From contig JAFUWV010000004.1 in assembly GCA_017477325.1 (NCBI GenBank), forward strand, positions 17,494-81,493: a DNA stretch of 64,000 bases, read 5' to 3'. Below, one piece after another: positions 1 to 64,000 of this stretch. The notes beneath the pieces are model-generated. The model was not told where the DNA came from. It saw only the letters and a program-made list of their open reading frames with translations, and made no database searches. This DNA is from Paludibacteraceae bacterium (GTDB lineage: Bacteria > Bacteroidota > Bacteroidia > Bacteroidales > Paludibacteraceae). Positions within the stretch are counted from its first letter, which is position 1, and each line of letters starts with the position of its first letter. A program made the position numbers and the translations under genes.

Positions 1-1141
1 TGTCTATACCGTCCGCCACAACATAACTATCGGGAATGTTTGCAATCTGCTTGTAGCCTTTGGTTCGTCCGCCAACCTCAAACAGCCAGTGACTATCAAC
101 GAGTAAATCTCCTTTTTGTGGCATAGATATAGAGTGACTGGAACTCAACATATTCGCAATATATGTCTCTCGCATCGTGCCTTGGTCGGCTGCAGTGGAC
201 AAAGAATACATGATGTTTGTATTGTCAAATAATACCTTTTCAGGCTTTTGCATCATCTTCATTGAATGCTCTTTGGAGAATAAACGCCGAATGATTGCGG
301 CTTGGTTAAGCAGATCCAATAATTTCATCACTTGGCTTGTAGAAGTTCCCAAGGTTCGAGCTAATGCGGATATATTCAGGGTATAAGGCGATTGTTCTGA
401 GAATATACCCAATAACTGCCGTATTTTATAAATAGTCTCATACTCCACATTTGCAACAGAAGGAATATCTTCATTAAGCACTGTATTGATGACACGTTGC
501 AACCGCTCATCAAAACCATCCCCTTCTTCGATATAAAAAGGATAGTAGCCGTGCCGCAGATAGTTTTCAAAATGTCCCAGCACCTTTACCTGGCCGGTCA
601 TTTGGGCGGCTATCTGGAGATGATGCTGCAATATTTCCTCCAAAGACAGAATAGGCCAATCTGCAATATTCTCCAATTTCAAGTATTCGCGGAAACTCAG
701 CCCTCGCATTGTGTACTCTTTACATCGACGGGATAAGTCACCCAATGCGTGCTCAATGCGCAACATGGAAGAACCGGTAACAATCAGATTTAGCCGTGGA
801 AACGAATCGTAGATATTCTTTATCTCCTGCTGCCAGTTGTGATATTTATGAATCTCATCTATGAAAAGATGCGTTCCGCCATGCGTATAGTGGTATTCTG
901 CCAAATCAATTAGCGAATGATTAGCAAACCAGATGTGATCGGCAGAAACATACAATGCTGTGGATGTGTCCTCAAAGGCAGTAGCAATGTGTTGTAATAA
1001 CATAGTTGTCTTGCCGACGCCTCTTGACCCTTTGAGTATTATCAGCCGATTCTTCCAATTGATACTTTTGTACAAATAACGGAAAGAGGAAGGTCGGCTT
1101 TCTCCTAACAAACGATTGTAGTTTTCGATTAAACGATTCAT
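1..1141 (-). CDS. AAA ATPase with DUF4143-type layout, C-terminus cut by window edge
   Basis: The reading frame is open from an ATG at 1141 to the left edge (about 380 residues), so the C-terminus is missing. Visible motifs are Walker A GSRGVGKT (about residues 38-45), a hydrophobic strand ending in Walker B LFIDEIH (92-98) and a sensor-like TGSS (122-125). A winged-helix-like stretch (ISALARTLGTSTSQVMKLL) follows, as in the large Bacteroidetes family of DUF4143 ATPases. These proteins are common and mostly uncharacterised; some are accessory or mobile-region genes. Start choice is supported by a minus-strand promoter 112 nt upstream. The family call is by motif and layout only. Confidence 0.85.
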   Translation of the reverse strand, partial: MNRLIENYNRLLGESRPSSFRYLYKSINWKNRLIILKGSRGVGKTTMLLQHIATAFEDTSTALYVSADHIWFANHSLIDLAEYHYTHGGTHLFIDEIHKYHNWQQEIKNIYDSFPRLNLIVTGSSMLRIEHALGDLSRRCKEYTMRGLSFREYLKLENIADWPILSLEEILQHHLQIAAQMTGQVKVLGHFENYLRHGYYPFYIEEGDGFDERLQRVINTVLNEDIPSVANVEYETIYKIRQLLGIFSEQSPYTLNISALARTLGTSTSQVMKLLDLLNQAAIIRRLFSKEHSMKMMQKPEKVLFDNTNIMYSLSTAADQGTMRETYIANMLSSSHSISMPQKGDLLVDSHWLFEVGGRTKGYKQIANIPDSYVVADGID

Positions 1142-1258
1142 AAAATTGAGAATTTAAATATTGTTTTAGATATCTTAAAGTGTAAATACTGCTTGATTTT
1201 AAATGTTAGAAGACATAAATTGATATGAATTTTATACATTGGAAAATGTAATTTTGTG

Positions 1259-1290
1259 CAAAGGTATGGTTTTTAATTTGAATATGCAAA
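1259..1290 (-). promoter_or_regulatory. Bacteroidetes-type promoter for the ATPase gene
   Basis: Read on the minus strand: TTTG (-33) at 1290-1287, a 20-nt spacer, then TACCTTTG (-7) at 1266-1259. Predicted start of transcription is near 1253, giving a leader of about 110 nt. Element spacing matches the family consensus exactly. Confidence 0.7.
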
Positions 1291-1353
1291 TAATTCTATC
1301 TAAAAATGTCGAAATAACGGTGAAATTATTATCAATAATAACTTTTATAACCC

Positions 1354-2379
1354 ATGCAAAAACTCTTAACCATAGTCATTCCGATGTATAACATGCAGGA
1401 TTATCTGCATCGGTGTTTGGATTCATTGATACTTGACGATGAGACACTGATGCAGCAGTTGGAAGTGCTTGTTATCAATGATGGTAGCAAAGATAACTCA
1501 TCTGTTATAGCTCACGAATATGAAGCAAAATATCCGAATACATTCCGCGTGATAGACAAGGAAAACGGCAATTACGGCTCATGTATAAATCGTGGATTAA
1601 AAGAAGCAAAAGGGAAATATATAAAAGTACTGGACGCAGATGATTGGTTTGACACTAATAACTTTGAGATTTATTTGCATTTCCTAACTGATGCTGAAGC
1701 GGATTTAGTGATATCGGATTTTGACCAAGTAAAAAGTAATGGAGAGGTGTTGAACCATATTCATTATGGATTTAAAGACTTGTTCATAAAAATATCTGAT
1801 TTGATGACCAGCAAACTATTTTTGATGCATGCGGTTGCTTATAGAACCGAGAACTTGCGACATATTAATTATCATCAAACGGAGGGAATTAGTTATACTG
1901 ATCAGGAATGGATTTTTTTACCTATGACAACTGTCAATGCTATCTCTTATTTTGGCAAGGTGGTATATAAATACAGAATTGACAGGGAAGGTCAGACTAT
2001 GGATGCTTCTGTATTCATGAAAAATTTTTCGCATGAAATGAATGGGACAGAGAGTATGATGCAGGAATATGAAGTCATAGCTCCATCACTTGACAAGGAG
2101 CATATGGATTATCTCACATGGCGTTTGCGTACACGTATTCATTTGGTATATTCCGCTTTTCTTTTAAAAGAAAATGTGCCATTAGGGATGGATGTGCTGA
2201 AAACATTTGATGTTACTACGCGTGAGAAATATCCGTTGTCTTACAAGTTGGTCGATGATATGAGAATTTCCAAACGGATACCAATAAAATTTATACATAG
2301 TTATAGACGATTCTATTCGCGAAATACAATGAGTCTTATGCTATACCGTTTGTATGTAAAAATGAGATTTATAATATGA
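1354..2379 (+). CDS. Family 2 glycosyltransferase
   Basis: A 341-residue GT-A fold glycosyltransferase. The N-terminus LLTIVIPMYN is the first strand of the nucleotide-binding half, INDGS (about 41-45) follows, and the metal-binding LDADDWFD lies near residues 93-100. The family transfers a sugar from an NDP-sugar to an envelope polysaccharide or lipid acceptor; donor and acceptor cannot be told from sequence. No membrane segment is evident, so it is probably cytosolic. It overlaps the next glycosyltransferase by 4 nt, suggesting translational coupling. The gene is markedly AT-rich compared with its tandem neighbour. A weak -7-like TAACTTTT lies at 1339-1346. Confidence 0.88.
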   Translation: MQKLLTIVIPMYNMQDYLHRCLDSLILDDETLMQQLEVLVINDGSKDNSSVIAHEYEAKYPNTFRVIDKENGNYGSCINRGLKEAKGKYIKVLDADDWFDTNNFEIYLHFLTDAEADLVISDFDQVKSNGEVLNHIHYGFKDLFIKISDLMTSKLFLMHAVAYRTENLRHINYHQTEGISYTDQEWIFLPMTTVNAISYFGKVVYKYRIDREGQTMDASVFMKNFSHEMNGTESMMQEYEVIAPSLDKEHMDYLTWRLRTRIHLVYSAFLLKENVPLGMDVLKTFDVTTREKYPLSYKLVDDMRISKRIPIKFIHSYRRFYSRNTMSLMLYRLYVKMRFII

Positions 2380-3437
2380 ACAAACTACTCTCCATTGTCA
2401 TTCCGATGTACAAGGTTGAGAAATACATTGACAAGTGTATATCATCGCTTATCGTGCCTGACGAGAAGCAGTTGCAACTATTGGACATCGTGGTAATCAA
2501 CGACGGCACGCCGGACAACTCAGCCGTGCTTGCCAAGGAATATGAGAAACGCTATCCGGGTATCGTGCGCGTCATCGACCAGGAAAACCGCGGACACGGC
2601 GGGGCTTGGAATCACGGCACAGAACTCGCTGTCGGCAAGTACCTCTTCTATCTCGACTCGGACGACTGGTTTGAGACGAGCGAGCTAAGCCGCCTCATCG
2701 ATTATCTTGGGCATTGCGACACCGACATGGTGTTTCTTGACAGCAAGATATACTATGCTACCACCGACACCTACGCAGATACCTCCCGTCACCGCGAACT
2801 GACCCCGGACGTGGTATATTCTGCGGACCGGTTCGACTGGCTTGGCACCGGTCACGGCTTCAACATGACATACGCGCACGACACCGTATACAGGACCAGC
2901 CTGATGCAGCAGTATCTGCCGCTGTTCTGCGAGCATGTGATGTATGACGACGTGTCATTGCAAGCGATACCGATAGCCATAATGAACGACTTTGTATATA
3001 CTCACATAGACATATACCGCTACTATGTTGGTCGTCCGGGACAGTCGTTCGACCCGAAGGTGAGAGCCGTACGTGCGGCCGACGACGTGACGAAAGTACT
3101 GGCATTTCTGCTCGACTGGGTACGGCGCAACAGGCACGTGGTGCCAAAGGGCGGCACGCGCGAGGCGTACACCGAGAACAACTTCCAGTCGATGGGAACA
3201 TGGCACTACCGGGAACTGGCAAGTTTCAGTTACCCGATTGCCAAACCGAGACTGCAGCAGTGGGACGAGATGCTCAGGCGTGAGTATCCGGAGATACGGC
3301 CTAACGAGATGGTGCGCTGCTATCGTGCATTGCCATTCGGCGTGTTCTACGCAGGTGTCAGGGCGTTTATGTTCGCCGAGCGTTGTCTGAGGTATGTGAA
3401 AAGGAAAATGCGTGCAAAGACTCAGAATCCGCTGTAG
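2376..3437 (+). CDS. Family 2 glycosyltransferase
   Basis: A 353-residue GT2 enzyme, clearly homologous to the upstream gene: LLSIVIPMY at the N-terminus, VINDGTPDNS (40-49), RVIDQEN (65-71) and the metal-binding LDSDDWFE (93-100) all align without gaps. It starts inside the previous stop codon (ATGA overlap). Its coding sequence is far more GC-rich than the upstream paralogue, so the two probably have different recent histories. It ends in a convergent 16-bp overlap with the minus-strand DUF4270 gene. Substrate unknown; an envelope glycan is likely. Confidence 0.88.
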   Translation: MNKLLSIVIPMYKVEKYIDKCISSLIVPDEKQLQLLDIVVINDGTPDNSAVLAKEYEKRYPGIVRVIDQENRGHGGAWNHGTELAVGKYLFYLDSDDWFETSELSRLIDYLGHCDTDMVFLDSKIYYATTDTYADTSRHRELTPDVVYSADRFDWLGTGHGFNMTYAHDTVYRTSLMQQYLPLFCEHVMYDDVSLQAIPIAIMNDFVYTHIDIYRYYVGRPGQSFDPKVRAVRAADDVTKVLAFLLDWVRRNRHVVPKGGTREAYTENNFQSMGTWHYRELASFSYPIAKPRLQQWDEMLRREYPEIRPNEMVRCYRALPFGVFYAGVRAFMFAERCLRYVKRKMRAKTQNPL

Positions 3438-4801
3438 ACAACTTCGAGAGTCATGGGGTTGGCTTTGTCGGCGGCACTGCGGACGGTGGTTGCGGTAATG
3501 GTCTGCAGAGGGTGCACGGCGGAGACAGTGGTAGTGCTGCTGGTAGAGCTATACTCCACGCTCACCGGCAGGAGCAGCATGTGAAGAGTATCGGTCTCCT
3601 CGGTCTGTCTGAGTTGTCTGGTGAGCAATGTCTTGAGGTCGTAAGTATAGAAGTGTGTGGTGTTGCCCAGGCTGTCGGTGCCCGTAATCAGCGGACTGAT
3701 AATGGCACACGTATCCTGAGGCAGCTCCTTGTCCTTGAAGAAGCGCTCTGCAGCACTCTCTTTTATGAGCATCATATTATCAGCAGGTTGTGCCCAGTCG
3801 TCGGACGTCTTTTGGGAGGTCTGGCCGGTATATACGTTAAGCACATCGACCTGCAGCTTAGCCATGTTGACATAAGGACGCTTCTCGCCAATATTCTTCC
3901 GTATGTCGCTCGACATATCCAGCATTGGGATAGAGAGCCGGGTGCTCAGGTTGGCAGGCGAGACGACATAGCACACGCTGTCTTGCTCGGACAGCAGTCT
4001 GTGAAAATCGGTGTTGCTGTAACTGATGCTGTTCACCGAGCGTATTTCGGAGTTGGCATAGAACCATTTCTCGTTATATACGGTGGTGTCTTTTCCAAGA
4101 CGCGAATAGGTGAAGTGGTAGAAGACGGCCAGGCTGACTTCGCTCACATTGAGCATCACCGAACTGCCGAACTCAGAGGTGATGTATATACCTTTAAACT
4201 GTTCTGAGTAGTTCTCCTGCGAAGAGAAGTCGCGAATCATGAAGAAACGTTTGGCAAAACTGTCTTTTGCTTTAATCCTGATGTAGTATCCGCCTGCGGA
4301 GGACGAGTCGGTAGGTTCGCTTGCAACCAGAATCTTGTTTCTCTCGCTAATCTGTGTGGAGTCTTCTCCGCTCCAGTATTCAGACACGTCAATGTCGGAG
4401 CGATAGAGATTGGTGTAATAGAACGTTTCTTTGTCCATCTCATATACTTTCAGACTCATCGGGCTCTTGCCGTCGCCGAACCAGGTCTTATACATAATGA
4501 ACAGACATACGGAGTCGAGCTGGGCTCCTTCTTCGTATTTATATCCTTCGGGGCATGCCAGCTGGGTCAGGATGTCGGCATGAATGGTGCCGAAACGGCT
4601 GTCGCACTCGCCCAGGAGCATAGAGTCGGGCGAAGAGTAAATGTAGTCCGCCAACTGCAGCGAAGAGGCGAGCGAGAAAGTGTCCACATTAACCACTATG
4701 GCATCCTGCTCCGGCAAAACAGAAGCACCTGTCCGAAGAACATCGTCTTTACAGGCGCTCAAGGCAAGTATCAATATGACAAAATATATCAGTCGCTTCA
4801 T
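3422..4801 (-). CDS. DUF4270 family lipoprotein
   Basis: A 459-residue predicted lipoprotein: the N-terminus MKRLIYFVILILALSAC ends in a lipobox (LSAC), followed by TGASVLPEQD and IVVNVDTFSL, which match the start of DUF4270 proteins of Bacteroidetes. The mature part is beta-rich with no recognisable catalytic motif. Function unknown; the family is predicted to sit in the envelope. The gene lies 30 nt downstream of the GT5-like gene on the same strand, and DUF4270, the GT5-like protein and panC occur together in Bacteroides as I recall it. That supports a conserved locus but gives no function. Confidence 0.85.
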   Translation of the reverse strand: MKRLIYFVILILALSACKDDVLRTGASVLPEQDAIVVNVDTFSLASSLQLADYIYSSPDSMLLGECDSRFGTIHADILTQLACPEGYKYEEGAQLDSVCLFIMYKTWFGDGKSPMSLKVYEMDKETFYYTNLYRSDIDVSEYWSGEDSTQISERNKILVASEPTDSSSAGGYYIRIKAKDSFAKRFFMIRDFSSQENYSEQFKGIYITSEFGSSVMLNVSEVSLAVFYHFTYSRLGKDTTVYNEKWFYANSEIRSVNSISYSNTDFHRLLSEQDSVCYVVSPANLSTRLSIPMLDMSSDIRKNIGEKRPYVNMAKLQVDVLNVYTGQTSQKTSDDWAQPADNMMLIKESAAERFFKDKELPQDTCAIISPLITGTDSLGNTTHFYTYDLKTLLTRQLRQTEETDTLHMLLLPVSVEYSSTSSTTTVSAVHPLQTITATTVRSAADKANPMTLEVVYSGF

Positions 4802-4831
4802 TCAATCTTCAAAAAAAGGAGTTGCCTCCGG

Positions 4832-5647
4832 TTATTCTCCCAGCAATTGGTGGAAGAAGTTCAAATAGTCTTCCGCATTGTCGCCCTTATACGGCATCAT
4901 TGGTATTCCTCGTTTGCCGGCATGCTTTTTCACCACGGAGTTTACCGATGGTGCCGAGAGCACGACAGCATCGCTATAGTCCACACCCAGTTTCATGAGT
5001 TCGTTGTATCCCGCTTTTCTGCCGACGATAGGTTCGATGTCCTCTTTGCTTATGCCGTCCATCATCACTTTGTCTGCAAAAGTCAGGCCAAAGGGAGTGC
5101 GGAAGCTGTCGTCATCAATAGAGAACACTATTTTAGAGTCGGCAAAGAACGGTGTGTCGGCGTATGCTTTCTTCAGATAGAGCGGTGCCAGAGCCGACAT
5201 CCAGCCGCTGCAGTAAATGATGTCCGGTGTCCACCGCAGTTTCTTCACTGTCTCTATGACGCTGCGTGCGAAGAAGATGGTGCGCTCGTCGTTGTCGTGA
5301 TACTCTTTGCCTTTCTCGTCCATGAGTCCACGGCGGCGGCGGAAATAGTCATCGTTGTCAATGAAATATATCTGTATGCGGGCAGCCTGGATAGATGCCA
5401 CCTTGAGCAGCAGCGGATGGTCGGTGTCGTCGATGATGATGTTCATTCCGCTCAGACGTATCACCTCATGGAGCTGGTTGCGACGCTCGTTTATCTCCCC
5501 GAACTTGGGCATAAACGTGCGAGTTTCAAAACCATTGGCTTGACAAACTTCAGGAAGCATACGGTTAAGTTTCCTTATCGGAGTCTCTTCTGCCAGATAA
5601 GGGAATATCTCCTGACAAATAAACAGAATTCTTAGCGGCTCTTTCAT
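4832..5647 (-). CDS. GT5-type glycogen/starch synthase, N-terminal domain only
   Basis: A 271-residue protein equal to the N-terminal Rossmann half of GT5 glycogen/starch synthases: RILFICQEIFPYL at the start, CQANGFETRTFMPKFG around 35-50, and DIIYCSGWMSAL (about 140-151), the counterpart of the usual HxHDW region. The C-terminal half of GT5 enzymes, which binds ADP-glucose, is absent; it ends cleanly at HQLLGE. Short versions like this are usual in Bacteroidales, so the length is not a local truncation. It may be regulatory, or may work with the GT4 glycogen synthase at 48.6 kb. It diverges from panC through overlapping promoters. Confidence 0.82.
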   Translation of the reverse strand: MKEPLRILFICQEIFPYLAEETPIRKLNRMLPEVCQANGFETRTFMPKFGEINERRNQLHEVIRLSGMNIIIDDTDHPLLLKVASIQAARIQIYFIDNDDYFRRRRGLMDEKGKEYHDNDERTIFFARSVIETVKKLRWTPDIIYCSGWMSALAPLYLKKAYADTPFFADSKIVFSIDDDSFRTPFGLTFADKVMMDGISKEDIEPIVGRKAGYNELMKLGVDYSDAVVLSAPSVNSVVKKHAGKRGIPMMPYKGDNAEDYLNFFHQLLGE

Positions 5648-5735
5648 AACGGCATCCTTTCTTTTGTGTACTTATATGTTTGTATATCAGCGCAATCAGG
5701 ATTCATCCCTCCATATAAGCATATAAATTGCAGTG

Positions 5736-5782
5736 CAAAATTACAAAAAAAGTTTGATATAACAAAATTTTTAGTAATTTTG
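5736..5782. promoter_or_regulatory. Overlapping divergent promoters: GT5-like gene (-) and panC (+)
   Basis: Plus strand: TTTG at 5753-5756, an 18-nt spacer, TAATTTTG at 5775-5782, followed by panC. Minus strand: TTTG at 5766-5763, a 19-nt spacer, TAATTTTG at 5743-5736, followed by the GT5-like gene. The two promoters overlap, so polymerase binding at one should exclude the other. Confidence 0.65.
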
Positions 5783-5805
5783 CAGCCCCAAACGAGAAGC
5801 AACCC

Positions 5806-5842
5806 GTCTGCCACTTGACAGTGCCACGTGCGCCCGGCAGAC
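5806..5842 (+). promoter_or_regulatory. Hairpin in the panC 5' leader
   Basis: Arms GTCTGCC (5806-5812) and GGCAGAC (5836-5842) pair perfectly over 7 bp, enclosing a 23-nt loop within the roughly 85-nt leader between the panC promoter and its ATG. No U-run follows, so it is not a standard terminator. Regulatory role unproven. Confidence 0.4.
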
Positions 5843-5872
5843 TTAAAAAACTAAATAAATCAACAACAATAT

Positions 5873-6715
5873 ATGCAAATCATCACTACACAAAAGGCCC
5901 TTCGCGAGCAAGTCAGTGCTTGCAAGCAACTGGGCAAGACCATAGGTCTGGTGCCCACCATGGGTGCTCTGCATGCCGGACACGCCTCGCTTGTCCGCCG
6001 TTCCGTAGAAGAGAACAAAGTAACTTTTGTCTCCGTATTCGTCAATCCTACCCAGTTCAACAACAAGGAAGATCTTGAGAAGTATCCGCGCAACCTGAAC
6101 CGCGATGCCGAACTGCTGGCTTCGATAGGAGTGGACTTCGTCTTCGCCCCGACGCCAGAGGAGATGTACACGAAGGAAGAGATGAACACCACTTTCGAGT
6201 TCGACTTCGGCGGTCTGGACAAAGTGATGGAAGGCAAGATGCGTCCGGGTCACTTCAACGGAGTGGTTCAGGTGGTGTCGAAACTATTCCGTCTGGTGGA
6301 GCCTGACCGTGCGTATTTCGGGGAGAAGGACTATCAGCAACTCGCCATCATCCGCCGCATGGCAGAAGTGATGCAATTCAACAATATACAAATAATAGGT
6401 TGCCCGATTGTGCGCGAGGAGTCGGGTCTTGCCCTCTCCAGCCGCAACGAGCGTCTGTCAGAGGAAGAGAAGCAGACGGCAGTCAACATCTCACACGTAC
6501 TGTTCGAGAGTCGCCAGCTTACTCAGAGTCAGACGGTAAAGCAAGTGGAGAGCTGGGTGATAGAGCAGATCAACCGCGTGCCCGGACTCACCGTGGAGTA
6601 CTACGAGATAGTGGATCAGACCACGCTCATGCCTGCCAAGGACTTCTCGCATGCGATAGGTTGCGTCACCGTGTATTGCGGACCGGTACGACTTATAGAT
6701 AATATAAAGTACTAA
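5873..6715 (+). CDS. panC: Pantoate--beta-alanine ligase
   Basis: Makes pantothenate from pantoate and beta-alanine with ATP through a pantoyl-adenylate intermediate, the last step of vitamin B5 synthesis; cytosolic. At 280 residues it is full length. Seen directly: PTMGALHAGHASL (about 29-41) with the HxGH nucleotide-binding signature, VSVFVNPTQFN, PGHFNGVVQVVSKLF, YFGEKDYQQL and the KMSKS-like LALSSRNERL. The start is a good ATG about 85 nt after the promoter. panD, which follows panC in many Bacteroides as I remember them, is absent here; pdxB comes next after a 55-nt gap. Confidence 0.97.
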   Translation: MQIITTQKALREQVSACKQLGKTIGLVPTMGALHAGHASLVRRSVEENKVTFVSVFVNPTQFNNKEDLEKYPRNLNRDAELLASIGVDFVFAPTPEEMYTKEEMNTTFEFDFGGLDKVMEGKMRPGHFNGVVQVVSKLFRLVEPDRAYFGEKDYQQLAIIRRMAEVMQFNNIQIIGCPIVREESGLALSSRNERLSEEEKQTAVNISHVLFESRQLTQSQTVKQVESWVIEQINRVPGLTVEYYEIVDQTTLMPAKDFSHAIGCVTVYCGPVRLIDNIKY

Positions 6716-6717
6716 GA

Positions 6718-6741
6718 GGAAAAGACCGCTTTGCTGAAAGA
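6718..6741 (+). repeat. Short dispersed repeat, intergenic copy
   Basis: GACCGCTTTGCTGAAAGA at 6724-6741 matches 16 of 18 bases of 7106-7123 inside the pdxB coding region; a GGAAA(A) block precedes both copies. The intergenic copy lies between panC and pdxB. Confidence 0.6.
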
Positions 6742-6770
6742 AGTTCATACAACTTTTACGCATCTTTGGA

Positions 6771-7826
6771 TTGAGAGTAGTAGCCGACAAATATATTCCG
6801 TTTCTCAGGGGCATACTGGAGCCGTACGCTGAGGTGCTGTATATGGAGCCCGAAGAGATAACTGCCGAGGCGGTGAGAGAGGCAGACGCATTGCTTGTCC
6901 GCACACGCACCCGCTGCAATGCGGCACTGCTAGACGGTAGCCGTGTGCGTTTTGTTGCCACTGCCACTATCGGCTACGACCATATAGACACTCAGTATTG
7001 CGAGGAGCACGGCATCTTCTGGACCAACTCGCCCGGCTGCAACGCGCAAGGAGTGTGTGACTACATAGAAGAGGTGCTACGGGTAGTAGAAAAAGGAAGG
7101 GGAAAGACCGCTTCGCAGAAAGAGGAAAGACGGGAACCGCGGACTATAGGCATTGTAGGCGTGGGACATGTGGGTTCGCTGGTGGCTGAGATGGCAGAGC
7201 GAAGGGGCTATCGCGTACTGCTAAACGATCCGCCAAAGGAAATGGTATTAAGAGACCTGAGAAACTTAGGAAACCGAAGTGACCTAAGCAACCTAAGCGG
7301 TTTAAGTTCATCATCTTTTGTTCCACTTGATACTATAGCCCGTGAGTCGGACATCGTCACTTTCCACACACCTCTCACCCGCAGCGGCGACTATCCCACC
7401 TGGCACTTGTGCGACAAGACTTTTCTCGGGAAGTGCAAGCCCGATGCCGTCATCATCAATGCCGCCCGTGGCGGAATACTTGACGAAGAAGCAGCACTAT
7501 ATTCTTTAAACATTAAACATTCAACATTAAACTTTATCATAGATACCTGGCAGGGAGAGCCCAATATCAACAAAGAGATGCTCGACAGAGCCACCATTGC
7601 CACATATCACATTGCCGGCTACACTCTGCAGGGCAAGATAAATGCCACCAACCTATGCCTTAGTGCTTTATGCAACTATTTCTCACTGCCTGTCTTGCAG
7701 ATTCCCGAGAAGTCGTTGCCGTTGTCACCGAAATCTCAAGAGGGCTGGATTATGCAAGTGGACAAGCAGCTGCGCGAGCACCCGGAGATGTTTGAGACCC
7801 TGCGTGAGACATATCCTCTGAGGTGA
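6771..7826 (+). CDS. pdxB: 4-phosphoerythronate dehydrogenase, with in-frame repeat insertions
   Basis: Oxidises 4-phospho-D-erythronate with NAD in pyridoxal 5'-phosphate synthesis. It is a D-2-hydroxyacid dehydrogenase of 351 residues: ADKYIPFLRG at the start, TATIGYDHID (64-73), NAD-binding GVGHVG (130-135), then the catalytic trio Arg233 (AARGG), Glu263 (GEPNI) and His280 (YHIAGYT). All key residues are present, so it is probably active. The TTG start is chosen because homologous N-termini begin here and no ATG lies nearby. Oddly, three stretches are encoded by short repeats of intergenic type: residues 112-118, 162-179 (three-residue units such as NLS) and 246-254. Confidence 0.93.
   Translation: MRVVADKYIPFLRGILEPYAEVLYMEPEEITAEAVREADALLVRTRTRCNAALLDGSRVRFVATATIGYDHIDTQYCEEHGIFWTNSPGCNAQGVCDYIEEVLRVVEKGRGKTASQKEERREPRTIGIVGVGHVGSLVAEMAERRGYRVLLNDPPKEMVLRDLRNLGNRSDLSNLSGLSSSSFVPLDTIARESDIVTFHTPLTRSGDYPTWHLCDKTFLGKCKPDAVIINAARGGILDEEAALYSLNIKHSTLNFIIDTWQGEPNINKEMLDRATIATYHIAGYTLQGKINATNLCLSALCNYFSLPVLQIPEKSLPLSPKSQEGWIMQVDKQLREHPEMFETLRETYPLR
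7106..7123 (+). repeat. Dispersed short repeat inside pdxB
   Basis: GACCGCTTCGCAGAAAGA, 16 of 18 identical to the intergenic copy at 6724-6741. It is read in frame within the linker just before the NAD-binding GxGxxG of PdxB. Confidence 0.6.
7254..7307 (+). repeat. Period-9 tandem repeat inside pdxB
   Basis: Six 9-bp units, consensus near AACCTAAGC (GACCTGAGA, AACTTAGGA, AACCGAAGT, GACCTAAGC, AACCTAAGC, GGTTTAAGT). The period is a multiple of three, so each unit encodes a triplet such as NLS or DLS and the frame is kept. Confidence 0.75.
7506..7533 (+). repeat. Period-7 tandem repeat inside pdxB
   Basis: Four 7-bp units: TTAAACA, TTAAACA, TTCAACA, TTAAACT. They encode LNIKHSTLN just before the IIDTWQGEP strand of PdxB. 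TTAAACA repeats of this kind are, in my recollection, common in Bacteroidetes intergenic DNA. Confidence 0.7.
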
Positions 7827-8107
7827 GATTCCTATTACCATTTCATTCTCAATGCAGAAAAAACAACAGTAGTGGCTATATTAATGCTGAAGGCACAGGT
7901 GACTCTCGTCATGCTATCTTCAAGCAATCTCTATGCTCTCGGTGTAATACAGTTCTCTAACCTTTTTGCCACCCCCTCACACACCATTTGCCTACACCTT
8001 ATTATAGAGAAAACATATTCTTGGTTGCGGTTTCAATAATTTTGTATTACCTTTGCAGCCCGAATTGAGAAAACAAGCAACACAGAAAATTAATCAATCT
8101 CATCATA
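7827..8107. other. Intergenic region pdxB-proS
   Basis: 281 bases without a credible gene. Apart from the proS promoter at 8025-8055 no repeat, RNA gene or terminator with a clear stem and U-run was recognised. Confidence 0.6.
8025..8055 (+). promoter_or_regulatory. proS promoter
   Basis: TTG at 8025-8027, a 20-nt spacer, then TACCTTTG at 8048-8055. Predicted transcription start is near 8061, leaving a leader of about 47 nt before the proS ATG. Confidence 0.75.
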
Positions 8108-9613
8108 ATGGCAAAATTTGACAAACTCACTTCACGAGCAGAAGACTACTCAAAGTGGTACAACGAACTGGTAGTAAAAGCAGACCTTGCAGAGCAATCA
8201 GCAGTGCGTGGTTGCATGGTAATAAAACCTTACGGATACGCAATATGGGAAAAGATACAGGCAGAACTCGACCGCCGTTTCAAAGAGACAGGTCACGTAA
8301 ATGCATATTTTCCGCTGCTGATACCCAAGTCGTTTCTTTCCCGAGAGGCTGAGCACGTTGAAGGCTTTGCCAAGGAGTGCGCTGTGGTTACCCATCACCG
8401 CCTCAAGAACGACCCTAACGGTAAGGGGGTGATAGTGGACCCGGACGCCAAACTGGAGGAAGAACTTATCATTCGTCCTACGTCGGAGACCATAATCTGG
8501 AGCACATACAAGAACTGGATATCCAGTTATCGCGACCTTCCGATACTCTGCAACCAGTGGGCAAACGTGATGCGCTGGGAGATGCGTACACGTCTGTTTC
8601 TGCGTACGGCAGAGTTTCTCTGGCAAGAGGGCCACACCGCCCATGCCACCAAAGAGGAGGCTATTGCGGAGGCAGAGAAGATGCTGGGCGTATATGCCGA
8701 GTTCGCCGAGAAAGTGATGGCAATACCTGTAGTGAAAGGTGTGAAGTCGCCCAACGAGCGTTTTGCCGGAGCACTGGACACATATTGCATAGAGGCGATG
8801 ATGCAGGACGGAAAGGCTCTGCAAGCCGGTACGAGCCACTTCCTCGGACAGAACTTTGCCAAGTCGTTTGACGTGCAGTTCCTGAGCAAAGAGAACAAGT
8901 ACGAGTACGTATGGGCTACGTCTTGGGGAGTATCGACCCGACTGATGGGTGCACTGATCATGACTCACAGCGACGACAACGGACTTGTGCTGCCCCCGCA
9001 CCTTGCACCTATCCAGGTGGTTATAGTGCCTATCTTCAAGAAAGAAGAAGACCTGAGCCGTCTGCTCGAAGTACTCAATCCGCTGGCAGACAACCTGAAA
9101 CAGAGAGGTATCCGCGTAAAACTGGACACAAGCGAGAAGCAGACTCCGGGCTTCAAGTTTGCCGACTACGAGCTGAAGGGTGTGCCTGTGCGTATTGCCA
9201 TGGGCGGACGCGACCTTGAGAACGGCACAATCGAAGTGGCACGCCGCGACACTCTGACCAAAGAGACGATAGCCTTTGAGGGCGTGGAGGATCATATAGC
9301 ACAACTGCTGGAAGAGATACAGCAGAACATCTACCAGAAGGCGCTTCAGTTCCGTCTGGAGAACACTCGCGAGGTAAACTCGTACGAGGAGTTCAAGGAA
9401 GAGATAAAGAAGGGCGGCTTCCTGCTTTGCCACTGGGACGGCACTCCTGAGACAGAGGAGAAGATAAAAGAGGAAACGAAAGCCACGATACGTTGTATCC
9501 CATCGCCTGACAACATACTGTTCAAAGGCAACAACACTATATTTGAGGAAGGTCGTTGCATGGTGACAGGCAAACCCTCGAAACAAAGGGTGATATTTGC
9601 GATAGCATACTAA
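8108..9613 (+). CDS. proS: Prolyl-tRNA synthetase (eukaryote/archaeon-type)
   Basis: Charges tRNA-Pro with proline; cytosolic class II synthetase. The 501-residue length and lack of the bacterial INS editing insertion identify the short archaeal/eukaryotic-like form found in Bacteroidetes. Seen: [16 protein letters not shown] near the N-terminus, motif 2 region RPTSETIIW and [20 protein letters not shown], the proline pocket [14 protein letters not shown], motif 3 [15 protein letters not shown], and the anticodon-binding domain from about residue 300. The C-terminus ([18 protein letters not shown]) ends in tyrosine, as is usual for this form. A tRNA-Pro gene lies 2.9 kb downstream, probably by chance. 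Confidence 0.97.
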
Positions 9614-9673
9614 GAAACATACTTTAAACCTAAAACCTCAGACAGCCTCTCAGAGGCCTTAAACAGTTAATAC

Positions 9674-11998
9674 ATGAGCAAGAACCTCGTTATAGTAGAG
9701 TCTCCGCATAAGGCAAAGACGATAGAGCGTTTTCTGGGCAAGGACTATCGTGTGCTCGCCTCGCAAGGGCACATACGCGATATAGAAGGTGTAGGCAAAA
9801 ACAGCATGGGTATTGACTTTGAGCATAACTATGCTCCTCACTATGCCATAGACCCGAAGAAGAAGCGTCTGATAGAGCAACTAAAAGACGAAGCCTCGAA
9901 GGCTGATACGGTGTGGCTGGCATCCGATGCCGACCGCGAAGGAGAGGCCATAGCCTGGCACCTGAAGGAAGTGCTGGGACTGAAAGACGACAAGACGCAC
10001 CGTATAGCAGCACTTGAGATAACAAAAAACGCCATACTGGATGCACTGCAGCACCCCCGCAGCATAGACTACAACCTTGTCAATGCACAGCAGGCACGGC
10101 GCGTGCTCGACCGTATAGTGGGTTTTGAGTTGTCACCGGTGCTCTGGAAGAAGATTATTCCGGGTCTCTCTGCGGGACGCGTGCAGTCGGTTGCCGTCCG
10201 TCTGATAGTAGAGCGTGAACGTGAGATACAAGCCTTTCAGCCGGTTGCTTCTTACCGTCTGACGGCAGAGTTCACGGGAAAAGACGTGAATGGCGAAGAG
10301 GTAAGTCTGCGTACCGAGCTCAACCACCGTTTCTCCGCAAGGGAGGAAGCCGAGGCGTTTCTGAATCAGTGCCGCGACTTGCAGTTCAGTATCACCTCAA
10401 TCCAGCATAAACCCGTGAAGCGTCAGCCTGCGCCACCTTTTACCACCTCTTCGCTTCAGCAAGAAGCGGCACGCAAACTGCGTTTCCCGGTGTCGAAGAC
10501 TATGCGTCTTGCGCAGTCGCTATACGAAAACGGATTTATCACTTACATGCGTACCGACTCTGTCAACCTCTCCAGTCTGGCAATAGGAACTGCCAAGCAG
10601 GAGATTGTCTCGGAGTGGGGTGAGCAGTATCATAAGGCCCGCCAGTTTCACACCTCTACGAAAGGTGCGCAGGAGGCGCATGAGGCCATCCGTCCGTCGT
10701 ATATAGACCGTCGGACAGCAGGCAGCACTGATGACGAGCGCCGCCTGTACGACCTGATATGGAAACGCACAGTGGCTTCTCAGATGGCGGATGCCGAGAT
10801 AGAGCAGACACGCATAGAAGTAAGTGCAGAAGGCACTCCTTATATGTTTGTGGCTACAGGTGAAGTCATCACTTTCGACGGCTTCATGAAACTATACATA
10901 CAGGGGACAGACGACGAAACAGATGAGGCTCAGTCGCTTCTGCCGCAGATGAAGCAGAAAACATGTCTCGCTGCAAAAGAGGTGGTGGCACAGCAGTCGT
11001 TCACCAAGGCGCCGTTCCGCTACACCGAAGGTTCGCTTGTAAAGAAGATGGAGGAACTGGAGATAGGTCGTCCGTCAACCTATGCCACCATCATTGAGAC
11101 CATACAGCAGCGCGGCTACGTGGTGAAAGCGAGCAAGGCAGGCCAGAAACGCGAATATACGGTTATCACCCTAAAGAACAACAAGATAGCAGAAAAGCAA
11201 AAGACGGAGACCGTAGGTGCAGACTCGCAGAAACTGATGCCTACCGACCTCGGATTTGCAACCAACGACTTCCTTGTACAGCAGTTCCCGAGTATACTAT
11301 CATACGACTTCACTGCAAAGTCGGAGGCAGACTTCGACGAGATAGCAGAAGGCAAACTGGAGTGGGTGCGTATGGTGGATGACTTCTACAAACATTTCCA
11401 CCCCGACATAGTGAATGTAGAGAGCGGCAAGTTGTCGGGCCGGGTGCTCGGCACAGACCCCAAGACAGGGAGGCAAGTGATAGCCAAGATAGGCAAGAAA
11501 GGCCCATGCATACAGATAGGCACAGCCGACGACGAAGACAAGCCTCTGTTTGCTTCGCTGCAGAAGGACCAGTCGATTTACACAATCAGTCTGCAGGACG
11601 CACTCAGTCTTTTTGACACTCCGTATCCATATACGATAGGCGAGTTTGAGGGTGAGACGCTGATAGTTAACGACGGTATGTACGGTCCTTACATCAAGAA
11701 AGGCAAAGAGTACTTCTCGATACCCAAAGATGCAGACCCTCTAAACGTGAGTCTGGAGCAGGCAGAACAAATCATCCTCAGGAAGCGTCAGGCAGCACTG
11801 CCCATACACGAGTGGGGCGACATACAGGTGATAAACGGACGCTACGGACCATATATCAAGCAGGGGGACAACAACTACAAGATTCCGCGCGGCACCGATG
11901 CTGCAACTCTGACAGAAGAGCAATGCCGCCAGATTATAGCATCTGCGGATGCTGCTCCTGCAAAAAAAGCTGCCCATACAGCGAGAAAACGCAAATAG
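9674..11998 (+). CDS. topA: DNA topoisomerase I
   Basis: Relaxes negatively supercoiled DNA by single-strand passage, type IA. 774 residues. The N-terminal TOPRIM domain starts NLVIVESPHKAKTIERFLG and contains the metal-binding ASDADREGEAIAWHL; the active-site tyrosine lies in FITYMRTDSVNLS; GRPSTYATII is also typical. The C-terminus carries repeated GxYGPYIKxG modules (about residues 655-760) rather than the four-cysteine zinc ribbons of E. coli TopA, as expected in Bacteroidetes, and ends in a basic tail. It lies 60 nt after proS on the same strand with no promoter recognised between, so cotranscription is plausible. Confidence 0.97.
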   Translation: MSKNLVIVESPHKAKTIERFLGKDYRVLASQGHIRDIEGVGKNSMGIDFEHNYAPHYAIDPKKKRLIEQLKDEASKADTVWLASDADREGEAIAWHLKEVLGLKDDKTHRIAALEITKNAILDALQHPRSIDYNLVNAQQARRVLDRIVGFELSPVLWKKIIPGLSAGRVQSVAVRLIVEREREIQAFQPVASYRLTAEFTGKDVNGEEVSLRTELNHRFSAREEAEAFLNQCRDLQFSITSIQHKPVKRQPAPPFTTSSLQQEAARKLRFPVSKTMRLAQSLYENGFITYMRTDSVNLSSLAIGTAKQEIVSEWGEQYHKARQFHTSTKGAQEAHEAIRPSYIDRRTAGSTDDERRLYDLIWKRTVASQMADAEIEQTRIEVSAEGTPYMFVATGEVITFDGFMKLYIQGTDDETDEAQSLLPQMKQKTCLAAKEVVAQQSFTKAPFRYTEGSLVKKMEELEIGRPSTYATIIETIQQRGYVVKASKAGQKREYTVITLKNNKIAEKQKTETVGADSQKLMPTDLGFATNDFLVQQFPSILSYDFTAKSEADFDEIAEGKLEWVRMVDDFYKHFHPDIVNVESGKLSGRVLGTDPKTGRQVIAKIGKKGPCIQIGTADDEDKPLFASLQKDQSIYTISLQDALSLFDTPYPYTIGEFEGETLIVNDGMYGPYIKKGKEYFSIPKDADPLNVSLEQAEQIILRKRQAALPIHEWGDIQVINGRYGPYIKQGDNNYKIPRGTDAATLTEEQCRQIIASADAAPAKKAAHTARKRK

Positions 11999-12001
11999 AT
12001 T

Positions 12002-12031
12002 TTGTCAAGTCAAAAGAATATTGTAATTTTG
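12002..12031 (+). promoter_or_regulatory. Promoter of the 128-residue lipoprotein gene
   Basis: TTG at 12002-12004, a 19-nt spacer, TAATTTTG at 12024-12031. Predicted start is near 12037, about 42 nt before the ATG. Confidence 0.65.
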
Positions 12032-12078
12032 CACGCTCAAACAAGAAAACTACTCATAAACAATAAAAATCTACAGTT

Positions 12079-12465
12079 ATGAAGAAAACATTATTCATTC
12101 TTACTGCAATGCTTGCAGTGGTTTTTACAAGTTGCGAAGTAAAAACATCGGAAGTAACAGTTTCAGTTGTTGACACTGAAGGTAATCCAATGAATAACCG
12201 TGAAGTTCTATACACCGATATGGCTTCTCTTATTCTTGATGCCGCTCTGCCTTCACCTGAGTCTCTCGTTACCGGTATTCCTGAAGGTTGGGAGTATGCT
12301 ACTACCAATGCTCAGGGTATTGTAACTCTTAAGATTGATTTGGGAGTAAAAAAACTGACTTATTATTTTGAGGTATTTGACCACGGATCCAACAAGTGGG
12401 TTGAGAAAAAACTCGAACTCAAGAAAGGCGAGAATGCCGAAGTGGACTTTGTAGTTAACAAATAA
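12079..12465 (+). CDS. Small predicted lipoprotein of unknown function
   Basis: 128 residues with a type II signal peptide (MKKTLFILTAMLAVVFTSC; lipobox FTSC). The mature part looks like a single beta-sandwich: VTVSVVDTEGNPMNNREVLY, a NAQGIVTLKIDLG turn, and KLELKKGENAEVDF near the end. This layout resembles carboxypeptidase-regulatory-like or SusD-region beta-sandwich domains, but I cannot assign a family. It has its own promoter and is followed by a hairpin and tRNA-Pro. Envelope location is inferred from the lipobox. Confidence 0.82.
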   Translation: MKKTLFILTAMLAVVFTSCEVKTSEVTVSVVDTEGNPMNNREVLYTDMASLILDAALPSPESLVTGIPEGWEYATTNAQGIVTLKIDLGVKKLTYYFEVFDHGSNKWVEKKLELKKGENAEVDFVVNK

Positions 12466-12485
12466 TCCTTTATAATAATAAACCT

Positions 12486-12507
12486 TGTGGTGATGCCAAT
12501 CACCACA
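12486..12507 (+). terminator. Hairpin between lipoprotein gene and tRNA-Pro
   Basis: Arms TGTGGTGAT (12486-12494) and ATCACCACA (12499-12507) pair perfectly around a 4-nt loop. There is no downstream U-run, so it may be a weak terminator or a processing site ahead of the tRNA. Confidence 0.4.
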
Positions 12508-12509
12508 CT

Positions 12510-12582
12510 CGAGAAGTAGCGCAGTTGGTAGCGCACCACGTTCGGGACGTGGGGGTCGGGCGTTCGAGTCGCCTCTTCTCGA
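12510..12582 (+). tRNA. tRNA-Pro (anticodon CGG)
   Basis: A 73-nt cloverleaf: acceptor CGAGAAG pairs with CTTCTCG, D stem GCGC/GCGC, anticodon stem CCACG/CGTGG enclosing loop TTCGGGA (anticodon CGG at loop positions 3-5), T arm with loop TTCGAGT, discriminator A. CCA is not encoded. It reads CCG codons. A strong terminator follows within 10 nt. Confidence 0.95.
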
Positions 12583-12588
12583 CAAAAG

Positions 12589-12618
12589 AAAGGGAGTCTC
12601 ATAATCGGGACTCCCTTT
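12589..12618 (+). terminator. Terminator after tRNA-Pro
   Basis: Stem AAAGGGAGTC (12589-12598) / GACTCCCTTT (12609-12618) with a 10-nt loop, followed by CCTTTAT. It closes the lipoprotein/tRNA transcription unit. Confidence 0.85.
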
Positions 12619-12635
12619 CCTTTATCAGTCCTGCT

Positions 12636-12710
12636 ACTCGGCTTTCGCTATTACAGATAGAAAGCCAAGTATATGTTTGCACTCGGCTTTAACAGCGAAG
12701 AAAGTCGAGT
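12636..12710. repeat. Nested inverted repeat between tRNA-Pro and dgt
   Basis: Outer arms ACTCGGCTTTCGCT (12636-12649) and AGCGAAGAAAGTCGAGT (12694-12710) are imperfect inverses with a 2-nt bulge. Inner arms AAAGCC (12661-12666) and GGCTTT (12685-12690) are inverses. ACTCGGCTTT also occurs directly twice (12636 and 12681). The rest of the 12619-12855 gap holds nothing I recognise. Confidence 0.5.
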
Positions 12711-12855
12711 CTTGAACCTCTCCCTTGTCGGCTGTGACTATTTAAATGTGGAAAAACTAAATTTACTTTGCAGACTGTAAAAGTACAACATTTTTTACAT
12801 ATGCGCAATATCTTAATAAAAATACTATGCAGATGTATTATTTTCTGTAGTCAAG

Positions 12856-14166
12856 TCATACTTTCGGGAGTGCCATTCCGGTTATTTTCTGGTACAAATC
12901 AAGTGCATACACATCCGTCATGCCTGAAATATAGTCCAGCACAGCCAGTATCTTGCCATATTCGGTCTTAGCATATACGTCATACTGTTGCGGTATGCGC
13001 TGCAGGAGTCTTTTAGAGTACTCTTTTTCCGGTGTGAACACAGCCTGCATCAGCTCTTCCATCAGCATATAGATTATCTTGTAACCCGCAAGTTCCACGT
13101 CAAGGACCTCGCTGCTGCTGTATATCTTCTTCACCGAGATTTCAGTGCAATGTTTGTATGCATCTTTCAGTCTGTTATTGCTCATAGTGCCTATAAGCGA
13201 ACCGGTCAGCGTGCCATTCAGTATTGCTTCCTCGTTTCTGACAAACGTCTCAGCGCATGCATCTACCAGTTCGCCTATGACAGAAGAGCGCAAATACGCA
13301 ATCTGCTCGTTTGTATCGTCAACTCTTTGCATCGTCTCCAGTTTGTGCGCCTGATGCTGTTCGTCAAAAAAACTGAGCAGCAGACTTTTAGTCTCATCCG
13401 TAGTCAGTATTTTTAGTTTGTGGGCATCTTCTATGTCCATTATCTCATAGCAAATATCATCAGCCGCCTCCACGAGATACACCAGCGGGAAGCGTGTCTG
13501 CTGAGGTACCCCGAGCCGTGAGGAGATTCTCTCCCAGGCTGATGCATCGTCTGTGAAATACCCGAATTTCTTTTTCGGAGAATTTATGGCACTATACGGA
13601 TACTTCACAACAGAGGCAATAGTGGGGTAGGTAAGTACGAATCCGCCCTCCCGTCTGCCGTTGAATTTGTGTGTCAGTATTCTGAAAGCATTGGCATTAC
13701 CTTCAAACTTTATGCAGTCTGCCCACTCGTGTTCAGTCAGGCAGTCTTTGTATTCCAGGCCTTTGCCTTCGGAGAAATATGTCTGTATTGCCCTTTCGCC
13801 GGAGTGTCCGAATGGCGGATTACCCATATCATGCGCAAGGCAGGCAGCACTCACTATCTCGCCCATCGAGTCAAACATCTGATTCAGTTCCTCATTGGCA
13901 GCATACTTTTTTTTCAGCTCTCGTGCCACATTGTTGCCAAGCGACCTGCCTACGCAGCTCACCTCCAGAGAGTGCGTGAGTCTGTTGTGCACAAACACCG
14001 AACCCGGCAAAGGAAACACTTGGGTTTTGTTCTGCAGCCTGCGAAACGGTGCGGAGAAGATGAGTCTGTCAAAATCACGCTGAAACTCGTTGCGTACGTC
14101 GGGATGAGGTCTGTGCCAGTCTTCCTGGCCATACCTCAATGTAGTTATCAATTCCTGCCAATACAT
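12856..14166 (-). CDS. dgt: Deoxyguanosinetriphosphate triphosphohydrolase (dGTPase)
   Basis: Hydrolyses dGTP, or dNTPs more broadly, to deoxynucleoside and triphosphate; an HD-domain enzyme involved in dNTP pool control. 436 residues. Seen: the PDVRNEFQRDFDRLIFS N-terminus, FRRLQNKTQVFP, HNRLTHSLEVS (first metal His), LAHDMGNPPFGHSGE (the HD pair), and later YPYSAINSPKKKFGYF. The length is typical of the shorter dGTPase class. It diverges from nagB through interlocked promoters only 111 nt apart. Confidence 0.93.
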   Translation of the reverse strand: MYWQELITTLRYGQEDWHRPHPDVRNEFQRDFDRLIFSAPFRRLQNKTQVFPLPGSVFVHNRLTHSLEVSCVGRSLGNNVARELKKKYAANEELNQMFDSMGEIVSAACLAHDMGNPPFGHSGERAIQTYFSEGKGLEYKDCLTEHEWADCIKFEGNANAFRILTHKFNGRREGGFVLTYPTIASVVKYPYSAINSPKKKFGYFTDDASAWERISSRLGVPQQTRFPLVYLVEAADDICYEIMDIEDAHKLKILTTDETKSLLLSFFDEQHQAHKLETMQRVDDTNEQIAYLRSSVIGELVDACAETFVRNEEAILNGTLTGSLIGTMSNNRLKDAYKHCTEISVKKIYSSSEVLDVELAGYKIIYMLMEELMQAVFTPEKEYSKRLLQRIPQQYDVYAKTEYGKILAVLDYISGMTDVYALDLYQKITGMALPKV

Positions 14167-14185
14167 AATATATACGAAGTTTTGA

Positions 14186-14221
14186 TTTGCAAAGATACAA
14201 ATTATTTGCTACCTTTGCAAA
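14186..14221. promoter_or_regulatory. Interlocked divergent promoters of dgt (-) and nagB (+)
   Basis: Plus strand: TTTG 14186-14189, exactly 20 nt, TACCTTTG 14210-14217. Minus strand: TTTG 14221-14218, exactly 20 nt, TATCTTTG 14197-14190. The -33 box of each promoter abuts the -7 box of the other, so only one polymerase can bind at a time. Confidence 0.85.
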
Positions 14222-14277
14222 CTCAAAGAGTAAATCTGTTAATTATAAATTATAAACCAATTTAATCATATAGCACC

Positions 14278-15069
14278 ATGAGACTTATTATCGAACCAAA
14301 TTATGAGGCAGTCAGCAAATGGACAGCCGCTTACGTAGCACGTCGTATCAACGAAGCCCAACCCAAGGAAAGCAAACCTTTCGTACTCGGTTTGCCTACG
14401 GGAAGCACTCCGATAGGCACTTATAAAGAACTAATCCGCCTTTATGAGGCCGGGGAAGTAAGTTTCCGCAATGTAGTGACCTTCAACATGGACGAATATG
14501 TGGGACTGCCGGAAGATCACCCCGAGAGTTACCATACCTTCATGTGGGACAACCTGTTCTCTCACATTGATATCCGCAAAGAAAATATCAATATCCTCAA
14601 TGGCAATGCTCACGACCTTCAGGCAGAATGTGCGCGGTATGAGGAGAAAATACGCTATTATGGAGGTATCGACCTCTTCCTTACCGGAGTAGGGCAGGAT
14701 GGACACGTGGCTTTCAATGAACCCGGCTCATCTCTCACATCACGTACCCGCAAAAAGGAACTCAACTATGACACTATCATTGCCAATTCGCGTTTCTTCG
14801 GCGGAGATGTCAATCTCGTTCCCAAAACCGCACTCACCGTTGGCGTCGGCACCGTGATGGATGCCAAAGAGGTGCTCGTCATGATCAATGGTCACAATAA
14901 GGCCCGTGCATTGCAGCATGCCGTAGAGGGTTCGATTTCTCACATGTGGACCATCTCGGCTCTGCAGATGCATCAGCGTGCTATCATTGTTTGCGATGAG
15001 GCTGCCTGTGATGAACTGCGTGTAGGCACTTACAAATATTTCCTAGATATAGAGAAGGACAATATCTAA
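14278..15069 (+). CDS. nagB: Glucosamine-6-phosphate deaminase
   Basis: Converts glucosamine 6-phosphate to fructose 6-phosphate and ammonia, linking amino sugars to glycolysis. 263 residues, close to E. coli NagB (266). Seen: [34 protein letters not shown] with the catalytic Asp, [20 protein letters not shown] with the ring-opening His, and [17 protein letters not shown]. The start ATG lies about 55 nt after the predicted transcription start. No nagA or GlcNAc transporter is nearby. Confidence 0.97.
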
Positions 15070-15120
15070 GTGTCTCAACAATAACTGCGATTGTCAAACT
15101 AAAGTATTTATTCTCTCGTT

Positions 15121-15906
15121 GTGTCTCTCGGCAAATGGATATTAGGTGGCCTCGGATTCGTGTTAGGAGGTCCTATAGGCGCTGTCATCGGGTTGGTGCT
15201 CGGAGGTCTGTTTGAAGGCGGAATAAAATCTCTGCCCACCGGCGGTTTTTTTGGCGATGATACACAGTCGGGTACTGACTATACTGCCGAAGGCAGACAA
15301 GGTCAGCGTCAGCGCCCCTCTCAAGGCGATATCCGCATCAGTATTCTTGTTCTTACCGCCTGCGTGATGAAAGCGGATGGTCATGTAAAGAAGCCTGAAT
15401 TGAATGTAGTAAAGCAGTTTCTCTTGAAAAACTACTCAGAGCAGGAAGCCAAAGAGGTGCTCAAGATGCTGCAAGGACTACTGCAACAGAACATTGACCA
15501 CATTAGGGTAGCGCAGCAGATTCGCGTTAATGTAAACTATTCAACCCGACTTGAGATATTGCATTTTCTGCTTGACCTTGCTCATGCCGATGGCGAGTAT
15601 TCCTCGCAGGAAGAGTATGTAATAGAACAGATTTCGAATGCTCTGGGTCTGAGCAATGCCGACTATCGTTCTTTGCTTGCCTTATATGGAAAGAAGCGTG
15701 ACCCCAACTGGGCATATCAGGCATTGGAAATAGACCCAGCAGCCACCAATGAAGAGGTCAAAAAGGCATACCGGCGTATGGCTATGAAGTATCATCCTGA
15801 CAAAGTGGCTTCTGCGGGCGATGATGTCAAGCAGCGTGCTACAGAGAAATTCCGTGCCATCAACGAAGCATACGAATATATAAAGACTCTGCGTGGAATC
15901 AACTGA
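15121..15906 (+). CDS. TerB-like / J-domain protein
   Basis: A 261-residue DjlA-like protein. The N-terminus has a glycine-rich hydrophobic stretch (about 5-35), probably a membrane anchor or hairpin. The middle (about 75-180) is a TerB-like helical domain beginning ISILVLTACVMKADGHV, and the C-terminus (about 195-261) is a J domain with MKYHPDKVAS containing the HPD motif that stimulates Hsp70 (DnaK). The start is GTG (GTGTCTCTCGGC), chosen because the glycine-rich anchor starts there. The gene is 29 nt upstream of rpe, probably in one transcript with rpe and comEC. Client unknown. Confidence 0.88.
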   Translation: MSLGKWILGGLGFVLGGPIGAVIGLVLGGLFEGGIKSLPTGGFFGDDTQSGTDYTAEGRQGQRQRPSQGDIRISILVLTACVMKADGHVKKPELNVVKQFLLKNYSEQEAKEVLKMLQGLLQQNIDHIRVAQQIRVNVNYSTRLEILHFLLDLAHADGEYSSQEEYVIEQISNALGLSNADYRSLLALYGKKRDPNWAYQALEIDPAATNEEVKKAYRRMAMKYHPDKVASAGDDVKQRATEKFRAINEAYEYIKTLRGIN

Positions 15907-15935
15907 CGATAGTTTTATAAAAATATCTCTATTTT

Positions 15936-16589
15936 ATGTCTCGCATCATTTCTCCATCCATGCTTTCGGCAGACTTCGGTCATCTGTCAGACGACATTCA
16001 GATGATTAACCGCAGCCAGGCTGAATGGCTTCATGTAGATGTCATGGACGGTGTGTTTGTGCCTAACATCTCTTTCGGATTTCCCATCATGGAGGTTTTG
16101 AAGAAGGAGTGCACCAAACCCCTTGATGTGCATCTGATGATAACTCACCCTGAGCGTTATGTCGAGCGTTTTGCTGATGCCGGTGCATGGAGTATAGGTT
16201 TTCACTCAGAGGCTGTTGATGACCCCCGTCCTATTCTCGACCTTATCCGTAAGAAAGGATGCCGCACCTGCCTCACCGTCAATCCGGATATATCTCTGGA
16301 CCGCCTGCTACCATATGTTGCAGAAGTAGATATGGTGCTCCTTATGTCGGTTTTTGCCGGTTATGGCGGACAACGCTTCATTCCGGAGACCTATGAGCGG
16401 CTACGTACGGTGCGTAATTTTATCGATGAAAACGGGCTCTCTACTCTCATAGAAATTGATGGTGGAGTCAACACGGGCAATGCCGAGCAACTCTGGCAGG
16501 CCGGTGCGGATGTCCTCGTGGCTGGTAGTGCTGTTTTCCACGCCGGTAATCCCGAGAAGGAGATTCTCCGCTTGAAAGGAGAGTTGTAA
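15936..16589 (+). CDS. rpe: Ribulose-phosphate 3-epimerase
   Basis: Interconverts ribulose 5-phosphate and xylulose 5-phosphate in the pentose phosphate pathway. 217 residues, full length. Seen: ISPSMLSADFGHL at the N-terminus, WLHVDVMDGVFVPNISFG with catalytic Asp, DVHLMITHPERYV, MSVFAGYGGQRFIPE (phosphate loop region) and EIDGGVNTGN with the second catalytic Asp. TIM-barrel, metal-dependent. It lies 11 nt upstream of comEC, consistent with an operon. Confidence 0.97.
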   Translation: MSRIISPSMLSADFGHLSDDIQMINRSQAEWLHVDVMDGVFVPNISFGFPIMEVLKKECTKPLDVHLMITHPERYVERFADAGAWSIGFHSEAVDDPRPILDLIRKKGCRTCLTVNPDISLDRLLPYVAEVDMVLLMSVFAGYGGQRFIPETYERLRTVRNFIDENGLSTLIEIDGGVNTGNAEQLWQAGADVLVAGSAVFHAGNPEKEILRLKGEL

Positions 16590-16600
16590 GAAATATCTAT

Positions 16601-18493
16601 ATGAAGGTATTCCGAAAAATACCGTTTCTCTTATTGCTGCTACCTCTCGTAGCGGCAATAATTCTTTATAACTATTTCTGTCCTCGGTCTTTACCTCCTG
16701 CCGACATTTCTCCTGCCATATATTGTCTGCATCTTCTTTCCGTCCCCCAGCAGCGTGAGAAAACTGTAAAAGCAGAGGCGCAAATACTCTGGCGAAAAGA
16801 CTCATCCACACTAAAAAATGCGGATGAGAAGGCAGTAATCTATATTCGTAAGGACTCGCTCAGTATGACTCTCCGGCAAGGCGATATTCTTCTTGCTTCT
16901 GCCTCTCTCACTCATTCGAATCGCGGCAATCCATGCGAGTTTGATTACGACCGCTTTCTTGCTTCGAAAGGTTTCTCCGGTGTTATTTTTCTCGATGGAA
17001 ACGAGTGGTTGCTTGTCTCTCACGAAGATATCAACACTACTCAAGCTATAGCGGACCGTTGTCGTCAGTGGTTTGTCAATCAACTCCGTGAGCATGGCTT
17101 CTCTGAGGATGAGTTGGGCATAGTTGCGGCTATGGCAGTGGGAGAGCGAGATGAATTGCGTTATGACACACGCCAGAGGTTTTCTGCTGCCGGGGCTGCG
17201 CATGTGCTTGCAGTGAGCGGTCTGCATACAGGTATAGTGTATAGCACAATATTATATCTGCTGACTTGTTTTGGTTTTTATCCTGTGCTTTATCGGCAAA
17301 AGTTGCGCCGATGGCTCGTATATATTCTTGCGACAATCTTCATTTGGCTTTATGCCTTCCTTACAGGACTATCGCCAAGCGTGATGAGGGCGGCCCTCAT
17401 GATTACCATATTTTCTTTGGGCAATGCTTTAGGCAGAGATGGTATATCGTTTAATACACTTGCTGCAGCCGCCTTTATAAATCTGCTAATTGAACCACAG
17501 GCACTATATAATGTTAGTTTCTGTCTCAGTTATTCAGCGGTGCTTGGTATATTGCTTTTCTCAAGGAAGATAGTTAGAATACTTTCGTTCAAAACAAAAA
17601 TACTGAGATACCTGTGGAATTTGCTTGCAGTATCTGTTGCAGCTCAGTTGGGTACTCTGCCAGCCACCATCTTCTACTTCTCCCAGATCAGTAATTATTT
17701 TGCTCTTACCAACTTCTTCGTTATTCCCCTTGCCTATGTAATAGTGGTTTTGTCAGCTATGTTCGCAATATTTGCCGTCACTCCACTTGCTGTGTGGCTT
17801 GCCTATATACTTAAGGGTGTTGCCTACATAATGAATTGCGTCGTCAGTTTCATTGATGGTCTGCCTTTCTCTACTTCCAACATTAGTCTGACGCCTGCAA
17901 TGCTTGCGGTATCAATAGGTTCAATTTTACTTCTCGCCCTCTGTATCCATCGGGAAAAATGGCAGTGGTCGGCAGGTTTCGCAGCATCACTTTTGCTGAT
18001 AGCGGTTTTGCATAGTATAAATCTGAAGAAGATAGACAAGACGGAGCAAGCATTCGTATATAACACCTATCCTTATTCACTTGTACTTCATCAGCAAGGG
18101 CGGGCATGTACAATATATTCTGATAGTATTGAGGCTGCACTCCAAGTTACGGAACCATTCAGAAAAAAGCAGATGATAAGGGTTGTCAATGAGGTCGACC
18201 TTTCCGGCATAGAGGCCGCTTCGTTTGCAGTCTCCTCAAAGAGTGTGCTTCTGCTATCTGCCCAGAAGGGCCATAAGTTGGTTTTTGAAAGACAGATGCC
18301 AGCAGATGTGCTTCTGTTTGCCGGCAGAGGCAATAATTGTGCGGAAAATGCGATTTCTGCAACTGTGCCAGATAGTATTGTCATTCTCTCATCAGTGCCC
18401 CAATATAGGGAAGAGGAGATAATCAACTTGGCTCATAGTAGCAATATCCCTGTTTTAACTACCAAACAGTCTGCTATTGAAATACTGCACTAA
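16601..18493 (+). CDS. comEC: ComEC/Rec2-type DNA uptake channel
   Basis: A 630-residue polytopic membrane protein. After an N-terminal membrane segment comes a DUF4131-like extracytoplasmic domain (about 40-145, with GNPCEFDYDRFLASKGFSG), then the competence domain marked by AMAVGERDEL and HVLAVSGLHTGIVYS, and many membrane helices to about residue 470. The last 150 residues are degenerate and lack a recognisable metallo-beta-lactamase HxHxDH motif, so this is the short form. The family moves single-stranded DNA across the inner membrane during transformation. Other competence genes are not in the window. Confidence 0.9.
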   Translation: MKVFRKIPFLLLLLPLVAAIILYNYFCPRSLPPADISPAIYCLHLLSVPQQREKTVKAEAQILWRKDSSTLKNADEKAVIYIRKDSLSMTLRQGDILLASASLTHSNRGNPCEFDYDRFLASKGFSGVIFLDGNEWLLVSHEDINTTQAIADRCRQWFVNQLREHGFSEDELGIVAAMAVGERDELRYDTRQRFSAAGAAHVLAVSGLHTGIVYSTILYLLTCFGFYPVLYRQKLRRWLVYILATIFIWLYAFLTGLSPSVMRAALMITIFSLGNALGRDGISFNTLAAAAFINLLIEPQALYNVSFCLSYSAVLGILLFSRKIVRILSFKTKILRYLWNLLAVSVAAQLGTLPATIFYFSQISNYFALTNFFVIPLAYVIVVLSAMFAIFAVTPLAVWLAYILKGVAYIMNCVVSFIDGLPFSTSNISLTPAMLAVSIGSILLLALCIHREKWQWSAGFAASLLLIAVLHSINLKKIDKTEQAFVYNTYPYSLVLHQQGRACTIYSDSIEAALQVTEPFRKKQMIRVVNEVDLSGIEAASFAVSSKSVLLLSAQKGHKLVFERQMPADVLLFAGRGNNCAENAISATVPDSIVILSSVPQYREEEIINLAHSSNIPVLTTKQSAIEILH

Positions 18494-18590
18494 GCGGCCT
18501 GTCTCTGATGCTATTAGCAGGATAGCATTTAAGGAGTCTTATGGATTTAATGTACGCCTTGTACAATATTCCAAGGTAGAGAATCTTCGA

Positions 18591-19595
18591 TTAATAAGTC
18601 TCAGAGCCTACACGATTCTTTGTTGTGCGCTGACGGGTGAAGCGGCTCCCGCAACTCATACAGCGGTGGGTGTCACGATATCTGTCATGACGATAATAAG
18701 TGACGTCATGGTAACGCGTATAGTAGTTGGTGCGCGTATTTCCGTGGGTCTCACTATGCGAGTACTCATCCCGTGTACTTGTCTCACTGCTCATGCTTGA
18801 GTCGAGATACTCAGTGTCAATCACAGGGTGGTCAGCGTAATAGTTGCACGATGGGCAACGGTCTGTATCCTGACTTGTAATAGTTGCACCTATAATGCCT
18901 ACATTGACAAAAGCCAGCACTATTGTCCACAGCCATACCCAAAATGTCCCTTCAAACTCCACACGGAACATGAAAAACAATGCTACTGCTCCAGCTGCCA
19001 TCAGTATAAGTCCTATCAGTGAAATCGTGCCATTTGAAATACGGGCATATAACAGCGGCCAAAGCAGCACTGCAATAATGGCTCCGGGCGTCAGGAACCG
19101 CAGTAGATGAACACCATCTGCACTGCATATTCCCAGTAGCAGTATCAGCGCTCCAAACATAAAAATGTGTACAAGCAGTTTCTTTCTCTTTATTGCAAAG
19201 GCAAAAAGTATGATAAACCATAGTGCTGACCAGCATGCTGCAATCCTTATTACCCAGGTCATGACCTTGTTAACAGGCTCATCCAGCACCTTGTCTGTTG
19301 TGCGATGCTTTTTTGCTGACATCCGGTTCCCGCTAGACAGAGAGTTTGCTCCCTTCTCCAGATATTTCTTTGCAACCCAGCCACCGCCTTTAGGCACATC
19401 TATAAAAGCCCATGAGCCCTTTATCTCTTTGACTGTGACAACATCTCCCTTCGACACTTTGAACATCACTTCAGAGTTTTTGTCTGCATACTTGCGTACA
19501 TTCAAACTGTTTGCTGTCACTGTATATTGACTTTCAGCCAATATTGCAGCAATCCCTAAAAAGAGAGTTAAGAAGAGAGAGAGAAGTTTTTTCAT
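18591..19595 (-). CDS. Secreted SH3 / multi-pass membrane protein with C-terminal cysteine motifs
   Basis: 334 residues: a signal peptide (about 1-20), a bacterial SH3 domain (about 22-80, with YTVTANSLNVRKYADKNSEV and a GGWVAKKYL end), then four to five hydrophobic segments (about 115-235). The soluble C-terminus has CPSC and CMSC pairs about 60 residues apart, suggesting a zinc ribbon split by a Ser/Thr/His/Tyr-rich insert. Bacterial SH3 domains commonly bind peptidoglycan, so an envelope-sensing role is conceivable. No family name recognised. It is last in the nfeD-floA-nitrilase operon, 13 nt after the nitrilase-family gene. Confidence 0.8.
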   Translation of the reverse strand: MKKLLSLFLTLFLGIAAILAESQYTVTANSLNVRKYADKNSEVMFKVSKGDVVTVKEIKGSWAFIDVPKGGGWVAKKYLEKGANSLSSGNRMSAKKHRTTDKVLDEPVNKVMTWVIRIAACWSALWFIILFAFAIKRKKLLVHIFMFGALILLLGICSADGVHLLRFLTPGAIIAVLLWPLLYARISNGTISLIGLILMAAGAVALFFMFRVEFEGTFWVWLWTIVLAFVNVGIIGATITSQDTDRCPSCNYYADHPVIDTEYLDSSMSSETSTRDEYSHSETHGNTRTNYYTRYHDVTYYRHDRYRDTHRCMSCGSRFTRQRTTKNRVGSETY

Positions 19596-19608
19596 ATAAT
19601 GTGAGAAG

Positions 19609-20382
19609 TTATATCAGTTCGAACTTATCAGAGTCGCGCCATAATGGCGAGCGTTCGCGAAAATGCTGCAACGCTTCTATATCAAACTCAGCTATCTTTG
19701 TGCCTGCTTCATCGTCTGCGAAGCGGGCAAGTGGCATCAGGTGAGTATCATAGGCTATAGAGTGGCCATTATAATGCAGTCCGAGGGCATCATCGCCCAC
19801 TCTGTTCACTGCCGCAATGTAGCATTGGTTCTCAGAAGCGCGTGCAGGCAACAAGGCATCCCAGTACCGGATACGTATGTCGGGCCAGTTAGCCGTGTAC
19901 ATGAGTATGTCATAGTCATAACCCGACCGGTTGCGGCTCCATACAGGAAACCTAAGGTCATAGCATACAAGCAGACAAAACTTGCACCCTCTGAACTCCA
20001 CTATTTTTCTTTCATTGCCTGATGTGAAGAAGTTTGCTTCTCCACCGTGTGCATATAGGTGTTTTTTATCGGTGAAAACGGCAGAACCATCCGGTTTGAC
20101 AAAGAATCCGCGATTATACAAATTCTGTTTTTCCGCCGCCATAAAAGACCCTGCAATTGCCATGTCGTAATCTTGGGCCCAACGTTGAAGATACTGCATC
20201 GTCATGCCGTGCATATCCTCTGCCAGTTCTGGGCGGTCAGTACAGAATCCTGTGGTGAACATCTCGGGCAGCAGAGCAACATCAGCCTTGCCCCTGAGAG
20301 GAGCAAGGCGACGCTCTGTCAGACGCAGATTAGTTTCTATATCTGCCCATTCAATCGGATATTGCAGTAGAGCTACTCTCAC
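19609..20382 (-). CDS. Nitrilase-family amidohydrolase (omega-amidase/YafV-like)
   Basis: 257 residues of the carbon-nitrogen hydrolase superfamily. Catalytic triad visible: Glu in LLPEMFTTGF, Lys in FTDKKHLYAHG, Cys in FCLLVCYDLRFPVWSR. The last motif and the ENQCYIAAVNRVGDD segment fit the YafV/omega-amidase branch, which hydrolyses alpha-ketoglutaramate-type amides and is thought to repair or salvage metabolites. The start is GTG (GTGAGAGTAGCT), just before the first conserved strand. It lies between floA and the SH3 gene; the link to membrane microdomains is not obvious. Confidence 0.9.
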   Translation of the reverse strand: MRVALLQYPIEWADIETNLRLTERRLAPLRGKADVALLPEMFTTGFCTDRPELAEDMHGMTMQYLQRWAQDYDMAIAGSFMAAEKQNLYNRGFFVKPDGSAVFTDKKHLYAHGGEANFFTSGNERKIVEFRGCKFCLLVCYDLRFPVWSRNRSGYDYDILMYTANWPDIRIRYWDALLPARASENQCYIAAVNRVGDDALGLHYNGHSIAYDTHLMPLARFADDEAGTKIAEFDIEALQHFRERSPLWRDSDKFELI

Positions 20383-20406
20383 CGCTTGCCAATACTCTTA
20401 TAAATA

Positions 20407-21381
20407 CTACTTTTTGCTCTTTTTGCCAGGCTGGGCAATTGCATTACGCATGTCGGTATCAGAAATTATGTTCTGCATACGGTAGTAGTCCATTATACCA
20501 AGGTTGCCGCTGCGGAATGCCTCAGCCATAGCCTTAGGCACCTCTGCCTCTGCTTCAACCACATGAGCGCGTGCTTCTTGCGCCTTTGCCTTCATTTCCT
20601 GCTCTAAAGCAACTGCCATTGCACGACGTTCTTCCGCCTTTGCCTGAGCAATGTTCTTGTCGGCCTCGGCCTGATCCATCTGCAACTGAGCACCTATATT
20701 CTTGCCTACGTCAATGTCAGCAATATCGATAGACAGTATCTCAAAGGCAGTGCCTGCGTCAAGGCCTTTCTTAAGTACAAGTTTACTGATGGAATCGGGG
20801 TTTTCAAGTACTGACTTATGTGTGTCAGAGGAACCGATACTGCTAACTATGCCTTCGCCTACACGGGCAAGGACAGTGTCTTCACCTGCACCACCAACCA
20901 GTTGCTTAATGTTAGCACGCACTGTTACGCGAGCCTTGGCAATGAGCTGAATACCATCTTTGGCAACTGCTGTAACAGGAGGAGTGTCAATAACCTTCGG
21001 GTTAACCGACATCTGCACGGCTTCAAATACATCGCGTCCTGCAAGGTCAATAGCGGTAGCCATCTGGAAACTGAGGTCTATGTTGGCTTTGTTTGCACTC
21101 ACCAATGCATGTACCACGCGCTCTATATGTCCTCCTGCAAGATAGTGTGCTTCGAGTCCATCACGGCGTACATCCTGCAAGCCGGCTTTGTGAGCTTCAA
21201 TCATGCAGTCCACAATACGGCGTGGCGGTACCTTACGAATACGCATAAGGAACAGTTGAATGAGCGAGATATGCACGCCCGAAACTATTGCCGAAATCCA
21301 AAGAAGGAATGGCACATAATAAAGAAAAAGAATAAGAAGGATGCCCAGAAGAACAAGCATCACAATTTCAAATACTCCCAT
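20407..21381 (-). CDS. floA: Flotillin-like membrane-microdomain protein
   Basis: A 324-residue SPFH-superfamily protein. A hydrophobic N-terminal hairpin (about 5-45) anchors it in the inner membrane; the SPFH domain includes [19 protein letters not shown] and [19 protein letters not shown] long Ala/Glu-rich coiled coil follows (about 235-290, [20 protein letters not shown]), typical of flotillins. In Bacillus, FloA organises lipid microdomains and is encoded with an NfeD-family protein, exactly as here (nfeD lies 58 nt upstream). GKKSKK forms a basic tail. Confidence 0.95.
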
Positions 21382-21439
21382 GGCTGTCAGTGTTTAAGAT
21401 GTTAATATAATTTTTTGTTTGCTTATCTTGAATAACAGA

Positions 21440-21916
21440 TTAGCTCAAAGGCTTAACTATTATTTTATTACCTTCTACTGCTACTACCTCAACTTCTGTC
21501 TGCTGATCGATAAAGGCCTCATAGCTCTTCGCTTCTATATCAGAGTCGCCAATACGCACTTTCCCCATTGGTGCCAATCGACTAATTGTAACTCCTTTGT
21601 CGCCGATGTGAATGTCAGTACCCTCTATCAAATCCACTTTCGAATCGATATTCTCCTGCAAGGCCATCTTGTCGAGCATCTTACTGCGGACAAAGATATA
21701 GATGGCTATGGCACAAAGCACTACGGAAGCAGCAAGGGTGATGTGACCGGCAGTATTGCCCAAATAGAAATATGCACAGAACACACCTCCTGCTATTGAG
21801 ATGAAGCCAACTATACCCGGCAAACCAAAACCAGGTATGAGAAACAACTCAGTGACAAGCAATGCCACTCCGACAAGAATGAGGATAACAACTAACAGAG
21901 TATTCATAACTGACAA
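21440..21916 (-). CDS. NfeD-family membrane protein
   Basis: 158 residues: hydrophobic segments in the first 80 residues (TLLVVILILVGVALLVTELF and others), then a C-terminal OB-fold (about 85-158) with GDKGVTISRLAPMGKVRIGDSDIEAKS, the NfeD signature. NfeD proteins are flotillin partners; this is the form without the ClpP-like protease domain. It is the first gene of the minus-strand operon nfeD-floA-nitrilase-SH3, with a consensus promoter about 50 nt upstream. Confidence 0.92.
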   Translation of the reverse strand: MSVMNTLLVVILILVGVALLVTELFLIPGFGLPGIVGFISIAGGVFCAYFYLGNTAGHITLAASVVLCAIAIYIFVRSKMLDKMALQENIDSKVDLIEGTDIHIGDKGVTISRLAPMGKVRIGDSDIEAKSYEAFIDQQTEVEVVAVEGNKIIVKPLS

Positions 21917-21964
21917 TTGATTTATAAATTACTTAATCTTCAGCCAAATGAAGATTTTACACCG

Positions 21965-21996
21965 CAAAGGTAATAATTTATATTTAGATATGCAAA
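21965..21996 (-). promoter_or_regulatory. Promoter of the nfeD-floA operon
   Basis: Minus strand: TTTG 21996-21993, 20-nt spacer, TACCTTTG 21972-21965. Matches the Bacteroidetes consensus fully; predicted leader about 43 nt. Confidence 0.8.
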
Positions 21997-22009
21997 CGTC
22001 AATGCTGAT

Positions 22010-23836
22010 TTATTTATTGAATGCATTGTTCCTTATGATAAGATCAGACAGAGTATATGCTTCTTCAACGGTGAAAGGTCTGATGGAGTCAACCTGTATG
22101 TCTGTTTCATCACTTAAAGCACTTGCTTTCTTTATGAGGTCAGTGCCGAATCCGTGCCATGGGTAGTCCTCAATACCAACTGCTGAGAGAATGCTGGGGT
22201 AGATATCCATCTGGAAGCAGATGTCATTGACAGTAACGTCCTCGGTTATGTCCGGTGAGAACAGCACTAACGGACAATAGTTGGGTTCAGAGGCGATGCT
22301 AAGAGGCTTGTCTTGTGCCCATGTCTGTAATTCTTTGAAATCGATATTGCGGAAAACAGTGTGATCACCGGTTATGACTACAACCGTATTCTCAAGAAAA
22401 CCCTCATCACTTAGCCACTGCAGGTAGTCGCCTGCATGATGGTCGGCATAATGCATGCAGTTGAGGTATTCTCTAACCTTTTGCGGAGTATCGTCCTTGA
22501 AGTGCATAGCGTAACTACTCTCATAGAGATTGAAGGGCGAGTGAGTGGAGATAGTGATGATGAACTGGCAGAAAGGAAAATCTGTGCGCATCTGTTCAGA
22601 CATATCTTTTGAGACGGAGAATATGGTGTTGTCGATCCAGAAATGCCGGTGTGTCAGTTGGTTGAACTCTTCAAGTTCATCCTCAGGTTCTATCAGTTGC
22701 AGATATCCGTAGTTGTGTGCTGCGTCTGTCTGATTCCATGTTTTGCGCACCGGATTGACAATTGCACTGTTTCGGAACAAGTGTGCAAAGTTAGGGTAGG
22801 TGTTGTGCGTATACAGCAGGCATGCAGCGCCTGAAGATATTGGGAGTAATCCTGTGTTCAATGTCATTTGTCCGTCTCCTGACATACCTTGTTTCACCTG
22901 TGAGGTGATGCGCGAAACATACAGGTGCGGGTGCTCATCAAGAAATTTGTTTATCTTCGGAGTCACCGGTGCACCATCTGAATCTGTAGCATCAAAAACC
23001 CAGCTCTCCATGCTCTCAACAAAGAGTATTATAAGATTCTTCTTGGGTGTTGGCAGCGTTGAGCTATCGAGGTCAGGCAATGAGTCAAGAAACAACTGTT
23101 GTTGCTCGCATTGTGGTTTAGGCGATTTACGTTGTCCATAGAGCCTTATTCCTTCTACAGTCATGTTAACACTATATGCCACTATGCTATGACTCATGAC
23201 ATAGTTCATTTGGTCTCTTTCTGTCAGCCAGTCTTCCGCTTTAATCTCAGGAGGAGTAACAAAAGGGTTTAGCCAGGGAGAAAAGCGAAACGAACGTTGT
23301 TCACTCTCTGTAAAAGATTGATAGCGACATGCACCTCCTGCGAGAGAACTTGCTATGGCAAGAATTATTACAACTATACCTGACTTCCAGAGCAACACTC
23401 TTTGCCGGCAGAAAAAACAAACGATGCAGTAGATAAATGTGAGTAGAAAATATATCCACACTCGCCAATCAAGGTATAGAAGAATAGATGACGTGAATCC
23501 TTTCAGGTTACCTGACATTAGAATGGCGTCAAGTGTGAGCAGAAGTGAGTTGGCACGAAAATATATCAGGTTGGCTACAATCCAGAAGTCAATTATAAGC
23601 ATCCATACAATGCTGTACCACGGATTACGTATGAAAAGCAGTGGAGTGGCAACAAGAAGCGAGACTGCTATTTTAGGCAGCCAAAAGCCAAAATAAGTTA
23701 TCCATCCACAATTGCGTGGGTCAAGCAGAACAAAACCGATGCAGAACTTCTGGAAGAGAGCTATCTTTATCAGGATTAGAATGGTGAACAGTAGAAAAAG
23801 TAGTGCACGCAGTAGTTTATGATGAGTTCTCAACAT
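22010..23836 (-). CDS. LtaS-like sulfatase-family phosphoglycerol/phosphoethanolamine transferase
   Basis: 608 residues: five hydrophobic segments in the N-terminal third, then an extracytoplasmic alkaline-phosphatase/sulfatase domain. Seen: NLIILFVESMESWVFD (first metal Asp/Glu region), GQMTLNTGLLPISSG with the nucleophile Thr, and VVITGDHTVFRN with metal-binding GDH. Relatives transfer phosphoglycerol or phosphoethanolamine to envelope glycans. I start it at ATG 23836: a longer frame begins with a TTG at 23875 that lies inside the -7 box TAACTTTG and so would not be transcribed. It diverges from the EpsG-like polymerase gene, so both probably act on surface polysaccharide. Confidence 0.88.
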   Translation of the reverse strand: MLRTHHKLLRALLFLLFTILILIKIALFQKFCIGFVLLDPRNCGWITYFGFWLPKIAVSLLVATPLLFIRNPWYSIVWMLIIDFWIVANLIYFRANSLLLTLDAILMSGNLKGFTSSILLYLDWRVWIYFLLTFIYCIVCFFCRQRVLLWKSGIVVIILAIASSLAGGACRYQSFTESEQRSFRFSPWLNPFVTPPEIKAEDWLTERDQMNYVMSHSIVAYSVNMTVEGIRLYGQRKSPKPQCEQQQLFLDSLPDLDSSTLPTPKKNLIILFVESMESWVFDATDSDGAPVTPKINKFLDEHPHLYVSRITSQVKQGMSGDGQMTLNTGLLPISSGAACLLYTHNTYPNFAHLFRNSAIVNPVRKTWNQTDAAHNYGYLQLIEPEDELEEFNQLTHRHFWIDNTIFSVSKDMSEQMRTDFPFCQFIITISTHSPFNLYESSYAMHFKDDTPQKVREYLNCMHYADHHAGDYLQWLSDEGFLENTVVVITGDHTVFRNIDFKELQTWAQDKPLSIASEPNYCPLVLFSPDITEDVTVNDICFQMDIYPSILSAVGIEDYPWHGFGTDLIKKASALSDETDIQVDSIRPFTVEEAYTLSDLIIRNNAFNK

Positions 23837-23872
23837 AGTTAAAATGTCTATGAGGGTAATTAAATTTCGCCG

Positions 23873-23880
23873 CAAAGTTA
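23873..23880 (-). promoter_or_regulatory. -7 box of the LtaS-like gene
   Basis: TAACTTTG on the minus strand, about 37 nt upstream of the ATG at 23836. No clear -33 TTG lies at the usual distance. Confidence 0.55.
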
Positions 23881-23932
23881 GTAAAAATATTCAGTATTTG
23901 CGAATGAATTTTACTATTTGAAAGAAAAGTAG

Positions 23933-23940
23933 TACCTTTG
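23933..23940 (+). promoter_or_regulatory. -7 box of the EpsG-like gene, nearly leaderless
   Basis: TACCTTTG ends only 9 nt before the ATG at 23950, implying an mRNA leader of a few bases. TTTG at 23917-23920 is closer than the usual spacing, so the -33 element is uncertain. Confidence 0.55.
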
Positions 23941-23949
23941 GAGGCTGAT

Positions 23950-25161
23950 ATGAATTTGATAACATTAGTGAGCGTGATATTGCTTGCGGCCGGACTGAGT
24001 GACTGGCTGACCGAGCGTGTGCCTCGTTTGCAGCGTGATATATACTACGTTGTATTCTTTGTTGTTTTCATACTATTCACATCTAAATTGTATTATGGTC
24101 CGGACATTAAGAACTATGTTCCTTTCTATGCCGCATTGGAAAACTGGAGAATATTGTTGTCAGGCAATGTGGATATGCCGTATGAATGGGGCTTTTGTAT
24201 GTTTTGTTCGGTGTTGAAAGGCTGGGGAGTGTCTTTTTGGGGGATGACGGCATTGATATCAGTGATATATTTCTATGCAATATGGTTGTTGCTAAGTGAG
24301 TTGGAAAGTAAACGCAGTTTTGCATTGATGTGTATAGTAATACTTGATGCAACATTGATAACGGTAGCATTGCGCCAGTGTCTGTCTGTGGCATTCTTTA
24401 TATTGATGATAGTTGCATGGAAACATAAACGTTATGTGCCGAGCATTGTCTGTATGTTGCTCGCATGTATGATGCATAAATCAGGTCTAATAGCAGTGAT
24501 GTTTCCTATAGGTTTTATTCTGGTCAAGAACGTGAATTGGTCAGGTTATACATATTGGCAGTTATTGATGGTGCTACTGACATTTGTGTTACTGATACCT
24601 GTGGCTCGTCTGACTGCTCCTATCCTCGCACATATACCATTGCCAGAAGAGTTTGCATCGTCAGCGGCACATCATTTACAATTAGGCAGACAGATACAAA
24701 CTGTATTTGCATTGTATATGGTAGTATTAGTGTGTCTTGCTCACTATACTCATAACAAATTGACTAAGATGGAGGAGTACGGTGTTGTGGTTATTGTGGG
24801 AATGTGCGTAGTGGTGGCACTATACCAGTATTTCTATTTGTTGAACAGAATACGTTCGTTCTTTGTACCGTTTGTGGTAGTATATGTTTTGCGTTTGATA
24901 GAGAGTAAGAGAGGCAATAGGGAAATATCGCATGCTGAGTTGATAAAGCAGTTAGCGGGCGTGTTTGTGTATCTATACATGATATTTCTGACAGTACATT
25001 TTTACGTCGGAGCAAAACATATCTCTGTGCCTTTGTATGCCAGTTCTACAATATTTGAGTTGGGTGAGGCAAATGAGAGTCAGATACGAAATCGCCAGAT
25101 GAAAATAGCGGACACTTATTGGCGAGTAGATTTTATGAAGAAGGAGAACAACAGGTTATGA
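23950..25161 (+). CDS. EpsG-family polysaccharide polymerase-like membrane protein
   Basis: 403 residues, largely hydrophobic, with about ten membrane segments from residue 5 to 365. The layout, with GPDIKNYVPFYAALENW in the first loop, RQCLSVAFFILMIV and CMMHKSGLIAVMFP, matches the EpsG/Wzy-like family, thought to polymerise repeat units of surface polysaccharides on the periplasmic side. I use ATG 23950; an in-frame TTG at 23938 lies within the -7 box. Its stop overlaps the next gene's start (ATGA), starting a run of coupled glycosyltransferase genes. Confidence 0.85.
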   Translation: MNLITLVSVILLAAGLSDWLTERVPRLQRDIYYVVFFVVFILFTSKLYYGPDIKNYVPFYAALENWRILLSGNVDMPYEWGFCMFCSVLKGWGVSFWGMTALISVIYFYAIWLLLSELESKRSFALMCIVILDATLITVALRQCLSVAFFILMIVAWKHKRYVPSIVCMLLACMMHKSGLIAVMFPIGFILVKNVNWSGYTYWQLLMVLLTFVLLIPVARLTAPILAHIPLPEEFASSAAHHLQLGRQIQTVFALYMVVLVCLAHYTHNKLTKMEEYGVVVIVGMCVVVALYQYFYLLNRIRSFFVPFVVVYVLRLIESKRGNREISHAELIKQLAGVFVYLYMIFLTVHFYVGAKHISVPLYASSTIFELGEANESQIRNRQMKIADTYWRVDFMKKENNRL

Positions 25162-25979
25162 TTGATATACTGCTTGCAACATACAATGGAGGGGAATATA
25201 TCGGTGCTTTCCTACAGTCGCTACAGTCTCAGACTTATTCGGATTGGCGTCTGTTGGTGAGAGATGACGGTAGTACTGATGATACATTGGAACAGATACA
25301 AACTCTGACACAAGGTTGGCATCAAGAGGTAGTGTTTGTAGAAAGGGGCGATCATACAGGAGCAAAGAACAGTTTTGAGCAACTGCTAATGCATTCAGAG
25401 AATGAATATTGTGCTTTCGCAGATCAGGATGACATATGGAGAGAGAATAAATTAGCGGTGTCGGTGTCAGCAATGCATGAAGCAGAAAGTGTTAATGCCG
25501 GCAAGGCAATAGTTGTGCATACTGATTTGCAGGTAGTTGATAGCGAGTTAAAGACGATTTCAGAGTCGTTTTGGAAGTATTCGAATCTTAGACCTGAATT
25601 GATAGAAGGCGATATACATTATTTGGCAATATCTAATTGTCTGACAGGTTGCACTATGTTGATGAACAAACCGGCCCGTGAAGTCTCTTTGCCATTTGCA
25701 AGTAATGCGGCTATGCACGATGCATGGGTAGGAATATCTACGTTGTTATCAGGCGGGGTGATAGTGGCGCTACATGAGCAGACTGTGCTTTACAGGCAGC
25801 ATTCAGATAACGTGTATGGTGCAAAGAAATATACGGCGTTGAAACTGAGGGGAGAAGAGAGCAACATAAGTAAGGCAAGAAAAAGTTATGCAGCAGCGTC
25901 TCCACAGGTGTTTGGCAGTGTGATTAGTTTCCTATGGTGGAAAATACGATACTTCATATCGCAGCGAATAAAGAGATGA
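25158..25979 (+). CDS. Family 2 glycosyltransferase (rhamnosyltransferase-like)
   Basis: 273 residues. Seen: IDILLATYNGGEYIGAFLQSL at the N-terminus, VRDDGSTDDTLEQI, and the metal-binding FADQDDIW (about residues 89-96). The ADQDDIW form is typical of the rhamnosyltransferase-like GT2 group, though the donor is not proven. ATG 25158 overlaps the previous stop as ATGA; a longer frame from TTG 25119 is discarded. The C-terminus is basic and aromatic (WWKIRYFISQRIKR), consistent with membrane association. Confidence 0.88.
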   Translation: MIDILLATYNGGEYIGAFLQSLQSQTYSDWRLLVRDDGSTDDTLEQIQTLTQGWHQEVVFVERGDHTGAKNSFEQLLMHSENEYCAFADQDDIWRENKLAVSVSAMHEAESVNAGKAIVVHTDLQVVDSELKTISESFWKYSNLRPELIEGDIHYLAISNCLTGCTMLMNKPAREVSLPFASNAAMHDAWVGISTLLSGGVIVALHEQTVLYRQHSDNVYGAKKYTALKLRGEESNISKARKSYAAASPQVFGSVISFLWWKIRYFISQRIKR

Positions 25980-26743
25980 GTGATATATTATTTGTAATAG
26001 TGATATACAATATACGCCGTGACGAAAGTGTTGCCTACCGTACGTTGTCAGAACTTTTGAGTGCAGAGGAGATGGCGGAGAATGTATATGTGCATGACAA
26101 TACAGATAACAATGTGATGTTACATGGTGCCTATAATGCAGGATTACGTGAGGCAGAGAAGCGTGGCAAGAAGATGATAGTGCTATTGGACGATGACACA
26201 GAGGTGACAAAAGAGTATATGGAAGCGCTACAGAATTGTGGAAGAGAAGATGATGTGTATGTGCCCCGGCTGGTGAACAAGAAGGGTCAGCAACTGTCGC
26301 CTTTTTCATATAGAAGGGACAAGGGTCCGTTCTGGCGTAAGAGACGAAAGAAGTTGATAAACTCAGATAAATATGTATTGACAGCGTTCAATTCGGGTTG
26401 TATGATGAGGTGTGAGGCACTGAGAGCTTTGGGTGGCTTTGCGGAGGACTATCCGATGGATTATCTGGATTTTCATATGTTTCTCATGTTTCATGACAAA
26501 AAATTGAAGGTACGTCTGTTGGAAGTAAGTTTGAAACATGAGTTGTCGGTGGAAAACTACAGAGCAGGTGTGAGCAAGGAAAGATATATGCAACTTCTTT
26601 CTGCAGAGGAGCGTTTCTCAGATGAGTTGGGAGCTGAGGCAAAACGTATATATAAGCAACGTTTGGTGATGCGTTTAGTAAAATGGAGACTAAGCAATCA
26701 TCCGTATATCAAGGAGACATATCAGGCATTGAGGAATGGTTAG
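25976..26743 (+). CDS. Family 2 glycosyltransferase
   Basis: 255 residues from ATG 25976, again an ATGA overlap. Seen: SDILFVIVIYNIRRDES, VYVHDNTDNN in place of the usual DDGS loop, and the metal-binding VLLDDDTEVT. The N-terminal nucleotide-binding part is therefore divergent while the DDD region is intact. Near the middle NSGCMMRCEALRALGGF matches the acceptor-side motif of GT2 enzymes. Probable cytosolic sugar transferase for the same surface glycan; donor unknown. Confidence 0.85.
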   Translation: MSDILFVIVIYNIRRDESVAYRTLSELLSAEEMAENVYVHDNTDNNVMLHGAYNAGLREAEKRGKKMIVLLDDDTEVTKEYMEALQNCGREDDVYVPRLVNKKGQQLSPFSYRRDKGPFWRKRRKKLINSDKYVLTAFNSGCMMRCEALRALGGFAEDYPMDYLDFHMFLMFHDKKLKVRLLEVSLKHELSVENYRAGVSKERYMQLLSAEERFSDELGAEAKRIYKQRLVMRLVKWRLSNHPYIKETYQALRNG

Positions 26744-27452
26744 TGTGTGTGTTGCTACATATAATGGCGAAAAGTATATACGAGAGCAACTTCAGTCAAT
26801 ACTTTGTCAGTTAGGTGCTGATGATGAAGTAGTATTGAGTGATGATGGTTCAACGGATGGTACGCTGAAGATAGTAGAGGAGTTTCATGATGAGCGTATT
26901 AGGATATTGCGGAGTAATGCACACAGTTGCAAATGGAACTTTTGCAATGCAATAGAGCATGCCCGCGGTGATCTAATATTTCTCTCTGACCAAGATGACG
27001 TCTGGCTTGACGGTAAAGTAGAGCGCTGTGTGAAAGAGTTGGAGACGTGCGACTTGGTAGTGACAAATAGTATAGAGACTGATGCAAACCTGAATTGTAT
27101 AAACCCGAGTTTCTTCTCTGTTTACCACTCGGGAAGCGGGATATTAAAAAACAGTCTGAACAATACGTACTATGGTTCGTGTATGGCATTTAGGCATAGC
27201 CTGATAGAAAAGGCATTCCCAATGCCTAAGACTAAAGAGATAGGGCACGACTTATGGTTAGGACTGGTTGCAGAGATGACAGGAAAGGTGCGTTTTATAG
27301 AAACACCTTACATGCTGTACAGGCGTCACGAAGGAACGGTGACCAAAACAACAGGCCTTCTCAGAAGAAGTAAAAGAAACATAATGATAAAGATATGGAG
27401 CCGAGTGGTGGTTCTGTATAATGTGATAAAATATAAGATTATTCATGACTGA
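26736..27452 (+). CDS. Family 2 glycosyltransferase (rhamnosyltransferase-like)
   Basis: 238 residues, overlapping the previous gene by 8 nt. Seen: VSVCVATYNGEKYIREQLQS, LSDDGSTDGTLKIVEE and the metal-binding LSDQDDVW (about residues 77-84). It resembles the enzyme at 25.2 kb in both length and motifs, so the two may be old duplicates acting on related acceptors. MLYRRHEGTVT near the C-terminus is usual for this group. Confidence 0.87.
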   Translation: MVSVCVATYNGEKYIREQLQSILCQLGADDEVVLSDDGSTDGTLKIVEEFHDERIRILRSNAHSCKWNFCNAIEHARGDLIFLSDQDDVWLDGKVERCVKELETCDLVVTNSIETDANLNCINPSFFSVYHSGSGILKNSLNNTYYGSCMAFRHSLIEKAFPMPKTKEIGHDLWLGLVAEMTGKVRFIETPYMLYRRHEGTVTKTTGLLRRSKRNIMIKIWSRVVVLYNVIKYKIIHD

Positions 27453-28203
27453 TAATTTAGTAAGTATTATCACTCCGTTGTATAATGGAGAACGATTCTT
27501 GGGACAGACAATAGACAGTGTGCTCAAGCAGACGTACAAAGAATGGGAAATGCTGATTATCAACGATGGCAGCACAGATAATAGTTTGATAATAGCTGAG
27601 GGTTATGCCAAGAGAGACAACAGAATAAAAGTGTACTCTCAAGCAAATGGTGGCAGTGCATCGGCTCGCAACAACGGTATACGCCGGTCTGAAGGCAGAT
27701 ATATAGCCTTGCTTGATGCTGATGACTTGTGGGAACCGGAGTTTCTTGAGAGCCAGTTGCAACTATTAAAAGAAAAGCAATGTCAGTTGGTTTTCGGAGC
27801 ACACAAGCGTATAGACGAAGGTAACAAAGAAATACTTCAACCGTTTTTCCCTCCAGAAAAAGTAACATATAATGACCTCCTTAAGACGTGCTCTATAACA
27901 TGTCTGACAGCATTGTATGATACGGTGCCTCATGGCAAGTTGTATCTTCACGAAGAGTTTCGCAGTCTTAGAGACGATTATATTTATTGGCTTGAGATAC
28001 TTCAAAAATGTAAGGTAGCTTATGGCAATCAAAACATATTGGGTAGCTATAGAATCTTGGGGAATTCTGTGTCACGAAGCAAAAGAAAGGTGATTATTCC
28101 TCAATATAAGGTGTATAGGAAGATAGCCGGCTTAAGTGTGGTGAAGAGTCTGTACTACCTGTGTCAGTGGGCAATAAGGGGTGTTATAAAATACAGTAAG
28201 TAG
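27445..28203 (+). CDS. Family 2 glycosyltransferase
   Basis: 252 residues, overlapping the previous gene by 8 nt. The canonical GT-A motifs are clear: LVSIITPLYNGERFLGQTID, INDGSTDNS, NGGSASARNNGI and the metal-binding LLDADDLWEPEF. Of the transferases in this cluster it is closest to the common EpsE/WcaA-type bacterial consensus. It probably adds a sugar to the same lipid-linked repeat unit as its neighbours. Confidence 0.9.
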   Translation: MTDNLVSIITPLYNGERFLGQTIDSVLKQTYKEWEMLIINDGSTDNSLIIAEGYAKRDNRIKVYSQANGGSASARNNGIRRSEGRYIALLDADDLWEPEFLESQLQLLKEKQCQLVFGAHKRIDEGNKEILQPFFPPEKVTYNDLLKTCSITCLTALYDTVPHGKLYLHEEFRSLRDDYIYWLEILQKCKVAYGNQNILGSYRILGNSVSRSKRKVIIPQYKVYRKIAGLSVVKSLYYLCQWAIRGVIKYSK

Positions 28204-28213
28204 AGCATAGATT

Positions 28214-29650
28214 ATGAAGGTTTGTTTTCTGGTACCTCCCGTTATAGTCGGCGAACATCCGGCAGAACGCAGTTCGGGATGCACAAATGTAGTGTATGCA
28301 ACTCCAAATATATATGAGTTGCAGGTGGCGGCATGCGTGGAAAAGTCCGGTAATGAGGTGATATATCGTGATTGCATCAACCATAAAGAGAGCATAGAGA
28401 CGCTGCTGAGAAGAGAAAAGGAGACTCCGTCTGACGTGTATATGATGTGGACAGTGAATCTAAGCGTAGATAATGATATAGAGATGGTGCGCAGATTACA
28501 CGGTGTATTGCCACAATCATGGATAGTGCTGCTCGGACCCGGAGCAACATATTTCAGCGAGAAGTGTCATGTTGATGAGTGCACGATAGTAGTTCATGGG
28601 GAACCGGAGACGACGGTCGTGGAATTGCTTGAGAAATGGGAGAAGGGCAATGATTGGAAAAATACGGCAGGAATCTCGTTTCTTGAATGTGGAGAACATA
28701 AACGCACGCCGATGCGTGCATTGATGAAGAGTCTTGACGAGCTGCCTATGCCTGCAAGGCACTTGGTGAGTGACATAGAATATAGAAATCCGAAACTGAA
28801 ACTGACACCATACGTCACCATGGTGACATCCCGTAATTGTCCGTTTCGTTGTATATACTGTGTGCCAAGTTCGCTCACTTTCGCCCGTGAGATAGAATAT
28901 AAAGAGCACTTTAACAGGAAACCTCCGATCTCATTCCGTTCTGTAGAGAAGGTGGCGGAAGAAATTCGCATTCTTCATAAGGATGGTGTTCGTGCCATCG
29001 GGTTTATGGATGATAATTTTATCTGGAATGAGGAAAGGACGAAAGGTATCTGCGAGGTGCTGCGTGAGACGGGTATAGTGTGGGGATGTCAGGCCAGAGT
29101 AGATGCAATAACGGAGAATATAGCCAAGATGCTTGGTGAGAGTGGTTGCGGATATGTTGATCTTGGTGTGGAGTCGTTCAACGATGAGATACTGGAGTAT
29201 GTGCACAAAGGAATAACATCAAAACAGATATATGAGGCGATAGCACTGCTACAGAAATACAAAGTGCCGGTGAAACTGAACATACTGATAGGTACAAGTC
29301 CGCTGGAGACAAAGCAGACTATCAAAGAGACCATACGTAAGGCTAAGCGCCTCAAGGTGGACCAACTGATGATAAACATCGTGTCGCCATTTCCGGGTAC
29401 AGAGTTTTACAAGATGGCGCTGGAGAATGGCTGGATAGAGAACAATGAATACGTGCCGACTGACGTACAGCGTAATTCCATATTAAATTATCCTCACCTT
29501 ACGGCTCGCGAGATGGAGCAGCTGTTATTCCGTTCAAATCTAAGTTATTTCCTTTCCCCCGGTTTTGTGTGGAAACAGATGAGGCGATTCCGTTCGTGGA
29601 AGGATTTCACTCATGCGCTAAGAACGTTGAAGGTAAAACTTTTCGGATGA
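28214..29650 (+). CDS. B12-binding-domain radical SAM protein
   Basis: 478 residues. The N-terminal half (about 1-150) resembles a cobalamin-binding domain, with PPVIVGEHPAERSS, WIVLLGPGATYF and VVHGEPE. The radical SAM core starts around residue 190 with VTSRNCPFRCIYC, a Cx3Cx2C cluster that binds 4Fe-4S and SAM, followed by FMDDNFIW and LGVESFNDEILEYVHKG. The DxHxxG cobalamin signature is not seen, as in many members. The family carries out methylations and radical rearrangements, and some act on lipids or sugars. Its position between glycosyltransferase genes suggests modification of the polysaccharide or its carrier. Confidence 0.88.
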   Translation: MKVCFLVPPVIVGEHPAERSSGCTNVVYATPNIYELQVAACVEKSGNEVIYRDCINHKESIETLLRREKETPSDVYMMWTVNLSVDNDIEMVRRLHGVLPQSWIVLLGPGATYFSEKCHVDECTIVVHGEPETTVVELLEKWEKGNDWKNTAGISFLECGEHKRTPMRALMKSLDELPMPARHLVSDIEYRNPKLKLTPYVTMVTSRNCPFRCIYCVPSSLTFAREIEYKEHFNRKPPISFRSVEKVAEEIRILHKDGVRAIGFMDDNFIWNEERTKGICEVLRETGIVWGCQARVDAITENIAKMLGESGCGYVDLGVESFNDEILEYVHKGITSKQIYEAIALLQKYKVPVKLNILIGTSPLETKQTIKETIRKAKRLKVDQLMINIVSPFPGTEFYKMALENGWIENNEYVPTDVQRNSILNYPHLTAREMEQLLFRSNLSYFLSPGFVWKQMRRFRSWKDFTHALRTLKVKLFG

Positions 29651-29686
29651 GATAAGTCTGTATTTCAGATAAGTCATGTGTAGCAA

Positions 29687-30442
29687 ATGGATATAAAGGT
29701 TTCATATATCATCATTACCTGGAACGGGTTGGCTCTAATCAGGAGACTGCTTGAGTCTATTCTACACCAGATGAAGAGAGAGGATGTGGAAGTGATAGTG
29801 GTGGATAACTGTTCAGCAGATGGCACAAAGGAGTTCTTGAAAAGAGAATATACAGAGGTAAGGCTTATAGAGAACGCTGAGAACAGGGGAGTGGCATACG
29901 CAAGAAACAGAGCACTTGAGGCAGCGAGAGGCAGGTATCTGTTTATACTTGACAATGACGTAGTGATAAACGATGCGGCAGTAGAAGGGATGGAAGAGTA
30001 TATGGAGGAACATCGGGACGTCGGATTATGCGCATGCAGACTTGTAGGTGAGGACGGTGAGGTTCAAGAGAGTTGCAAGCCGTATCCGGGGTTACTGATA
30101 AAACTAAGGAATGTCCTGTTTCCGCAAAAGAATACTTTCTTTTATGCTACCGAGATGAACGGTGAGGCATTCGAGCCTGTATATGTGATAGGAGCCTGTC
30201 AGATGATAAGGCGAGAAGCATTCGAGCAGGCAGGTATGCTTGACGAAAAGATATTCTACGGTCCGGAAGATGCTGACTATTGTTTGAGAATCAGAAAGGC
30301 AGGGTGGAAGGTGATGTACTTGCCGCAATATACGATGCAGCATCTTTGCCAGCGCAAGACAACAAAGAGACCTTTCTCCCGTTTAGGCAGAAAGCATATA
30401 AAGGCTTTGATATACTTTTATTGGAAGTATAAGAAGATATGA
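29687..30442 (+). CDS. Family 2 glycosyltransferase (WcaE/rhamnosyl-type)
   Basis: 251 residues: VSYIIITWNGLALIRRLLESI, VVDNCSADGTKEFL, ENRGVAYARNRALEAARG and the metal-binding LILDND-type site (FILDNDVVIND, about 86-96). GACQMIRREAFEQAGMLDE matches the acceptor-side motif and PEDADYCLRIRKAGW is also family-typical. It ends the plus-strand glycan cluster and meets the antiporter gene tail to tail with 3 nt between stops. Confidence 0.88.
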   Translation: MDIKVSYIIITWNGLALIRRLLESILHQMKREDVEVIVVDNCSADGTKEFLKREYTEVRLIENAENRGVAYARNRALEAARGRYLFILDNDVVINDAAVEGMEEYMEEHRDVGLCACRLVGEDGEVQESCKPYPGLLIKLRNVLFPQKNTFFYATEMNGEAFEPVYVIGACQMIRREAFEQAGMLDEKIFYGPEDADYCLRIRKAGWKVMYLPQYTMQHLCQRKTTKRPFSRLGRKHIKALIYFYWKYKKI

Positions 30443-30445
30443 GAC

Positions 30446-31429
30446 TTACATAGTGAGCAGTCTGTAAGTCAGATAACCTGCATATACAAGCAGCAGGATA
30501 GCCCCTCCCCAACGTTTTACTTCACGCTCTTTGTTGGTCTTTACAAACAGCCAGACGAGCATACTGCCTACTGCTGCCACCCATGCATCTATTTCAATAC
30601 CATTATAGGCAGGCAGAGGACGAATGACAGCACTGGTGCCAAGGATTAAGAAAACGTTGAAGATATTGCTACCGATGACGTTGCCAAGTGCTATATCGCA
30701 GTTCTTTTTGAAGGCAGCAACAACTGAGGTTGCGAGTTCGGGGAGTGATGTTCCCAGTGCTACAATAGTAAGTCCGATGATAGCTTCGCTCACTCCGAGG
30801 TCTGTGGCTATTTTGACAGCACTCTTGACTATCATTTCTCCACCTACTACGAGGCCAACTAATCCCACAATAATGAGCAATACAGCTTTCCACACTTTCA
30901 TTGGTTTGACTTCTTCAGCAGTTGTTTCGTCAGGATGGTCTTTGGCATGACGGAATGTATTGTAGAGGAAGTAGCAGAAGAGTACAAGCAAAAGAATGCC
31001 TCCCAAGCGTGATAGTCCCCGTTGTGCTTCTCCAAAAGGAGACGTAAGCATAACCATAGCAAAGACCAGTATGCCGGCAATCATAGACATAGGTATGTCA
31101 AAATCACGTGAACGTTTCTGAGAGACAACAGGATATACGAGTGCTGTCAGACCGAGAATAACATAGGTGTTGATGATGTTTGAGCCGAGAATATTGGTTA
31201 TGGCAAGGTCGGTTGCCCCATCTGCCACGGACACCATATTAACTACAAACTCGGGCATGCTGGTTCCGAAGGCTACTACAGTAAGTCCAATTACGAGGTC
31301 GCTGATTCCAAAACGCTTTGCAAGACCCGAGGCTCCATCTACAAGCCAGTCTGCACCTTTAACGAGCAGCACGAGACCTATGATTAATGATGCTGCAAGT
31401 ATCCATGGATTATTTAGCAATTCTAACAT
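30446..31429 (-). CDS. Calcium/sodium antiporter (CaCA, YrbG-like)
   Basis: 327 residues, about ten membrane helices. The two alpha repeats that line the ion path are clear: GLTVVAFGTSMPEFVVNMVS (about 48-67) and GLTIVALGTSLPELATSVVA (second half), each with the acidic residue in the GTSxPE motif. Such proteins exchange Na+ (or H+) for Ca2+ across the inner membrane. A consensus promoter precedes it. It converges on the glycan cluster and has no functional link that I can see. Confidence 0.94.
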   Translation of the reverse strand: MLELLNNPWILAASLIIGLVLLVKGADWLVDGASGLAKRFGISDLVIGLTVVAFGTSMPEFVVNMVSVADGATDLAITNILGSNIINTYVILGLTALVYPVVSQKRSRDFDIPMSMIAGILVFAMVMLTSPFGEAQRGLSRLGGILLLVLFCYFLYNTFRHAKDHPDETTAEEVKPMKVWKAVLLIIVGLVGLVVGGEMIVKSAVKIATDLGVSEAIIGLTIVALGTSLPELATSVVAAFKKNCDIALGNVIGSNIFNVFLILGTSAVIRPLPAYNGIEIDAWVAAVGSMLVWLFVKTNKEREVKRWGGAILLLVYAGYLTYRLLTM

Positions 31430-31463
31430 TTTATTGAGTATATAAGTGTTGTTTTTTCAACTG

Positions 31464-31494
31464 CAAAGTTACTACAAAAACTGTACCTATGCAA
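31464..31494 (-). promoter_or_regulatory. Promoter of the Ca/Na antiporter gene
   Basis: Minus strand: TTG at 31494-31492, 20-nt spacer, TAACTTTG at 31471-31464; about 28 nt leader to the ATG at 31429. Confidence 0.7.
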
Positions 31495-31510
31495 TAATTA
31501 TTGTAGAAAG

Positions 31511-31542
31511 TTTGTCCTATTCATGGAAAATGCCTAACTTTG
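31511..31542 (+). promoter_or_regulatory. Promoter of ychF-aspA
   Basis: TTTG 31511-31514, 20-nt spacer, TAACTTTG 31535-31542, followed by CACCCCC; about 44 nt of leader before the ychF ATG. Confidence 0.75.
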
Positions 31543-31591
31543 CACCCCCATAAGCAGAAAACAGTATAAACAACAGAATAAGATAAGAATA

Positions 31592-32698
31592 ATGTCACTT
31601 AAATGCGGTATAGTAGGACTACCCAATGTAGGTAAGTCAACGCTTTTCAATTGCTTGAGTAATGCCAAGGCTCAGTCAGCGAATTTTCCATTTTGTACAA
31701 TAGAACCGAACGTGGGAGTAATCACCGTGCCCGACGAGAGGTTGAACCGATTGGCAGAGATATGTCATCCTGAGAGAGGTGTGATACCGACTACGGTAGA
31801 GATAGTGGATATCGCAGGCTTGGTGAAAGGAGCAAGCAAGGGAGAGGGATTGGGCAATAAGTTTCTTGCCAACATACGTGAGACAGACGCTATACTTCAC
31901 GTGTTGCGCTGCTTTGATGACGACAATGTAGTGCATGTGGACGGCAGTGTGGACCCGGTGCGTGACAAAGAGATAATAGATGCAGAGCTGCAGCTGAAGG
32001 ATCTGGAGACTATTGATTCAAGGATTCAGAAGGTTCAGAAGCAGGCTACGACAGGCGGTGACAAGCAAGCGAAGGCGGTATTGGAGGTATTGCTTAAATA
32101 CAAGGCAGCCCTTGACCAGGGCAAGTCTGCCCGCACGGTAGAGCTTCAGAACAAAGATGAAGAGGCTATAGCAAAGGAACTATTCCTGCTAACAGCGAAG
32201 CCTGTACTGTACGTATGCAATGTCGATGAGGCTTCGGCGGCCACAGGCAACAAGTATGTGGAACAGGTGAGGGAGGCAGTGAAAGACGAGAATGCCGAGG
32301 TGCTTGTGCTGGCAGCGAAGATAGAGTCGGAGATAGCAGAGCTGGACACCTATGACGAGAGGCAGATGTTTCTGGAAGAGATAGGTCTTGAAGAGTCGGG
32401 CGTGAACCGTCTGATAAAGGCTGCATATGCATTGTTGCGGCTTAAGACATTCCTTACCGCAGGCAGCGACGAGGTTAGAGCATGGACTTTCCGCGAAGGC
32501 ATGAAGGCTCCGCAGTGTGCAGGAGTGATACACACTGACTTTGAGAGGGGATTCATCAGGGCTGAGGTAATCAAATATGAAGATTTTATAGCTCTGGGCG
32601 GTGAGTCACAGTGCCGTGCAGCAGGCAAGTTGGGAGTGGAAGGCAAAGATTATCTTGTGCAGGACGGAGACATAATGCATTTTCTTTTCAACGTATAG
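31592..32698 (+). CDS. ychF: Redox-regulated ATPase/GTPase YchF (Obg family)
   Basis: 368 residues, a universal Obg-family P-loop protein that prefers ATP and binds ribosomes. Seen: G1 GLPNVGKST (about 8-16), [13 protein letters not shown]3 [21 protein letters not shown] split across the switch regions, a coiled-coil helical insert around 130-160, and the C-terminal TGS domain with [14 protein letters not shown]. YchF lacks the NKxD specificity motif of GTPases, and VCNVDEA occupies that position here. It lies 22 nt upstream of aspA, which suggests one transcript. Confidence 0.97.
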
Positions 32699-32720
32699 AG
32701 AATTAACATTAAAACATACT

Positions 32721-34139
32721 ATGACCAGATTCAGAACAGAGAGTGACCTGCTCGGAGAGTTGCAGGTTCCAGAAAGTGCGCTCTATGGGGTGCAGACACA
32801 GCGCGGAATAGATAATTTCCCAATCAGCAAGTTCCATTTGAATGAGTATCCGGATTTCATTAACGGCCTTGCCTATACAAAGATGGCAGCGGCTATGGCT
32901 AACTATCAACTGGGTTTGCTGACAGAAGAGCAGTATAAGGGTATAACAGGCGCATGCAAAGAGATACTTGACGGCAAGCATCATGAGCAGTTTCCTGTGG
33001 ATATGATACAGGGCGGTGCGGGTACGACTACCAATATGAATGCCAATGAGGTGATTGCCAACAGGGCATTGCAACTGATGGGGCACAAGGCAGGTGAGTA
33101 TCAGTATTGTTCTCCGAACGACCATGTGAACTGTTCGCAATCGACGAATGATGCGTATCCTACCGCTATTCATCTGGGTCTGTATGCGACTCACCTGAAA
33201 TATATAAACCATTACAGCGAGCTTATTTCTGCTTTCAGACAGAAGGCGGAAGAGTTTAAGGATGTGCTGAAGATGGGTCGCACACAGCTTGAGGACGCCG
33301 TACCGATGACTTTAGGGCAGACATTCTCGGCATTTGCTCAGATACTGGAGGAGGAAGTCAAGCATCTGAATATGGCTGCAGAGGAGCTGCTGACAGTCAA
33401 TATGGGTGCAACGGCAGTGGGTACAGGCATTTGCTCAGAGCCCGGCTATTCGGAAAAGTGCATTAAGGCACTGAGACAGGTGACGGGCTGGAAAGTAGTG
33501 CTTGCTCCGAACCTTGTGGCAGCGACTAGTGATACATCGCATCTGGTGGGATATAGCCAGGCATTGCGCAGGATTGCCACTAAGCTGAATAAGATATGCA
33601 ATGATCTGCGCTTGTTGGGTTCAGGTCCGAAGTGCGGTCTGCATGAGATAGATTTGCCTGCCCGTCAACCAGGGAGCAGCATCATGCCGGGGAAAGTGAA
33701 TCCGGTGATACCGGAGGTAATGAACCAGATATGCTACAAAGTAATAGGCAATGACCTGTGTGTAGCAATGTCGAACGAAGCGGCCCAGATGGAGCTTAAT
33801 GCAATGGAGCCAGTGATGGCTCAATGCTGTTTTGAGAGTGCGGAACTGATGATGAACGGTTTTGACGTGCTGAGGAAATACTGTATAGAAGGAATAAAGG
33901 CGGACCGCGAGAACTGCAGAGAGTATGTAAGAAACAGTATAGGAATAGTTACAGCCCTTAATCCTGTGATAGGCTACAAGAATTCAACCAAGATAGCCAA
34001 GGAAGCGATAGAGACAGGCAAAGCCGTGTATGACCTTGTGCTGGAGCATGGGATACTGAACAAAGAGGAGTTGGACAGGATATTGTCACCCGAGAATATG
34101 ATCCGCCCGGTGAAACTGGATATCAAGCCAAGGAAATAA
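32721..34139 (+). CDS. aspA: Aspartate ammonia-lyase
   Basis: Converts L-aspartate to fumarate and ammonia, feeding the fumarate respiration typical of Bacteroidales. 472 residues of the fumarase/aspartase superfamily. Seen: ESDLLGELQVPESALYGVQT, TNMNANEVIANRA, CSQSTNDAYPTA, GRTQLEDAVPMTLGQ and the signature loop GSSIMPGKVNPVIPEV. The first residues and the ETGKAVYDLVLEHGIL end favour aspartase over fumarase, although fumarase cannot be wholly excluded by eye. A strong terminator follows. Confidence 0.93.
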   Translation: MTRFRTESDLLGELQVPESALYGVQTQRGIDNFPISKFHLNEYPDFINGLAYTKMAAAMANYQLGLLTEEQYKGITGACKEILDGKHHEQFPVDMIQGGAGTTTNMNANEVIANRALQLMGHKAGEYQYCSPNDHVNCSQSTNDAYPTAIHLGLYATHLKYINHYSELISAFRQKAEEFKDVLKMGRTQLEDAVPMTLGQTFSAFAQILEEEVKHLNMAAEELLTVNMGATAVGTGICSEPGYSEKCIKALRQVTGWKVVLAPNLVAATSDTSHLVGYSQALRRIATKLNKICNDLRLLGSGPKCGLHEIDLPARQPGSSIMPGKVNPVIPEVMNQICYKVIGNDLCVAMSNEAAQMELNAMEPVMAQCCFESAELMMNGFDVLRKYCIEGIKADRENCREYVRNSIGIVTALNPVIGYKNSTKIAKEAIETGKAVYDLVLEHGILNKEELDRILSPENMIRPVKLDIKPRK

Positions 34140-34203
34140 GGAACCTGTGGTTAGTAAACAGGTAATAGTTAATAGCGAATAGCTGACAGGGAGCAGACAG
34201 ACA

Positions 34204-34240
34204 AAGAAAAGCGTGCCATAAGTTGTGGCACGCTTTTCTT
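34204..34240. terminator. Bidirectional terminator between aspA and pckA
   Basis: Arms AAGAAAAGCGTGCCA (34204-34218) and TGGCACGCTTTTCTT (34226-34240) form a 15-bp stem with a 7-nt loop. U-rich tails exist on both strands, so it can end both aspA (+) and pckA (-). Confidence 0.9.
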
Positions 34241-34265
34241 GTATTGATATTGAATGCGGGTTAGA

Positions 34266-35870
34266 TTAAAGTTTCGGACCTGCAGCCACAAGAGCCTTTC
34301 CTGCAGCGTTTCCTTCATACTTAACGAAGTTCTTAATAAAGCGTGAAGCGAGGTCTTTAGCCTTCTCTTCCCACTGAGCTGCGTCAGCATAGGTGTCGCG
34401 AGGATCGAGAATCTTAGGATCTACGCCGGGGAGAGCTGTAGGTACTTCGAAGTCGAAGTAAGGTATTTTCTTGGTTGGAGCGGACTTGATGGCACCGTCA
34501 AGAATAGCATCAATGATACCACGTGTGTCGCGAATGGAGATACGTTTACCGGTACCGTTCCAGCCAGTGTTGACAAGATATGCTTTTGCGCCTGACTTTT
34601 CCATCTTCTTTACGAGTTCCTCAGCATACTTAGTAGGATGCAGTTCGAGGAATGCCTGACCGAAACATGCGGAGAAGGTAGGAGTAGGCTCGGTGATACC
34701 GCGCTCTGTACCTGCAAGTTTAGCAGTGAAACCAGAGAGGAAGTAGTACTTGGTCTGCTCGGGAGTAAGGATGCTTACAGGAGGCAGGACGCCGAAAGCA
34801 TCGGCAGAGAGGAAGATGACGTTTTCTGCAGCAGGACCTGCCGAGATGGGACGCACGATCTTCTCAATGTGGTCAATAGGATAGCTGACGCGGGTATTCT
34901 CGGTTACTGACTTGTCTGCGAAGTTGATTTTACCGTCTTTGTCAACGGTGACGTTCTCGAGAAGTGCGTTGCGGCGGATAGCGTTGTAGATGTCAGGTTC
35001 AGACTCTTTATCAAGGTTGATGACCTTGGCATAGCAACCGCCTTCGAAGTTGAAGACGCCGTTGTCGTCCCATCCGTGTTCGTCGTCACCGATAAGGAGG
35101 CGTTTGGGATCGGTAGAGAGAGTGGTTTTGCCAGTTCCCGAGAGTCCGAAGAAGATGGCAGTGTTCTTTCCCTGCATGTCGGTGTTGGCTGAGCAGTGCA
35201 TAGAAGCAATACCACGGAGAGGGAGATAGTAGTTCATCATGGAGAACATACCTTTCTTCATCTCACCACCGTACCAAGTGTTGAGGATGACCTGCTCGCG
35301 TGAAGTGGTGTTGAAAGCGACGCAAGTTTCGGAATTGAGTCCGAGTTCTTTGTAGTTTTCAACCTTGGCGAGTGAAGCAGTGTAAACGACGAAGTCGGGT
35401 TTGAAGTCAGCTTCCTCTTCGGCAGTGGGCTTAATGAACATGTTGCGCACGAAGTGAGCCTGCCAAGCTACTTCCATCATGAAGCGGACAGCCATGCGTG
35501 TATCTTTGTTAGCGCCACAGAAGGCATCAACAACATAGAGTTCTTTGCCGGAGAGTTCTTTAACGGCAAGAGCTTTAACCTTAGCCCATACGTCTTCAGA
35601 CATAGGGTGGTTGTCGTTTTTATACTCATCGGAAGTCCACCAAACGGTGTTGCGAGAGTTCTCGTCCATAACAATGTATTTGTCTTTAGGCGAGCGTCCG
35701 GTATAGATACCGGTCATTACATTGACAGCCCCCAGTTCTGTCTCCTGTCCTTTTTCGTAGCCAGTGAGAGCAGGGTTGGTCTCCTCTTTGAAGAGGTACT
35801 CGTAGGAGGGGTTGTAGGCTTTAACTGTTGCGCCAGTGATGCCGTACTGAGTAAGATCAAGATTTTTCAT
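34266..35870 (-). CDS. pckA: Phosphoenolpyruvate carboxykinase (ATP)
   Basis: Interconverts oxaloacetate + ATP and PEP + CO2 + ADP; in rumen and gut Bacteroidetes it often fixes CO2 towards succinate. 534 residues. Seen: [29 protein letters not shown], the kinase-1a P-loop [11 protein letters not shown], the metal site LIGDDEHGW, and [16 protein letters not shown] and [11 protein letters not shown] towards the C-terminus. The start ATG ([11 protein letters not shown]) is family-typical. The predicted transcript has an unusually long leader of about 300 nt carrying a duplicated palindrome. Confidence 0.97.
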
Positions 35871-35951
35871 TGTGATAAATGTTTTATAATTATTCTTTTA
35901 ATAAGCTATATTTGTATCAGGAAGGGGAATATTAGGTTTTTATGCAGAAAT

Positions 35952-35980
35952 CTGTATAATTATGCATGAATCTTAAAAAA
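35952..35980 (+). repeat. 29-nt direct repeat with ARG-box-like palindrome, copy 1
   Basis: TGTATAATTATGCA followed by TGAATCTTAAAAAA; 26 of 29 bases match copy 2, which starts 92 nt downstream. Half-site arrangement resembles the ArgR operator TGAATAATTATTCA (12 of 14). It lies in the pckA leader. Confidence 0.6.
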
Positions 35981-36043
35981 AAGCACTTTTCTCTGAGTGA
36001 AGAGATTGCTTACACTTTGCTTGGAGTATGCTTGACGCTTGCT

Positions 36044-36072
36044 CTGCATAATTATGCACCAATCTTAAAAAA
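36044..36072 (+). repeat. 29-nt direct repeat with ARG-box-like palindrome, copy 2
   Basis: Contains TGCATAATTATGCA, a perfect 14-bp palindrome (36045-36059 region), followed by CCAATCTTAAAAAA as in copy 1. Candidate operator for an ArgR-type regulator. Confidence 0.6.
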
Positions 36073-36176
36073 ACGCATGTTCCGGGTTTCGGCGGAGAGC
36101 CGTTGCCGTTTGTTTTTAAGTTGTGCAGAAAGATTGTGCCGATACCAATATTTCAAAGTCCCTTCTTAAGGCGCTA

Positions 36177-36207
36177 CAAAGATACTACAAAATTATGAGA
36201 GCCACAA
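36177..36207 (-). promoter_or_regulatory. Predicted pckA promoter
   Basis: Minus strand: TTG at 36207-36205, about 20-nt spacer, TATCTTTG at 36184-36177. No better match lies closer to pckA, which implies a leader of roughly 300 nt. Confidence 0.5.
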
Positions 36208-36351
36208 ATTTATTAAGGAATTATTTCCATAATTGTTTCCTGTGGTAGATAAAAGTGTCAAAGGAGAGCCTCGTTTTGCTATGTAGAGATTACAAAAATA
36301 AGAAAAATGGGCAAAAACATGCTTTTTAGCATACTTTTTTAGGGTCAGGTA

Positions 36352-36382
36352 TTGCGTATGTCAGAAAAGTGTAGTACTTTTG
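36352..36382 (+). promoter_or_regulatory. Promoter of candidate small RNA
   Basis: TTG 36352-36354, 20-nt spacer, TACTTTTG 36375-36382, then CACC. Strong Bacteroidetes promoter with no gene on this strand for the next 1.8 kb. Confidence 0.75.
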
Positions 36383-36387
36383 CACCG

Positions 36388-36459
36388 TGTTTTTCATGGT
36401 ATTAGATTTAAGGTTAAGTAAAGATTGTGGTTGTCGCGATGACAACCCTTCTTTTTTTT
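36388..36459 (+). ncRNA. Candidate small RNA of about 72 nt
   Basis: A complete mini transcription unit: a consensus promoter just upstream, an AT-rich body (GTATTAGATTTAAGGTTAAG), and a terminator hairpin GGTTGTC/GACAACC (36429-36447) followed by TTCTTTTTTTT. I have the impression that the body is conserved in Bacteroidales but cannot verify it. A 25-codon frame starts at ATG 36396 but runs through the terminator to 36473, so protein coding is unlikely. Confidence 0.55.
36429..36459 (+). terminator. Terminator of candidate small RNA
   Basis: Arms GGTTGTC (36429-36435) and GACAACC (36441-36447), 5-nt loop GCGAT, then an 11-nt pyrimidine run with eight consecutive T. Confidence 0.8.
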
Positions 36460-36527
36460 GTATATACAGGTAAGATACGGGGGTGGGGAATGTGTGATGA
36501 GAAAGCGAAGGCAAGGGGGGAATACCA

Positions 36528-36562
36528 AAAGAAAAGAGCGATGACGAATCGCTCTTTTCTTT
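36528..36562. terminator. Terminator downstream of gldJ-like gene
   Basis: Arms AAAGAAAAGAGCGAT (36528-36542) and ATCGCTCTTTTCTTT (36548-36562): a 15-bp stem with a 5-nt loop. It lies about 57 nt beyond the stop of the minus-strand gldJ-like gene. Confidence 0.85.
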
Positions 36563-36618
36563 GTATGTATGCCAAGGCAATACCTTATTATAAATATATA
36601 GGGAAGGCAGTGCTTGGA

Positions 36619-38208
36619 TTAATCGACGCCGATTTGGTTTCCGACAGTTGACATAGCGCAACGGAATCCGATGGTGCTGCTTGACTTGTTCTCGTCGAGA
36701 TAGCGGCGAGTGGAAGGATTGAGCCAGTAGATACGATCGCGCCACGAGCCACCTTTATATACGCGTGTGGACTTAGTGATACGATTGGCGAGAATGTCGG
36801 TGGGGTCAACCTTGACTTCGGTGAGATTCTCTACACCGACTGTATCGAGAGGATAGTCGGTATTAAGGAGTGAAGCGAAGTCGCCGTCTTTCCAGTCGCG
36901 TTTGTCGTCGGAGCCTGAGAACTCGAGTTGAATGCCACCGACAGAGTCGATTTCGAACTTGCCCTCATCGTTTTTCTTAGGATGAGTGTAGATGTTTCCA
37001 CGGAAAGAGTTGTACTCGCTTGTCTCCTGGTTGGATGTTTCGCGATAAACATCGAGCACCCATTCGTTGACGTTACCAGCCATGTTGTAGAGTCCGAAGT
37101 CGTTGGGGAAATACTCGTCAACGGGAGCCGTGATGACATATTTATCATTGAGAGCGCCGCTGACACCCATCATATCGCCCCGTCCGCGGACGAAGTTGGC
37201 CTGCAGCTGACCTTGCTGCTTAGCGGTAAGGTTACGCGGATGATATCCGGACCAAGGATAGACTTTGCCTTCGACAGTGAGTCCGTCTTCTCCTGCAACA
37301 GGAGCATAGGCAGCGAACTCCCACTCGGCTTCGGTGGGCAGACGGTATCCAACGACGAGAATACCATCGGAGATTTTTACTTTACGCTCCATACCGTAGA
37401 TGTCCGTCTTAGGCTTGTTGCCATATTCGGGAACATAGTCTTCAGTATAGATATACTTCTGCGTATTGAAGACGAACTTGTCGCGTACCCACTCATAGGA
37501 CGGGCGATACATGGTGACAGTGTTCTCAGGATCGTCAGGATCGGGAACTTCGAGTTCGTCCATATAGTATCCAGGGTACATGGTTTCCCACTCATCCTTG
37601 TAAGCCTCGTCGTCGGTAGGCTGGAGGTCAGCAAAAGGCGGATAAACGATGGCTCCGGCTTTGATGAGAGCGAGCTCATTGACACGGTCGGTACGCCAGC
37701 GTGAATAGTCCATAGCCTGTTTCCAACTAACACCGACTACGGGATAGAAGCTGAAAGCGGGGTGACGGAAATAGTTTTCAAGATAGGGCTCGTTGTATGC
37801 CATTTCCTCACGCCAAACGGTAGTGTCGGGCAGTACACGGCTGACGAGTTCGGGAGCAGTGGGTCCGAAAACGACCTCAGTCCAATGCAGATACTCGCGC
37901 CAGTTGAGGTTAGAGACTTCATATTTGTCCATGTAGAACGAGCTAACAGTAACGTTACGCTGTGAGTTGTCGCGTGGTGCGGTGATAAACTCGTCTTTTT
38001 CACCTACCATGAACGTACCACCTTGGATAGGTACCATACCCGTAGGTATACCACTGTGCACGTCAGCGAGTGCTTCGAAGTTGGTAGTTCTCTCATCGAA
38101 ATAGTTCCAGCCCGTGGTATTAGAGATCTTGGTGTTAAGTTCTCTTGTCTGGCACGCTCCAAACACTACTACGAGCGATAGAAAGGCAAATTTAATTCCT
38201 CTATTCAT
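36619..38208 (-). CDS. GldJ/GldK-like lipoprotein with SUMF1-type domain
   Basis: 529 residues. The N-terminus has a lipobox (VVVFGAC), then TGWNYFDERTTNFEA and GMVPIQGGTFMVGEKDEF, which opens a formylglycine-generating-enzyme-like (SUMF1) fold. Later motifs are FYMDKYEVSNLNWREYL, GYRLPTEAEWEFAA, YNMAGNVNEWVLDVY, RVYKGGSWRDRIYWLN and IGFRCAM. Bacteroidetes lipoproteins of this kind (GldJ, GldK/PorK) belong to the gliding/type IX secretion machinery at the outer-membrane periplasmic face. The internal TGW segment favours GldJ. It is not next to porL/M/N here, so the exact orthologue is uncertain. Confidence 0.82.
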   Translation of the reverse strand: MNRGIKFAFLSLVVVFGACQTRELNTKISNTTGWNYFDERTTNFEALADVHSGIPTGMVPIQGGTFMVGEKDEFITAPRDNSQRNVTVSSFYMDKYEVSNLNWREYLHWTEVVFGPTAPELVSRVLPDTTVWREEMAYNEPYLENYFRHPAFSFYPVVGVSWKQAMDYSRWRTDRVNELALIKAGAIVYPPFADLQPTDDEAYKDEWETMYPGYYMDELEVPDPDDPENTVTMYRPSYEWVRDKFVFNTQKYIYTEDYVPEYGNKPKTDIYGMERKVKISDGILVVGYRLPTEAEWEFAAYAPVAGEDGLTVEGKVYPWSGYHPRNLTAKQQGQLQANFVRGRGDMMGVSGALNDKYVITAPVDEYFPNDFGLYNMAGNVNEWVLDVYRETSNQETSEYNSFRGNIYTHPKKNDEGKFEIDSVGGIQLEFSGSDDKRDWKDGDFASLLNTDYPLDTVGVENLTEVKVDPTDILANRITKSTRVYKGGSWRDRIYWLNPSTRRYLDENKSSSTIGFRCAMSTVGNQIGVD

Positions 38209-38298
38209 ATCTTGTCGGTTATTTGTTTACGTTGATAAAAGCTGTCCGAAAGCATGTGCTGACCATCTGATTTTTTAGAGCACACAACATTCAGCCTG

Positions 38299-38330
38299 CA
38301 AAGTTACATTTTTTTTTGCAATATCACCAA
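38299..38330 (-). promoter_or_regulatory. Promoter of gldJ-like gene
   Basis: Minus strand: TTG at 38330-38328, 21-nt spacer, TAACTTTG at 38306-38299; about 85 nt of leader to the ATG at 38208. Confidence 0.6.
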
Positions 38331-38432
38331 CAATTGAGAGCAAAATCTGCAAAAAAAAGTATTTTTCTGCAAAAAAAGCGTCAAAAAGTATTGTTCGAGG
38401 GCAGAAAAGATGCTTTTTATAAGTTTTTTTTG

Positions 38433-38440
38433 TATCTTTG
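38433..38440 (+). promoter_or_regulatory. -7 box of folP-cdaA
   Basis: TATCTTTG followed by CACCC, only 7 nt before the first in-frame ATG (38448). No clear TTG at -33; a T-run occupies the spacer. Confidence 0.55.
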
Positions 38441-38447
38441 CACCCAA

Positions 38448-39281
38448 ATGCTTTTTGAGTTTATGGAGTGTATGAACATAGGCGGCAGGTTGAAAAGTAC
38501 GAGCTCTGTGCTTCTGATGGCGATAGTGAACGTGACAGACGACAGTTTCTATGCCGGTTCGCGTTTGCGAACGAGGGATGAGATAGAGGAGCGAATGCGG
38601 TCAGCGATAGCTGAGGGTGCGGATATACTGGACATAGGGGGCTGTTCGACCCGTCCGGGTTCGGCGCCTGTGGATGCAGAGACGGAGTGGAGCAGAGTGA
38701 GAGTGGCATTGGAGACAGCGCGGGAGAAGTTTGACGGTACGGCATTGTCGCTGGATACGTTCAGGGCAGAGATAGCAAGGCGTGCGATAGATGAATACGG
38801 GGCAATGATAATAAACGACGTGAGCGGCTTGCAGGACGAGCGGATGCTGAACGTGGTAAACAGAGGCGGAGTGCCTTACGTGCTGACGCATAACGGGAGT
38901 ATAGAGAGCGGGAGAGACATAATGGAGCAGCTGACAGATTTCTTCGTAAGGAAAACAGATATGCTGCAGTATGCGGGTGTGAGCGACATAATAATCGACC
39001 CCGGGTTCGGCTTCGGCAAGAGTGTGGAGGAGAATTGGGAGATACTGGGAAGGCTGAGGACGCTGGAGATACTTGGCAAACCGATATTGGCAGGGATGTC
39101 AAGGAAGAGGATGATAAGAGAGTTGCTGCAACGGACGGAAGAGGGAGCACTGAACGGGACAACGGCGGCAAATATGCTGGCTCTGACGGAGGGTGCGACG
39201 ATACTGAGGGTGCACGATGTGAGGGAGGCGAGAGAGGTGCTGACGGTGTATGAGACGGCGAAAAAGAAGAAACAGTTATAA
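38448..39281 (+). CDS. folP: Dihydropteroate synthase
   Basis: Joins p-aminobenzoate to dihydropterin pyrophosphate in folate synthesis; TIM barrel. 277 residues from ATG 38448. Seen: LLMAIVNVTDDSFYAGSR (pterin-site start), DILDIGGCSTRPGSAPV, MIINDVSGLQDERM, DIIIDPGFGFGKSVEENW, and GMSRKRMI with the Ser-Arg-Lys loop. ATGs at 38463 and 38472 are also possible and would give a more normal leader, since 38448 is almost on the predicted transcription start. The longer frame upstream to 38316 begins with TTG ahead of the promoter and is rejected. cdaA follows after 9 nt. Confidence 0.94.
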   Translation: MLFEFMECMNIGGRLKSTSSVLLMAIVNVTDDSFYAGSRLRTRDEIEERMRSAIAEGADILDIGGCSTRPGSAPVDAETEWSRVRVALETAREKFDGTALSLDTFRAEIARRAIDEYGAMIINDVSGLQDERMLNVVNRGGVPYVLTHNGSIESGRDIMEQLTDFFVRKTDMLQYAGVSDIIIDPGFGFGKSVEENWEILGRLRTLEILGKPILAGMSRKRMIRELLQRTEEGALNGTTAANMLALTEGATILRVHDVREAREVLTVYETAKKKKQL

Positions 39282-39290
39282 GAAAAATAT

Positions 39291-40064
39291 ATGGGTTTTC
39301 AGATAGGGATAAAGGACATACTGGACATACTGCTGGTAGCAATACTGCTGTATGAGACGTACCGGATACTGAAGCGTTCGGGTGCGGTGAACGTGTTTTG
39401 GGGCATACTGGCATTCATACTGGCATGGTTTATAGTATCGTACGTGTTAGCCTTGGAACTGAGCGGTGCGTTGTTTGACAGATTCATATCAGTGGGTGCG
39501 ATAGCGCTGATAGTGATATTCCAGGACGAGATACGTTCGCTGTTCTCGCGTGTAGGTTCCAGGTTTTCCCTTGATGCGCTTCACAGGACATTGCACAACA
39601 AGAACAGGCAGAATGCGGAGGAGAAGATAGTGATGCAGATAGTGCTTGCATGCAAGCATATGTCGAAGCAGAAGACGGGTGCACTGATAGTAATACGCCG
39701 TCAGCAGAGCCTGGGCGAGTATGCAGTATCGGGCGAGAAGATGAATGCAGAGATAAGTTCGAGACTGATAGAGAATATATTCTTCAAGAACACGCCTCTG
39801 CACGACGGCGCGTTGATAATAGACGACGGCAAGTTGCAGTCGGCAGCATGCATACTGCCTGTAAGCAAGAGCCAGGATATACCCCAGCGTTACGGCCTGA
39901 GGCACAGGGCAGCACTCGGCATAGCCGAGAAGACGGATGCGGTAGCGATAGTAGTATCGGAAGAGACGGGCGACATATCCGTAGCGATGGACAAGCAGAT
40001 ACGTTCGGTGAAGACAGACGAGTTGGCCCAGATAGTATCGCAGGTGTTATCTTCTGCGTCCTGA
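39291..40064 (+). CDS. cdaA: Diadenylate cyclase (c-di-AMP synthase)
   Basis: Makes cyclic di-AMP from two ATP. 257 residues: three N-terminal membrane helices (about 8-75), then the DisA_N/DAC domain with the active-site DGALII (in LHDGALIIDDGKLQSA) and RHRAALGIAEKTDA. The pair folP-cdaA on one transcript is, as I recall it, common in Bacteroidales. c-di-AMP usually controls potassium transport and envelope stress. The 3' end overlaps the convergent outer-membrane protein gene by 18 bp. Confidence 0.95.
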   Translation: MGFQIGIKDILDILLVAILLYETYRILKRSGAVNVFWGILAFILAWFIVSYVLALELSGALFDRFISVGAIALIVIFQDEIRSLFSRVGSRFSLDALHRTLHNKNRQNAEEKIVMQIVLACKHMSKQKTGALIVIRRQQSLGEYAVSGEKMNAEISSRLIENIFFKNTPLHDGALIIDDGKLQSAACILPVSKSQDIPQRYGLRHRAALGIAEKTDAVAIVVSEETGDISVAMDKQIRSVKTDELAQIVSQVLSSAS

Positions 40065-40994
40065 GTGTGCGCGATAAGCGTCCCGGCAGACGGTACATGC
40101 TCTCTTTTGAGGCAACTGGAAGAGATAGGTTGCCTTGAGTCCAATCATCATATTGTTGACACGCGAGTCAGCCGCCAGTTTGGTTGAGAAGATGTGGTTG
40201 ATGGTGATATCTTGCATACCATCAGCGGAATATGACTTCGGAAGAGTGATATTCTCGTTATCGCCCGGCTTATTCATATTGAGGAGCCCGTAGTCGAAGA
40301 AGAGTCCGAGCCGCCAATAGTTTTTCTCTTTAGGGACGTCCCAACCTGTTCCGGAAGCAGTCTCGACGAATCTGTAACCAATCTCTGCGGAAGCCATGAT
40401 CTGCGGTTTGAACTCCACTTTGACGGGGTCCTGCCTCACTTGATAGTTGTTGAAGGAGCCGTGATTGGGCATGACAGGAGTATGGTCGAGTCCTGAAGGA
40501 GAGTAGTCGAGTTCTGCATCGATGACGGCTTTGGCAGAGGCACGTGCGAGGAGGCTCATGTCGAGTTTGACACCCGCAAGGAAATAGAAATGTTTGGCTG
40601 CAGCACCAATCATGACAGGTACCTGCAAGGAGAGGTTGGTATAGCTGTCTTTGCGACCGGTCTGATTGTAGATATAGTTGAAGATATCGCCTCCACTTAT
40701 GGGGTCATCATCGACCTGGTTTTCCAGGACCTGGTTCATAGCGCCTACGTTGACGATGCTGTGAGTAACATTGAGACCTGCAGCGACGTCAAGCAGGAAG
40801 GCTCCGTAGCGCATCTCATAGCCTACATTGAGTCCGAGACCGGCGCCTCCGCTGATTTTAGAGTCGATATCAGGAATGTTATACAGATAGGAAGCCTCTC
40901 CAATCTGTCCGGAGAGGGTTATATAGTTTTTCACCTGCGCACTGAGAGAGAGGCACAGAAGTAAGGAAAACAAGGCTGCGAAAACTCTTTTCAT
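40047..40994 (-). CDS. Outer-membrane beta-barrel protein
   Basis: 315 residues from ATG 40994, with signal peptide MKRVFAALFSLLLCLSLSAQ. The mature part alternates beta strands and turns (YITLSGQIGEASYLYNI, GGAGLGLNVGYEMRYGAFLL, LQVPVMIGAAAKHFYFLAGVK, NYWRLGLFFDYGLL, MMIGLKATYLFQL), typical of a porin-like or OmpW-sized barrel. No specific family recognised. The longer frame starting with GTG 41042 is rejected because the ATG follows a good signal peptide. The last residues (CTVCRDAYRAHSGRRR) extend past the final strand into the cdaA overlap. Confidence 0.82.
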   Translation of the reverse strand: MKRVFAALFSLLLCLSLSAQVKNYITLSGQIGEASYLYNIPDIDSKISGGAGLGLNVGYEMRYGAFLLDVAAGLNVTHSIVNVGAMNQVLENQVDDDPISGGDIFNYIYNQTGRKDSYTNLSLQVPVMIGAAAKHFYFLAGVKLDMSLLARASAKAVIDAELDYSPSGLDHTPVMPNHGSFNNYQVRQDPVKVEFKPQIMASAEIGYRFVETASGTGWDVPKEKNYWRLGLFFDYGLLNMNKPGDNENITLPKSYSADGMQDITINHIFSTKLAADSRVNNMMIGLKATYLFQLPQKRACTVCRDAYRAHSGRRR

Positions 40995-41004
40995 ATTGCT
41001 ATTC

Positions 41005-41035
41005 TTGCGTATTCGGAAAAGTTGCCGTACCTTTG
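41005..41035 (+). promoter_or_regulatory. metG promoter inside the divergent gene's leader
   Basis: TTG 41005-41007, 20-nt spacer, TACCTTTG 41028-41035; start near 41041, giving a metG leader of about 108 nt. It lies within the 5' leader region of the minus-strand barrel gene. Confidence 0.75.
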
Positions 41036-41037
41036 CA

Positions 41038-41055
41038 CGCACTTTTCAGAGTGCG
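41038..41055 (+). promoter_or_regulatory. Hairpin at the 5' end of the metG leader
   Basis: CGCACT (41038-41043) / AGTGCG (41050-41055), 6-nt loop, at the predicted very 5' end of the metG mRNA and in the opposed transcript's leader. Confidence 0.4.
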
Positions 41056-41081
41056 AAGATACTGACAATTCTGCAAACGAG

Positions 41082-41089
41082 CAAATATA
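41082..41089 (-). promoter_or_regulatory. -7 box of the outer-membrane barrel gene
   Basis: TATATTTG on the minus strand; start predicted near 41076, about 80 nt of leader to ATG 40994. Confidence 0.5.
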
Positions 41090-41148
41090 TTCGGTGTTTT
41101 GTCAAAAAATCGCATAGATTTTGAATATTTATCACACATTATAATTAT

Positions 41149-43212
41149 ATGTCAGACAAGAAATTCAAGAGAACATTAGTGACTTCAGCTCTTCCGTACG
41201 CCAATGGTCCGGTGCATATAGGTCACTTGGCAGGGGTATATGTGCCTGCCGATATTTACGTAAGGTATCTGCGACTGAAAGGTGAGCCTGTGCTGTTTGT
41301 GGGCGGTTCGGACGAACACGGTGTGCCCGTAACGATACGTGCGCGCAAGGAAGGCATCACGACACAAGAGGTGGTTGACAGATATCACAAACTGATAAAA
41401 GAGTCATTTGAAGGGTTCGGAATCAGTTTTGACGTATATAGCCGCACGACATCGGAGATACACCACAAGCTGGCTTCGGACTTTTTCAGGAAGCTGTACG
41501 ATGAAGGGAAGTTCATAGAGCAGACAACGGAGCAGTTTTATGACGAGCAGACCGGTGAGTTCTTGACAGACAGGAATATACGCGGTGAGTGTCCGCATTG
41601 TCATGCGAAAGACGCCTACGGTGACCAGTGCGAGAAATGCGGAAGGACGCTTAGTCCTGACGAACTGATAAATCCGTACAATGCAGTGAACGGAAATCCG
41701 CTGACGAAGCGTGCTACTTCGCACTGGTATCTGCCACTGGACCAGTATCAGGGATGGCTTGAGAAGTGGATACTGGAGGATCATAAGGAGTGGCGTCCGA
41801 ATGTGTACGGTCAGTGCAAGAGCTGGCTTGACGGCGGCCTGAGGCCCCGTGCTGTGACCCGCGACCTGAACTGGGGCATACCAGTACCCGTAGAAGGAGC
41901 CGAGGGCAAGGTGCTCTATGTATGGTTTGACGCTCCGATAGGCTACATAAGCAATACGAAGGAACTGTGCGACAGTCAGCCTGAGAAATACGGAAGCTGG
42001 GAGACATGGTGGAAAGACGAGTCGACACGTCTGATACATTTTATAGGCAAGGATAACATAGTGTTCCACTGCATAGTGTTCCCCTCGATGCTAAAAGCCG
42101 AAGGGAGCTACATACTGCCAGACAATGTGCCTTCGAACGAGTTTCTGAACCTTGAGGGAGACAAGATAAGTACGTCAAGGAACTGGGCTGTATGGCTGAA
42201 TGAGTACTTGGAGGACTTTCCGGGCAAGCAGGACGTGCTGCGATATGTGCTGACCGCCAATGCACCTGAGACGAAAGACAATGACTTCACATGGGCAGAC
42301 TTCCAAGCAAGAAACAACAACGAGCTGGTGGCTATATACGGCAACTTTGTGAACCGTGCACTTGTGCTGACCAAGAAGTACTTCGGCGGTGCAGTGCCCA
42401 AGCAGGGCGAACTGACCGAGTATGACAAGACCACGATACAGGAGTTCTGCGACATAAAGCAGAACCTGGAGCAGCTGCTGGAGCAGTTCCGCTTCAGAGA
42501 TGCGCAGCGTGAGGCTATGAACCTTGCGAGGACAGGCAATAAGTATCTGGCCGATACAGAGCCATGGAAGCTGGCAAAGACAGACATGGAGCGTACGGGA
42601 ACGATACTGAATGTGGCACTGCAGATTGCAGCCAACCTGAGTATTGCCTTTGAGCCATTCCTGCCATTCTCGTCGGAGAAACTGCGCAAGATGCTTAACA
42701 TGGAGAAGGCCGAGTGGGAGCAGCTGGGCAGCATCAGTCTATTGAGTGAAGGGCACGAGCTGAATGAGCCGTCGCTGCTGTTTGAGAAGATAGAAGATGC
42801 CGCAATACAGGCCCAGCTTGACCGTTTGGCACGGATAAAGAAAGAGAATGAAGAGGCAGCCTGGAAGGCTCCCGAGGTGAAGGCCCTGACCAACATAGAA
42901 GAGTTTGACAAAGCAGACATAAGAGTGGGAACGGTGCTTGAGTGCCAGAAGGTGAAGAAGTCGGACAAGTTACTTCAGTTCAGGATAGACGACGGCATGG
43001 GCGGCAGAACGATACTGTCGGGCATAGCCCAGAGTTATCCGGATCCGTCGGTGCTGGTTGGCAAGCAGGTGCTGTTCATTGCCAATTTCCCTCCGAGGAA
43101 GATGATGGGAACAGAGAGCGAGGGAATGATACTCTCAGCAGTGAATTCAGACGGAAAGCTTGTAGTTACGACAGTGAGCAGTGCTGTCAGGAACGGAGTA
43201 CAAGTAGGATAA
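41149..43212 (+). CDS. metG: Methionyl-tRNA synthetase
   Basis: Charges tRNA-Met, both elongator and initiator. 687 residues. Seen: [16 protein letters not shown] with the HIGH motif (about 14-29), a zinc-binding [19 protein letters not shown] knuckle (about 146-164), [22 protein letters not shown], and the KMSKS-loop variant [13 protein letters not shown]. The C-terminus (about 580-687) is a Trbp111-type tRNA-binding/dimerisation domain with [21 protein letters not shown]. The size is typical of the two-domain form. An elongator-type tRNA-Met lies 78 nt downstream with its own promoter. Confidence 0.98.
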
Positions 43213-43235
43213 TTACAGAAAAATGCAAATAAAAC

Positions 43236-43266
43236 TTGCGTAATTCAGAAAGTTGTTGTACTTTTG
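43236..43266 (+). promoter_or_regulatory. tRNA-Met promoter
   Basis: TTG 43236-43238, 20-nt spacer, TACTTTTG 43259-43266, then CACCCG; transcription starts about 20 nt before the tRNA. Confidence 0.8.
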
Positions 43267-43290
43267 CACCCGCTTTCGAAAGAAAGTGAT

Positions 43291-43364
43291 GGCGAGGTAG
43301 CTCAGCTGGTTAGAGCGCATGATTCATAATCATGAGGTCCCCGGTTCAATCCCGGGCCTCGCTA
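43291..43364 (+). tRNA. tRNA-Met (anticodon CAT, elongator type)
   Basis: A 74-nt cloverleaf: acceptor GGCGAGG/CCTCGCT, D stem GCTC/GAGC, anticodon stem CATGA/TCATG with loop TTCATAA (CAT), T arm CCCGG TTCAATC CCGGG, discriminator A, no encoded CCA. It lacks the GGG/CCC anticodon stem pairs of initiator tRNA. A CAT anticodon could also be tRNA-Ile2 after lysidine modification, but elongator Met is more likely. Confidence 0.9.
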
Positions 43365-43375
43365 CAGAAGACGAA

Positions 43376-43407
43376 ACACCCCGAAGGTCAGAAGACTTTC
43401 GGGGTGT
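43376..43407 (+). terminator. Terminator after tRNA-Met
   Basis: ACACCCCGAA (43376-43385) pairs with TTCGGGGTGT (43398-43407), extended inward by GTC/GAC; followed by GTTGTTG. Confidence 0.8.
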
Positions 43408-43417
43408 GTTGTTGAAG

Positions 43418-43480
43418 AGTTTGTAGAGTTTGTAAAGTTTGTTGAGTTTGTTGAGTTTGGGAAGTTTGTAAAGTTCAATG
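43418..43480. repeat. Period-9 tandem repeat, seven units
   Basis: Units of AGTTTGTNR: AGTTTGTAG, AGTTTGTAA, AGTTTGTTG twice, AGTTTGGGA, AGTTTGTAA, AGTTCAATG. Same period as the coding repeat in pdxB (7254-7307). It lies between the tRNA-Met terminator and the S41 protease stop. Confidence 0.8.
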
Positions 43481-43490
43481 TGGTGATGTA

Positions 43491-45152
43491 TTATTGCTCT
43501 TCAGAAGAAAGGAAGAGGACAGCCCGCTGCGTAATATTGTCGTCACGTTCGAACAAGGGGAAGAAGCCTTCGTCGCCAAGTATGTTGCGAACAATATAGG
43601 CATTGATGATGCGAGTGAGTAGCGGGCGTGATTTCTCAATCTCTTTCTGATTGGGTTCTACCCCTTTGGATTCTGCGAAGCGTATGAACTCGGGTAGCCA
43701 ATTGGCTTTCAGCAGGTGCTGTTCGAGCGACTGCCAGGAGGTGTAGCGCTCAAGTTGCTTACGATTGCGGTCAGTATATTGGTATGCAAACTGGTAGGTG
43801 AGAGCACGGTTGACAGTCAGGTTGAACCAAGGTGTGTTGAGTGATGTGTCTCTTCCGACAAAGATATCGGGCATGATGCCTCCGCCACCGAAGACCCGTC
43901 GGCCCTGCTTGGTGTAATAGAGAGTGGAATCGAGCATGTGGATACTGTCTTGGGAGAACATCTCTCCATGTTCAAAACGTTCGATGAGCTCTTTCTGATA
44001 GTCGGTCTGTTTGCCAAGTTCATAAGGTTTCTGTATGCAGCGTCCGGAAGGAGTGTAGTAGCGAGCAACAGTCAGTCGCATGGCGCTACCGTCGGAGAAT
44101 GGGATCTGCTGCTGCACAAGGCCTTTACCGAAGGAGCGGCGTCCGATGATAGTGGCCCGGTCGTTGTCCTGCATAGCCCCTGCGAATATCTCGGAAGCGG
44201 AAGCAGAGAAGTCGTCGATAAGGACCACCAGGGGTACAGACTTGAATCTGCCGAGTCCGTTAGCCTTAGCTTCGTACTTGGGGTAAGCGCGGCCTTGCGA
44301 ATATACAATCATATCGCCTGCAGGCAGGAACTCGTTAGCCATTCTGATGGCCTGGTCCATGTAGCCTCCTGAGTTCTCACGCAAGTCAACGATATATGCC
44401 GTAGCACCTTCGCTTTTGAGCCGTGCCAAGGCAGCGATGAATTCATCGTAGGTTTTCTCGGAGAATTTGTTTACGCGTACGAATCCGATTTTGGGTTGAA
44501 CGGATGAGTGTGCTGACCAGTGAGTAGCCGTCTTATTGCTTTTGCCATCAGGTTCAATAATGAATGCGGCATCGACAGAATGGACGGGTATATCTCCTCT
44601 GGTGACTGTAAAACGGAGAGTTTCGCTTGTACCGTAGCGTTTGACACCGAGAGTGACCTGCGTGCCTTTCTCGCCACGTAGTGTGTGCATCACTTTCTCG
44701 TTGTTGATACCTTTGCCGGTGAAAGAAGAGTCGTTCACCTCAATAATCTTGTCTCCCGCGAGAATGCCAACGCCTTCGGAGGGTCCTCCGCTGATGACGG
44801 CAACGATATTGACAGTGTCGCTCTGAATAGAGAACTGGACTCCAATACCGGAAAAACTGCTGCTGAGCTCGCTATTGACGAGTTCAAGGTCTTTTTTGGG
44901 TATGTATGCAGAGTGTGGGTCAAGATGACTGACGATGTCAGCCATGATGTCTTCGGTGATGCTGTCCACGTCGATGGAGTCAACGTAAGCGGTTTGCATA
45001 TACTGAAGCAGCTGGTCCACCTTGGAGAGTTGAATGTGGAAGTTGCCCCATCGGAGTTGCTGGGCATTGGCACGGTTGGCAATAGCATTACCGAGGAAGA
45101 AGCCAACGATGAGGCACAGGACGGTGATAGTAGGGAAAAGATATTTCTTCAT
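43491..45152 (-). CDS. S41-family C-terminal processing peptidase
   Basis: 553 residues: a signal peptide or anchor (LFPTITVLCLIVGFFLGNAI), an N-terminal helical part with DPHSAYIPKKDLELVNSEL, a PDZ domain (about 85-175, GIGVQFSIQSDTVNIVAVI, GILAGDKIIEVN), and the Ser-Lys protease core: VDLRENSGGYMDQAI, FSASASEIFAGAMQD with the catalytic Ser, and RRSFGKGLVQQ with the catalytic Lys. CtpA/Prc-type proteases trim periplasmic and envelope proteins. It is the last gene of the Mpl-deaminase-S41 run, 73 nt after the deaminase gene. Confidence 0.95.
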   Translation of the reverse strand: MKKYLFPTITVLCLIVGFFLGNAIANRANAQQLRWGNFHIQLSKVDQLLQYMQTAYVDSIDVDSITEDIMADIVSHLDPHSAYIPKKDLELVNSELSSSFSGIGVQFSIQSDTVNIVAVISGGPSEGVGILAGDKIIEVNDSSFTGKGINNEKVMHTLRGEKGTQVTLGVKRYGTSETLRFTVTRGDIPVHSVDAAFIIEPDGKSNKTATHWSAHSSVQPKIGFVRVNKFSEKTYDEFIAALARLKSEGATAYIVDLRENSGGYMDQAIRMANEFLPAGDMIVYSQGRAYPKYEAKANGLGRFKSVPLVVLIDDFSASASEIFAGAMQDNDRATIIGRRSFGKGLVQQQIPFSDGSAMRLTVARYYTPSGRCIQKPYELGKQTDYQKELIERFEHGEMFSQDSIHMLDSTLYYTKQGRRVFGGGGIMPDIFVGRDTSLNTPWFNLTVNRALTYQFAYQYTDRNRKQLERYTSWQSLEQHLLKANWLPEFIRFAESKGVEPNQKEIEKSRPLLTRIINAYIVRNILGDEGFFPLFERDDNITQRAVLFLSSEEQ

Positions 45153-45225
45153 TGATATGAGTTGTTAGTTCCGTGTGTTCAGTTTCCGGTTTTCGGTTTG
45201 GGTTGTTCAGTGTATGAGCAGGATA

Positions 45226-45645
45226 TTATTCGTTATCGGGTAGATAATCGACTTGTATTCCCGCGCGCTTAAGGAGTTCGATGCCGTCAGTGAGCCGGTA
45301 TTGTCTGCCATATACGACACGCCGGATGCCGGCTTGTATGATGAGTTTGGAACATTCGATACAGGGTGAGTCGGTAATATAGAGAGTAGCTCCATCGGAC
45401 GAGTTGTTGGAGCGTGCGACTTTGGTGATGGCATTGGCCTCGGCATGGAGAACGTAGGGCAGAGATACGTTGTTTCCGTCTTCACAGACATTGGGGAATC
45501 CCGAAGGAGTGCCGTTGAATCCATCGGAGATAATCATTCGTTCTTTTACGAGAATGGCTCCCACTTTGCGTCGTTCGCAGTAGGAGTTTTCAGCCCATAT
45601 ACGTGCCATTTGCATGTATCGCAAGTCGAATTTGTCTTTGGTCAT
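45226..45645 (-). CDS. dCMP deaminase-family protein
   Basis: 139 residues with the zinc-dependent cytidine/dCMP deaminase core: LHAEANAITK (zinc His and catalytic Glu) and DSPCIECSKLIIQAG (two zinc Cys). The N-terminal WAENSYCERRKVGAILVK and the short spacing fit ComEB/dCMP deaminase, which converts dCMP to dUMP for thymidylate synthesis. Cytosolic. It sits 25 nt after the Mpl-like gene, probably in one transcript. Confidence 0.92.
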   Translation of the reverse strand: MTKDKFDLRYMQMARIWAENSYCERRKVGAILVKERMIISDGFNGTPSGFPNVCEDGNNVSLPYVLHAEANAITKVARSNNSSDGATLYITDSPCIECSKLIIQAGIRRVVYGRQYRLTDGIELLKRAGIQVDYLPDNE

Positions 45646-45670
45646 TGTGGTATGAAGTTAGTTGTTATGT

Positions 45671-47080
45671 TTAGCTATTGACTGCCGAGCCGAGCAGCTG
45701 CCGGGCGAAGTCAGGGATATTGATGCCATCGAAAGTGCCGGAAGTCATCATGAGCAGTGCGGTGTCGGTATAGTTGAGTTTGCGGAGTGCGAGTTGCAGT
45801 TGGCCGCTATCGGTGAATACAGTAACATTTTTCGTGCCAAAAGCGTTGCGGACCTCTTGCGCCGTGATGGGAGTGAGGTGTTTATGCTCAATAACTTTAG
45901 GATTGAAATAGACGAAAGCGATGTCAGCCTCGCTCATGCAGTCTTTGTATTGCGGAAGGAAATCAGCCATGAGAGAGGAGAACGTGTGGAGCTCCATGCA
46001 AGCGACAAGTTGCTTGTCGGGATATTGTTCGCGAACGGCATTGATGGTTGCACGCAGTTTGGAAGGAGAGTGAGCAAAGTCTTTGAAAGCGACAGACGAG
46101 GCGGTTTTTGAGGGTGAGGCGGAGGCGGGGATGCTGTAAGTGACTTCGCATATTTTCTCGAGGCGATTGCTGGCTCCGGTGAAGTCGGAGAGATAGGAGT
46201 AGAAATCAAGAGGTTTGATGCCTATAGCCTCGCATGCAAGCTGTGCAGCATGGAGATTTTGCAGGTTGTGCTTGCCGAAGACGGAGAGAGGAATGCGCTG
46301 CTGAGTGACGTAGGTTATGCCATCTTTGACAGTATGCTCAGGAGTGTTGTAAGGCAGGAGTGTGATGTCGGGCCGGGCCTTGGAAGCGATATCGCAGAGA
46401 TTAGGGTCGCCATCGAAATAGATGAACTTGCCGTGAGGGAGGATTAAGTCAACGAAAGTGCGGAAGGTGTCGACATACTGAGGGAAGGTAGGGAAGACGT
46501 TGATATGATCCCATGCGATGCCGGTAAGAATGGCGACATGAGGATGGTAGAGATGGAACTTGGAGCGCTGGTCGAGCGGCGAAGTGAGATACTCGTCCCC
46601 CTCGAAGACTGCATACCGGGCAGTGTCGCTGAGACGGACCATATTGTCGAATCCTTCAATCTGTGCACCAACCATATAGTCAGCTTCGATGCCTGCTTTG
46701 CGGAGAGCATAGAGGATCATGGCGGTGGTGGTAGTTTTACCATGCGAGCCTCCGACTACGATGCGCTGTTTGTCTTTGGTCTGCTCATAGAGATACTCAG
46801 GGAAGGAATAGATACGCAGTCCCAACTCGCGAGCCCGTATCAGTTCGGGATTGTCTTGGCGTGCATGCATGCCAAGGATGACAGCATCGACGGCGGGAGT
46901 AATCTTTTCCGGGAACCAGCCTGCCTGAGGAGGCAGGAGTCCCGCCTCCTGCAGGTGTGTGCGTGCGGGGTCGAATATCTCGTCGTCGGAGCCTGTAACG
47001 GTGTATCCTTGTCGTTTACTTACAGCGATAGCGAGGTTGTGCATAGCCGCTCCGCCAATGGCAATGAAATGAATATGCAT
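45671..47080 (-). CDS. mpl: Mpl-type UDP-N-acetylmuramate:tripeptide ligase
   Basis: A 469-residue Mur ligase. It recycles cell-wall tripeptide (L-Ala-gamma-D-Glu-meso-DAP) onto UDP-MurNAc. Seen: IHFIAIGGAAMHNLAIAVSK, the ATP P-loop VVGGSHGKTTTTAMI, the central FEGDEYLTSPLDQRSKF (lysine/Mg2+ site) and the C-terminal KDFAHSPSKLRATINAV and MTSGTFDGI. The MHNLA N-terminus and length favour Mpl over MurC; substrate assignment remains by family resemblance. Confidence 0.9.
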   Translation of the reverse strand: MHIHFIAIGGAAMHNLAIAVSKRQGYTVTGSDDEIFDPARTHLQEAGLLPPQAGWFPEKITPAVDAVILGMHARQDNPELIRARELGLRIYSFPEYLYEQTKDKQRIVVGGSHGKTTTTAMILYALRKAGIEADYMVGAQIEGFDNMVRLSDTARYAVFEGDEYLTSPLDQRSKFHLYHPHVAILTGIAWDHINVFPTFPQYVDTFRTFVDLILPHGKFIYFDGDPNLCDIASKARPDITLLPYNTPEHTVKDGITYVTQQRIPLSVFGKHNLQNLHAAQLACEAIGIKPLDFYSYLSDFTGASNRLEKICEVTYSIPASASPSKTASSVAFKDFAHSPSKLRATINAVREQYPDKQLVACMELHTFSSLMADFLPQYKDCMSEADIAFVYFNPKVIEHKHLTPITAQEVRNAFGTKNVTVFTDSGQLQLALRKLNYTDTALLMMTSGTFDGINIPDFARQLLGSAVNS

Positions 47081-47091
47081 GATTCTAATAT

Positions 47092-47118
47092 CCTGCGGCA
47101 GGTTGTGCCGCAGGTTTT
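47092..47118. terminator. Hairpin between GH57 and mpl genes
   Basis: CCTGCGGCA (47092-47100) / TGCCGCAGG (47106-47114), followed on the plus strand by TTTTAAT. The U-run is on the opposite strand to both flanking genes, so its role on the minus strand is doubtful. Confidence 0.4.
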
Positions 47119-47191
47119 AATATGTGTGAAAAACGGTTTATAAACAAAACGTGTATGCGCCGCTAAAGGATGAAAAATACTGATGTATGTA

Positions 47192-48481
47192 TCAGGCTTT
47201 AGGAGCAGACTTTTTTGATTTGAGTTTTTTCAGTTGTTCTTCGAGAGCAGCTATTTCCTTTTCCTGATTGTTGATGGTGGTGAGAAGTTCGTTCAGTTCT
47301 TCGTTCTCGATGGTGGTAGGATACTGTTCGTCGACGAGTTGCAGGAAGTCGGATAGTACGTTCATATAGTTGGTGAACGCATCGTAAGCCGACTCGTAGT
47401 TGCTGCCCGGGTGGTCGATATGGTTCATGTAGCGGAGGTGGTTGACATCCTGCAGGATGAGCCAGTCGCTCTTGAGGCGTTTGTCCTGGCAGAGGCGTAC
47501 GCGCTCGGCGACCGCATAGAGTTTCTGGATAGCCTCTTGCTGCAGGTCGTTGCCATTGTAAGCTGCGAGGTCTTTGGCTTCGCCTGTCCACGTGACAGGA
47601 TAGGGGATAGGAATAGTGTCGGCAGCCTGCAGTTTTTTGGCAGCCTCTTGTGGAGTGAGGAAGCTGATTTCACGCTCGAGGGCATAGAAAGGCAGTGCTT
47701 TGAGGAACTCGAAGATGCCTGATTCACGCACTTGGCGTATGCCGAAGGTCTCAGCCCCGACCCAGATATTGACAATCTGTTCGTCCTGAGGCAACTGCGA
47801 GAGTTGCTCAGCATACTTCTCCGCATCGAGAGGATAGTTTTTCCAAGCGGGGTCGGAGAAGTGGAAAGAGAGCTCATCGCTAAGGGCAGTGTTGCGGAGC
47901 ATGAGTTTGAGTTTGGGGCTGACCGCCGAGTTGTAGAGATAGTTGGGTGATTTCCACGAGAGGATATGTTTGGCTCCCTCAGTCATGACAGTCTTATAGC
48001 CAAGTGAGAGCAGCCGGTCGCCAATCTCGTCGCTATAGAGGAGTTCGGTGTTGAAGACGGTGACAGGCTTCTGTGCGAAGAGTTCATGTATCTGAGCAGC
48101 ATGCCTGCGCAGCTGCTCCTCGAAGTCGGATTTGTTGTATTCAGCAGCGAGAGAGTAGGCATAGGGAGTGCAAACGAACTCGACGCATTTGGTTTGTGCA
48201 AGTTCGCGGAGTATGTCGATCATCTCGGGTGCATACTGCTGGAACATGTCGAGGAGGATACCGCTGACGGAGAATGCGCAGTGGAACTTGCCGTGTGAGA
48301 ACTGTATCATCTCCTGAACAGTCTTGCAGAGAGGCATGTAGCTGGTCTGCACAAGCCAAGAGATATTCTCTTCGGTTTGCATGTCATCGTAGTAGTAATG
48401 GTCCTGTCCGATCTCAAAGAAGCGATACCGTTTGAGCCGGTAGGGTGCATGCATTTGGAAGCAAAAACTTATATTTTTCAT
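47192..48481 (-). CDS. Glycoside hydrolase family 57 (alpha-amylase-like)
   Basis: 429 residues. The N-terminus ISFCFQMHAPYRLKRYRFF has the family-typical HxHxP-like start, and VFNTELLYSDEIG (about 140-152) holds the presumed catalytic nucleophile Glu. NIWVGAETFGIRQ lies further on. The last 50 residues form a predicted coiled coil (LLTTINNQEKEIAALEEQL) and a basic tail. GH57 enzymes hydrolyse or rearrange alpha-1,4-glucans. Together with the GT4 synthase and debranching enzyme just upstream it forms the glycogen operon known from Bacteroides. Confidence 0.92.
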   Translation of the reverse strand: MKNISFCFQMHAPYRLKRYRFFEIGQDHYYYDDMQTEENISWLVQTSYMPLCKTVQEMIQFSHGKFHCAFSVSGILLDMFQQYAPEMIDILRELAQTKCVEFVCTPYAYSLAAEYNKSDFEEQLRRHAAQIHELFAQKPVTVFNTELLYSDEIGDRLLSLGYKTVMTEGAKHILSWKSPNYLYNSAVSPKLKLMLRNTALSDELSFHFSDPAWKNYPLDAEKYAEQLSQLPQDEQIVNIWVGAETFGIRQVRESGIFEFLKALPFYALEREISFLTPQEAAKKLQAADTIPIPYPVTWTGEAKDLAAYNGNDLQQEAIQKLYAVAERVRLCQDKRLKSDWLILQDVNHLRYMNHIDHPGSNYESAYDAFTNYMNVLSDFLQLVDEQYPTTIENEELNELLTTINNQEKEIAALEEQLKKLKSKKSAPKA

Positions 48482-48485
48482 AAAA

Positions 48486-48531
48486 CCACCCCCGACCCCT
48501 TCATAAGAGGGGAGACCTGCGGGGGGCAGGG
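48486..48531. repeat. G/C-rich imperfect palindrome
   Basis: CCCCCG (48489-48494) with CGGGGG (48520-48525), and inner CCCCT (48496-48500) with AGGGG (48508-48512). CCCCCGACCCC-type palindromes are, in my recollection, a common Bacteroidetes intergenic repeat. It lies between the GT4 and GH57 genes. Confidence 0.55.
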
Positions 48532-48551
48532 CTTATAGTTTGTATTATCTG

Positions 48552-49811
48552 TTATTTGTTATATATTACTTTGTCGTAGATAGCACGTACTTTGAGTCCG
48601 GCATCGTACCAGCGTATGTTGTTGACTTCTTCGCGTCCGAGTTCGGAGAGCGACTTGTACATGGCCGGATACTTGACGATAGAGTAGATGGCGTCAGCCA
48701 TGGCGTCGATGTCCCAATAGTCGGTTTTGATGGCATGAGTGAGAATCTCGGCGCATCCTGACTGGTGTGAGATGATGCTGGGGCATCCTACCTGCATAGC
48801 CTCGAGAGGCGAGATACCGAAGGGTTCGCTGACAGAGGGCATGATATAGACATCGGACTCAGCGAGCATCTCCTGTACCTGTTTGCCCCGCATGAAGCCG
48901 GGGAAGTGGAAGCGGTCGGCGATACCCCTCTTTGCAACGAGGTCGATCATCTCGTTCATCTTGTCTCCTGAACCAGCCATGACGAAGCGGACACCCTTTG
49001 TCTTAGCCAAGACACGAGCAGCGGCCTCGACAAAGAACTCAGGTCCTTTCTGCATAGTGATACGTCCGAGGAAGGTGACGATTTTGTCTTTACGCGGATG
49101 CTTCTGGAACTCTTCAGGATGCGGAAGCGGTTCGACAGCATTGTGGACAGTGGAGACTTTGCGCGGATCCTGATGGTACTTCTCGATGACGGTGTTTCGT
49201 GTGAGGTTGCTGACGCACATTATATGGTCCGCCTCGTCCATACCCCGCTTTTCGATAGCATAGACGGTAGGATTGACGTTTCCGCGGGAGCGGTCGAAGT
49301 CGGTAGCATGGACGTGTATGACAAGCGGCTTGCCGGAAATATGTTTGGCAAAGACACCTGCGGGATAGGTGAGCCAGTCGTGCGAGTGAATGATATCGAA
49401 GTCGAGGCTGTGAGCGAGCACAGACGCTACTGCCTCATAGTTGCCAATCTCTTCGATGAGGTTGTCAGGATAGCGTCCGGAGAAAGCGACGCAGCCGAGG
49501 TCGTCGGTACCGATACGAGTGAAATCGTAGTGAATACCATTACGTAGATGATAGTATTCTTCGGGTGACATACGTCCCTGCATGCGGCGGCGGACATAGT
49601 CGTAGTCGTTGTCTTTCCAGACGATAGGTACGGAGTTGGCTCCAATGATACGCAGGAAAGACTGGTCTTCGTCGCCCCAAGGTTTAGGAATGACAAAGGT
49701 GATGTGCATATCTTCCTGTTGTGCCATTCCGCGGGTGAGTCCGTAGCTGGCAGTGCCGAGACCGCCAAGGATATGGGGAGGGAACTCCCAACCGAACATT
49801 AGTGCATTCAT
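48552..49811 (-). CDS. GT4 glycogen synthase-like glycosyltransferase
   Basis: 419 residues, GT-B fold. Seen: MNALMFGWEFPPHILGGLGTA at the start, HSHDWLTYPAGVFA (about 137-150), the FLGRITMQKGPEFFVEAA hinge to the C-terminal half, and MPSVSEPFGISPLEAMQVG with the donor-binding ExxE-like site. In Bacteroidetes this GT4 enzyme stands in the glycogen cluster and is believed to extend alpha-1,4-glucan. It starts inside the stop of the debranching-enzyme gene (4-nt overlap), so the two are translationally coupled. Confidence 0.9.
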   Translation of the reverse strand: MNALMFGWEFPPHILGGLGTASYGLTRGMAQQEDMHITFVIPKPWGDEDQSFLRIIGANSVPIVWKDNDYDYVRRRMQGRMSPEEYYHLRNGIHYDFTRIGTDDLGCVAFSGRYPDNLIEEIGNYEAVASVLAHSLDFDIIHSHDWLTYPAGVFAKHISGKPLVIHVHATDFDRSRGNVNPTVYAIEKRGMDEADHIMCVSNLTRNTVIEKYHQDPRKVSTVHNAVEPLPHPEEFQKHPRKDKIVTFLGRITMQKGPEFFVEAAARVLAKTKGVRFVMAGSGDKMNEMIDLVAKRGIADRFHFPGFMRGKQVQEMLAESDVYIMPSVSEPFGISPLEAMQVGCPSIISHQSGCAEILTHAIKTDYWDIDAMADAIYSIVKYPAMYKSLSELGREEVNNIRWYDAGLKVRAIYDKVIYNK

Positions 49812-51760
49812 TCTTTATCCTCCTTAGTCATTTGTTCAACAGTTTTGATTACAGATATGACGGCCGCCACAGATGGTGCATAAGACATGCCTCCATGTCC
49901 TTTGTATGGCGGGTTGCCGTCGTAAATCTCATTGAGAGTGCCGATGCAGAGTTCTGACATCTCGACCTCGTATCCAACGAGCAGCCGTTGCATAAATCCG
50001 AGTCCGCTATGACGATACACATTAGTATAAGCGCGTGCGTAAGCAGCGATGGTGCATGGCCAAACGGGTCCGTTGTGGAAGTTGTGGTCGCGCTCGTGCT
50101 GTCCGCCGATATATACAGGGCGATAGTCTCCGCTCTTTGGAGAGATGGTACGGAGTCCGCGCGGCGTGAGCAGTTCTTTGGTACAGATGTCAACGACTGC
50201 CTTCTGCTGCTTGCGGTCAAGCGGAGAGTAAGGCAGTCCGGCAGCCCAGATCTGGTTGGGTCTGACTTCGCGATTCTGATAAGCGTCAACGACATAGTCG
50301 TAGAGATAGACGCCGTTCCAGAAAGTATCGACGAAGGCGCTTTTGCAGAGCTCAGCCTGATAAGACATGAGGTCGGCGCGATGTTCTTGTCCGAGCTGGC
50401 GTAGAACATCTGCTGTGAAGCAGAGAGCATTGTACCAGAGAGCGTTAATCTCGACGACATAGCCGGTGCGCGGCGTGATAGGTCTGCCATTTTCGACAGC
50501 ATTCATCCATGTGGCAGGGCGCTCGGTGCCGTCAACCCATACGAGTCCGTTGGAATGGAGGAACATGCGCGGATGCTTCTGCTTACGGATGAACTCGATG
50601 ACGTCGGCACAGAGCTGTCCGTATTTCTCAGCCGCTTCTTTCATGCTACTATATGTTGCATACTGCTGTATGGCCCGGATGAACCAAAGCAGGACATCTG
50701 GTTCGTCCATATCAGCAAGGCGAATCTTGTCGTATTCTCCCTCGAGGAAGGCACGGACTTCATCGACAGCAGTCTTGTCCATGATAGCCTCCCAGTATTC
50801 GGGTCGGTCGATTTGGAGAGTGCATGAGGGTAGTGAGAAAAACTGTTCGCGTGCGGTAGCCTTGAACCAAGGGTAGCCTGCGAGCAGGTGGCACTTGTCG
50901 CCCTCGCGCTTATAGAATTGAGCAGCAGAGTTCTTGAGGCATGCGAACATGTCGGTGCGAGTGATGCGCCGGAGTAGTTCTTTGTCCCAAGTCTGCTTGA
51001 GAGTGCGAGGGTTGACTTCGGTTATGCCTGCGGCGAAGATGACTGACTCCCCTTTCTTCATAGGCAGTTCGAACCAGCCAGGTACGAGCAGGTCTTCTTT
51101 GAACTCGTAGCCGCGTTCCTGCTCTTTCTGGTACTCGATATCTTTGTACCAGTGAGGTTCGTGGGTGTAGGTAACCTGCTTTGAGAACTGCATGAAGAGT
51201 TGCGGGAACTCGGGGTACATCCGGTTGACTCGTCCGCACTGCACTTCGTCCATATTGCTGTTGGCACGCGGATTCTCGTGTGTCAACTTGTTGACACTGC
51301 GGAAGGCGAGGAATGGCCGGAAGCGGAGTGTGGTAGGCGAGTGTGCCTCGACGAGGGTGTAGCGAATGAGCACACGCGGTTCGAAACTGACGAGCATGCG
51401 TTCTTTGGTGAGTATGACACCTCCGACGCGATAGGTAGTACGCGAGATGACTTCGCAGTCGAACTCACGGATGTACTTATGCCCGTTGGGGGAGAAACGG
51501 TTTTCTCCATATTTATGGAGCCCGAGATTGAACTCGGCTCCGTGCTGAATCACCGTCTCGTCGAGCGAGGAGAGGAGGACATAGTTGTCGTCGCTCAGTT
51601 CGGGGAGAGGGAGAACCAACTGGCCGTGGTACTTGCGAGTGTTGCAGTCAACGAGTGTCGAACTGTTGTACACGCCTGCACGGTTGGTACGGATCATCTC
51701 TTTGGAGAGCGACCGCTCCAGGTTGATAAGCAGTGACTTGTCGAAATTAAGGTATGACAT
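49808..51760 (-). CDS. Glycogen debranching enzyme (amylo-alpha-1,6-glucosidase)
   Basis: 650 residues. N-terminal domain with NRAGVYNSSTLVDCNTRKYHGQL split over two strands; the (alpha/alpha)6 GDE_C domain begins around residue 300. Seen: AGYPWFKATAREQFFSLP, DEPDVLLWFIRAIQQY, WMNAVENGRPITPRTGYVVEI and HNGPVWPCTIAAYARAY. It removes alpha-1,6-linked glucose at glycogen branch points. First gene of the three-gene glycogen operon, with a -7-like TAAATTTG about 185 nt upstream. Confidence 0.93.
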   Translation of the reverse strand: MSYLNFDKSLLINLERSLSKEMIRTNRAGVYNSSTLVDCNTRKYHGQLVLPLPELSDDNYVLLSSLDETVIQHGAEFNLGLHKYGENRFSPNGHKYIREFDCEVISRTTYRVGGVILTKERMLVSFEPRVLIRYTLVEAHSPTTLRFRPFLAFRSVNKLTHENPRANSNMDEVQCGRVNRMYPEFPQLFMQFSKQVTYTHEPHWYKDIEYQKEQERGYEFKEDLLVPGWFELPMKKGESVIFAAGITEVNPRTLKQTWDKELLRRITRTDMFACLKNSAAQFYKREGDKCHLLAGYPWFKATAREQFFSLPSCTLQIDRPEYWEAIMDKTAVDEVRAFLEGEYDKIRLADMDEPDVLLWFIRAIQQYATYSSMKEAAEKYGQLCADVIEFIRKQKHPRMFLHSNGLVWVDGTERPATWMNAVENGRPITPRTGYVVEINALWYNALCFTADVLRQLGQEHRADLMSYQAELCKSAFVDTFWNGVYLYDYVVDAYQNREVRPNQIWAAGLPYSPLDRKQQKAVVDICTKELLTPRGLRTISPKSGDYRPVYIGGQHERDHNFHNGPVWPCTIAAYARAYTNVYRHSGLGFMQRLLVGYEVEMSELCIGTLNEIYDGNPPYKGHGGMSYAPSVAAVISVIKTVEQMTKEDKE

Positions 51761-51942
51761 ATAAATGATAGTTTGTTTATAATCACAGAATAGTTGATTC
51801 TATTATAGATTTTCGTTGGTGAGTATGGCGTTAATATATTGTTTATTGAAGTATCTGAAAGAGTTATTTCAACGGCGGTCAGGCAACCTCGCAATCACAA
51901 GGAGGTTTGGGTTAGCAACTCCACATGATTATACCACTGTGC

Positions 51943-51950
51943 AAATTTAG
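51943..51950 (-). promoter_or_regulatory. Possible -7 box of the glycogen operon
   Basis: TAAATTTG on the minus strand, about 183 nt before the debranching gene ATG. No clear -33 partner. Confidence 0.35.
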
Positions 51951-51989
51951 TAAAAATTTTTTCCATGCGAAAAAGTGATTGTTGTTTTT

Positions 51990-52453
51990 TTATTGTTTTA
52001 TGAATTTTGCTTGCAGTTGTTCACCATCAACGGTTATTGCACGAACGATATACATTCCAGAAGGCAATGAAGAAACGTCTATCTCTGTTTTTGTGGTTTG
52101 CAATACAGGTTGTCCGCTTAGAGAATAAAGTCTAATAGAAAATACTTGTTCTAAAGTATATATTCTAAAGATATTATTAACGATGTCAAAAGTTAAATTC
52201 GAACAACAATTCCCGACATCATTCTGATCATGACCTTTAGTTCCAGAACTTGCCACTTGATGTTTCATGTATCGTCTATTCATTCTACGCGATGTAGAGC
52301 AAGATATATCTTCATTCTCCCCTGACAACATCTTTTGGAACATCATTGCAATACTCAGGGCTTCTGTTTTGAAACCTGCTGAGCAGAAATATTTCCAGCA
52401 CCTAATAGGAAAAGCAAGAATATATATATATTAAATTTAATCTCGAACTTCAT
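51990..52453 (-). pseudogene. Frameshifted remnant of a T9SS-secreted (C10-protease-like) protein
   Basis: ATG 52453 opens a clean signal peptide (KFNIYIFLLFLLGAGNISAQ) then QVSKQKP and a TGA at 52357-52355. One frame over, translation continues as TEALSIAMMFQKMLSGENED and ends in a T9SS type A sorting domain (VFSIRLYSLSGQPVL, SSLPSGMYIVRAI) stopping at 51990. Adding one base in the AAAA run at 52367-52370 would join them as QVSKTEALSIAMMFQ, like the propeptide start of C10 (streptopain-like) proteases. Only about 80 residues lie between the two parts, so a catalytic domain is missing: both an indel and a large internal deletion. Programmed -1 frameshifting is a less likely alternative. The start overlaps the upstream gene by 17 nt. 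Confidence 0.65.
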
Positions 52454-53246
52454 ACGTCCATTTTTTTAATTCATTCTTTGATATTAATGTATTAATAGCA
52501 ATTGCATATTCAGAGAAAAGACTATCAACAAGATTAGCATAGCTATCATATTCATCAGCACCTCCTTCTTTATATTTTATGAATGCTGTTTCATTAAAAC
52601 CGCAATCTAAATAAACATACTTACATGTATTATCAAAATTATTCGGAGTGTAAGTCTCAATATAAGTAAGCGGTGATTCGTCACCTGACATATATCTTTC
52701 TAATGCTTGACATGATATTGTTCTCCATTCATCGACACCAAAATTATTCCACACATCACTATTATTCCATATCTGAGACAAAGAATCTAAATCTTCCCAT
52801 GGGGTATTCATCACGAAAAAGTGAGCAACAGAATTATATGCAATATTTCGCTTGTTATGGTACAGGTTTTTTGATGATATTGGGAGATAATCTTGCCAAC
52901 GCCAATCTACAAGTAAATAATCATTAGATAACTCAATATAGGGGGTACTGCCTATAAGACCACGCTTTTGGTTAAATTGTTTCTCAATATCTGAACCTTC
53001 GTAAATCAATTGATAACTTGTTGTATCAAAAACATAATTCACATTACCGAGTGAGCCGTCGAAGTACGTAATGGTCGGATCAATTATCGGATGAGCAGCT
53101 ATAATCTTTGTCTTGTATAAAGGATCTTTATATTTAATAACGTATAATGGAACATCATCTGATAATCTTATATCTGGGTTATTATTAGAACATGATAAAA
53201 ACAATAATAGTATGGTGTTAAATAATATAACTCGTATTGTATTCAT
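52437..53246 (-). CDS. Predicted lipoprotein of unknown function
   Basis: 269 residues with a lipoprotein signal (TILLLFLSC, followed by SNNNPD). The mature part is hydrophilic and rich in Tyr, Asn and Asp (YFDGSLGNVNYVFD, IYEGSDIEKQFNQKRG, YLLVDWRWQDYLPI); no family recognised. Conserved-looking features are a WEDLDSLSQIWNNSDVWNNFG segment and two cysteines near the C-terminus (NTCKYVYLDCGF). It overlaps its upstream neighbour by 4 nt, so it is part of the M4-peptidase operon. Confidence 0.75.
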   Translation of the reverse strand: MNTIRVILFNTILLLFLSCSNNNPDIRLSDDVPLYVIKYKDPLYKTKIIAAHPIIDPTITYFDGSLGNVNYVFDTTSYQLIYEGSDIEKQFNQKRGLIGSTPYIELSNDYLLVDWRWQDYLPISSKNLYHNKRNIAYNSVAHFFVMNTPWEDLDSLSQIWNNSDVWNNFGVDEWRTISCQALERYMSGDESPLTYIETYTPNNFDNTCKYVYLDCGFNETAFIKYKEGGADEYDSYANLVDSLFSEYAIAINTLISKNELKKWTYEVRD

Positions 53247-54616
53247 TTTGAAAGTAGTGCTTCTATTTGTTGCTGTTGTTGATTGATTACTTCTTCTTGA
53301 TGTAAGACGTATAGTATTAGTTCCTCAATTTTGCGGAGCAATATTATTTGTAATTCATTTATATTTACGCCCTCTCTTACCATATCATCAGCTGACGGAA
53401 TATCAGGAAGATGCTTGTTTTCATTGATAAAACGTTTTAGTTCGTCCAAAGGCATTAGATTATAACTTTTATCAAATACATAATCTGCACCTTCATTCAT
53501 GTCTACTAATACTTCTTTTGCATGGATTGTTCCATTCACATCTAATTTATATGAAGGATTATTAGTGCCAATCCCTACATTGCCATTGCTATTAAGTATC
53601 GTGACCCGTGTTGTTGGCGAAGATCCGTTTATGGCGGTGTTGAAAGTTTGGAGATATAAGTTTTGTCCTGCACCGCTTGAGAACTCACCATTGGCAACCA
53701 TTATAGGCTTGTAGAAATAGAAACGAGGCATTGAGGTCTGAAAATGTGAGTACGACCAACCTTGTGCACCAATGGTTGTAGTACCTGCCTCTGTTCGTAT
53801 AGTCAATGCACCTAACGCTCCATTCCCTCTTATATTACCATTTATATGCAAAGCCTCTTCCGGTTCGTCTGTCCCTATTCCCACGTGTCCTGCGGTATCT
53901 ATTGTCAGTCTTGGAGTGTCGGCAGTGCGCAACTGAAGGTCACTCTGCCCGTAAGAACCAATTACCCCACCATTTATATACAGCGGTTTGCTGAAGAAGA
54001 AAGCAGGCCGGTCAGTGTAGAAATGCGAGTAGCCAGAATTGGCTGCACCAATCTCCGTTGTACCTGACGTGGTTCGTATGCGCAATGAACCGCTCTCACC
54101 GTCTCCGCGCACAGGTCCGTTGACATGCAGTCTTTCTTGTGGTTGAATGCCGATGCCCAAATTAGAATATATCACTTGGTCGGCTATTCCTGTGTCCGCA
54201 TATCTGTATGAGAGTTTGAATCCGCGATACATCTCGCCAGAATTGCCATACTGAGACACGAGAACTACACGAATGACTTGATTAGAAGTATATACCTGAA
54301 TCCGTCCTGTCATAGGTTGGTAATTGTAGTTCAAGACTTCACGCTCAATATGGTTTTCGTCTTCTGTATAGATATAAAGCGCATCAATCGCACCATTGGG
54401 ATTCAGGTCAATGATGTATTCAAACTCGACATAATTATAGTCTTCCGGAATGGTTATATCCCACTCTTGAACGATACATTCTTCATAGTCAGTCCCCCAA
54501 CATTCAATGCTTGTGCCGGGATTGATGATTGCAGGCTGAACGACAGGGCAATTTGGGTCCGCAAACAAATACAATGGCAGAACAAGACAAAATATATTGA
54601 ACAAATACTTCCTCAT
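53243..54616 (-). CDS. Secreted tail-fibre-like repeat protein
   Basis: 457 residues with a signal peptide (YLFNIFCLVLPLYLFA). A beta-rich N-terminal region (about 20-145) is followed by two or three copies of a segment with GIGTDEPEEALHINGNIRGNG, LTIRTEAGTTTIGAQG and YSHFQTSMPRFYFYKPI (about 150-330). The C-terminus (SYNLMPLDELKRFINENKHLPDIPS, then a Glu/Gln-rich coiled coil) is the usual end of Bacteroidetes proteins resembling phage tail fibres with a degraded endosialidase-chaperone domain. It may form a surface or periplasmic trimer. 4-nt overlaps on both sides place it in the operon. Confidence 0.8.
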   Translation of the reverse strand: MRKYLFNIFCLVLPLYLFADPNCPVVQPAIINPGTSIECWGTDYEECIVQEWDITIPEDYNYVEFEYIIDLNPNGAIDALYIYTEDENHIEREVLNYNYQPMTGRIQVYTSNQVIRVVLVSQYGNSGEMYRGFKLSYRYADTGIADQVIYSNLGIGIQPQERLHVNGPVRGDGESGSLRIRTTSGTTEIGAANSGYSHFYTDRPAFFFSKPLYINGGVIGSYGQSDLQLRTADTPRLTIDTAGHVGIGTDEPEEALHINGNIRGNGALGALTIRTEAGTTTIGAQGWSYSHFQTSMPRFYFYKPIMVANGEFSSGAGQNLYLQTFNTAINGSSPTTRVTILNSNGNVGIGTNNPSYKLDVNGTIHAKEVLVDMNEGADYVFDKSYNLMPLDELKRFINENKHLPDIPSADDMVREGVNINELQIILLRKIEELILYVLHQEEVINQQQQQIEALLSK

Positions 54617-54975
54617 TGCTTCCGTCCTCCCTTTATTCTGTTGTTGATTTCTTCCCGTTTTGTTTGTTGCTTCACCCGCATAGTGGAATATTGTTCGTCA
54701 GTAAGAATGTTCCTGAGTTGCATATTGTATTCCTGCAATGCGGCAGCCTTTGCGGCGACAAGTGCTTTGTCGTCGTCAGAGTACTTGGTATTGGCAGTCT
54801 TCACTGCAGAGATGTAGTGCTCCGCTGCTATATTTAGTGCGTCAGTCTGCTCTGTACTGAGTTGAACATCAGCAGATAGCGTTTGCACCATAGCCATGCC
54901 CGCCGGTTCTGCAGTCTGAGCTATTACACCGACTGTCATGGCGAGCATACTTAAAATAAAAATTGTCTTTCTCAT
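54613..54975 (-). CDS. Small Spy/CpxP-like periplasmic protein
   Basis: 120 residues from ATG 54975, which directly opens a signal peptide (MRKTIFILSMLAMTVGVIAQ); an in-frame ATG at 55005 would add ten polar residues and is less likely. The mature part is helical and charged (LSTEQTDALNIAAEHYISAV, YNMQLRNILTDEQYSTMRV), like the DUF4890/Spy-type helical proteins, but without a clear LTxxQ repeat pair. Role unknown. It ends with an ATGA overlap into the tail-fibre-like gene. Confidence 0.72.
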   Translation of the reverse strand: MRKTIFILSMLAMTVGVIAQTAEPAGMAMVQTLSADVQLSTEQTDALNIAAEHYISAVKTANTKYSDDDKALVAAKAAALQEYNMQLRNILTDEQYSTMRVKQQTKREEINNRIKGGRKQ

Positions 54976-55008
54976 ATGTATAGTATTTTTGATATTTGTT
55001 TTCATTTT

Positions 55009-55464
55009 TTACTCTTGATCATATATTACATTAGTTTCCAATATATGGCAGTGAATATATGTGTCAAGTTCTGTGTCGAAAAAAGTATAATAAACAAATC
55101 CGTTAGCAAGATAGTTCACTCGTCCTTTTTTATTGCCTTCGCAATCATAAATTGACCAGTCAGAGTTGAGAATACCTTTGCTTTCAACCATGTATGCATG
55201 GTCAAAACCGCTAAGTTTAACATATTCGTCAACTCCCTCATTGTTAACGATAATATGTTTTTCAGCCCAGACTTCTGAAATAGCGAGTTTCGATGTTCTG
55301 TTCTGCCGTATTATACTTTTCATCCATTCACATTCGTTCACAGGGTCATCATATCCACATATTCCCCAAGCAGAACTCTCAAACATAGTCCTGCAAGAGG
55401 TAAGAATCACGAAAAAACCTATAACAATAAAAGACTGGAAATATTTAATATTTATCTCTGTCAT
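55009..55464 (-). CDS. WGxCGY lipoprotein family, copy 4
   Basis: 151 residues. Lipobox VILTSC, then RTMFESSAWGICGYDDPVNECEWMK, the conserved block that defines this local family (kept whole: W, CGY, DPVNECEW). It is the most divergent copy: IDLFDTD is replaced and the YDC motif reads IYDCEGNKKG. The ending NVIYDQE matches the NIIYEQ of its paralogues. Predicted to be anchored in the envelope. Overlaps the broken copy 3 by 20 nt. Confidence 0.8.
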   Translation of the reverse strand: MTEINIKYFQSFIVIGFFVILTSCRTMFESSAWGICGYDDPVNECEWMKSIIRQNRTSKLAISEVWAEKHIIVNNEGVDEYVKLSGFDHAYMVESKGILNSDWSIYDCEGNKKGRVNYLANGFVYYTFFDTELDTYIHCHILETNVIYDQE

Positions 55465-55912
55465 ATGTATATATAATATTTTTATGTTTCACTATACATT
55501 TGAAAACCAATTGTCGTTCCTTGTCAAAAAATGTTATAGGTTGACCTATAGAAGTTCCGCTACACAAACATTCACCATTGCAGTCATAAGTATGCATATC
55601 GTATATGTCAAAAGGAGGAAGAACATCATCAAAACAAATTTGATATGCATATAACACCTCATCTGTTTTTTCATATCTTATAGTATCTGTCTCTTCTATG
55701 CGTATATATTTTTCAGCCATAACTTCAGCAATACGAAAATTCCGGTTTTTATTCTGCCGGATAATCTTTTGCATCCACTCACATTCGTTCACAGGGTCTT
55801 CATAGCCGCACAGCCCTCATGATTCTCTAATTGAGGCCGTTCGACAAGATGAGAAAAACATCACAAAAGGAATAAAAAAGCATAATATGTTTAGAAACCA
55901 TCTATTGCTCAT
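55445..55912 (-). pseudogene. WGxCGY lipoprotein family, copy 3, broken by a nonsense codon
   Basis: From ATG 55912 the frame reads a lipoprotein signal (FFIPFVMFFSSCRTAS) and then, at codon 32 (55819-55817), TGA where the three paralogues have TGG for the Trp of AWGLCGY. Past the stop the frame is fully intact: GLCGYEDPVNECEWMQKII and on to 55445. A single base change therefore removes the protein unless TGA is read through. Reinitiation at GTG 55792 would lose the signal peptide. Confidence 0.85.
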
Positions 55913-56339
55913 ATATAATATTTAAATCTATTATTTTACCAGTGAAAAATTGTCCAGACTCAGAGTAAAATATGGGGGACCCTACACCATATCCGGAATT
56001 CAAATATTGCCCATTACAGTCATAAGAATCTGTATCAAATAAGTCATATGTAAATATACCTGTTAATTCACAAGTTATCTGATATGCATACATCAACTCA
56101 CCTGTTTTCTCATAATATACGGAGTCTGTTTCTCGTATTAAAATATCCTTTTCCGCTACGACTTCGACTATTTGCATTCTTTTTGTTCTGTTCTTCCGGA
56201 TAATCTTTCGTATCCATTCGCATTCATTCACCGGGTCTTCATATCCGCACAGTCCCCATGCAGGAGAGACAGAAGCTGTTCTGCAAGACGACAGAATCAA
56301 CATCATCACAAATATATAGGAAATACTTCTCTTTTTCAT
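55902..56339 (-). CDS. WGxCGY lipoprotein family, copy 2
   Basis: 145 residues. Signal MKKRSISYIFVMMLILSSC with lipobox, then RTASVSPAWGLCGYEDPVNE and CEWIRKIIRKNRTK. Further shared blocks: VVAEKDILIRETDSVYYEKTG, ELMYAYQITCELTG, YDLFDTDSYDCNGQYLNSGYG and a final NIIYEQ. About 65-70% identical to copy 1 by eye. Four to five conserved cysteines suggest disulfides outside the cytoplasm. It begins inside the stop of the M4 peptidase gene (ATGA), which ties its translation to the protease. Confidence 0.85.
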   Translation of the reverse strand: MKKRSISYIFVMMLILSSCRTASVSPAWGLCGYEDPVNECEWIRKIIRKNRTKRMQIVEVVAEKDILIRETDSVYYEKTGELMYAYQITCELTGIFTYDLFDTDSYDCNGQYLNSGYGVGSPIFYSESGQFFTGKIIDLNIIYEQ

Positions 56340-58549
56340 TCCTTTATAAACTTTTTATATAGTATGTTCTTTCCATTTGATATAGATATAATGTATATGG
56401 CATCTTTCAAATCAGTTGTGGAAATGCAAGTGGTTTCGGGGGCAAGTATTCCAACCTTGATAAGTTTACCATGTACATCGTATATCTTATAAGCTGACAT
56501 GTTTTCTGAAAGATTTTGTATGTTCAATTTATCAGTACATGGAATAGGGTATATTTGTATATCATTGTTTGGCTTGGTTTGTGTTTCTTCTGATTCAGAA
56601 TCATGATATTGAGGCATACTTAGCGGAGCAAGATAGGAAGACGGTGACGAAGATGGAGATGACGTGCATGGTTCGATATATGCATGGAAATTTGAACCGG
56701 GTTCTGCTCTGAATCCGGGTCCTAAATGAATAACCCTGCCCGATTTATATTCCACATTGCTTCCTGCCTCTATGGTATTGTCGGCATAAATAGAATCCGT
56801 AGCGCAGAATACACGTGATTCTCCTGATTCTATTGTTTGAGTAATGTGAAGAATATCGTCAATATTCAATTCTATATTAATACCTACCGCATTCCAAGCA
56901 TCCACAACACTTCTTGCTTCGTTAGAACACATACCATACAATTCTATCGCAGCCTCACGGGTATATAATGCAGCCTTGCTGTAATCAGTAAACATCGTAA
57001 AATAGTCTGTGAGAGCCTTATATACTATTTGTTCCGATTTATCGAAGCCTACGCCTGTTACATCATACGAATCTCCCTTGTCATTTGTTCCACTTCCTCC
57101 TTCTGTCAATAGATAGAACCAATAGTTCATGACTCCACTATTCCAATGTACTCCGCCATTATCATTAAAAATGTTATAATCTTTCCAAGAAATACCTTTG
57201 TACATATTAGGGCATACATAATATGCTGTATCAGAATTCCGAGGATTTTTTAGAAAGCGGCTAGCCTTATTATCCATGCGTGATTCATAGTCATGCCACC
57301 AGATTTTTTTTGATGGTGCCGCATAGTGTTTAACGCATGCTCCCCATATATCGCTTAGTGATTCATTTATGGCACCGGGTTCGTTTTTGTAAATCAATCC
57401 TGCAGAATATTGTGTAACCGCGTGCCCAAATTCATGAGCAACAACATCTATACTAACATACGGGTTATAATCAATCCCATCACCATCTCCTAATTTTATA
57501 ACAAAACCATTCCATTGAGCATTATTGGTGCCAGTTTTTCCGTCTTTTCTATCCTTGTATGATAACCAATGTACATACATTTTGAGAGTTTTATTGTTGT
57601 CATTATAACTTTTTCTTCCAAACTTTTCATAGAAATAATCAATTGTTTTCGCTGCTGCCCAATGTGCATCCAATGCCACATCATCACCCGTTGGAGACAT
57701 CTCCGCAGAAGTCCAGTTGTTGTCATTATCTGTTATCTCCCTATGATACAATACTGTATTTGAATGGTTTTCGAGGCTATAGGTATATATGCTTGTATTG
57801 CCATTGCAACGTGTGTGGTCATGTAAGTAGTATTTGCTGTTTTTATATATGGTTTCAACAGGTTGTGTTCCGGAATATCTTGTTTCGGCAGTGCCCGTGT
57901 ATTCACAGATATTAGACAACGAATATAAAACGGCACCTGTCTGGGCATCTACATATACATCAGAATTTATTTCAGGTGCGATGGCAACAATATTAAACTT
58001 GTATGCCAATCTGGGAGCGGAAAGAGTGTCTTCAATATCTGTCGGACAGATCACAAGTTCTCCGACAGGTTGACTCTTTAGTTCCGGAGCACCGATGGAA
58101 TCAAAGTATTGCAAACTATCCGTTTGCCAGCTATATAAGTCAGCATCAATATAATTAATGGCAGCATTACGTGCTGTGGTTTCAGAAATTCCCGGAGTAG
58201 TACTTACATTAATGTTATTAAACCGCTCTCCATTCACTGATACTATGTAACCATCTTTCTTATGAACATTGATTTGGCAGAACTCCAAAGGAATATTGTT
58301 ATATTTCAGTCGATAAGTGAAGTGTTGCCAATCGGTAGTATTGTTATTAGCCGCTTGCATATTCCGGTGCATCAAGTGTGTGGTTTCATACTTGTTCACA
58401 TCAACACCATAATGAGCAGAAATCCAATCATCTATTGAAATTGAGGAAGATATAGGTATCTGCTCAAAATAAGACATTTGCGAGTATGAATCTATGCTCA
58501 ATAAAAGTAGTAATACTACAAGCAATATTCTATCTGTATTCTTGTTCAT
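56336..58549 (-). CDS. T9SS-secreted M4 (thermolysin-family) metallopeptidase
   Basis: 737 residues in order: signal peptide (about 1-24), FTP/PepSY-type propeptide (about 50-215), M4 catalytic domain (about 225-560), a beta-rich linker with a Ser/Pro-rich stretch, and a T9SS type A sorting domain (about 660-737, IQIYPIPCTDKLNIQNL to the basic FIKE end). The catalytic set is complete: HEFGH (His372, Glu373, His376), Glu396 in GAINESLSDIWG, and His468 in GGVHWNSGVMNYW. It should be exported through T9SS and act outside the cell or on its surface. It overlaps lipoprotein copies on both sides (20 nt and 4 nt). Confidence 0.93.
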   Translation of the reverse strand: MNKNTDRILLVVLLLLLSIDSYSQMSYFEQIPISSSISIDDWISAHYGVDVNKYETTHLMHRNMQAANNNTTDWQHFTYRLKYNNIPLEFCQINVHKKDGYIVSVNGERFNNINVSTTPGISETTARNAAINYIDADLYSWQTDSLQYFDSIGAPELKSQPVGELVICPTDIEDTLSAPRLAYKFNIVAIAPEINSDVYVDAQTGAVLYSLSNICEYTGTAETRYSGTQPVETIYKNSKYYLHDHTRCNGNTSIYTYSLENHSNTVLYHREITDNDNNWTSAEMSPTGDDVALDAHWAAAKTIDYFYEKFGRKSYNDNNKTLKMYVHWLSYKDRKDGKTGTNNAQWNGFVIKLGDGDGIDYNPYVSIDVVAHEFGHAVTQYSAGLIYKNEPGAINESLSDIWGACVKHYAAPSKKIWWHDYESRMDNKASRFLKNPRNSDTAYYVCPNMYKGISWKDYNIFNDNGGVHWNSGVMNYWFYLLTEGGSGTNDKGDSYDVTGVGFDKSEQIVYKALTDYFTMFTDYSKAALYTREAAIELYGMCSNEARSVVDAWNAVGINIELNIDDILHITQTIESGESRVFCATDSIYADNTIEAGSNVEYKSGRVIHLGPGFRAEPGSNFHAYIEPCTSSPSSSPSSYLAPLSMPQYHDSESEETQTKPNNDIQIYPIPCTDKLNIQNLSENMSAYKIYDVHGKLIKVGILAPETTCISTTDLKDAIYIISISNGKNILYKKFIKE

Positions 58550-58982
58550 ATATAATGTTTGAATCTATTATATCACACCTGAAAATATGTCCAGACTCAG
58601 GATCTTTATAAAATATAGGGGATATATCACCGTATCCTGAATCCAAATATTGCCCATTACAGTCATAATAATCTGTATCAAATAAATCAATTGTATATTT
58701 ACCAGTTAATTCACAGGATATCTGATATGCATACATCAACTCGCCGGTTTTCTCATAATATATAGAATCCGCTCCTCTTATCTGAATATACTTTTCCGTC
58801 ACAACTTCTTCAATGATCATTCCCTTTGTTCTGTTCTGCCGGATGATCTTTCGCATCCATTCACATTCATTCACCGGGTCTTCATAGCCGCATAGTCCCC
58901 ATGCAGGAGAGACAGTGGTTGTTCTGCAAGAGGACAGAAACAGCATTAACATTAATATGTAAAGGGCATGTATTTGTTTCAT
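58530..58982 (-). CDS. WGxCGY lipoprotein family, copy 1 (first operon gene)
   Basis: 150 residues from ATG 58982: signal ALYILMLMLFLSSC with lipobox, then RTTTVSPAWGLCGYEDPVNE, CEWMRKIIRQNRTK, YIQIRGADSIYYEKTGELMY and YDCNGQYLDSGYG. No known family recognised; the W-x-x-I-I near the N-terminus and YDCxG near the C-terminus faintly recall small Bacteroidetes proteins of the ELPWLK/YDCEG type. A longer frame from 59006 overlaps the -7 box and is rejected. The gene ends 20 nt inside the M4 peptidase gene. Confidence 0.85.
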   Translation of the reverse strand: MKQIHALYILMLMLFLSSCRTTTVSPAWGLCGYEDPVNECEWMRKIIRQNRTKGMIIEEVVTEKYIQIRGADSIYYEKTGELMYAYQISCELTGKYTIDLFDTDYYDCNGQYLDSGYGDISPIFYKDPESGHIFRCDIIDSNIIYEQEYR

Positions 58983-58994
58983 CTTCAACATGTA

Positions 58995-59002
58995 CAAATG
59001 TA
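58995..59002 (-). promoter_or_regulatory. -7 box of the M4-peptidase/lipoprotein operon
   Basis: TACATTTG on the minus strand, ending 12 nt before the ATG at 58982, so the leader is very short. No internal match as good was seen in the 7-kb operon. Confidence 0.5.
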
Positions 59003-59020
59003 ACAAATTATTGCTTTTGA

Positions 59021-59069
59021 CTAAATAGTCAGCCCCAACAATGCTGAAAGAATAATTGTCTTCTTCATG
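59021..59069 (-). pseudogene. Orphan signal-peptide stub
   Basis: ATG 59069 encodes MKKTIILSALLGLTI and then TAG at 59023-59021. This is a textbook start of a secreted protein with no protein behind it; the frame after the stop is not sensible. Probably the remnant of a lost gene at the upstream border of the operon, though chance cannot be excluded. Confidence 0.35.
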
Positions 59070-59090
59070 AAATTGGGTATTGCGGGTGTA

Positions 59091-60179
59091 CTAATTGTAT
59101 TTGCCGTCGAAGTTGACTTGCACGTCGTTGACCATCTGGCGTATCTGCTGTTCGTTTTGTTTGCGGCAGATGAGCAGTACTCCCTGGTTCTCGGCAACGA
59201 TATAGTCGTCGAGTCCCTCGATGACTGCCAGTTTTCCGCTCTCAAGTGTGACAATGTTGCTTTGTGAGTCGTAGAAGAGGGCTTCGCTATGAAGAGAGAC
59301 GTTGCCTTGTGGGTCTTTGTCGGAGAGGTCGTAGAGCGAGCCCCAGGTGCCGAGGTCTGACCAACCGAAATCGGCAGCCATGACCATGACGTTGGAAGCT
59401 TTCTCCATGACTCCGTAGTCGATAGAGATGTTGGGACAGAGGGGGAAATGCTCTTGAATGAATGTTTCTTCAGCGGGTGTGCCGAAGATGTCGGCACCTT
59501 GGTCGAACTGCTCCATGACGAGTGGAAGATACTGGTGTAGGGCTTTCATGACAGCCTGCAGGTTCCAGAGGAACATACCTGAATTCCACAGGAACTCGCC
59601 ACTGCGGACGAAGACCTCTGCGAGTTCGCGGTTTGGTTTCTCAGTAAAAGTCTTGACGACAAGGATATTGCTTTCGTTGCCGGTTTGTGGAGTTTCGAAC
59701 TGTATGTATCCATAGCCTGTCTCGGGTCGTGTGGGTCTCATGCCGAGAGTGAGCAGAGAATCGTGTCCGGCGACATAGTTGAGCCCCTCGGTAATGATAC
59801 GCAGGAACTCGGGTTCGTTGGTGATTAGATGGTCGCTTGCGGCAACGACAATGTTGGCATTGTCGGTGAGTGCCTGTATTCTTGACATGGCATAGGCGAT
59901 GCACGGGGCAGTATTGCGCCGGCAGGGCTCACAAAGGATTTGTGAGGAGCTGATGTCGGGTATCTGCTCAAGGATGAGGTCGCGGTAGGCGACATTGGTA
60001 ACGATAAGAACGTTTTCGATAGGTACGATAGGTCGGAAACGGTCAACAGTCATCTGCAGCAGAGAGCGTCCGGTACCGAAGAAGTCGAGGAACTGTTTGG
60101 GCCGGTCGTTGCGTGAGAAGGGCCAGAAACGGCTACCTATTCCCCCTGCCATGATGACGCAGTAGTTGTTGTTTATCAT
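59091..60179 (-). CDS. manC: Mannose-1-phosphate guanylyltransferase
   Basis: Makes GDP-mannose from mannose 1-phosphate and GTP, the precursor of GDP-fucose and mannosylated glycans. 362 residues from ATG 60179, without the C-terminal isomerase domain of bifunctional forms. Seen: VIMAGGIGSRFWPFSRNDRPKQF (nucleotide-binding signature, split by residues 8-30), VIVTNVAYRDLI-type strand, VVAASDHLI, FTEKPNRE and WNSGMFLWN. The longer frame from 60272 starts upstream of the -7 box and is rejected. It may supply the glycan cluster at 24-30 kb. Confidence 0.94.
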   Translation of the reverse strand: MINNNYCVIMAGGIGSRFWPFSRNDRPKQFLDFFGTGRSLLQMTVDRFRPIVPIENVLIVTNVAYRDLILEQIPDISSSQILCEPCRRNTAPCIAYAMSRIQALTDNANIVVAASDHLITNEPEFLRIITEGLNYVAGHDSLLTLGMRPTRPETGYGYIQFETPQTGNESNILVVKTFTEKPNRELAEVFVRSGEFLWNSGMFLWNLQAVMKALHQYLPLVMEQFDQGADIFGTPAEETFIQEHFPLCPNISIDYGVMEKASNVMVMAADFGWSDLGTWGSLYDLSDKDPQGNVSLHSEALFYDSQSNIVTLESGKLAVIEGLDDYIVAENQGVLLICRKQNEQQIRQMVNDVQVNFDGKYN

Positions 60180-60241
60180 GATAAATAAAGGTACAAAATG
60201 TTGTGTAAGATTGTGTTTTCTCGGGACATAAATGTCCGCCA

Positions 60242-60249
60242 CAAAATTA
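60242..60249 (-). promoter_or_regulatory. -7 box of manC
   Basis: TAATTTTG on the minus strand; start predicted near 60236, about 57 nt before the ATG at 60179. Confidence 0.5.
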
Positions 60250-60300
60250 CTCAGATTTTCTGATATCTGCAAATAGGTTTTTTATGTTTGTGAGCATAAA

Positions 60301-60331
60301 ACAGCGGCTCTACCGATGGCAGAGCCGCTGT
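60301..60331 (-). terminator. secDF terminator
   Basis: ACAGCGGCTCT (60301-60311) / AGAGCCGCTGT (60321-60331), 11-bp stem with a 9-nt loop; on the minus strand it is followed by TTTTAT. It lies 30 nt past the secDF stop. Confidence 0.85.
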
Positions 60332-60360
60332 TCAGGTATTCAGCTATTGTCAGCTGATAA

Positions 60361-63300
60361 TTATGCTTTAGCCTCTTTCTTTGCTTTGCGGCGTGCGACA
60401 GCCTGCTGTATGTCGTAAGCAATAGGAGTAGCGATGCAGATGGATGAGTAGGTACCGATGATGACACCCATGAGCAATGCAAACACGAATCCTCGAATTG
60501 TCTCACCACCGAAGATGAAGATGGCGAGCAATACAACGAATGTTGACATACTGGTTGAGAAGGTACGGCTCAAAGTTGCATTGATAGCATCGTTGATATT
60601 CTGTGCGCGGTCGCGCTTAGCATACAGTGTGTTGTACTCACGGATACGGTCGAAGACAACGACGGTATCGTTGACAGAGTAACCGATGATGGTCAGAATA
60701 GCGGCGATGAACGCCTGGTCGATCTCCATGGAGAAAGGCATAATCTTCCAGAGGAGTGCATACATACCGAGAACGATGATGGTGTCGTGAGCAAGAGCTA
60801 CGAGAGCGCCAACAGAGTAAGCGGCATTGCGGAACCGGATGAAGATATAGAGGAAGATGATGAGCAGAGCGGCGAGGATAGACCAAACGGCAGCCTGCTT
60901 GATATCGTCTGCGATACTAGGTCCTACTTTCTGGCTTTGCATGATACCAACCTCTTCGTTAGCCTGAGTGGAAAGGAACTCTTCGGCAGTGATATTCTCG
61001 CTGAGGAAAGGTTTGCATCCTTCGTAAATCAGAGCTTCGATAGCCTCGTCAACACCCTCATCGTTGTCGTGGATGCGGTAGTTGGTAGAGATACGGACTT
61101 GGTTCTGGTCGCCGATGGTGATGACGGTGAGAGAATAAGTCTCGTCGTCCTGAAGGGTCTGCATGAACACATTGTCGAGTGACTCCTTGACATCCTCGGT
61201 GCTGACAGGCTGCTCGAAGCGTACGATATAGTTGCGTCCACCGGAGAAGTCGATACCGAGGTTGAGCTTGCCCATGATATGCGGCTCAAGACCGAGGAGG
61301 CCGATGACGATGACAACACCTGAGATGATGTAAGCCCACTTGCGGAAACTTACGAAATCGACATGAGTGTTCTTGAGGAAGTTCTTCATGTAAGGAGTGG
61401 TGAAAGGCAGCTCCTTAGCATTCTCGCGAGAAGCATAGTCTTCGAGAAGGAGACGCGTGATGAACACAGCGGTGAGGAACGAAGAAATGATACCGATAAC
61501 GAAAGTAACGGCGAAGCCTTTGATAGGTCCTGTACCGAAGATGATGAGTACGATACCTGTGAGCAGTGATGTTACGTTGGCATCAACGATAGCGGAGATA
61601 GCACCGCTGAAACCATCGGCGATAGCTTTGCGCATGTTCTTGCCAGCAGACATCTCCTCGCGGATACGCTCGTAGATAAGCACGTTGGCATCGACAGCCA
61701 TACCCATGGTGAGCACTATACCGGCGATACCCGGCAGAGTGAGGACAGAGCCGAAGGAGGCGAGGATACCGATCAGGAGGAATACGTTGCAGAGGAGAGC
61801 TGCATCGGCAATGAGGCCAGGGATGAGGCCATAGTAGAAGATCATGTAGAGCAGGATGAGGATGAAACCTATGACGAAACTCCACATACCATCGTGGATA
61901 GCCTTTTGTCCGAGAGAAGGACCAACGACATCTTCCTGAATGATGCGTGCGGGAGCGGGCATCTTACCTGACTTGAGAGTGTTGGCAAGGTCTTTTGCCT
62001 CTTCAACGGTGAAGTTACCTGTGATTTGCGAGTTTCCGCCTGCAATCTCGTTTTGTACGGTAGGGAAGGAATAGACATATCCGTCAAGTACGATAGCGAT
62101 AGACTTGCCAATGTTCTCACGCGTGATACGTGCCCACGCTTTAGCGCCTTCAGCATTCATTGACATGCTGACATTGGCATAGGCACTGGTCTGTGAGAAG
62201 TCGGCACGTGCATCGGTGATGACATCTCCTTCGAGAGAAGCGCGTCCGTCGCGGTTGACCATCTTGAGAGCGACAAGCTGGTACAAGGTCTCGCGCTCAT
62301 CGATAGGCTTGACAGTCCAGCAGAACTTGAGGTCGCGTGGCAGGATAGCCTTTGCAGCCTGCGAGCTGAGCATCATGTTGACAGCGGCGGTGTCGGTATA
62401 GATGACAGTACCAACGACGGGTCCGCGAGAAACCTGTCCGGTATAGTTGAGGCTTGCGAGCAGCGGGTGCTCTTTCTTGTAGTTTTCGTATGCCTGTTTG
62501 TTGTTTTCCTGAGCAGCGGAGTCAGTAGCCGCAGCGACAAGACTGTCAAGAGCATTGGTTCCGGCTGCCTGAGCGTCAGTGGTCTGCTGTGCTTCTTCCT
62601 GCTTTACTTCTTCGGTAGCGGCATTGACTTCTGCCAGTTGCTGGTCGAGTTGAAGCAACTGCGGCATAATCTCCTGCATCTCGTAGGTTTCCCAGAACTC
62701 GAGATTGGCAGTACCCTGAAGGAGTTTACGTACACGCTCAGGCTCTTTAACGCCAGGGAGTTCGATAAGGATACGTCCTACCTGGTCGAGTTTCTGAATG
62801 TTAGGTTGAACAACACCGAACCGGTCGATACGTGTACGGAGCACGTTGAAAGAGTTGTTGATAGCGCCTTCAACTTCTTCACGTATAACCTTCTCGACTT
62901 CGTCGTTGGTGGAGGTGGTTGTCACTTTGTCTTTGAGTTCGAAAGTGGAGAATACAGCAGCGAGTTGAGCGTTAGGGTCAAGCTCTTTGTATGATTGTAC
63001 GAAGAGTGTGACGAAGTCAGTCTGGCTGGTTTTCTGTTTCTCCTTGGCAAGTGCCATAGCCTGTGTGAAGTTGTCGCTGGTGTTGTATCCTGAGAGAGCG
63101 TTGAGGATGTCGGGCACGCTAACTTCCATAGTTACGTTCATACCGCCTTTCAGGTCAAGACCAAGGTTGATTTCTTTCTCGCGGCACTCTTTGTAGGTGT
63201 ATCCCATCCACACTTTCTTAGACGAGATGGAGTCAAGGTAGTAGTACTTTTTGAGCGGATCGCCTTGAGCATACTCATCAGCCTTACGGTTGTGGTGAGA

Positions 63301-63384
63301 AGTCACGAAAGAGAACGAGAGATAAAAGGCGGATACGAGCGCAAGGCAGACCGCCAATGTTCTTACAAGTCCTTTGTTTTGCAT
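60361..63384 (-). CDS. secDF: Fused protein translocase subunits SecD-SecF
   Basis: Uses the proton gradient to help pull secreted proteins through SecYEG. 1007 residues, the SecD-SecF fusion normal in Bacteroidetes. SecD part: N-terminal helix, NLGLDLKGGMNVTMEV (about 73-88), a long periplasmic P1 domain with an Ala/Gln/Glu-rich insert (about 240-300), then six helices with MGMAVDANVLIYERIREEM. SecF part from about 680: NLGIDFSGGRNYIVRF and later TIIGYSVNDTVVVFDRIRE. Both conserved Asp-containing helices are present. It ends in a basic tail. A near-perfect promoter precedes it. Confidence 0.97.
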   Translation of the reverse strand: MQNKGLVRTLAVCLALVSAFYLSFSFVTSHHNRKADEYAQGDPLKKYYYLDSISSKKVWMGYTYKECREKEINLGLDLKGGMNVTMEVSVPDILNALSGYNTSDNFTQAMALAKEKQKTSQTDFVTLFVQSYKELDPNAQLAAVFSTFELKDKVTTTSTNDEVEKVIREEVEGAINNSFNVLRTRIDRFGVVQPNIQKLDQVGRILIELPGVKEPERVRKLLQGTANLEFWETYEMQEIMPQLLQLDQQLAEVNAATEEVKQEEAQQTTDAQAAGTNALDSLVAAATDSAAQENNKQAYENYKKEHPLLASLNYTGQVSRGPVVGTVIYTDTAAVNMMLSSQAAKAILPRDLKFCWTVKPIDERETLYQLVALKMVNRDGRASLEGDVITDARADFSQTSAYANVSMSMNAEGAKAWARITRENIGKSIAIVLDGYVYSFPTVQNEIAGGNSQITGNFTVEEAKDLANTLKSGKMPAPARIIQEDVVGPSLGQKAIHDGMWSFVIGFILILLYMIFYYGLIPGLIADAALLCNVFLLIGILASFGSVLTLPGIAGIVLTMGMAVDANVLIYERIREEMSAGKNMRKAIADGFSGAISAIVDANVTSLLTGIVLIIFGTGPIKGFAVTFVIGIISSFLTAVFITRLLLEDYASRENAKELPFTTPYMKNFLKNTHVDFVSFRKWAYIISGVVIVIGLLGLEPHIMGKLNLGIDFSGGRNYIVRFEQPVSTEDVKESLDNVFMQTLQDDETYSLTVITIGDQNQVRISTNYRIHDNDEGVDEAIEALIYEGCKPFLSENITAEEFLSTQANEEVGIMQSQKVGPSIADDIKQAAVWSILAALLIIFLYIFIRFRNAAYSVGALVALAHDTIIVLGMYALLWKIMPFSMEIDQAFIAAILTIIGYSVNDTVVVFDRIREYNTLYAKRDRAQNINDAINATLSRTFSTSMSTFVVLLAIFIFGGETIRGFVFALLMGVIIGTYSSICIATPIAYDIQQAVARRKAKKEAKA

Positions 63385-63461
63385 TTTGTTGTTATATTTA
63401 AGTTATTAATTTTCAGTTGTTGCAAGGCACAAGAGAGGGTGCACCTGCACAAAATAGCGTG

Positions 63462-63493
63462 CAAAGGTACAACATTTTATTTATATATGCAAA
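63462..63493 (-). promoter_or_regulatory. secDF promoter
   Basis: Minus strand: TTTG 63493-63490, 20-nt spacer, TACCTTTG 63469-63462; about 72 nt of leader to the ATG at 63384. No other feature was seen in the 63385-63627 gap. Confidence 0.8.
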
Positions 63494-63627
63494 TTTAGGA
63501 GAGATTTAAAAGAGATTAGAGGTATCAGTCCAAAATGCAACGATGTTAATATTTTCTTTTGAAGGCCTCTTGTGGTGAAAGGAAGAAACAAAAGTTCTGA
63601 TTTGAGTGTGCGAACTACAGAATAGTA

Positions 63628-64000
63628 TTATTTGATTTCTGCGCCGAGCAGATTGTAGCGTTTGCCGTTGTGGTGGATGTAGAGAGTGCCATCGTTATTA
63701 AGAAACTTTTTCTCGATTGATACAGGACTTTTGATATCTGCTGTAGCACTGATTTCGTATGGTACTGAATAGTATATATATCCGCTGGAATCTTCCACAT
63801 TTATCAGTTTTCTATTGCAACGACCTGACATGCCGTGATACCAACTTGTCCTAAAAAAGGGCTCCTGAATGTCGCCTATACCCTCTACCCAATACATACG
63901 ATAAATACGTTTGTCTAATTCTTTTTCTTCCGCAGAGAGATTATCTTCATTTTTATATCGTATTATTGGATCAAATTTAATAAAACGAAGAAAATTCAAA
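63628..64000 (-). CDS. Unknown protein, N-terminus beyond window edge
   Basis: An open frame of about 123 residues runs in from the right edge and ends at 63628. The only candidate start in view is a TTG at 63999, so the true N-terminus is probably outside. Seen: FIKFDPIIRYKNEDN, RMYWVEGIGDIQEPFFRTSWYH, SSGYIYYSVPYEIS and a C-terminal GTLYIHHNGKRYNLLGAEIK that looks like a final beta-hairpin. No family recognised; one cysteine, no membrane segment in the visible part. Confidence 0.6.
   Translation of the reverse strand, partial: LNFLRFIKFDPIIRYKNEDNLSAEEKELDKRIYRMYWVEGIGDIQEPFFRTSWYHGMSGRCNRKLINVEDSSGYIYYSVPYEISATADIKSPVSIEKKFLNNDGTLYIHHNGKRYNLLGAEIK

What the first reader, a model, noticed from the sequence alone, without database searches (positions are those of the whole stretch)
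51990..59006. Coupled operon: T9SS metallopeptidase with four copies of an unknown lipoprotein family
Nine minus-strand genes, nearly all overlapping by 4-20 nt: lipoprotein copy 1, M4 peptidase, copies 2, 3 and 4, a Spy-like protein, a tail-fibre-like protein, an orphan lipoprotein and a T9SS cargo remnant. The four small lipoproteins share SCRT, WGLCGYEDPVNECEW, YEKTGELMYAYQ, YDCNGQYL and a final NIIYEQ. Copies 1 and 2 are coupled on either side of the protease. Secreted proteases of Bacteroidetes (for example C10 proteases of B. fragilis) are known to be encoded next to small lipoprotein inhibitors. I infer that this family may inhibit, tether or chaperone the M4 peptidase. To my knowledge it is undescribed.
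Basis: partly seen in the sequence, partly recalled or inferred. Interest (0 to 1): 0.8.

Follow-up and report, generated by a model that had tools for sequence, protein, structure and literature searches.

The report
Surface protease with partner lipoproteins
A gut bacterium carries an inserted gene cassette in which a secreted protein-cutting enzyme is flanked by copies of a small membrane-anchored protein whose relatives often sit directly in front of other protease genes, so these small proteins probably keep the bacterium's own enzymes in check.

Summary
The observation largely holds. An M4 (thermolysin-type) peptidase with a T9SS tail overlaps small lipoprotein genes on both sides; four copies of one family are present, copy 3 broken by an in-frame TGA. 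The window copies match no Pfam or NCBIfam family and are distant kin of DUF6970. The survey test is mixed but non-random. Within the window's taxonomic family, 7 of 20 strong loci (8 of 21 with one weak hit) have an M6 or M4 metallopeptidase gene directly downstream; in two more the domain is fused to an M6 propeptide or overlaps such a fusion gene. Eleven have no such link, and no M4/M6 gene was seen beside 7 relatives elsewhere in the class. Seven other M6 genes are preceded by a freestanding copy of the M6 propeptide. The window operon is a low-GC insertion at a site that is empty in 20 of 24 congeneric loci examined; two close relatives carry other cassettes there, one a lipoprotein gene overlapping a C10 peptidase gene. 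The window's "orphan lipoprotein plus cargo remnant" is the decayed counterpart of that pair. Best reading: potempin-like co-encoded protease partners, most likely inhibitors. Inhibition is inferred, not shown; structure prediction could not be run.

The parts
58530..58991 (-). Lipoprotein copy 1 (ATG 58991 or 58982; lipobox Cys codon starts at 58928)
   Evidence: A2 profile E 4e-49 (the profile contains this copy); overlaps M4 by 20 nt
56336..58549 (-). M4 metallopeptidase with FTP propeptide motif, GCX_COOH and T9SS type A tail, 737 aa
   Evidence: catalytic motifs; only M4 found in the held genome, 71% complete
55902..56339 (-). Lipoprotein copy 2 (74% identical to copy 1), 4-nt overlap with M4
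   Evidence: dN/dS to copy 1 0.26
55445..55912 (-). Lipoprotein copy 3, interrupted by in-frame TGA at 55819-55817
   Evidence: its two pieces were analysed apart
55009..55464 (-). Lipoprotein copy 4 (most divergent, 42% to copy 1)
54613..55005 (-).
   Evidence: 52% identity in L211; no Pfam family
53243..54616 (-). Tail-fibre-like protein, 457 aa; homologue in the G453 cassette
   Evidence: PHROGs tail fibre 3e-14 over part of the protein; 66% identity over 367 aa in L211
52437..53246 (-). Second lipoprotein family, 269 aa; a homologue's gene overlaps a C10 peptidase gene in G453
   Evidence: 25% over 144 aa to the L211 228-aa protein, E 2e-9 to 3e-11 in small local searches
52355..52453 (-). 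Signal-peptide-like piece of the decayed gene, overlaps the 269-aa lipoprotein gene by 17 nt, ends in TGA
51990..52346 (-). T9SS-tail piece of the decayed gene; 63 aa 63% identical to the end of the C10 peptidase of the G453 cassette
   Evidence: TIGR04183 6e-11
59091..60272 (-). Flank: mannose-1-phosphate guanylyltransferase-like gene, one edge of the insertion site (name recalled, not searched)
   Evidence: adjacent to the 49808-51760 gene in 20 of 24 congeneric loci examined
49808..51760 (-). Flank: glycogen-debranching-type gene, other edge of the insertion site (name recalled, not searched)

Best explanation
The four small lipoproteins are co-encoded partners of the T9SS-exported M4 peptidase, most likely inhibitors held on the cell envelope by a lipid anchor. 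Overlapping genes make inhibitor just before and together with protease, so that enzyme folding too early in the periplasm, or acting back on the producer's surface, is blocked. The whole operon is an acquired low-GC protease/partner cassette, one of several kinds found at the same site in this genus; a second, decayed C10-type peptidase with its own lipoprotein partner lies at its 3' end. Shown: gene layout, homology, repeated placement before zinc peptidases of two families, fusion to an M6 propeptide, insertion at a variable site. Inferred: export, lipid anchoring, translational coupling, binding and inhibition.
For: (1) In 358 genomes of the family, profile A2 gives 26 matches with E <= 4e-8, in 20 loci of 13 genomes. 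In 7 of 20 an M4 or M6 gene follows with overlap or within 10 nt: window M4; M6 in G393, G395, G396, G397, and twice in G401, where it is in pieces. An eighth, G441 (same genus as the window, E 8e-5), also precedes an M6. With 49 M4/M6 genes in 15 genomes and an assumed 1600-2000 genes each, chance of >=8 of 21 is 1e-17 to 6e-17; counting only three independent events, 6e-6 to 1e-5. (2) Two proteins join an M6 propeptide (E 2e-22, 3e-13) to this domain (E 1e-11, 1e-8) where a peptidase would follow. (3) Of 45 M6 genes in 15 genomes, 7 others are directly preceded by a freestanding propeptide copy, the layout of propeptide-type inhibitors. (4) Parallels: all six T. forsythia KLIKK proteases are preceded by small putative lipoprotein ORFs (PMC4404884, passages), called inhibitors of the downstream protease in PMC7296668 on data then unpublished, potE accompanying forsilysin (passages; that forsilysin is an M4 enzyme is recalled); bfi1A and bfi1B flank and are co-transcribed with the C10 gene bfp1 (PMC2873492, passages). 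(5) Relatives carry other cassettes, one with a C10 peptidase, at the same site. (6) The copies differ with dN/dS 0.26-0.44.
Against: 11 of 20 strong loci have no M4/M6 link, including four in G397 and its congener G395, and G472, whose member groups with the window copies. On the tree the linked/orphan label is not clustered (9 changes against 9.3 in shuffles). No M4/M6 gene was seen beside the 7 relatives in other families of the class or the three best order-level ones, G300, G340, G297. Only 6 of 45 M6 genes and 1 of 4 M4 genes have a family member directly upstream. T9SS tails on the M6 partners are only weakly matched, below cut-off or absent. The window copies align with the M6-linked set over only 27 columns once signal peptides are left out. 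No solved structure matched. No structure, expression or binding evidence was obtained.
Confidence: 0.6

Rival explanations
1. Surface tether, receptor or export chaperone: the lipoproteins bind the protease to aid folding, export or retention on the outer membrane without blocking the active site.
For: Same gene layout; fusion to a propeptide, which in secreted proteases also acts as a folding aid (the role is recalled).
Against: The M4 has its own propeptide motif and T9SS tail, and the M6 partners a propeptide; four paralogous copies at one enzyme are not expected of a chaperone; potempins, the nearest parallel, are described as inhibitors.
Confidence: 0.15
2. Hitch-hikers: DUF6970-like lipoproteins are small surface proteins of unrelated function that ride in low-GC cassettes together with T9SS cargo; the neighbourhood reflects shared mobility, not shared function.
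For: Many orphans (11 of 20 loci; 7 relatives); the site is a variable insertion hotspot; Spy-like and tail-fibre-like genes travel along; the link is scattered on the tree.
Against: In the six strong M6 loci the gene stands immediately upstream, overlapping or within 10 nt; two fusions to the M6 propeptide; at 12 of the 17 other C10 matches that were looked at, no small lipoprotein gene stands directly upstream by eye, so it is not a general trait of peptidases here.
Confidence: 0.17
3. Immunity-like shields: the copies protect the producer against proteases of neighbours, the divergent copies covering different enzymes, rather than regulating the adjacent M4.
For: Divergence among copies (42-74% identity to copy 1), orphan copies away from M4/M6 genes, broken copy 3.
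Confidence: 0.08

Closest known systems
Potempins / KLIKK proteases of Tannerella forsythia (PotE-forsilysin in particular)
   Same: Small lipoprotein ORF directly before a T9SS-tailed protease; different catalytic families served; proteases of different family share C-terminal regions (here S8 of L092 and M6 of L028, 30% over 385 columns, E 3e-32; M4 and C10 tails, 24% over 239, E 3e-7).
   Different: The six T. forsythia lipoprotein ORFs are reported to share no significant similarity, whereas here one family stands before M4 and M6 and four copies sit at one locus on both sides. No similarity to a solved chain was detected. PotE itself was not available for comparison. T9SS tails of the M6 partners are uncertain.
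Bfi1A/Bfi1B-Bfp1 of Bacteroides fragilis (C10 protease with predicted staphostatin-like inhibitors)
   Same: Small predicted inhibitors, one of them a predicted lipoprotein, on both sides of a secreted protease gene and co-transcribed with it (PMC2873492).
   Different: Cysteine rather than zinc protease; predicted staphostatin-like rather than DUF6970-like. The decayed C10/269-aa lipoprotein pair of the window is nearer in protease family, but homology of its lipoprotein to Bfi was not tested.
Spi-SpeB and other propeptide-type inhibitors (recalled, and named)
   Same: Freestanding propeptide copies precede seven M6 genes in these genomes, one in the window's own genome.
   Different: Other genes; they share with the finding only the position before the protease and the two fusions.
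DUF6970 (PF22311) lipoproteins
   Same: Same two motifs; hhalign 98.1%, E 1.4e-13 over 72 columns between the M6-linked set and a DUF6970-like set.
   Different: No M4/M6 neighbours seen for those looked at; the window copies themselves give no Pfam hit.

Membership tests
Potempin-type protease/inhibitor pair | small lipoprotein gene directly preceding a T9SS-tailed protease gene | tested here: met
   window copy 1 and M4; lipoprotein status by lipobox read by eye only
Potempin-type protease/inhibitor pair | inhibits the protease encoded downstream | not testable with these tools
   needs purified proteins
Potempin-type protease/inhibitor pair | homology or fold shared with a potempin | tested here: inconclusive
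   no solved chain matched the profile below E 0.6; potempin sequences not at hand; structure prediction answered busy at every try
DUF6970 (PF22311) | window copies match the Pfam model above its cut-off | tested here: not met
   0 Pfam families for the copies up to E 1; of four distant relatives tested only L109 passes the cut-off
DUF6970-like superfamily | profile similarity over both conserved motifs | tested here: inconclusive
   met for the M6-linked set (98.1%, E 1.4e-13, 72 columns); the window set (with G472) joins the M6-linked set over the first motif only (94%, E 1.5e-7, 27 columns), the second motif being seen in the alignment
M4 (thermolysin) peptidase | M4 and M4_C domains with HExxH and downstream NExxSD | tested here: met
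Bfi (staphostatin-like) inhibitors | staphostatin-like fold and conserved glycine | not tested
   no model could be made

The most novel reading that the evidence does not exclude
A new inhibitor family for zinc metallopeptidases in which the nearly invariant CGxxDP motif enters the active site in trans and its cysteine binds the catalytic zinc, like a cysteine switch supplied by a separate lipoprotein; duplicated and traded with M4 and M6 enzymes in exchangeable cassettes, and in two genes welded to the M6 propeptide. Against it: the motif is kept in relatives with no M4/M6 gene nearby, and a second invariant cysteine suggests a disulfide instead.
Probability: 0.1. Interest if true: 0.75.

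Novelty: new variant of a known kind. Interest (0 to 1): 0.6.

Why it matters
Lipoprotein inhibitors of T9SS proteases are, as far as I recall and found, described mainly from one oral bacterium. If this reading is right, gut Bacteroidota carry a class of protease/partner cassettes with a recognisable family (a branch of the DUF6970-like lipoproteins) that serves two zinc-peptidase families, and a defined insertion site where such cassettes are swapped. It would give DUF6970-like proteins a first testable function and a genomic rule for finding natural metallopeptidase inhibitors.

Tried and rejected
Rejected: copy 3 as a sign of a reassigned TGA; it is a single TGG-to-TGA difference and the other genes of the operon read normally, so a recent pseudogene or a sequence error is likelier. 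Rejected: S8 partnership in G604; the S8 gene lies about 360 nt upstream and the syntenic G602 locus has the lipoprotein without it. Rejected: phage origin of the operon from the tail-fibre-like gene; matches cover only parts of it and it has a homologue in the G453 cassette. Order-level hits such as L102/L103 match mainly through the signal peptide and look like acid phosphatases (name recalled). The truncated ORF in G551 looked to me like the start of a C25 (gingipain-type) peptidase, but no search supported it, so it is left unnamed. The tree leaves 12 of 25 inner branches open; origins of the protease link cannot be counted from it. Scans of genome contigs with the window copies and of viral contigs found no relative. 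Literature: 'potempin' (4 papers), KLIKK, protease inhibitor/lipoprotein/T9SS, DUF6970 (0 papers), Paludibacteraceae and C10 inhibitors listed nothing that, by title or abstract start, describes this family; listings only, except passages of three papers. The main potempin paper (Chem Sci 2023, recalled) was not in the library. No exact match to a recalled Bacteroidota promoter consensus lies in the operon; one precedes the upstream flank gene.

Limits of the counts: the locus count uses the matches with E <= 4e-8 and adds G441 only where said; the genome search scored at most 9-10 candidates per genome, so members may be missed. Absence of M4, M6 or the one S8 type at the orphan loci rests on gene maps read by eye and tblastn; other peptidase families were not scanned there. 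The class-level loci were read by eye within 1.5 kb. In one search two M6 ORFs were skipped as short or cut; G401's M6 in pieces appears twice among 46 ORFs, hence 45 genes; upstream sequence was about 1 kb for many. For the insertion site, loci were given for the 24 best of 53 other genomes with a match. For C10, 12 of 17 other matches were looked at. Signal peptides and lipoboxes were judged by eye.
Full report
OBSERVATION. The minus-strand operon is real. A 737-aa M4 peptidase (58549-56336) has FTP, M4, M4_C, GCX_COOH and T9SS type A sorting domains and intact catalytic motifs. Its gene overlaps copy 1 by 20 nt and copy 2 by 4 nt; copies 2, 3 and 4 overlap by 11 and 20 nt. The held genome, 71% complete, has only these four copies, one M4 and 34 matches to the T9SS type A tail, 32 of them over the cut-off. 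Copy 3 is interrupted by TGA at 55819-55817. Pairwise dN/dS of the copies is 0.26-0.44 by a simple counting method. The operon genes have GC3 0.23-0.45 against 0.60-0.65 in four flanking genes.

FAMILY. The copies match nothing in Pfam (all four) or NCBIfam (copies 1, 2 and 4; the only row, E 0.005 to a spanin model, covers the signal peptide). A profile of the copies finds one clear relative in the genus (G472, E 2e-19) and weak ones in another genus of the same family. An 11-row profile (A2) then finds 26 matches with E <= 4e-8 in 13 of 358 genomes of the family. With signal peptides left out, the window copies plus G472 align with the M6-linked set at 94% probability, E 1.5e-7, over 27 columns around CGxxDPxNxxEW; the M6-linked set and a DUF6970-like set align at 98.1%, E 1.4e-13, over 72 columns with both motifs. 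One of four distant members tested passes the Pfam DUF6970 cut-off. Two motifs recur, CGxx(D/N)PxxxxxW and (Y/F)xCxG, 51-103 residues apart in 24 of 26 rows; L152 lacks the first pattern and in L109 the second pattern hit another site. In the wide alignment one cysteine is invariant and the other over 90% conserved.

NEIGHBOURHOOD SURVEY. The 26 matches form 20 loci. Seven have an M4 or M6 gene directly downstream: the window (M4) and six M6 loci (G393, G395, G396, G397 contig 37, G401 contigs 10 and 47; the two G401 peptidases are in pieces). Two loci carry a fusion of the M6 propeptide with this domain, G603 contig 34 and G397 contig 7, where an ordinary copy overlaps the fusion gene. The other 11 show no M4/M6 link by gene map and tblastn; G604 has an S8 peptidase about 360 nt upstream, which I do not count, and G487 and G472 have short T9SS-tail pieces nearby. 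A weaker 21st locus, G441 in the window's genus, precedes an M6 peptidase. T9SS tails of the M6 partners are weak: L028 E 2e-4, below the Pfam cut-off; L100 E 0.02-0.07 and L088 none. At the level of the class 7 of the 395 other genomes have a relative at E <= 1e-4; I saw no peptidase within 1.5 kb by eye. In the order sample 21 of 392 other genomes have a match at E <= 0.01, many through the signal peptide; the three best (G300, G340, G297) show no M4/M6 neighbour by eye. So the link is frequent but not universal, and was seen only in the window's family.

CONVERSE TEST. In 15 genomes there are 45 M6 matches over the cut-off. Six are directly preceded by a family member and seven by a 109-127-aa protein with a signal-peptide-like start that is a freestanding copy of the M6 propeptide, one of them in the window's own genome. 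The remaining 32 have neither in the stretch seen. Of four M4 genes only the window's has a family member upstream. At 12 of 17 other C10 matches looked at, no small lipoprotein gene stands directly upstream by eye. A rough chance estimate for 8 of 21 is 1e-17 to 6e-17, and 6e-6 to 1e-5 if only three independent events are allowed (the gene number per genome is my assumption).

INSERTION SITE. The genes flanking the operon, 59091-60272 and 49808-51760, lie within 118 nt of each other in 20 of 24 congeneric loci examined, out of 53 other genomes with a match; of the other four, one ends at a contig end, one has no second flank within 1.5 kb, and the two closest relatives by the flank gene carry cassettes. 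In G453 the cassette is a 228-aa lipoprotein gene overlapping by 8 nt a C10 peptidase gene with Inhibitor_I69 propeptide and T9SS tail, then homologues of the Spy-like and tail-fibre-like genes. That lipoprotein is homologous to the window's 269-aa one (25% over 144 aa), and the window's cargo remnant is 63% identical over 63 aa to the end of that C10 peptidase. So the window operon holds two protease/partner modules: M4 with four DUF6970-like lipoproteins, and a decayed gene, best explained as C10, with its own lipoprotein. In G551 the cassette holds two other lipoproteins before a truncated secreted-looking ORF, and a nearby frame still ends in the same tail residues. G453 and G551 are not among the 38 genomes with a match.

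MECHANISM. Best supported is a co-encoded inhibitor of the adjacent peptidase, made first and anchored at the envelope. It rests on layout, repeated placement before zinc peptidases of two families, propeptide fusions and freestanding propeptides in the same gene position, and on the parallels with potempins (PMC4404884, PMC7296668; passages) and bfi1A-bfp1-bfi1B (PMC2873492; passages). Inhibition itself is inferred. Orphan members weigh against a fixed partnership; the linked and orphan labels are not clustered on a poorly resolved tree (9 changes, 9.3 in shuffles). A structure that could have separated an inhibitor fold from others was not obtained, because the prediction service stayed busy through.

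VERDICT. Layout confirmed with corrections; interpretation partly supported and extended; a new variant of a known kind of system rather than a new kind.

Noticed in passing
L115:2832-3161, L116:847-1182, L117:2762-3091, and upstream of the M6 genes in L124, L128, L129, L164: Freestanding copies of the M6 propeptide stand directly before M6 genes in seven cases; the one tested has no Pfam family. They look like propeptide-type inhibitors.
   Followed up: partly
L084:1229-2200 and L095:4687-5409: Genes in which the M6 propeptide is joined to the lipoprotein-family domain with no peptidase domain.
   Followed up: yes
L092:5326-7440 and L028:8214-10766: S8 and M6 peptidases of different genera share about 350 C-terminal residues (30% over 385 columns, E 3e-32), reminiscent of the shared C-terminal region of KLIKK proteases.
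   Followed up: partly
L210:3283-4785 (G551): A third cassette at the same insertion site: two small lipoproteins and a truncated secreted-looking ORF of unknown type.
   Followed up: partly
window 60242-60273: The window has 12 exact matches to a Bacteroidota-type promoter motif (recalled consensus) against 1.45 expected; none lies inside the operon, one precedes the upstream flank gene.
   Followed up: no
L023:10154-11930 (G472): The orphan family member of G472 is followed by a possible relative of the 269-aa lipoprotein (26% over 117 aa) and by a T9SS-tail piece, a layout like the 3' end of the window operon.
   Followed up: partly
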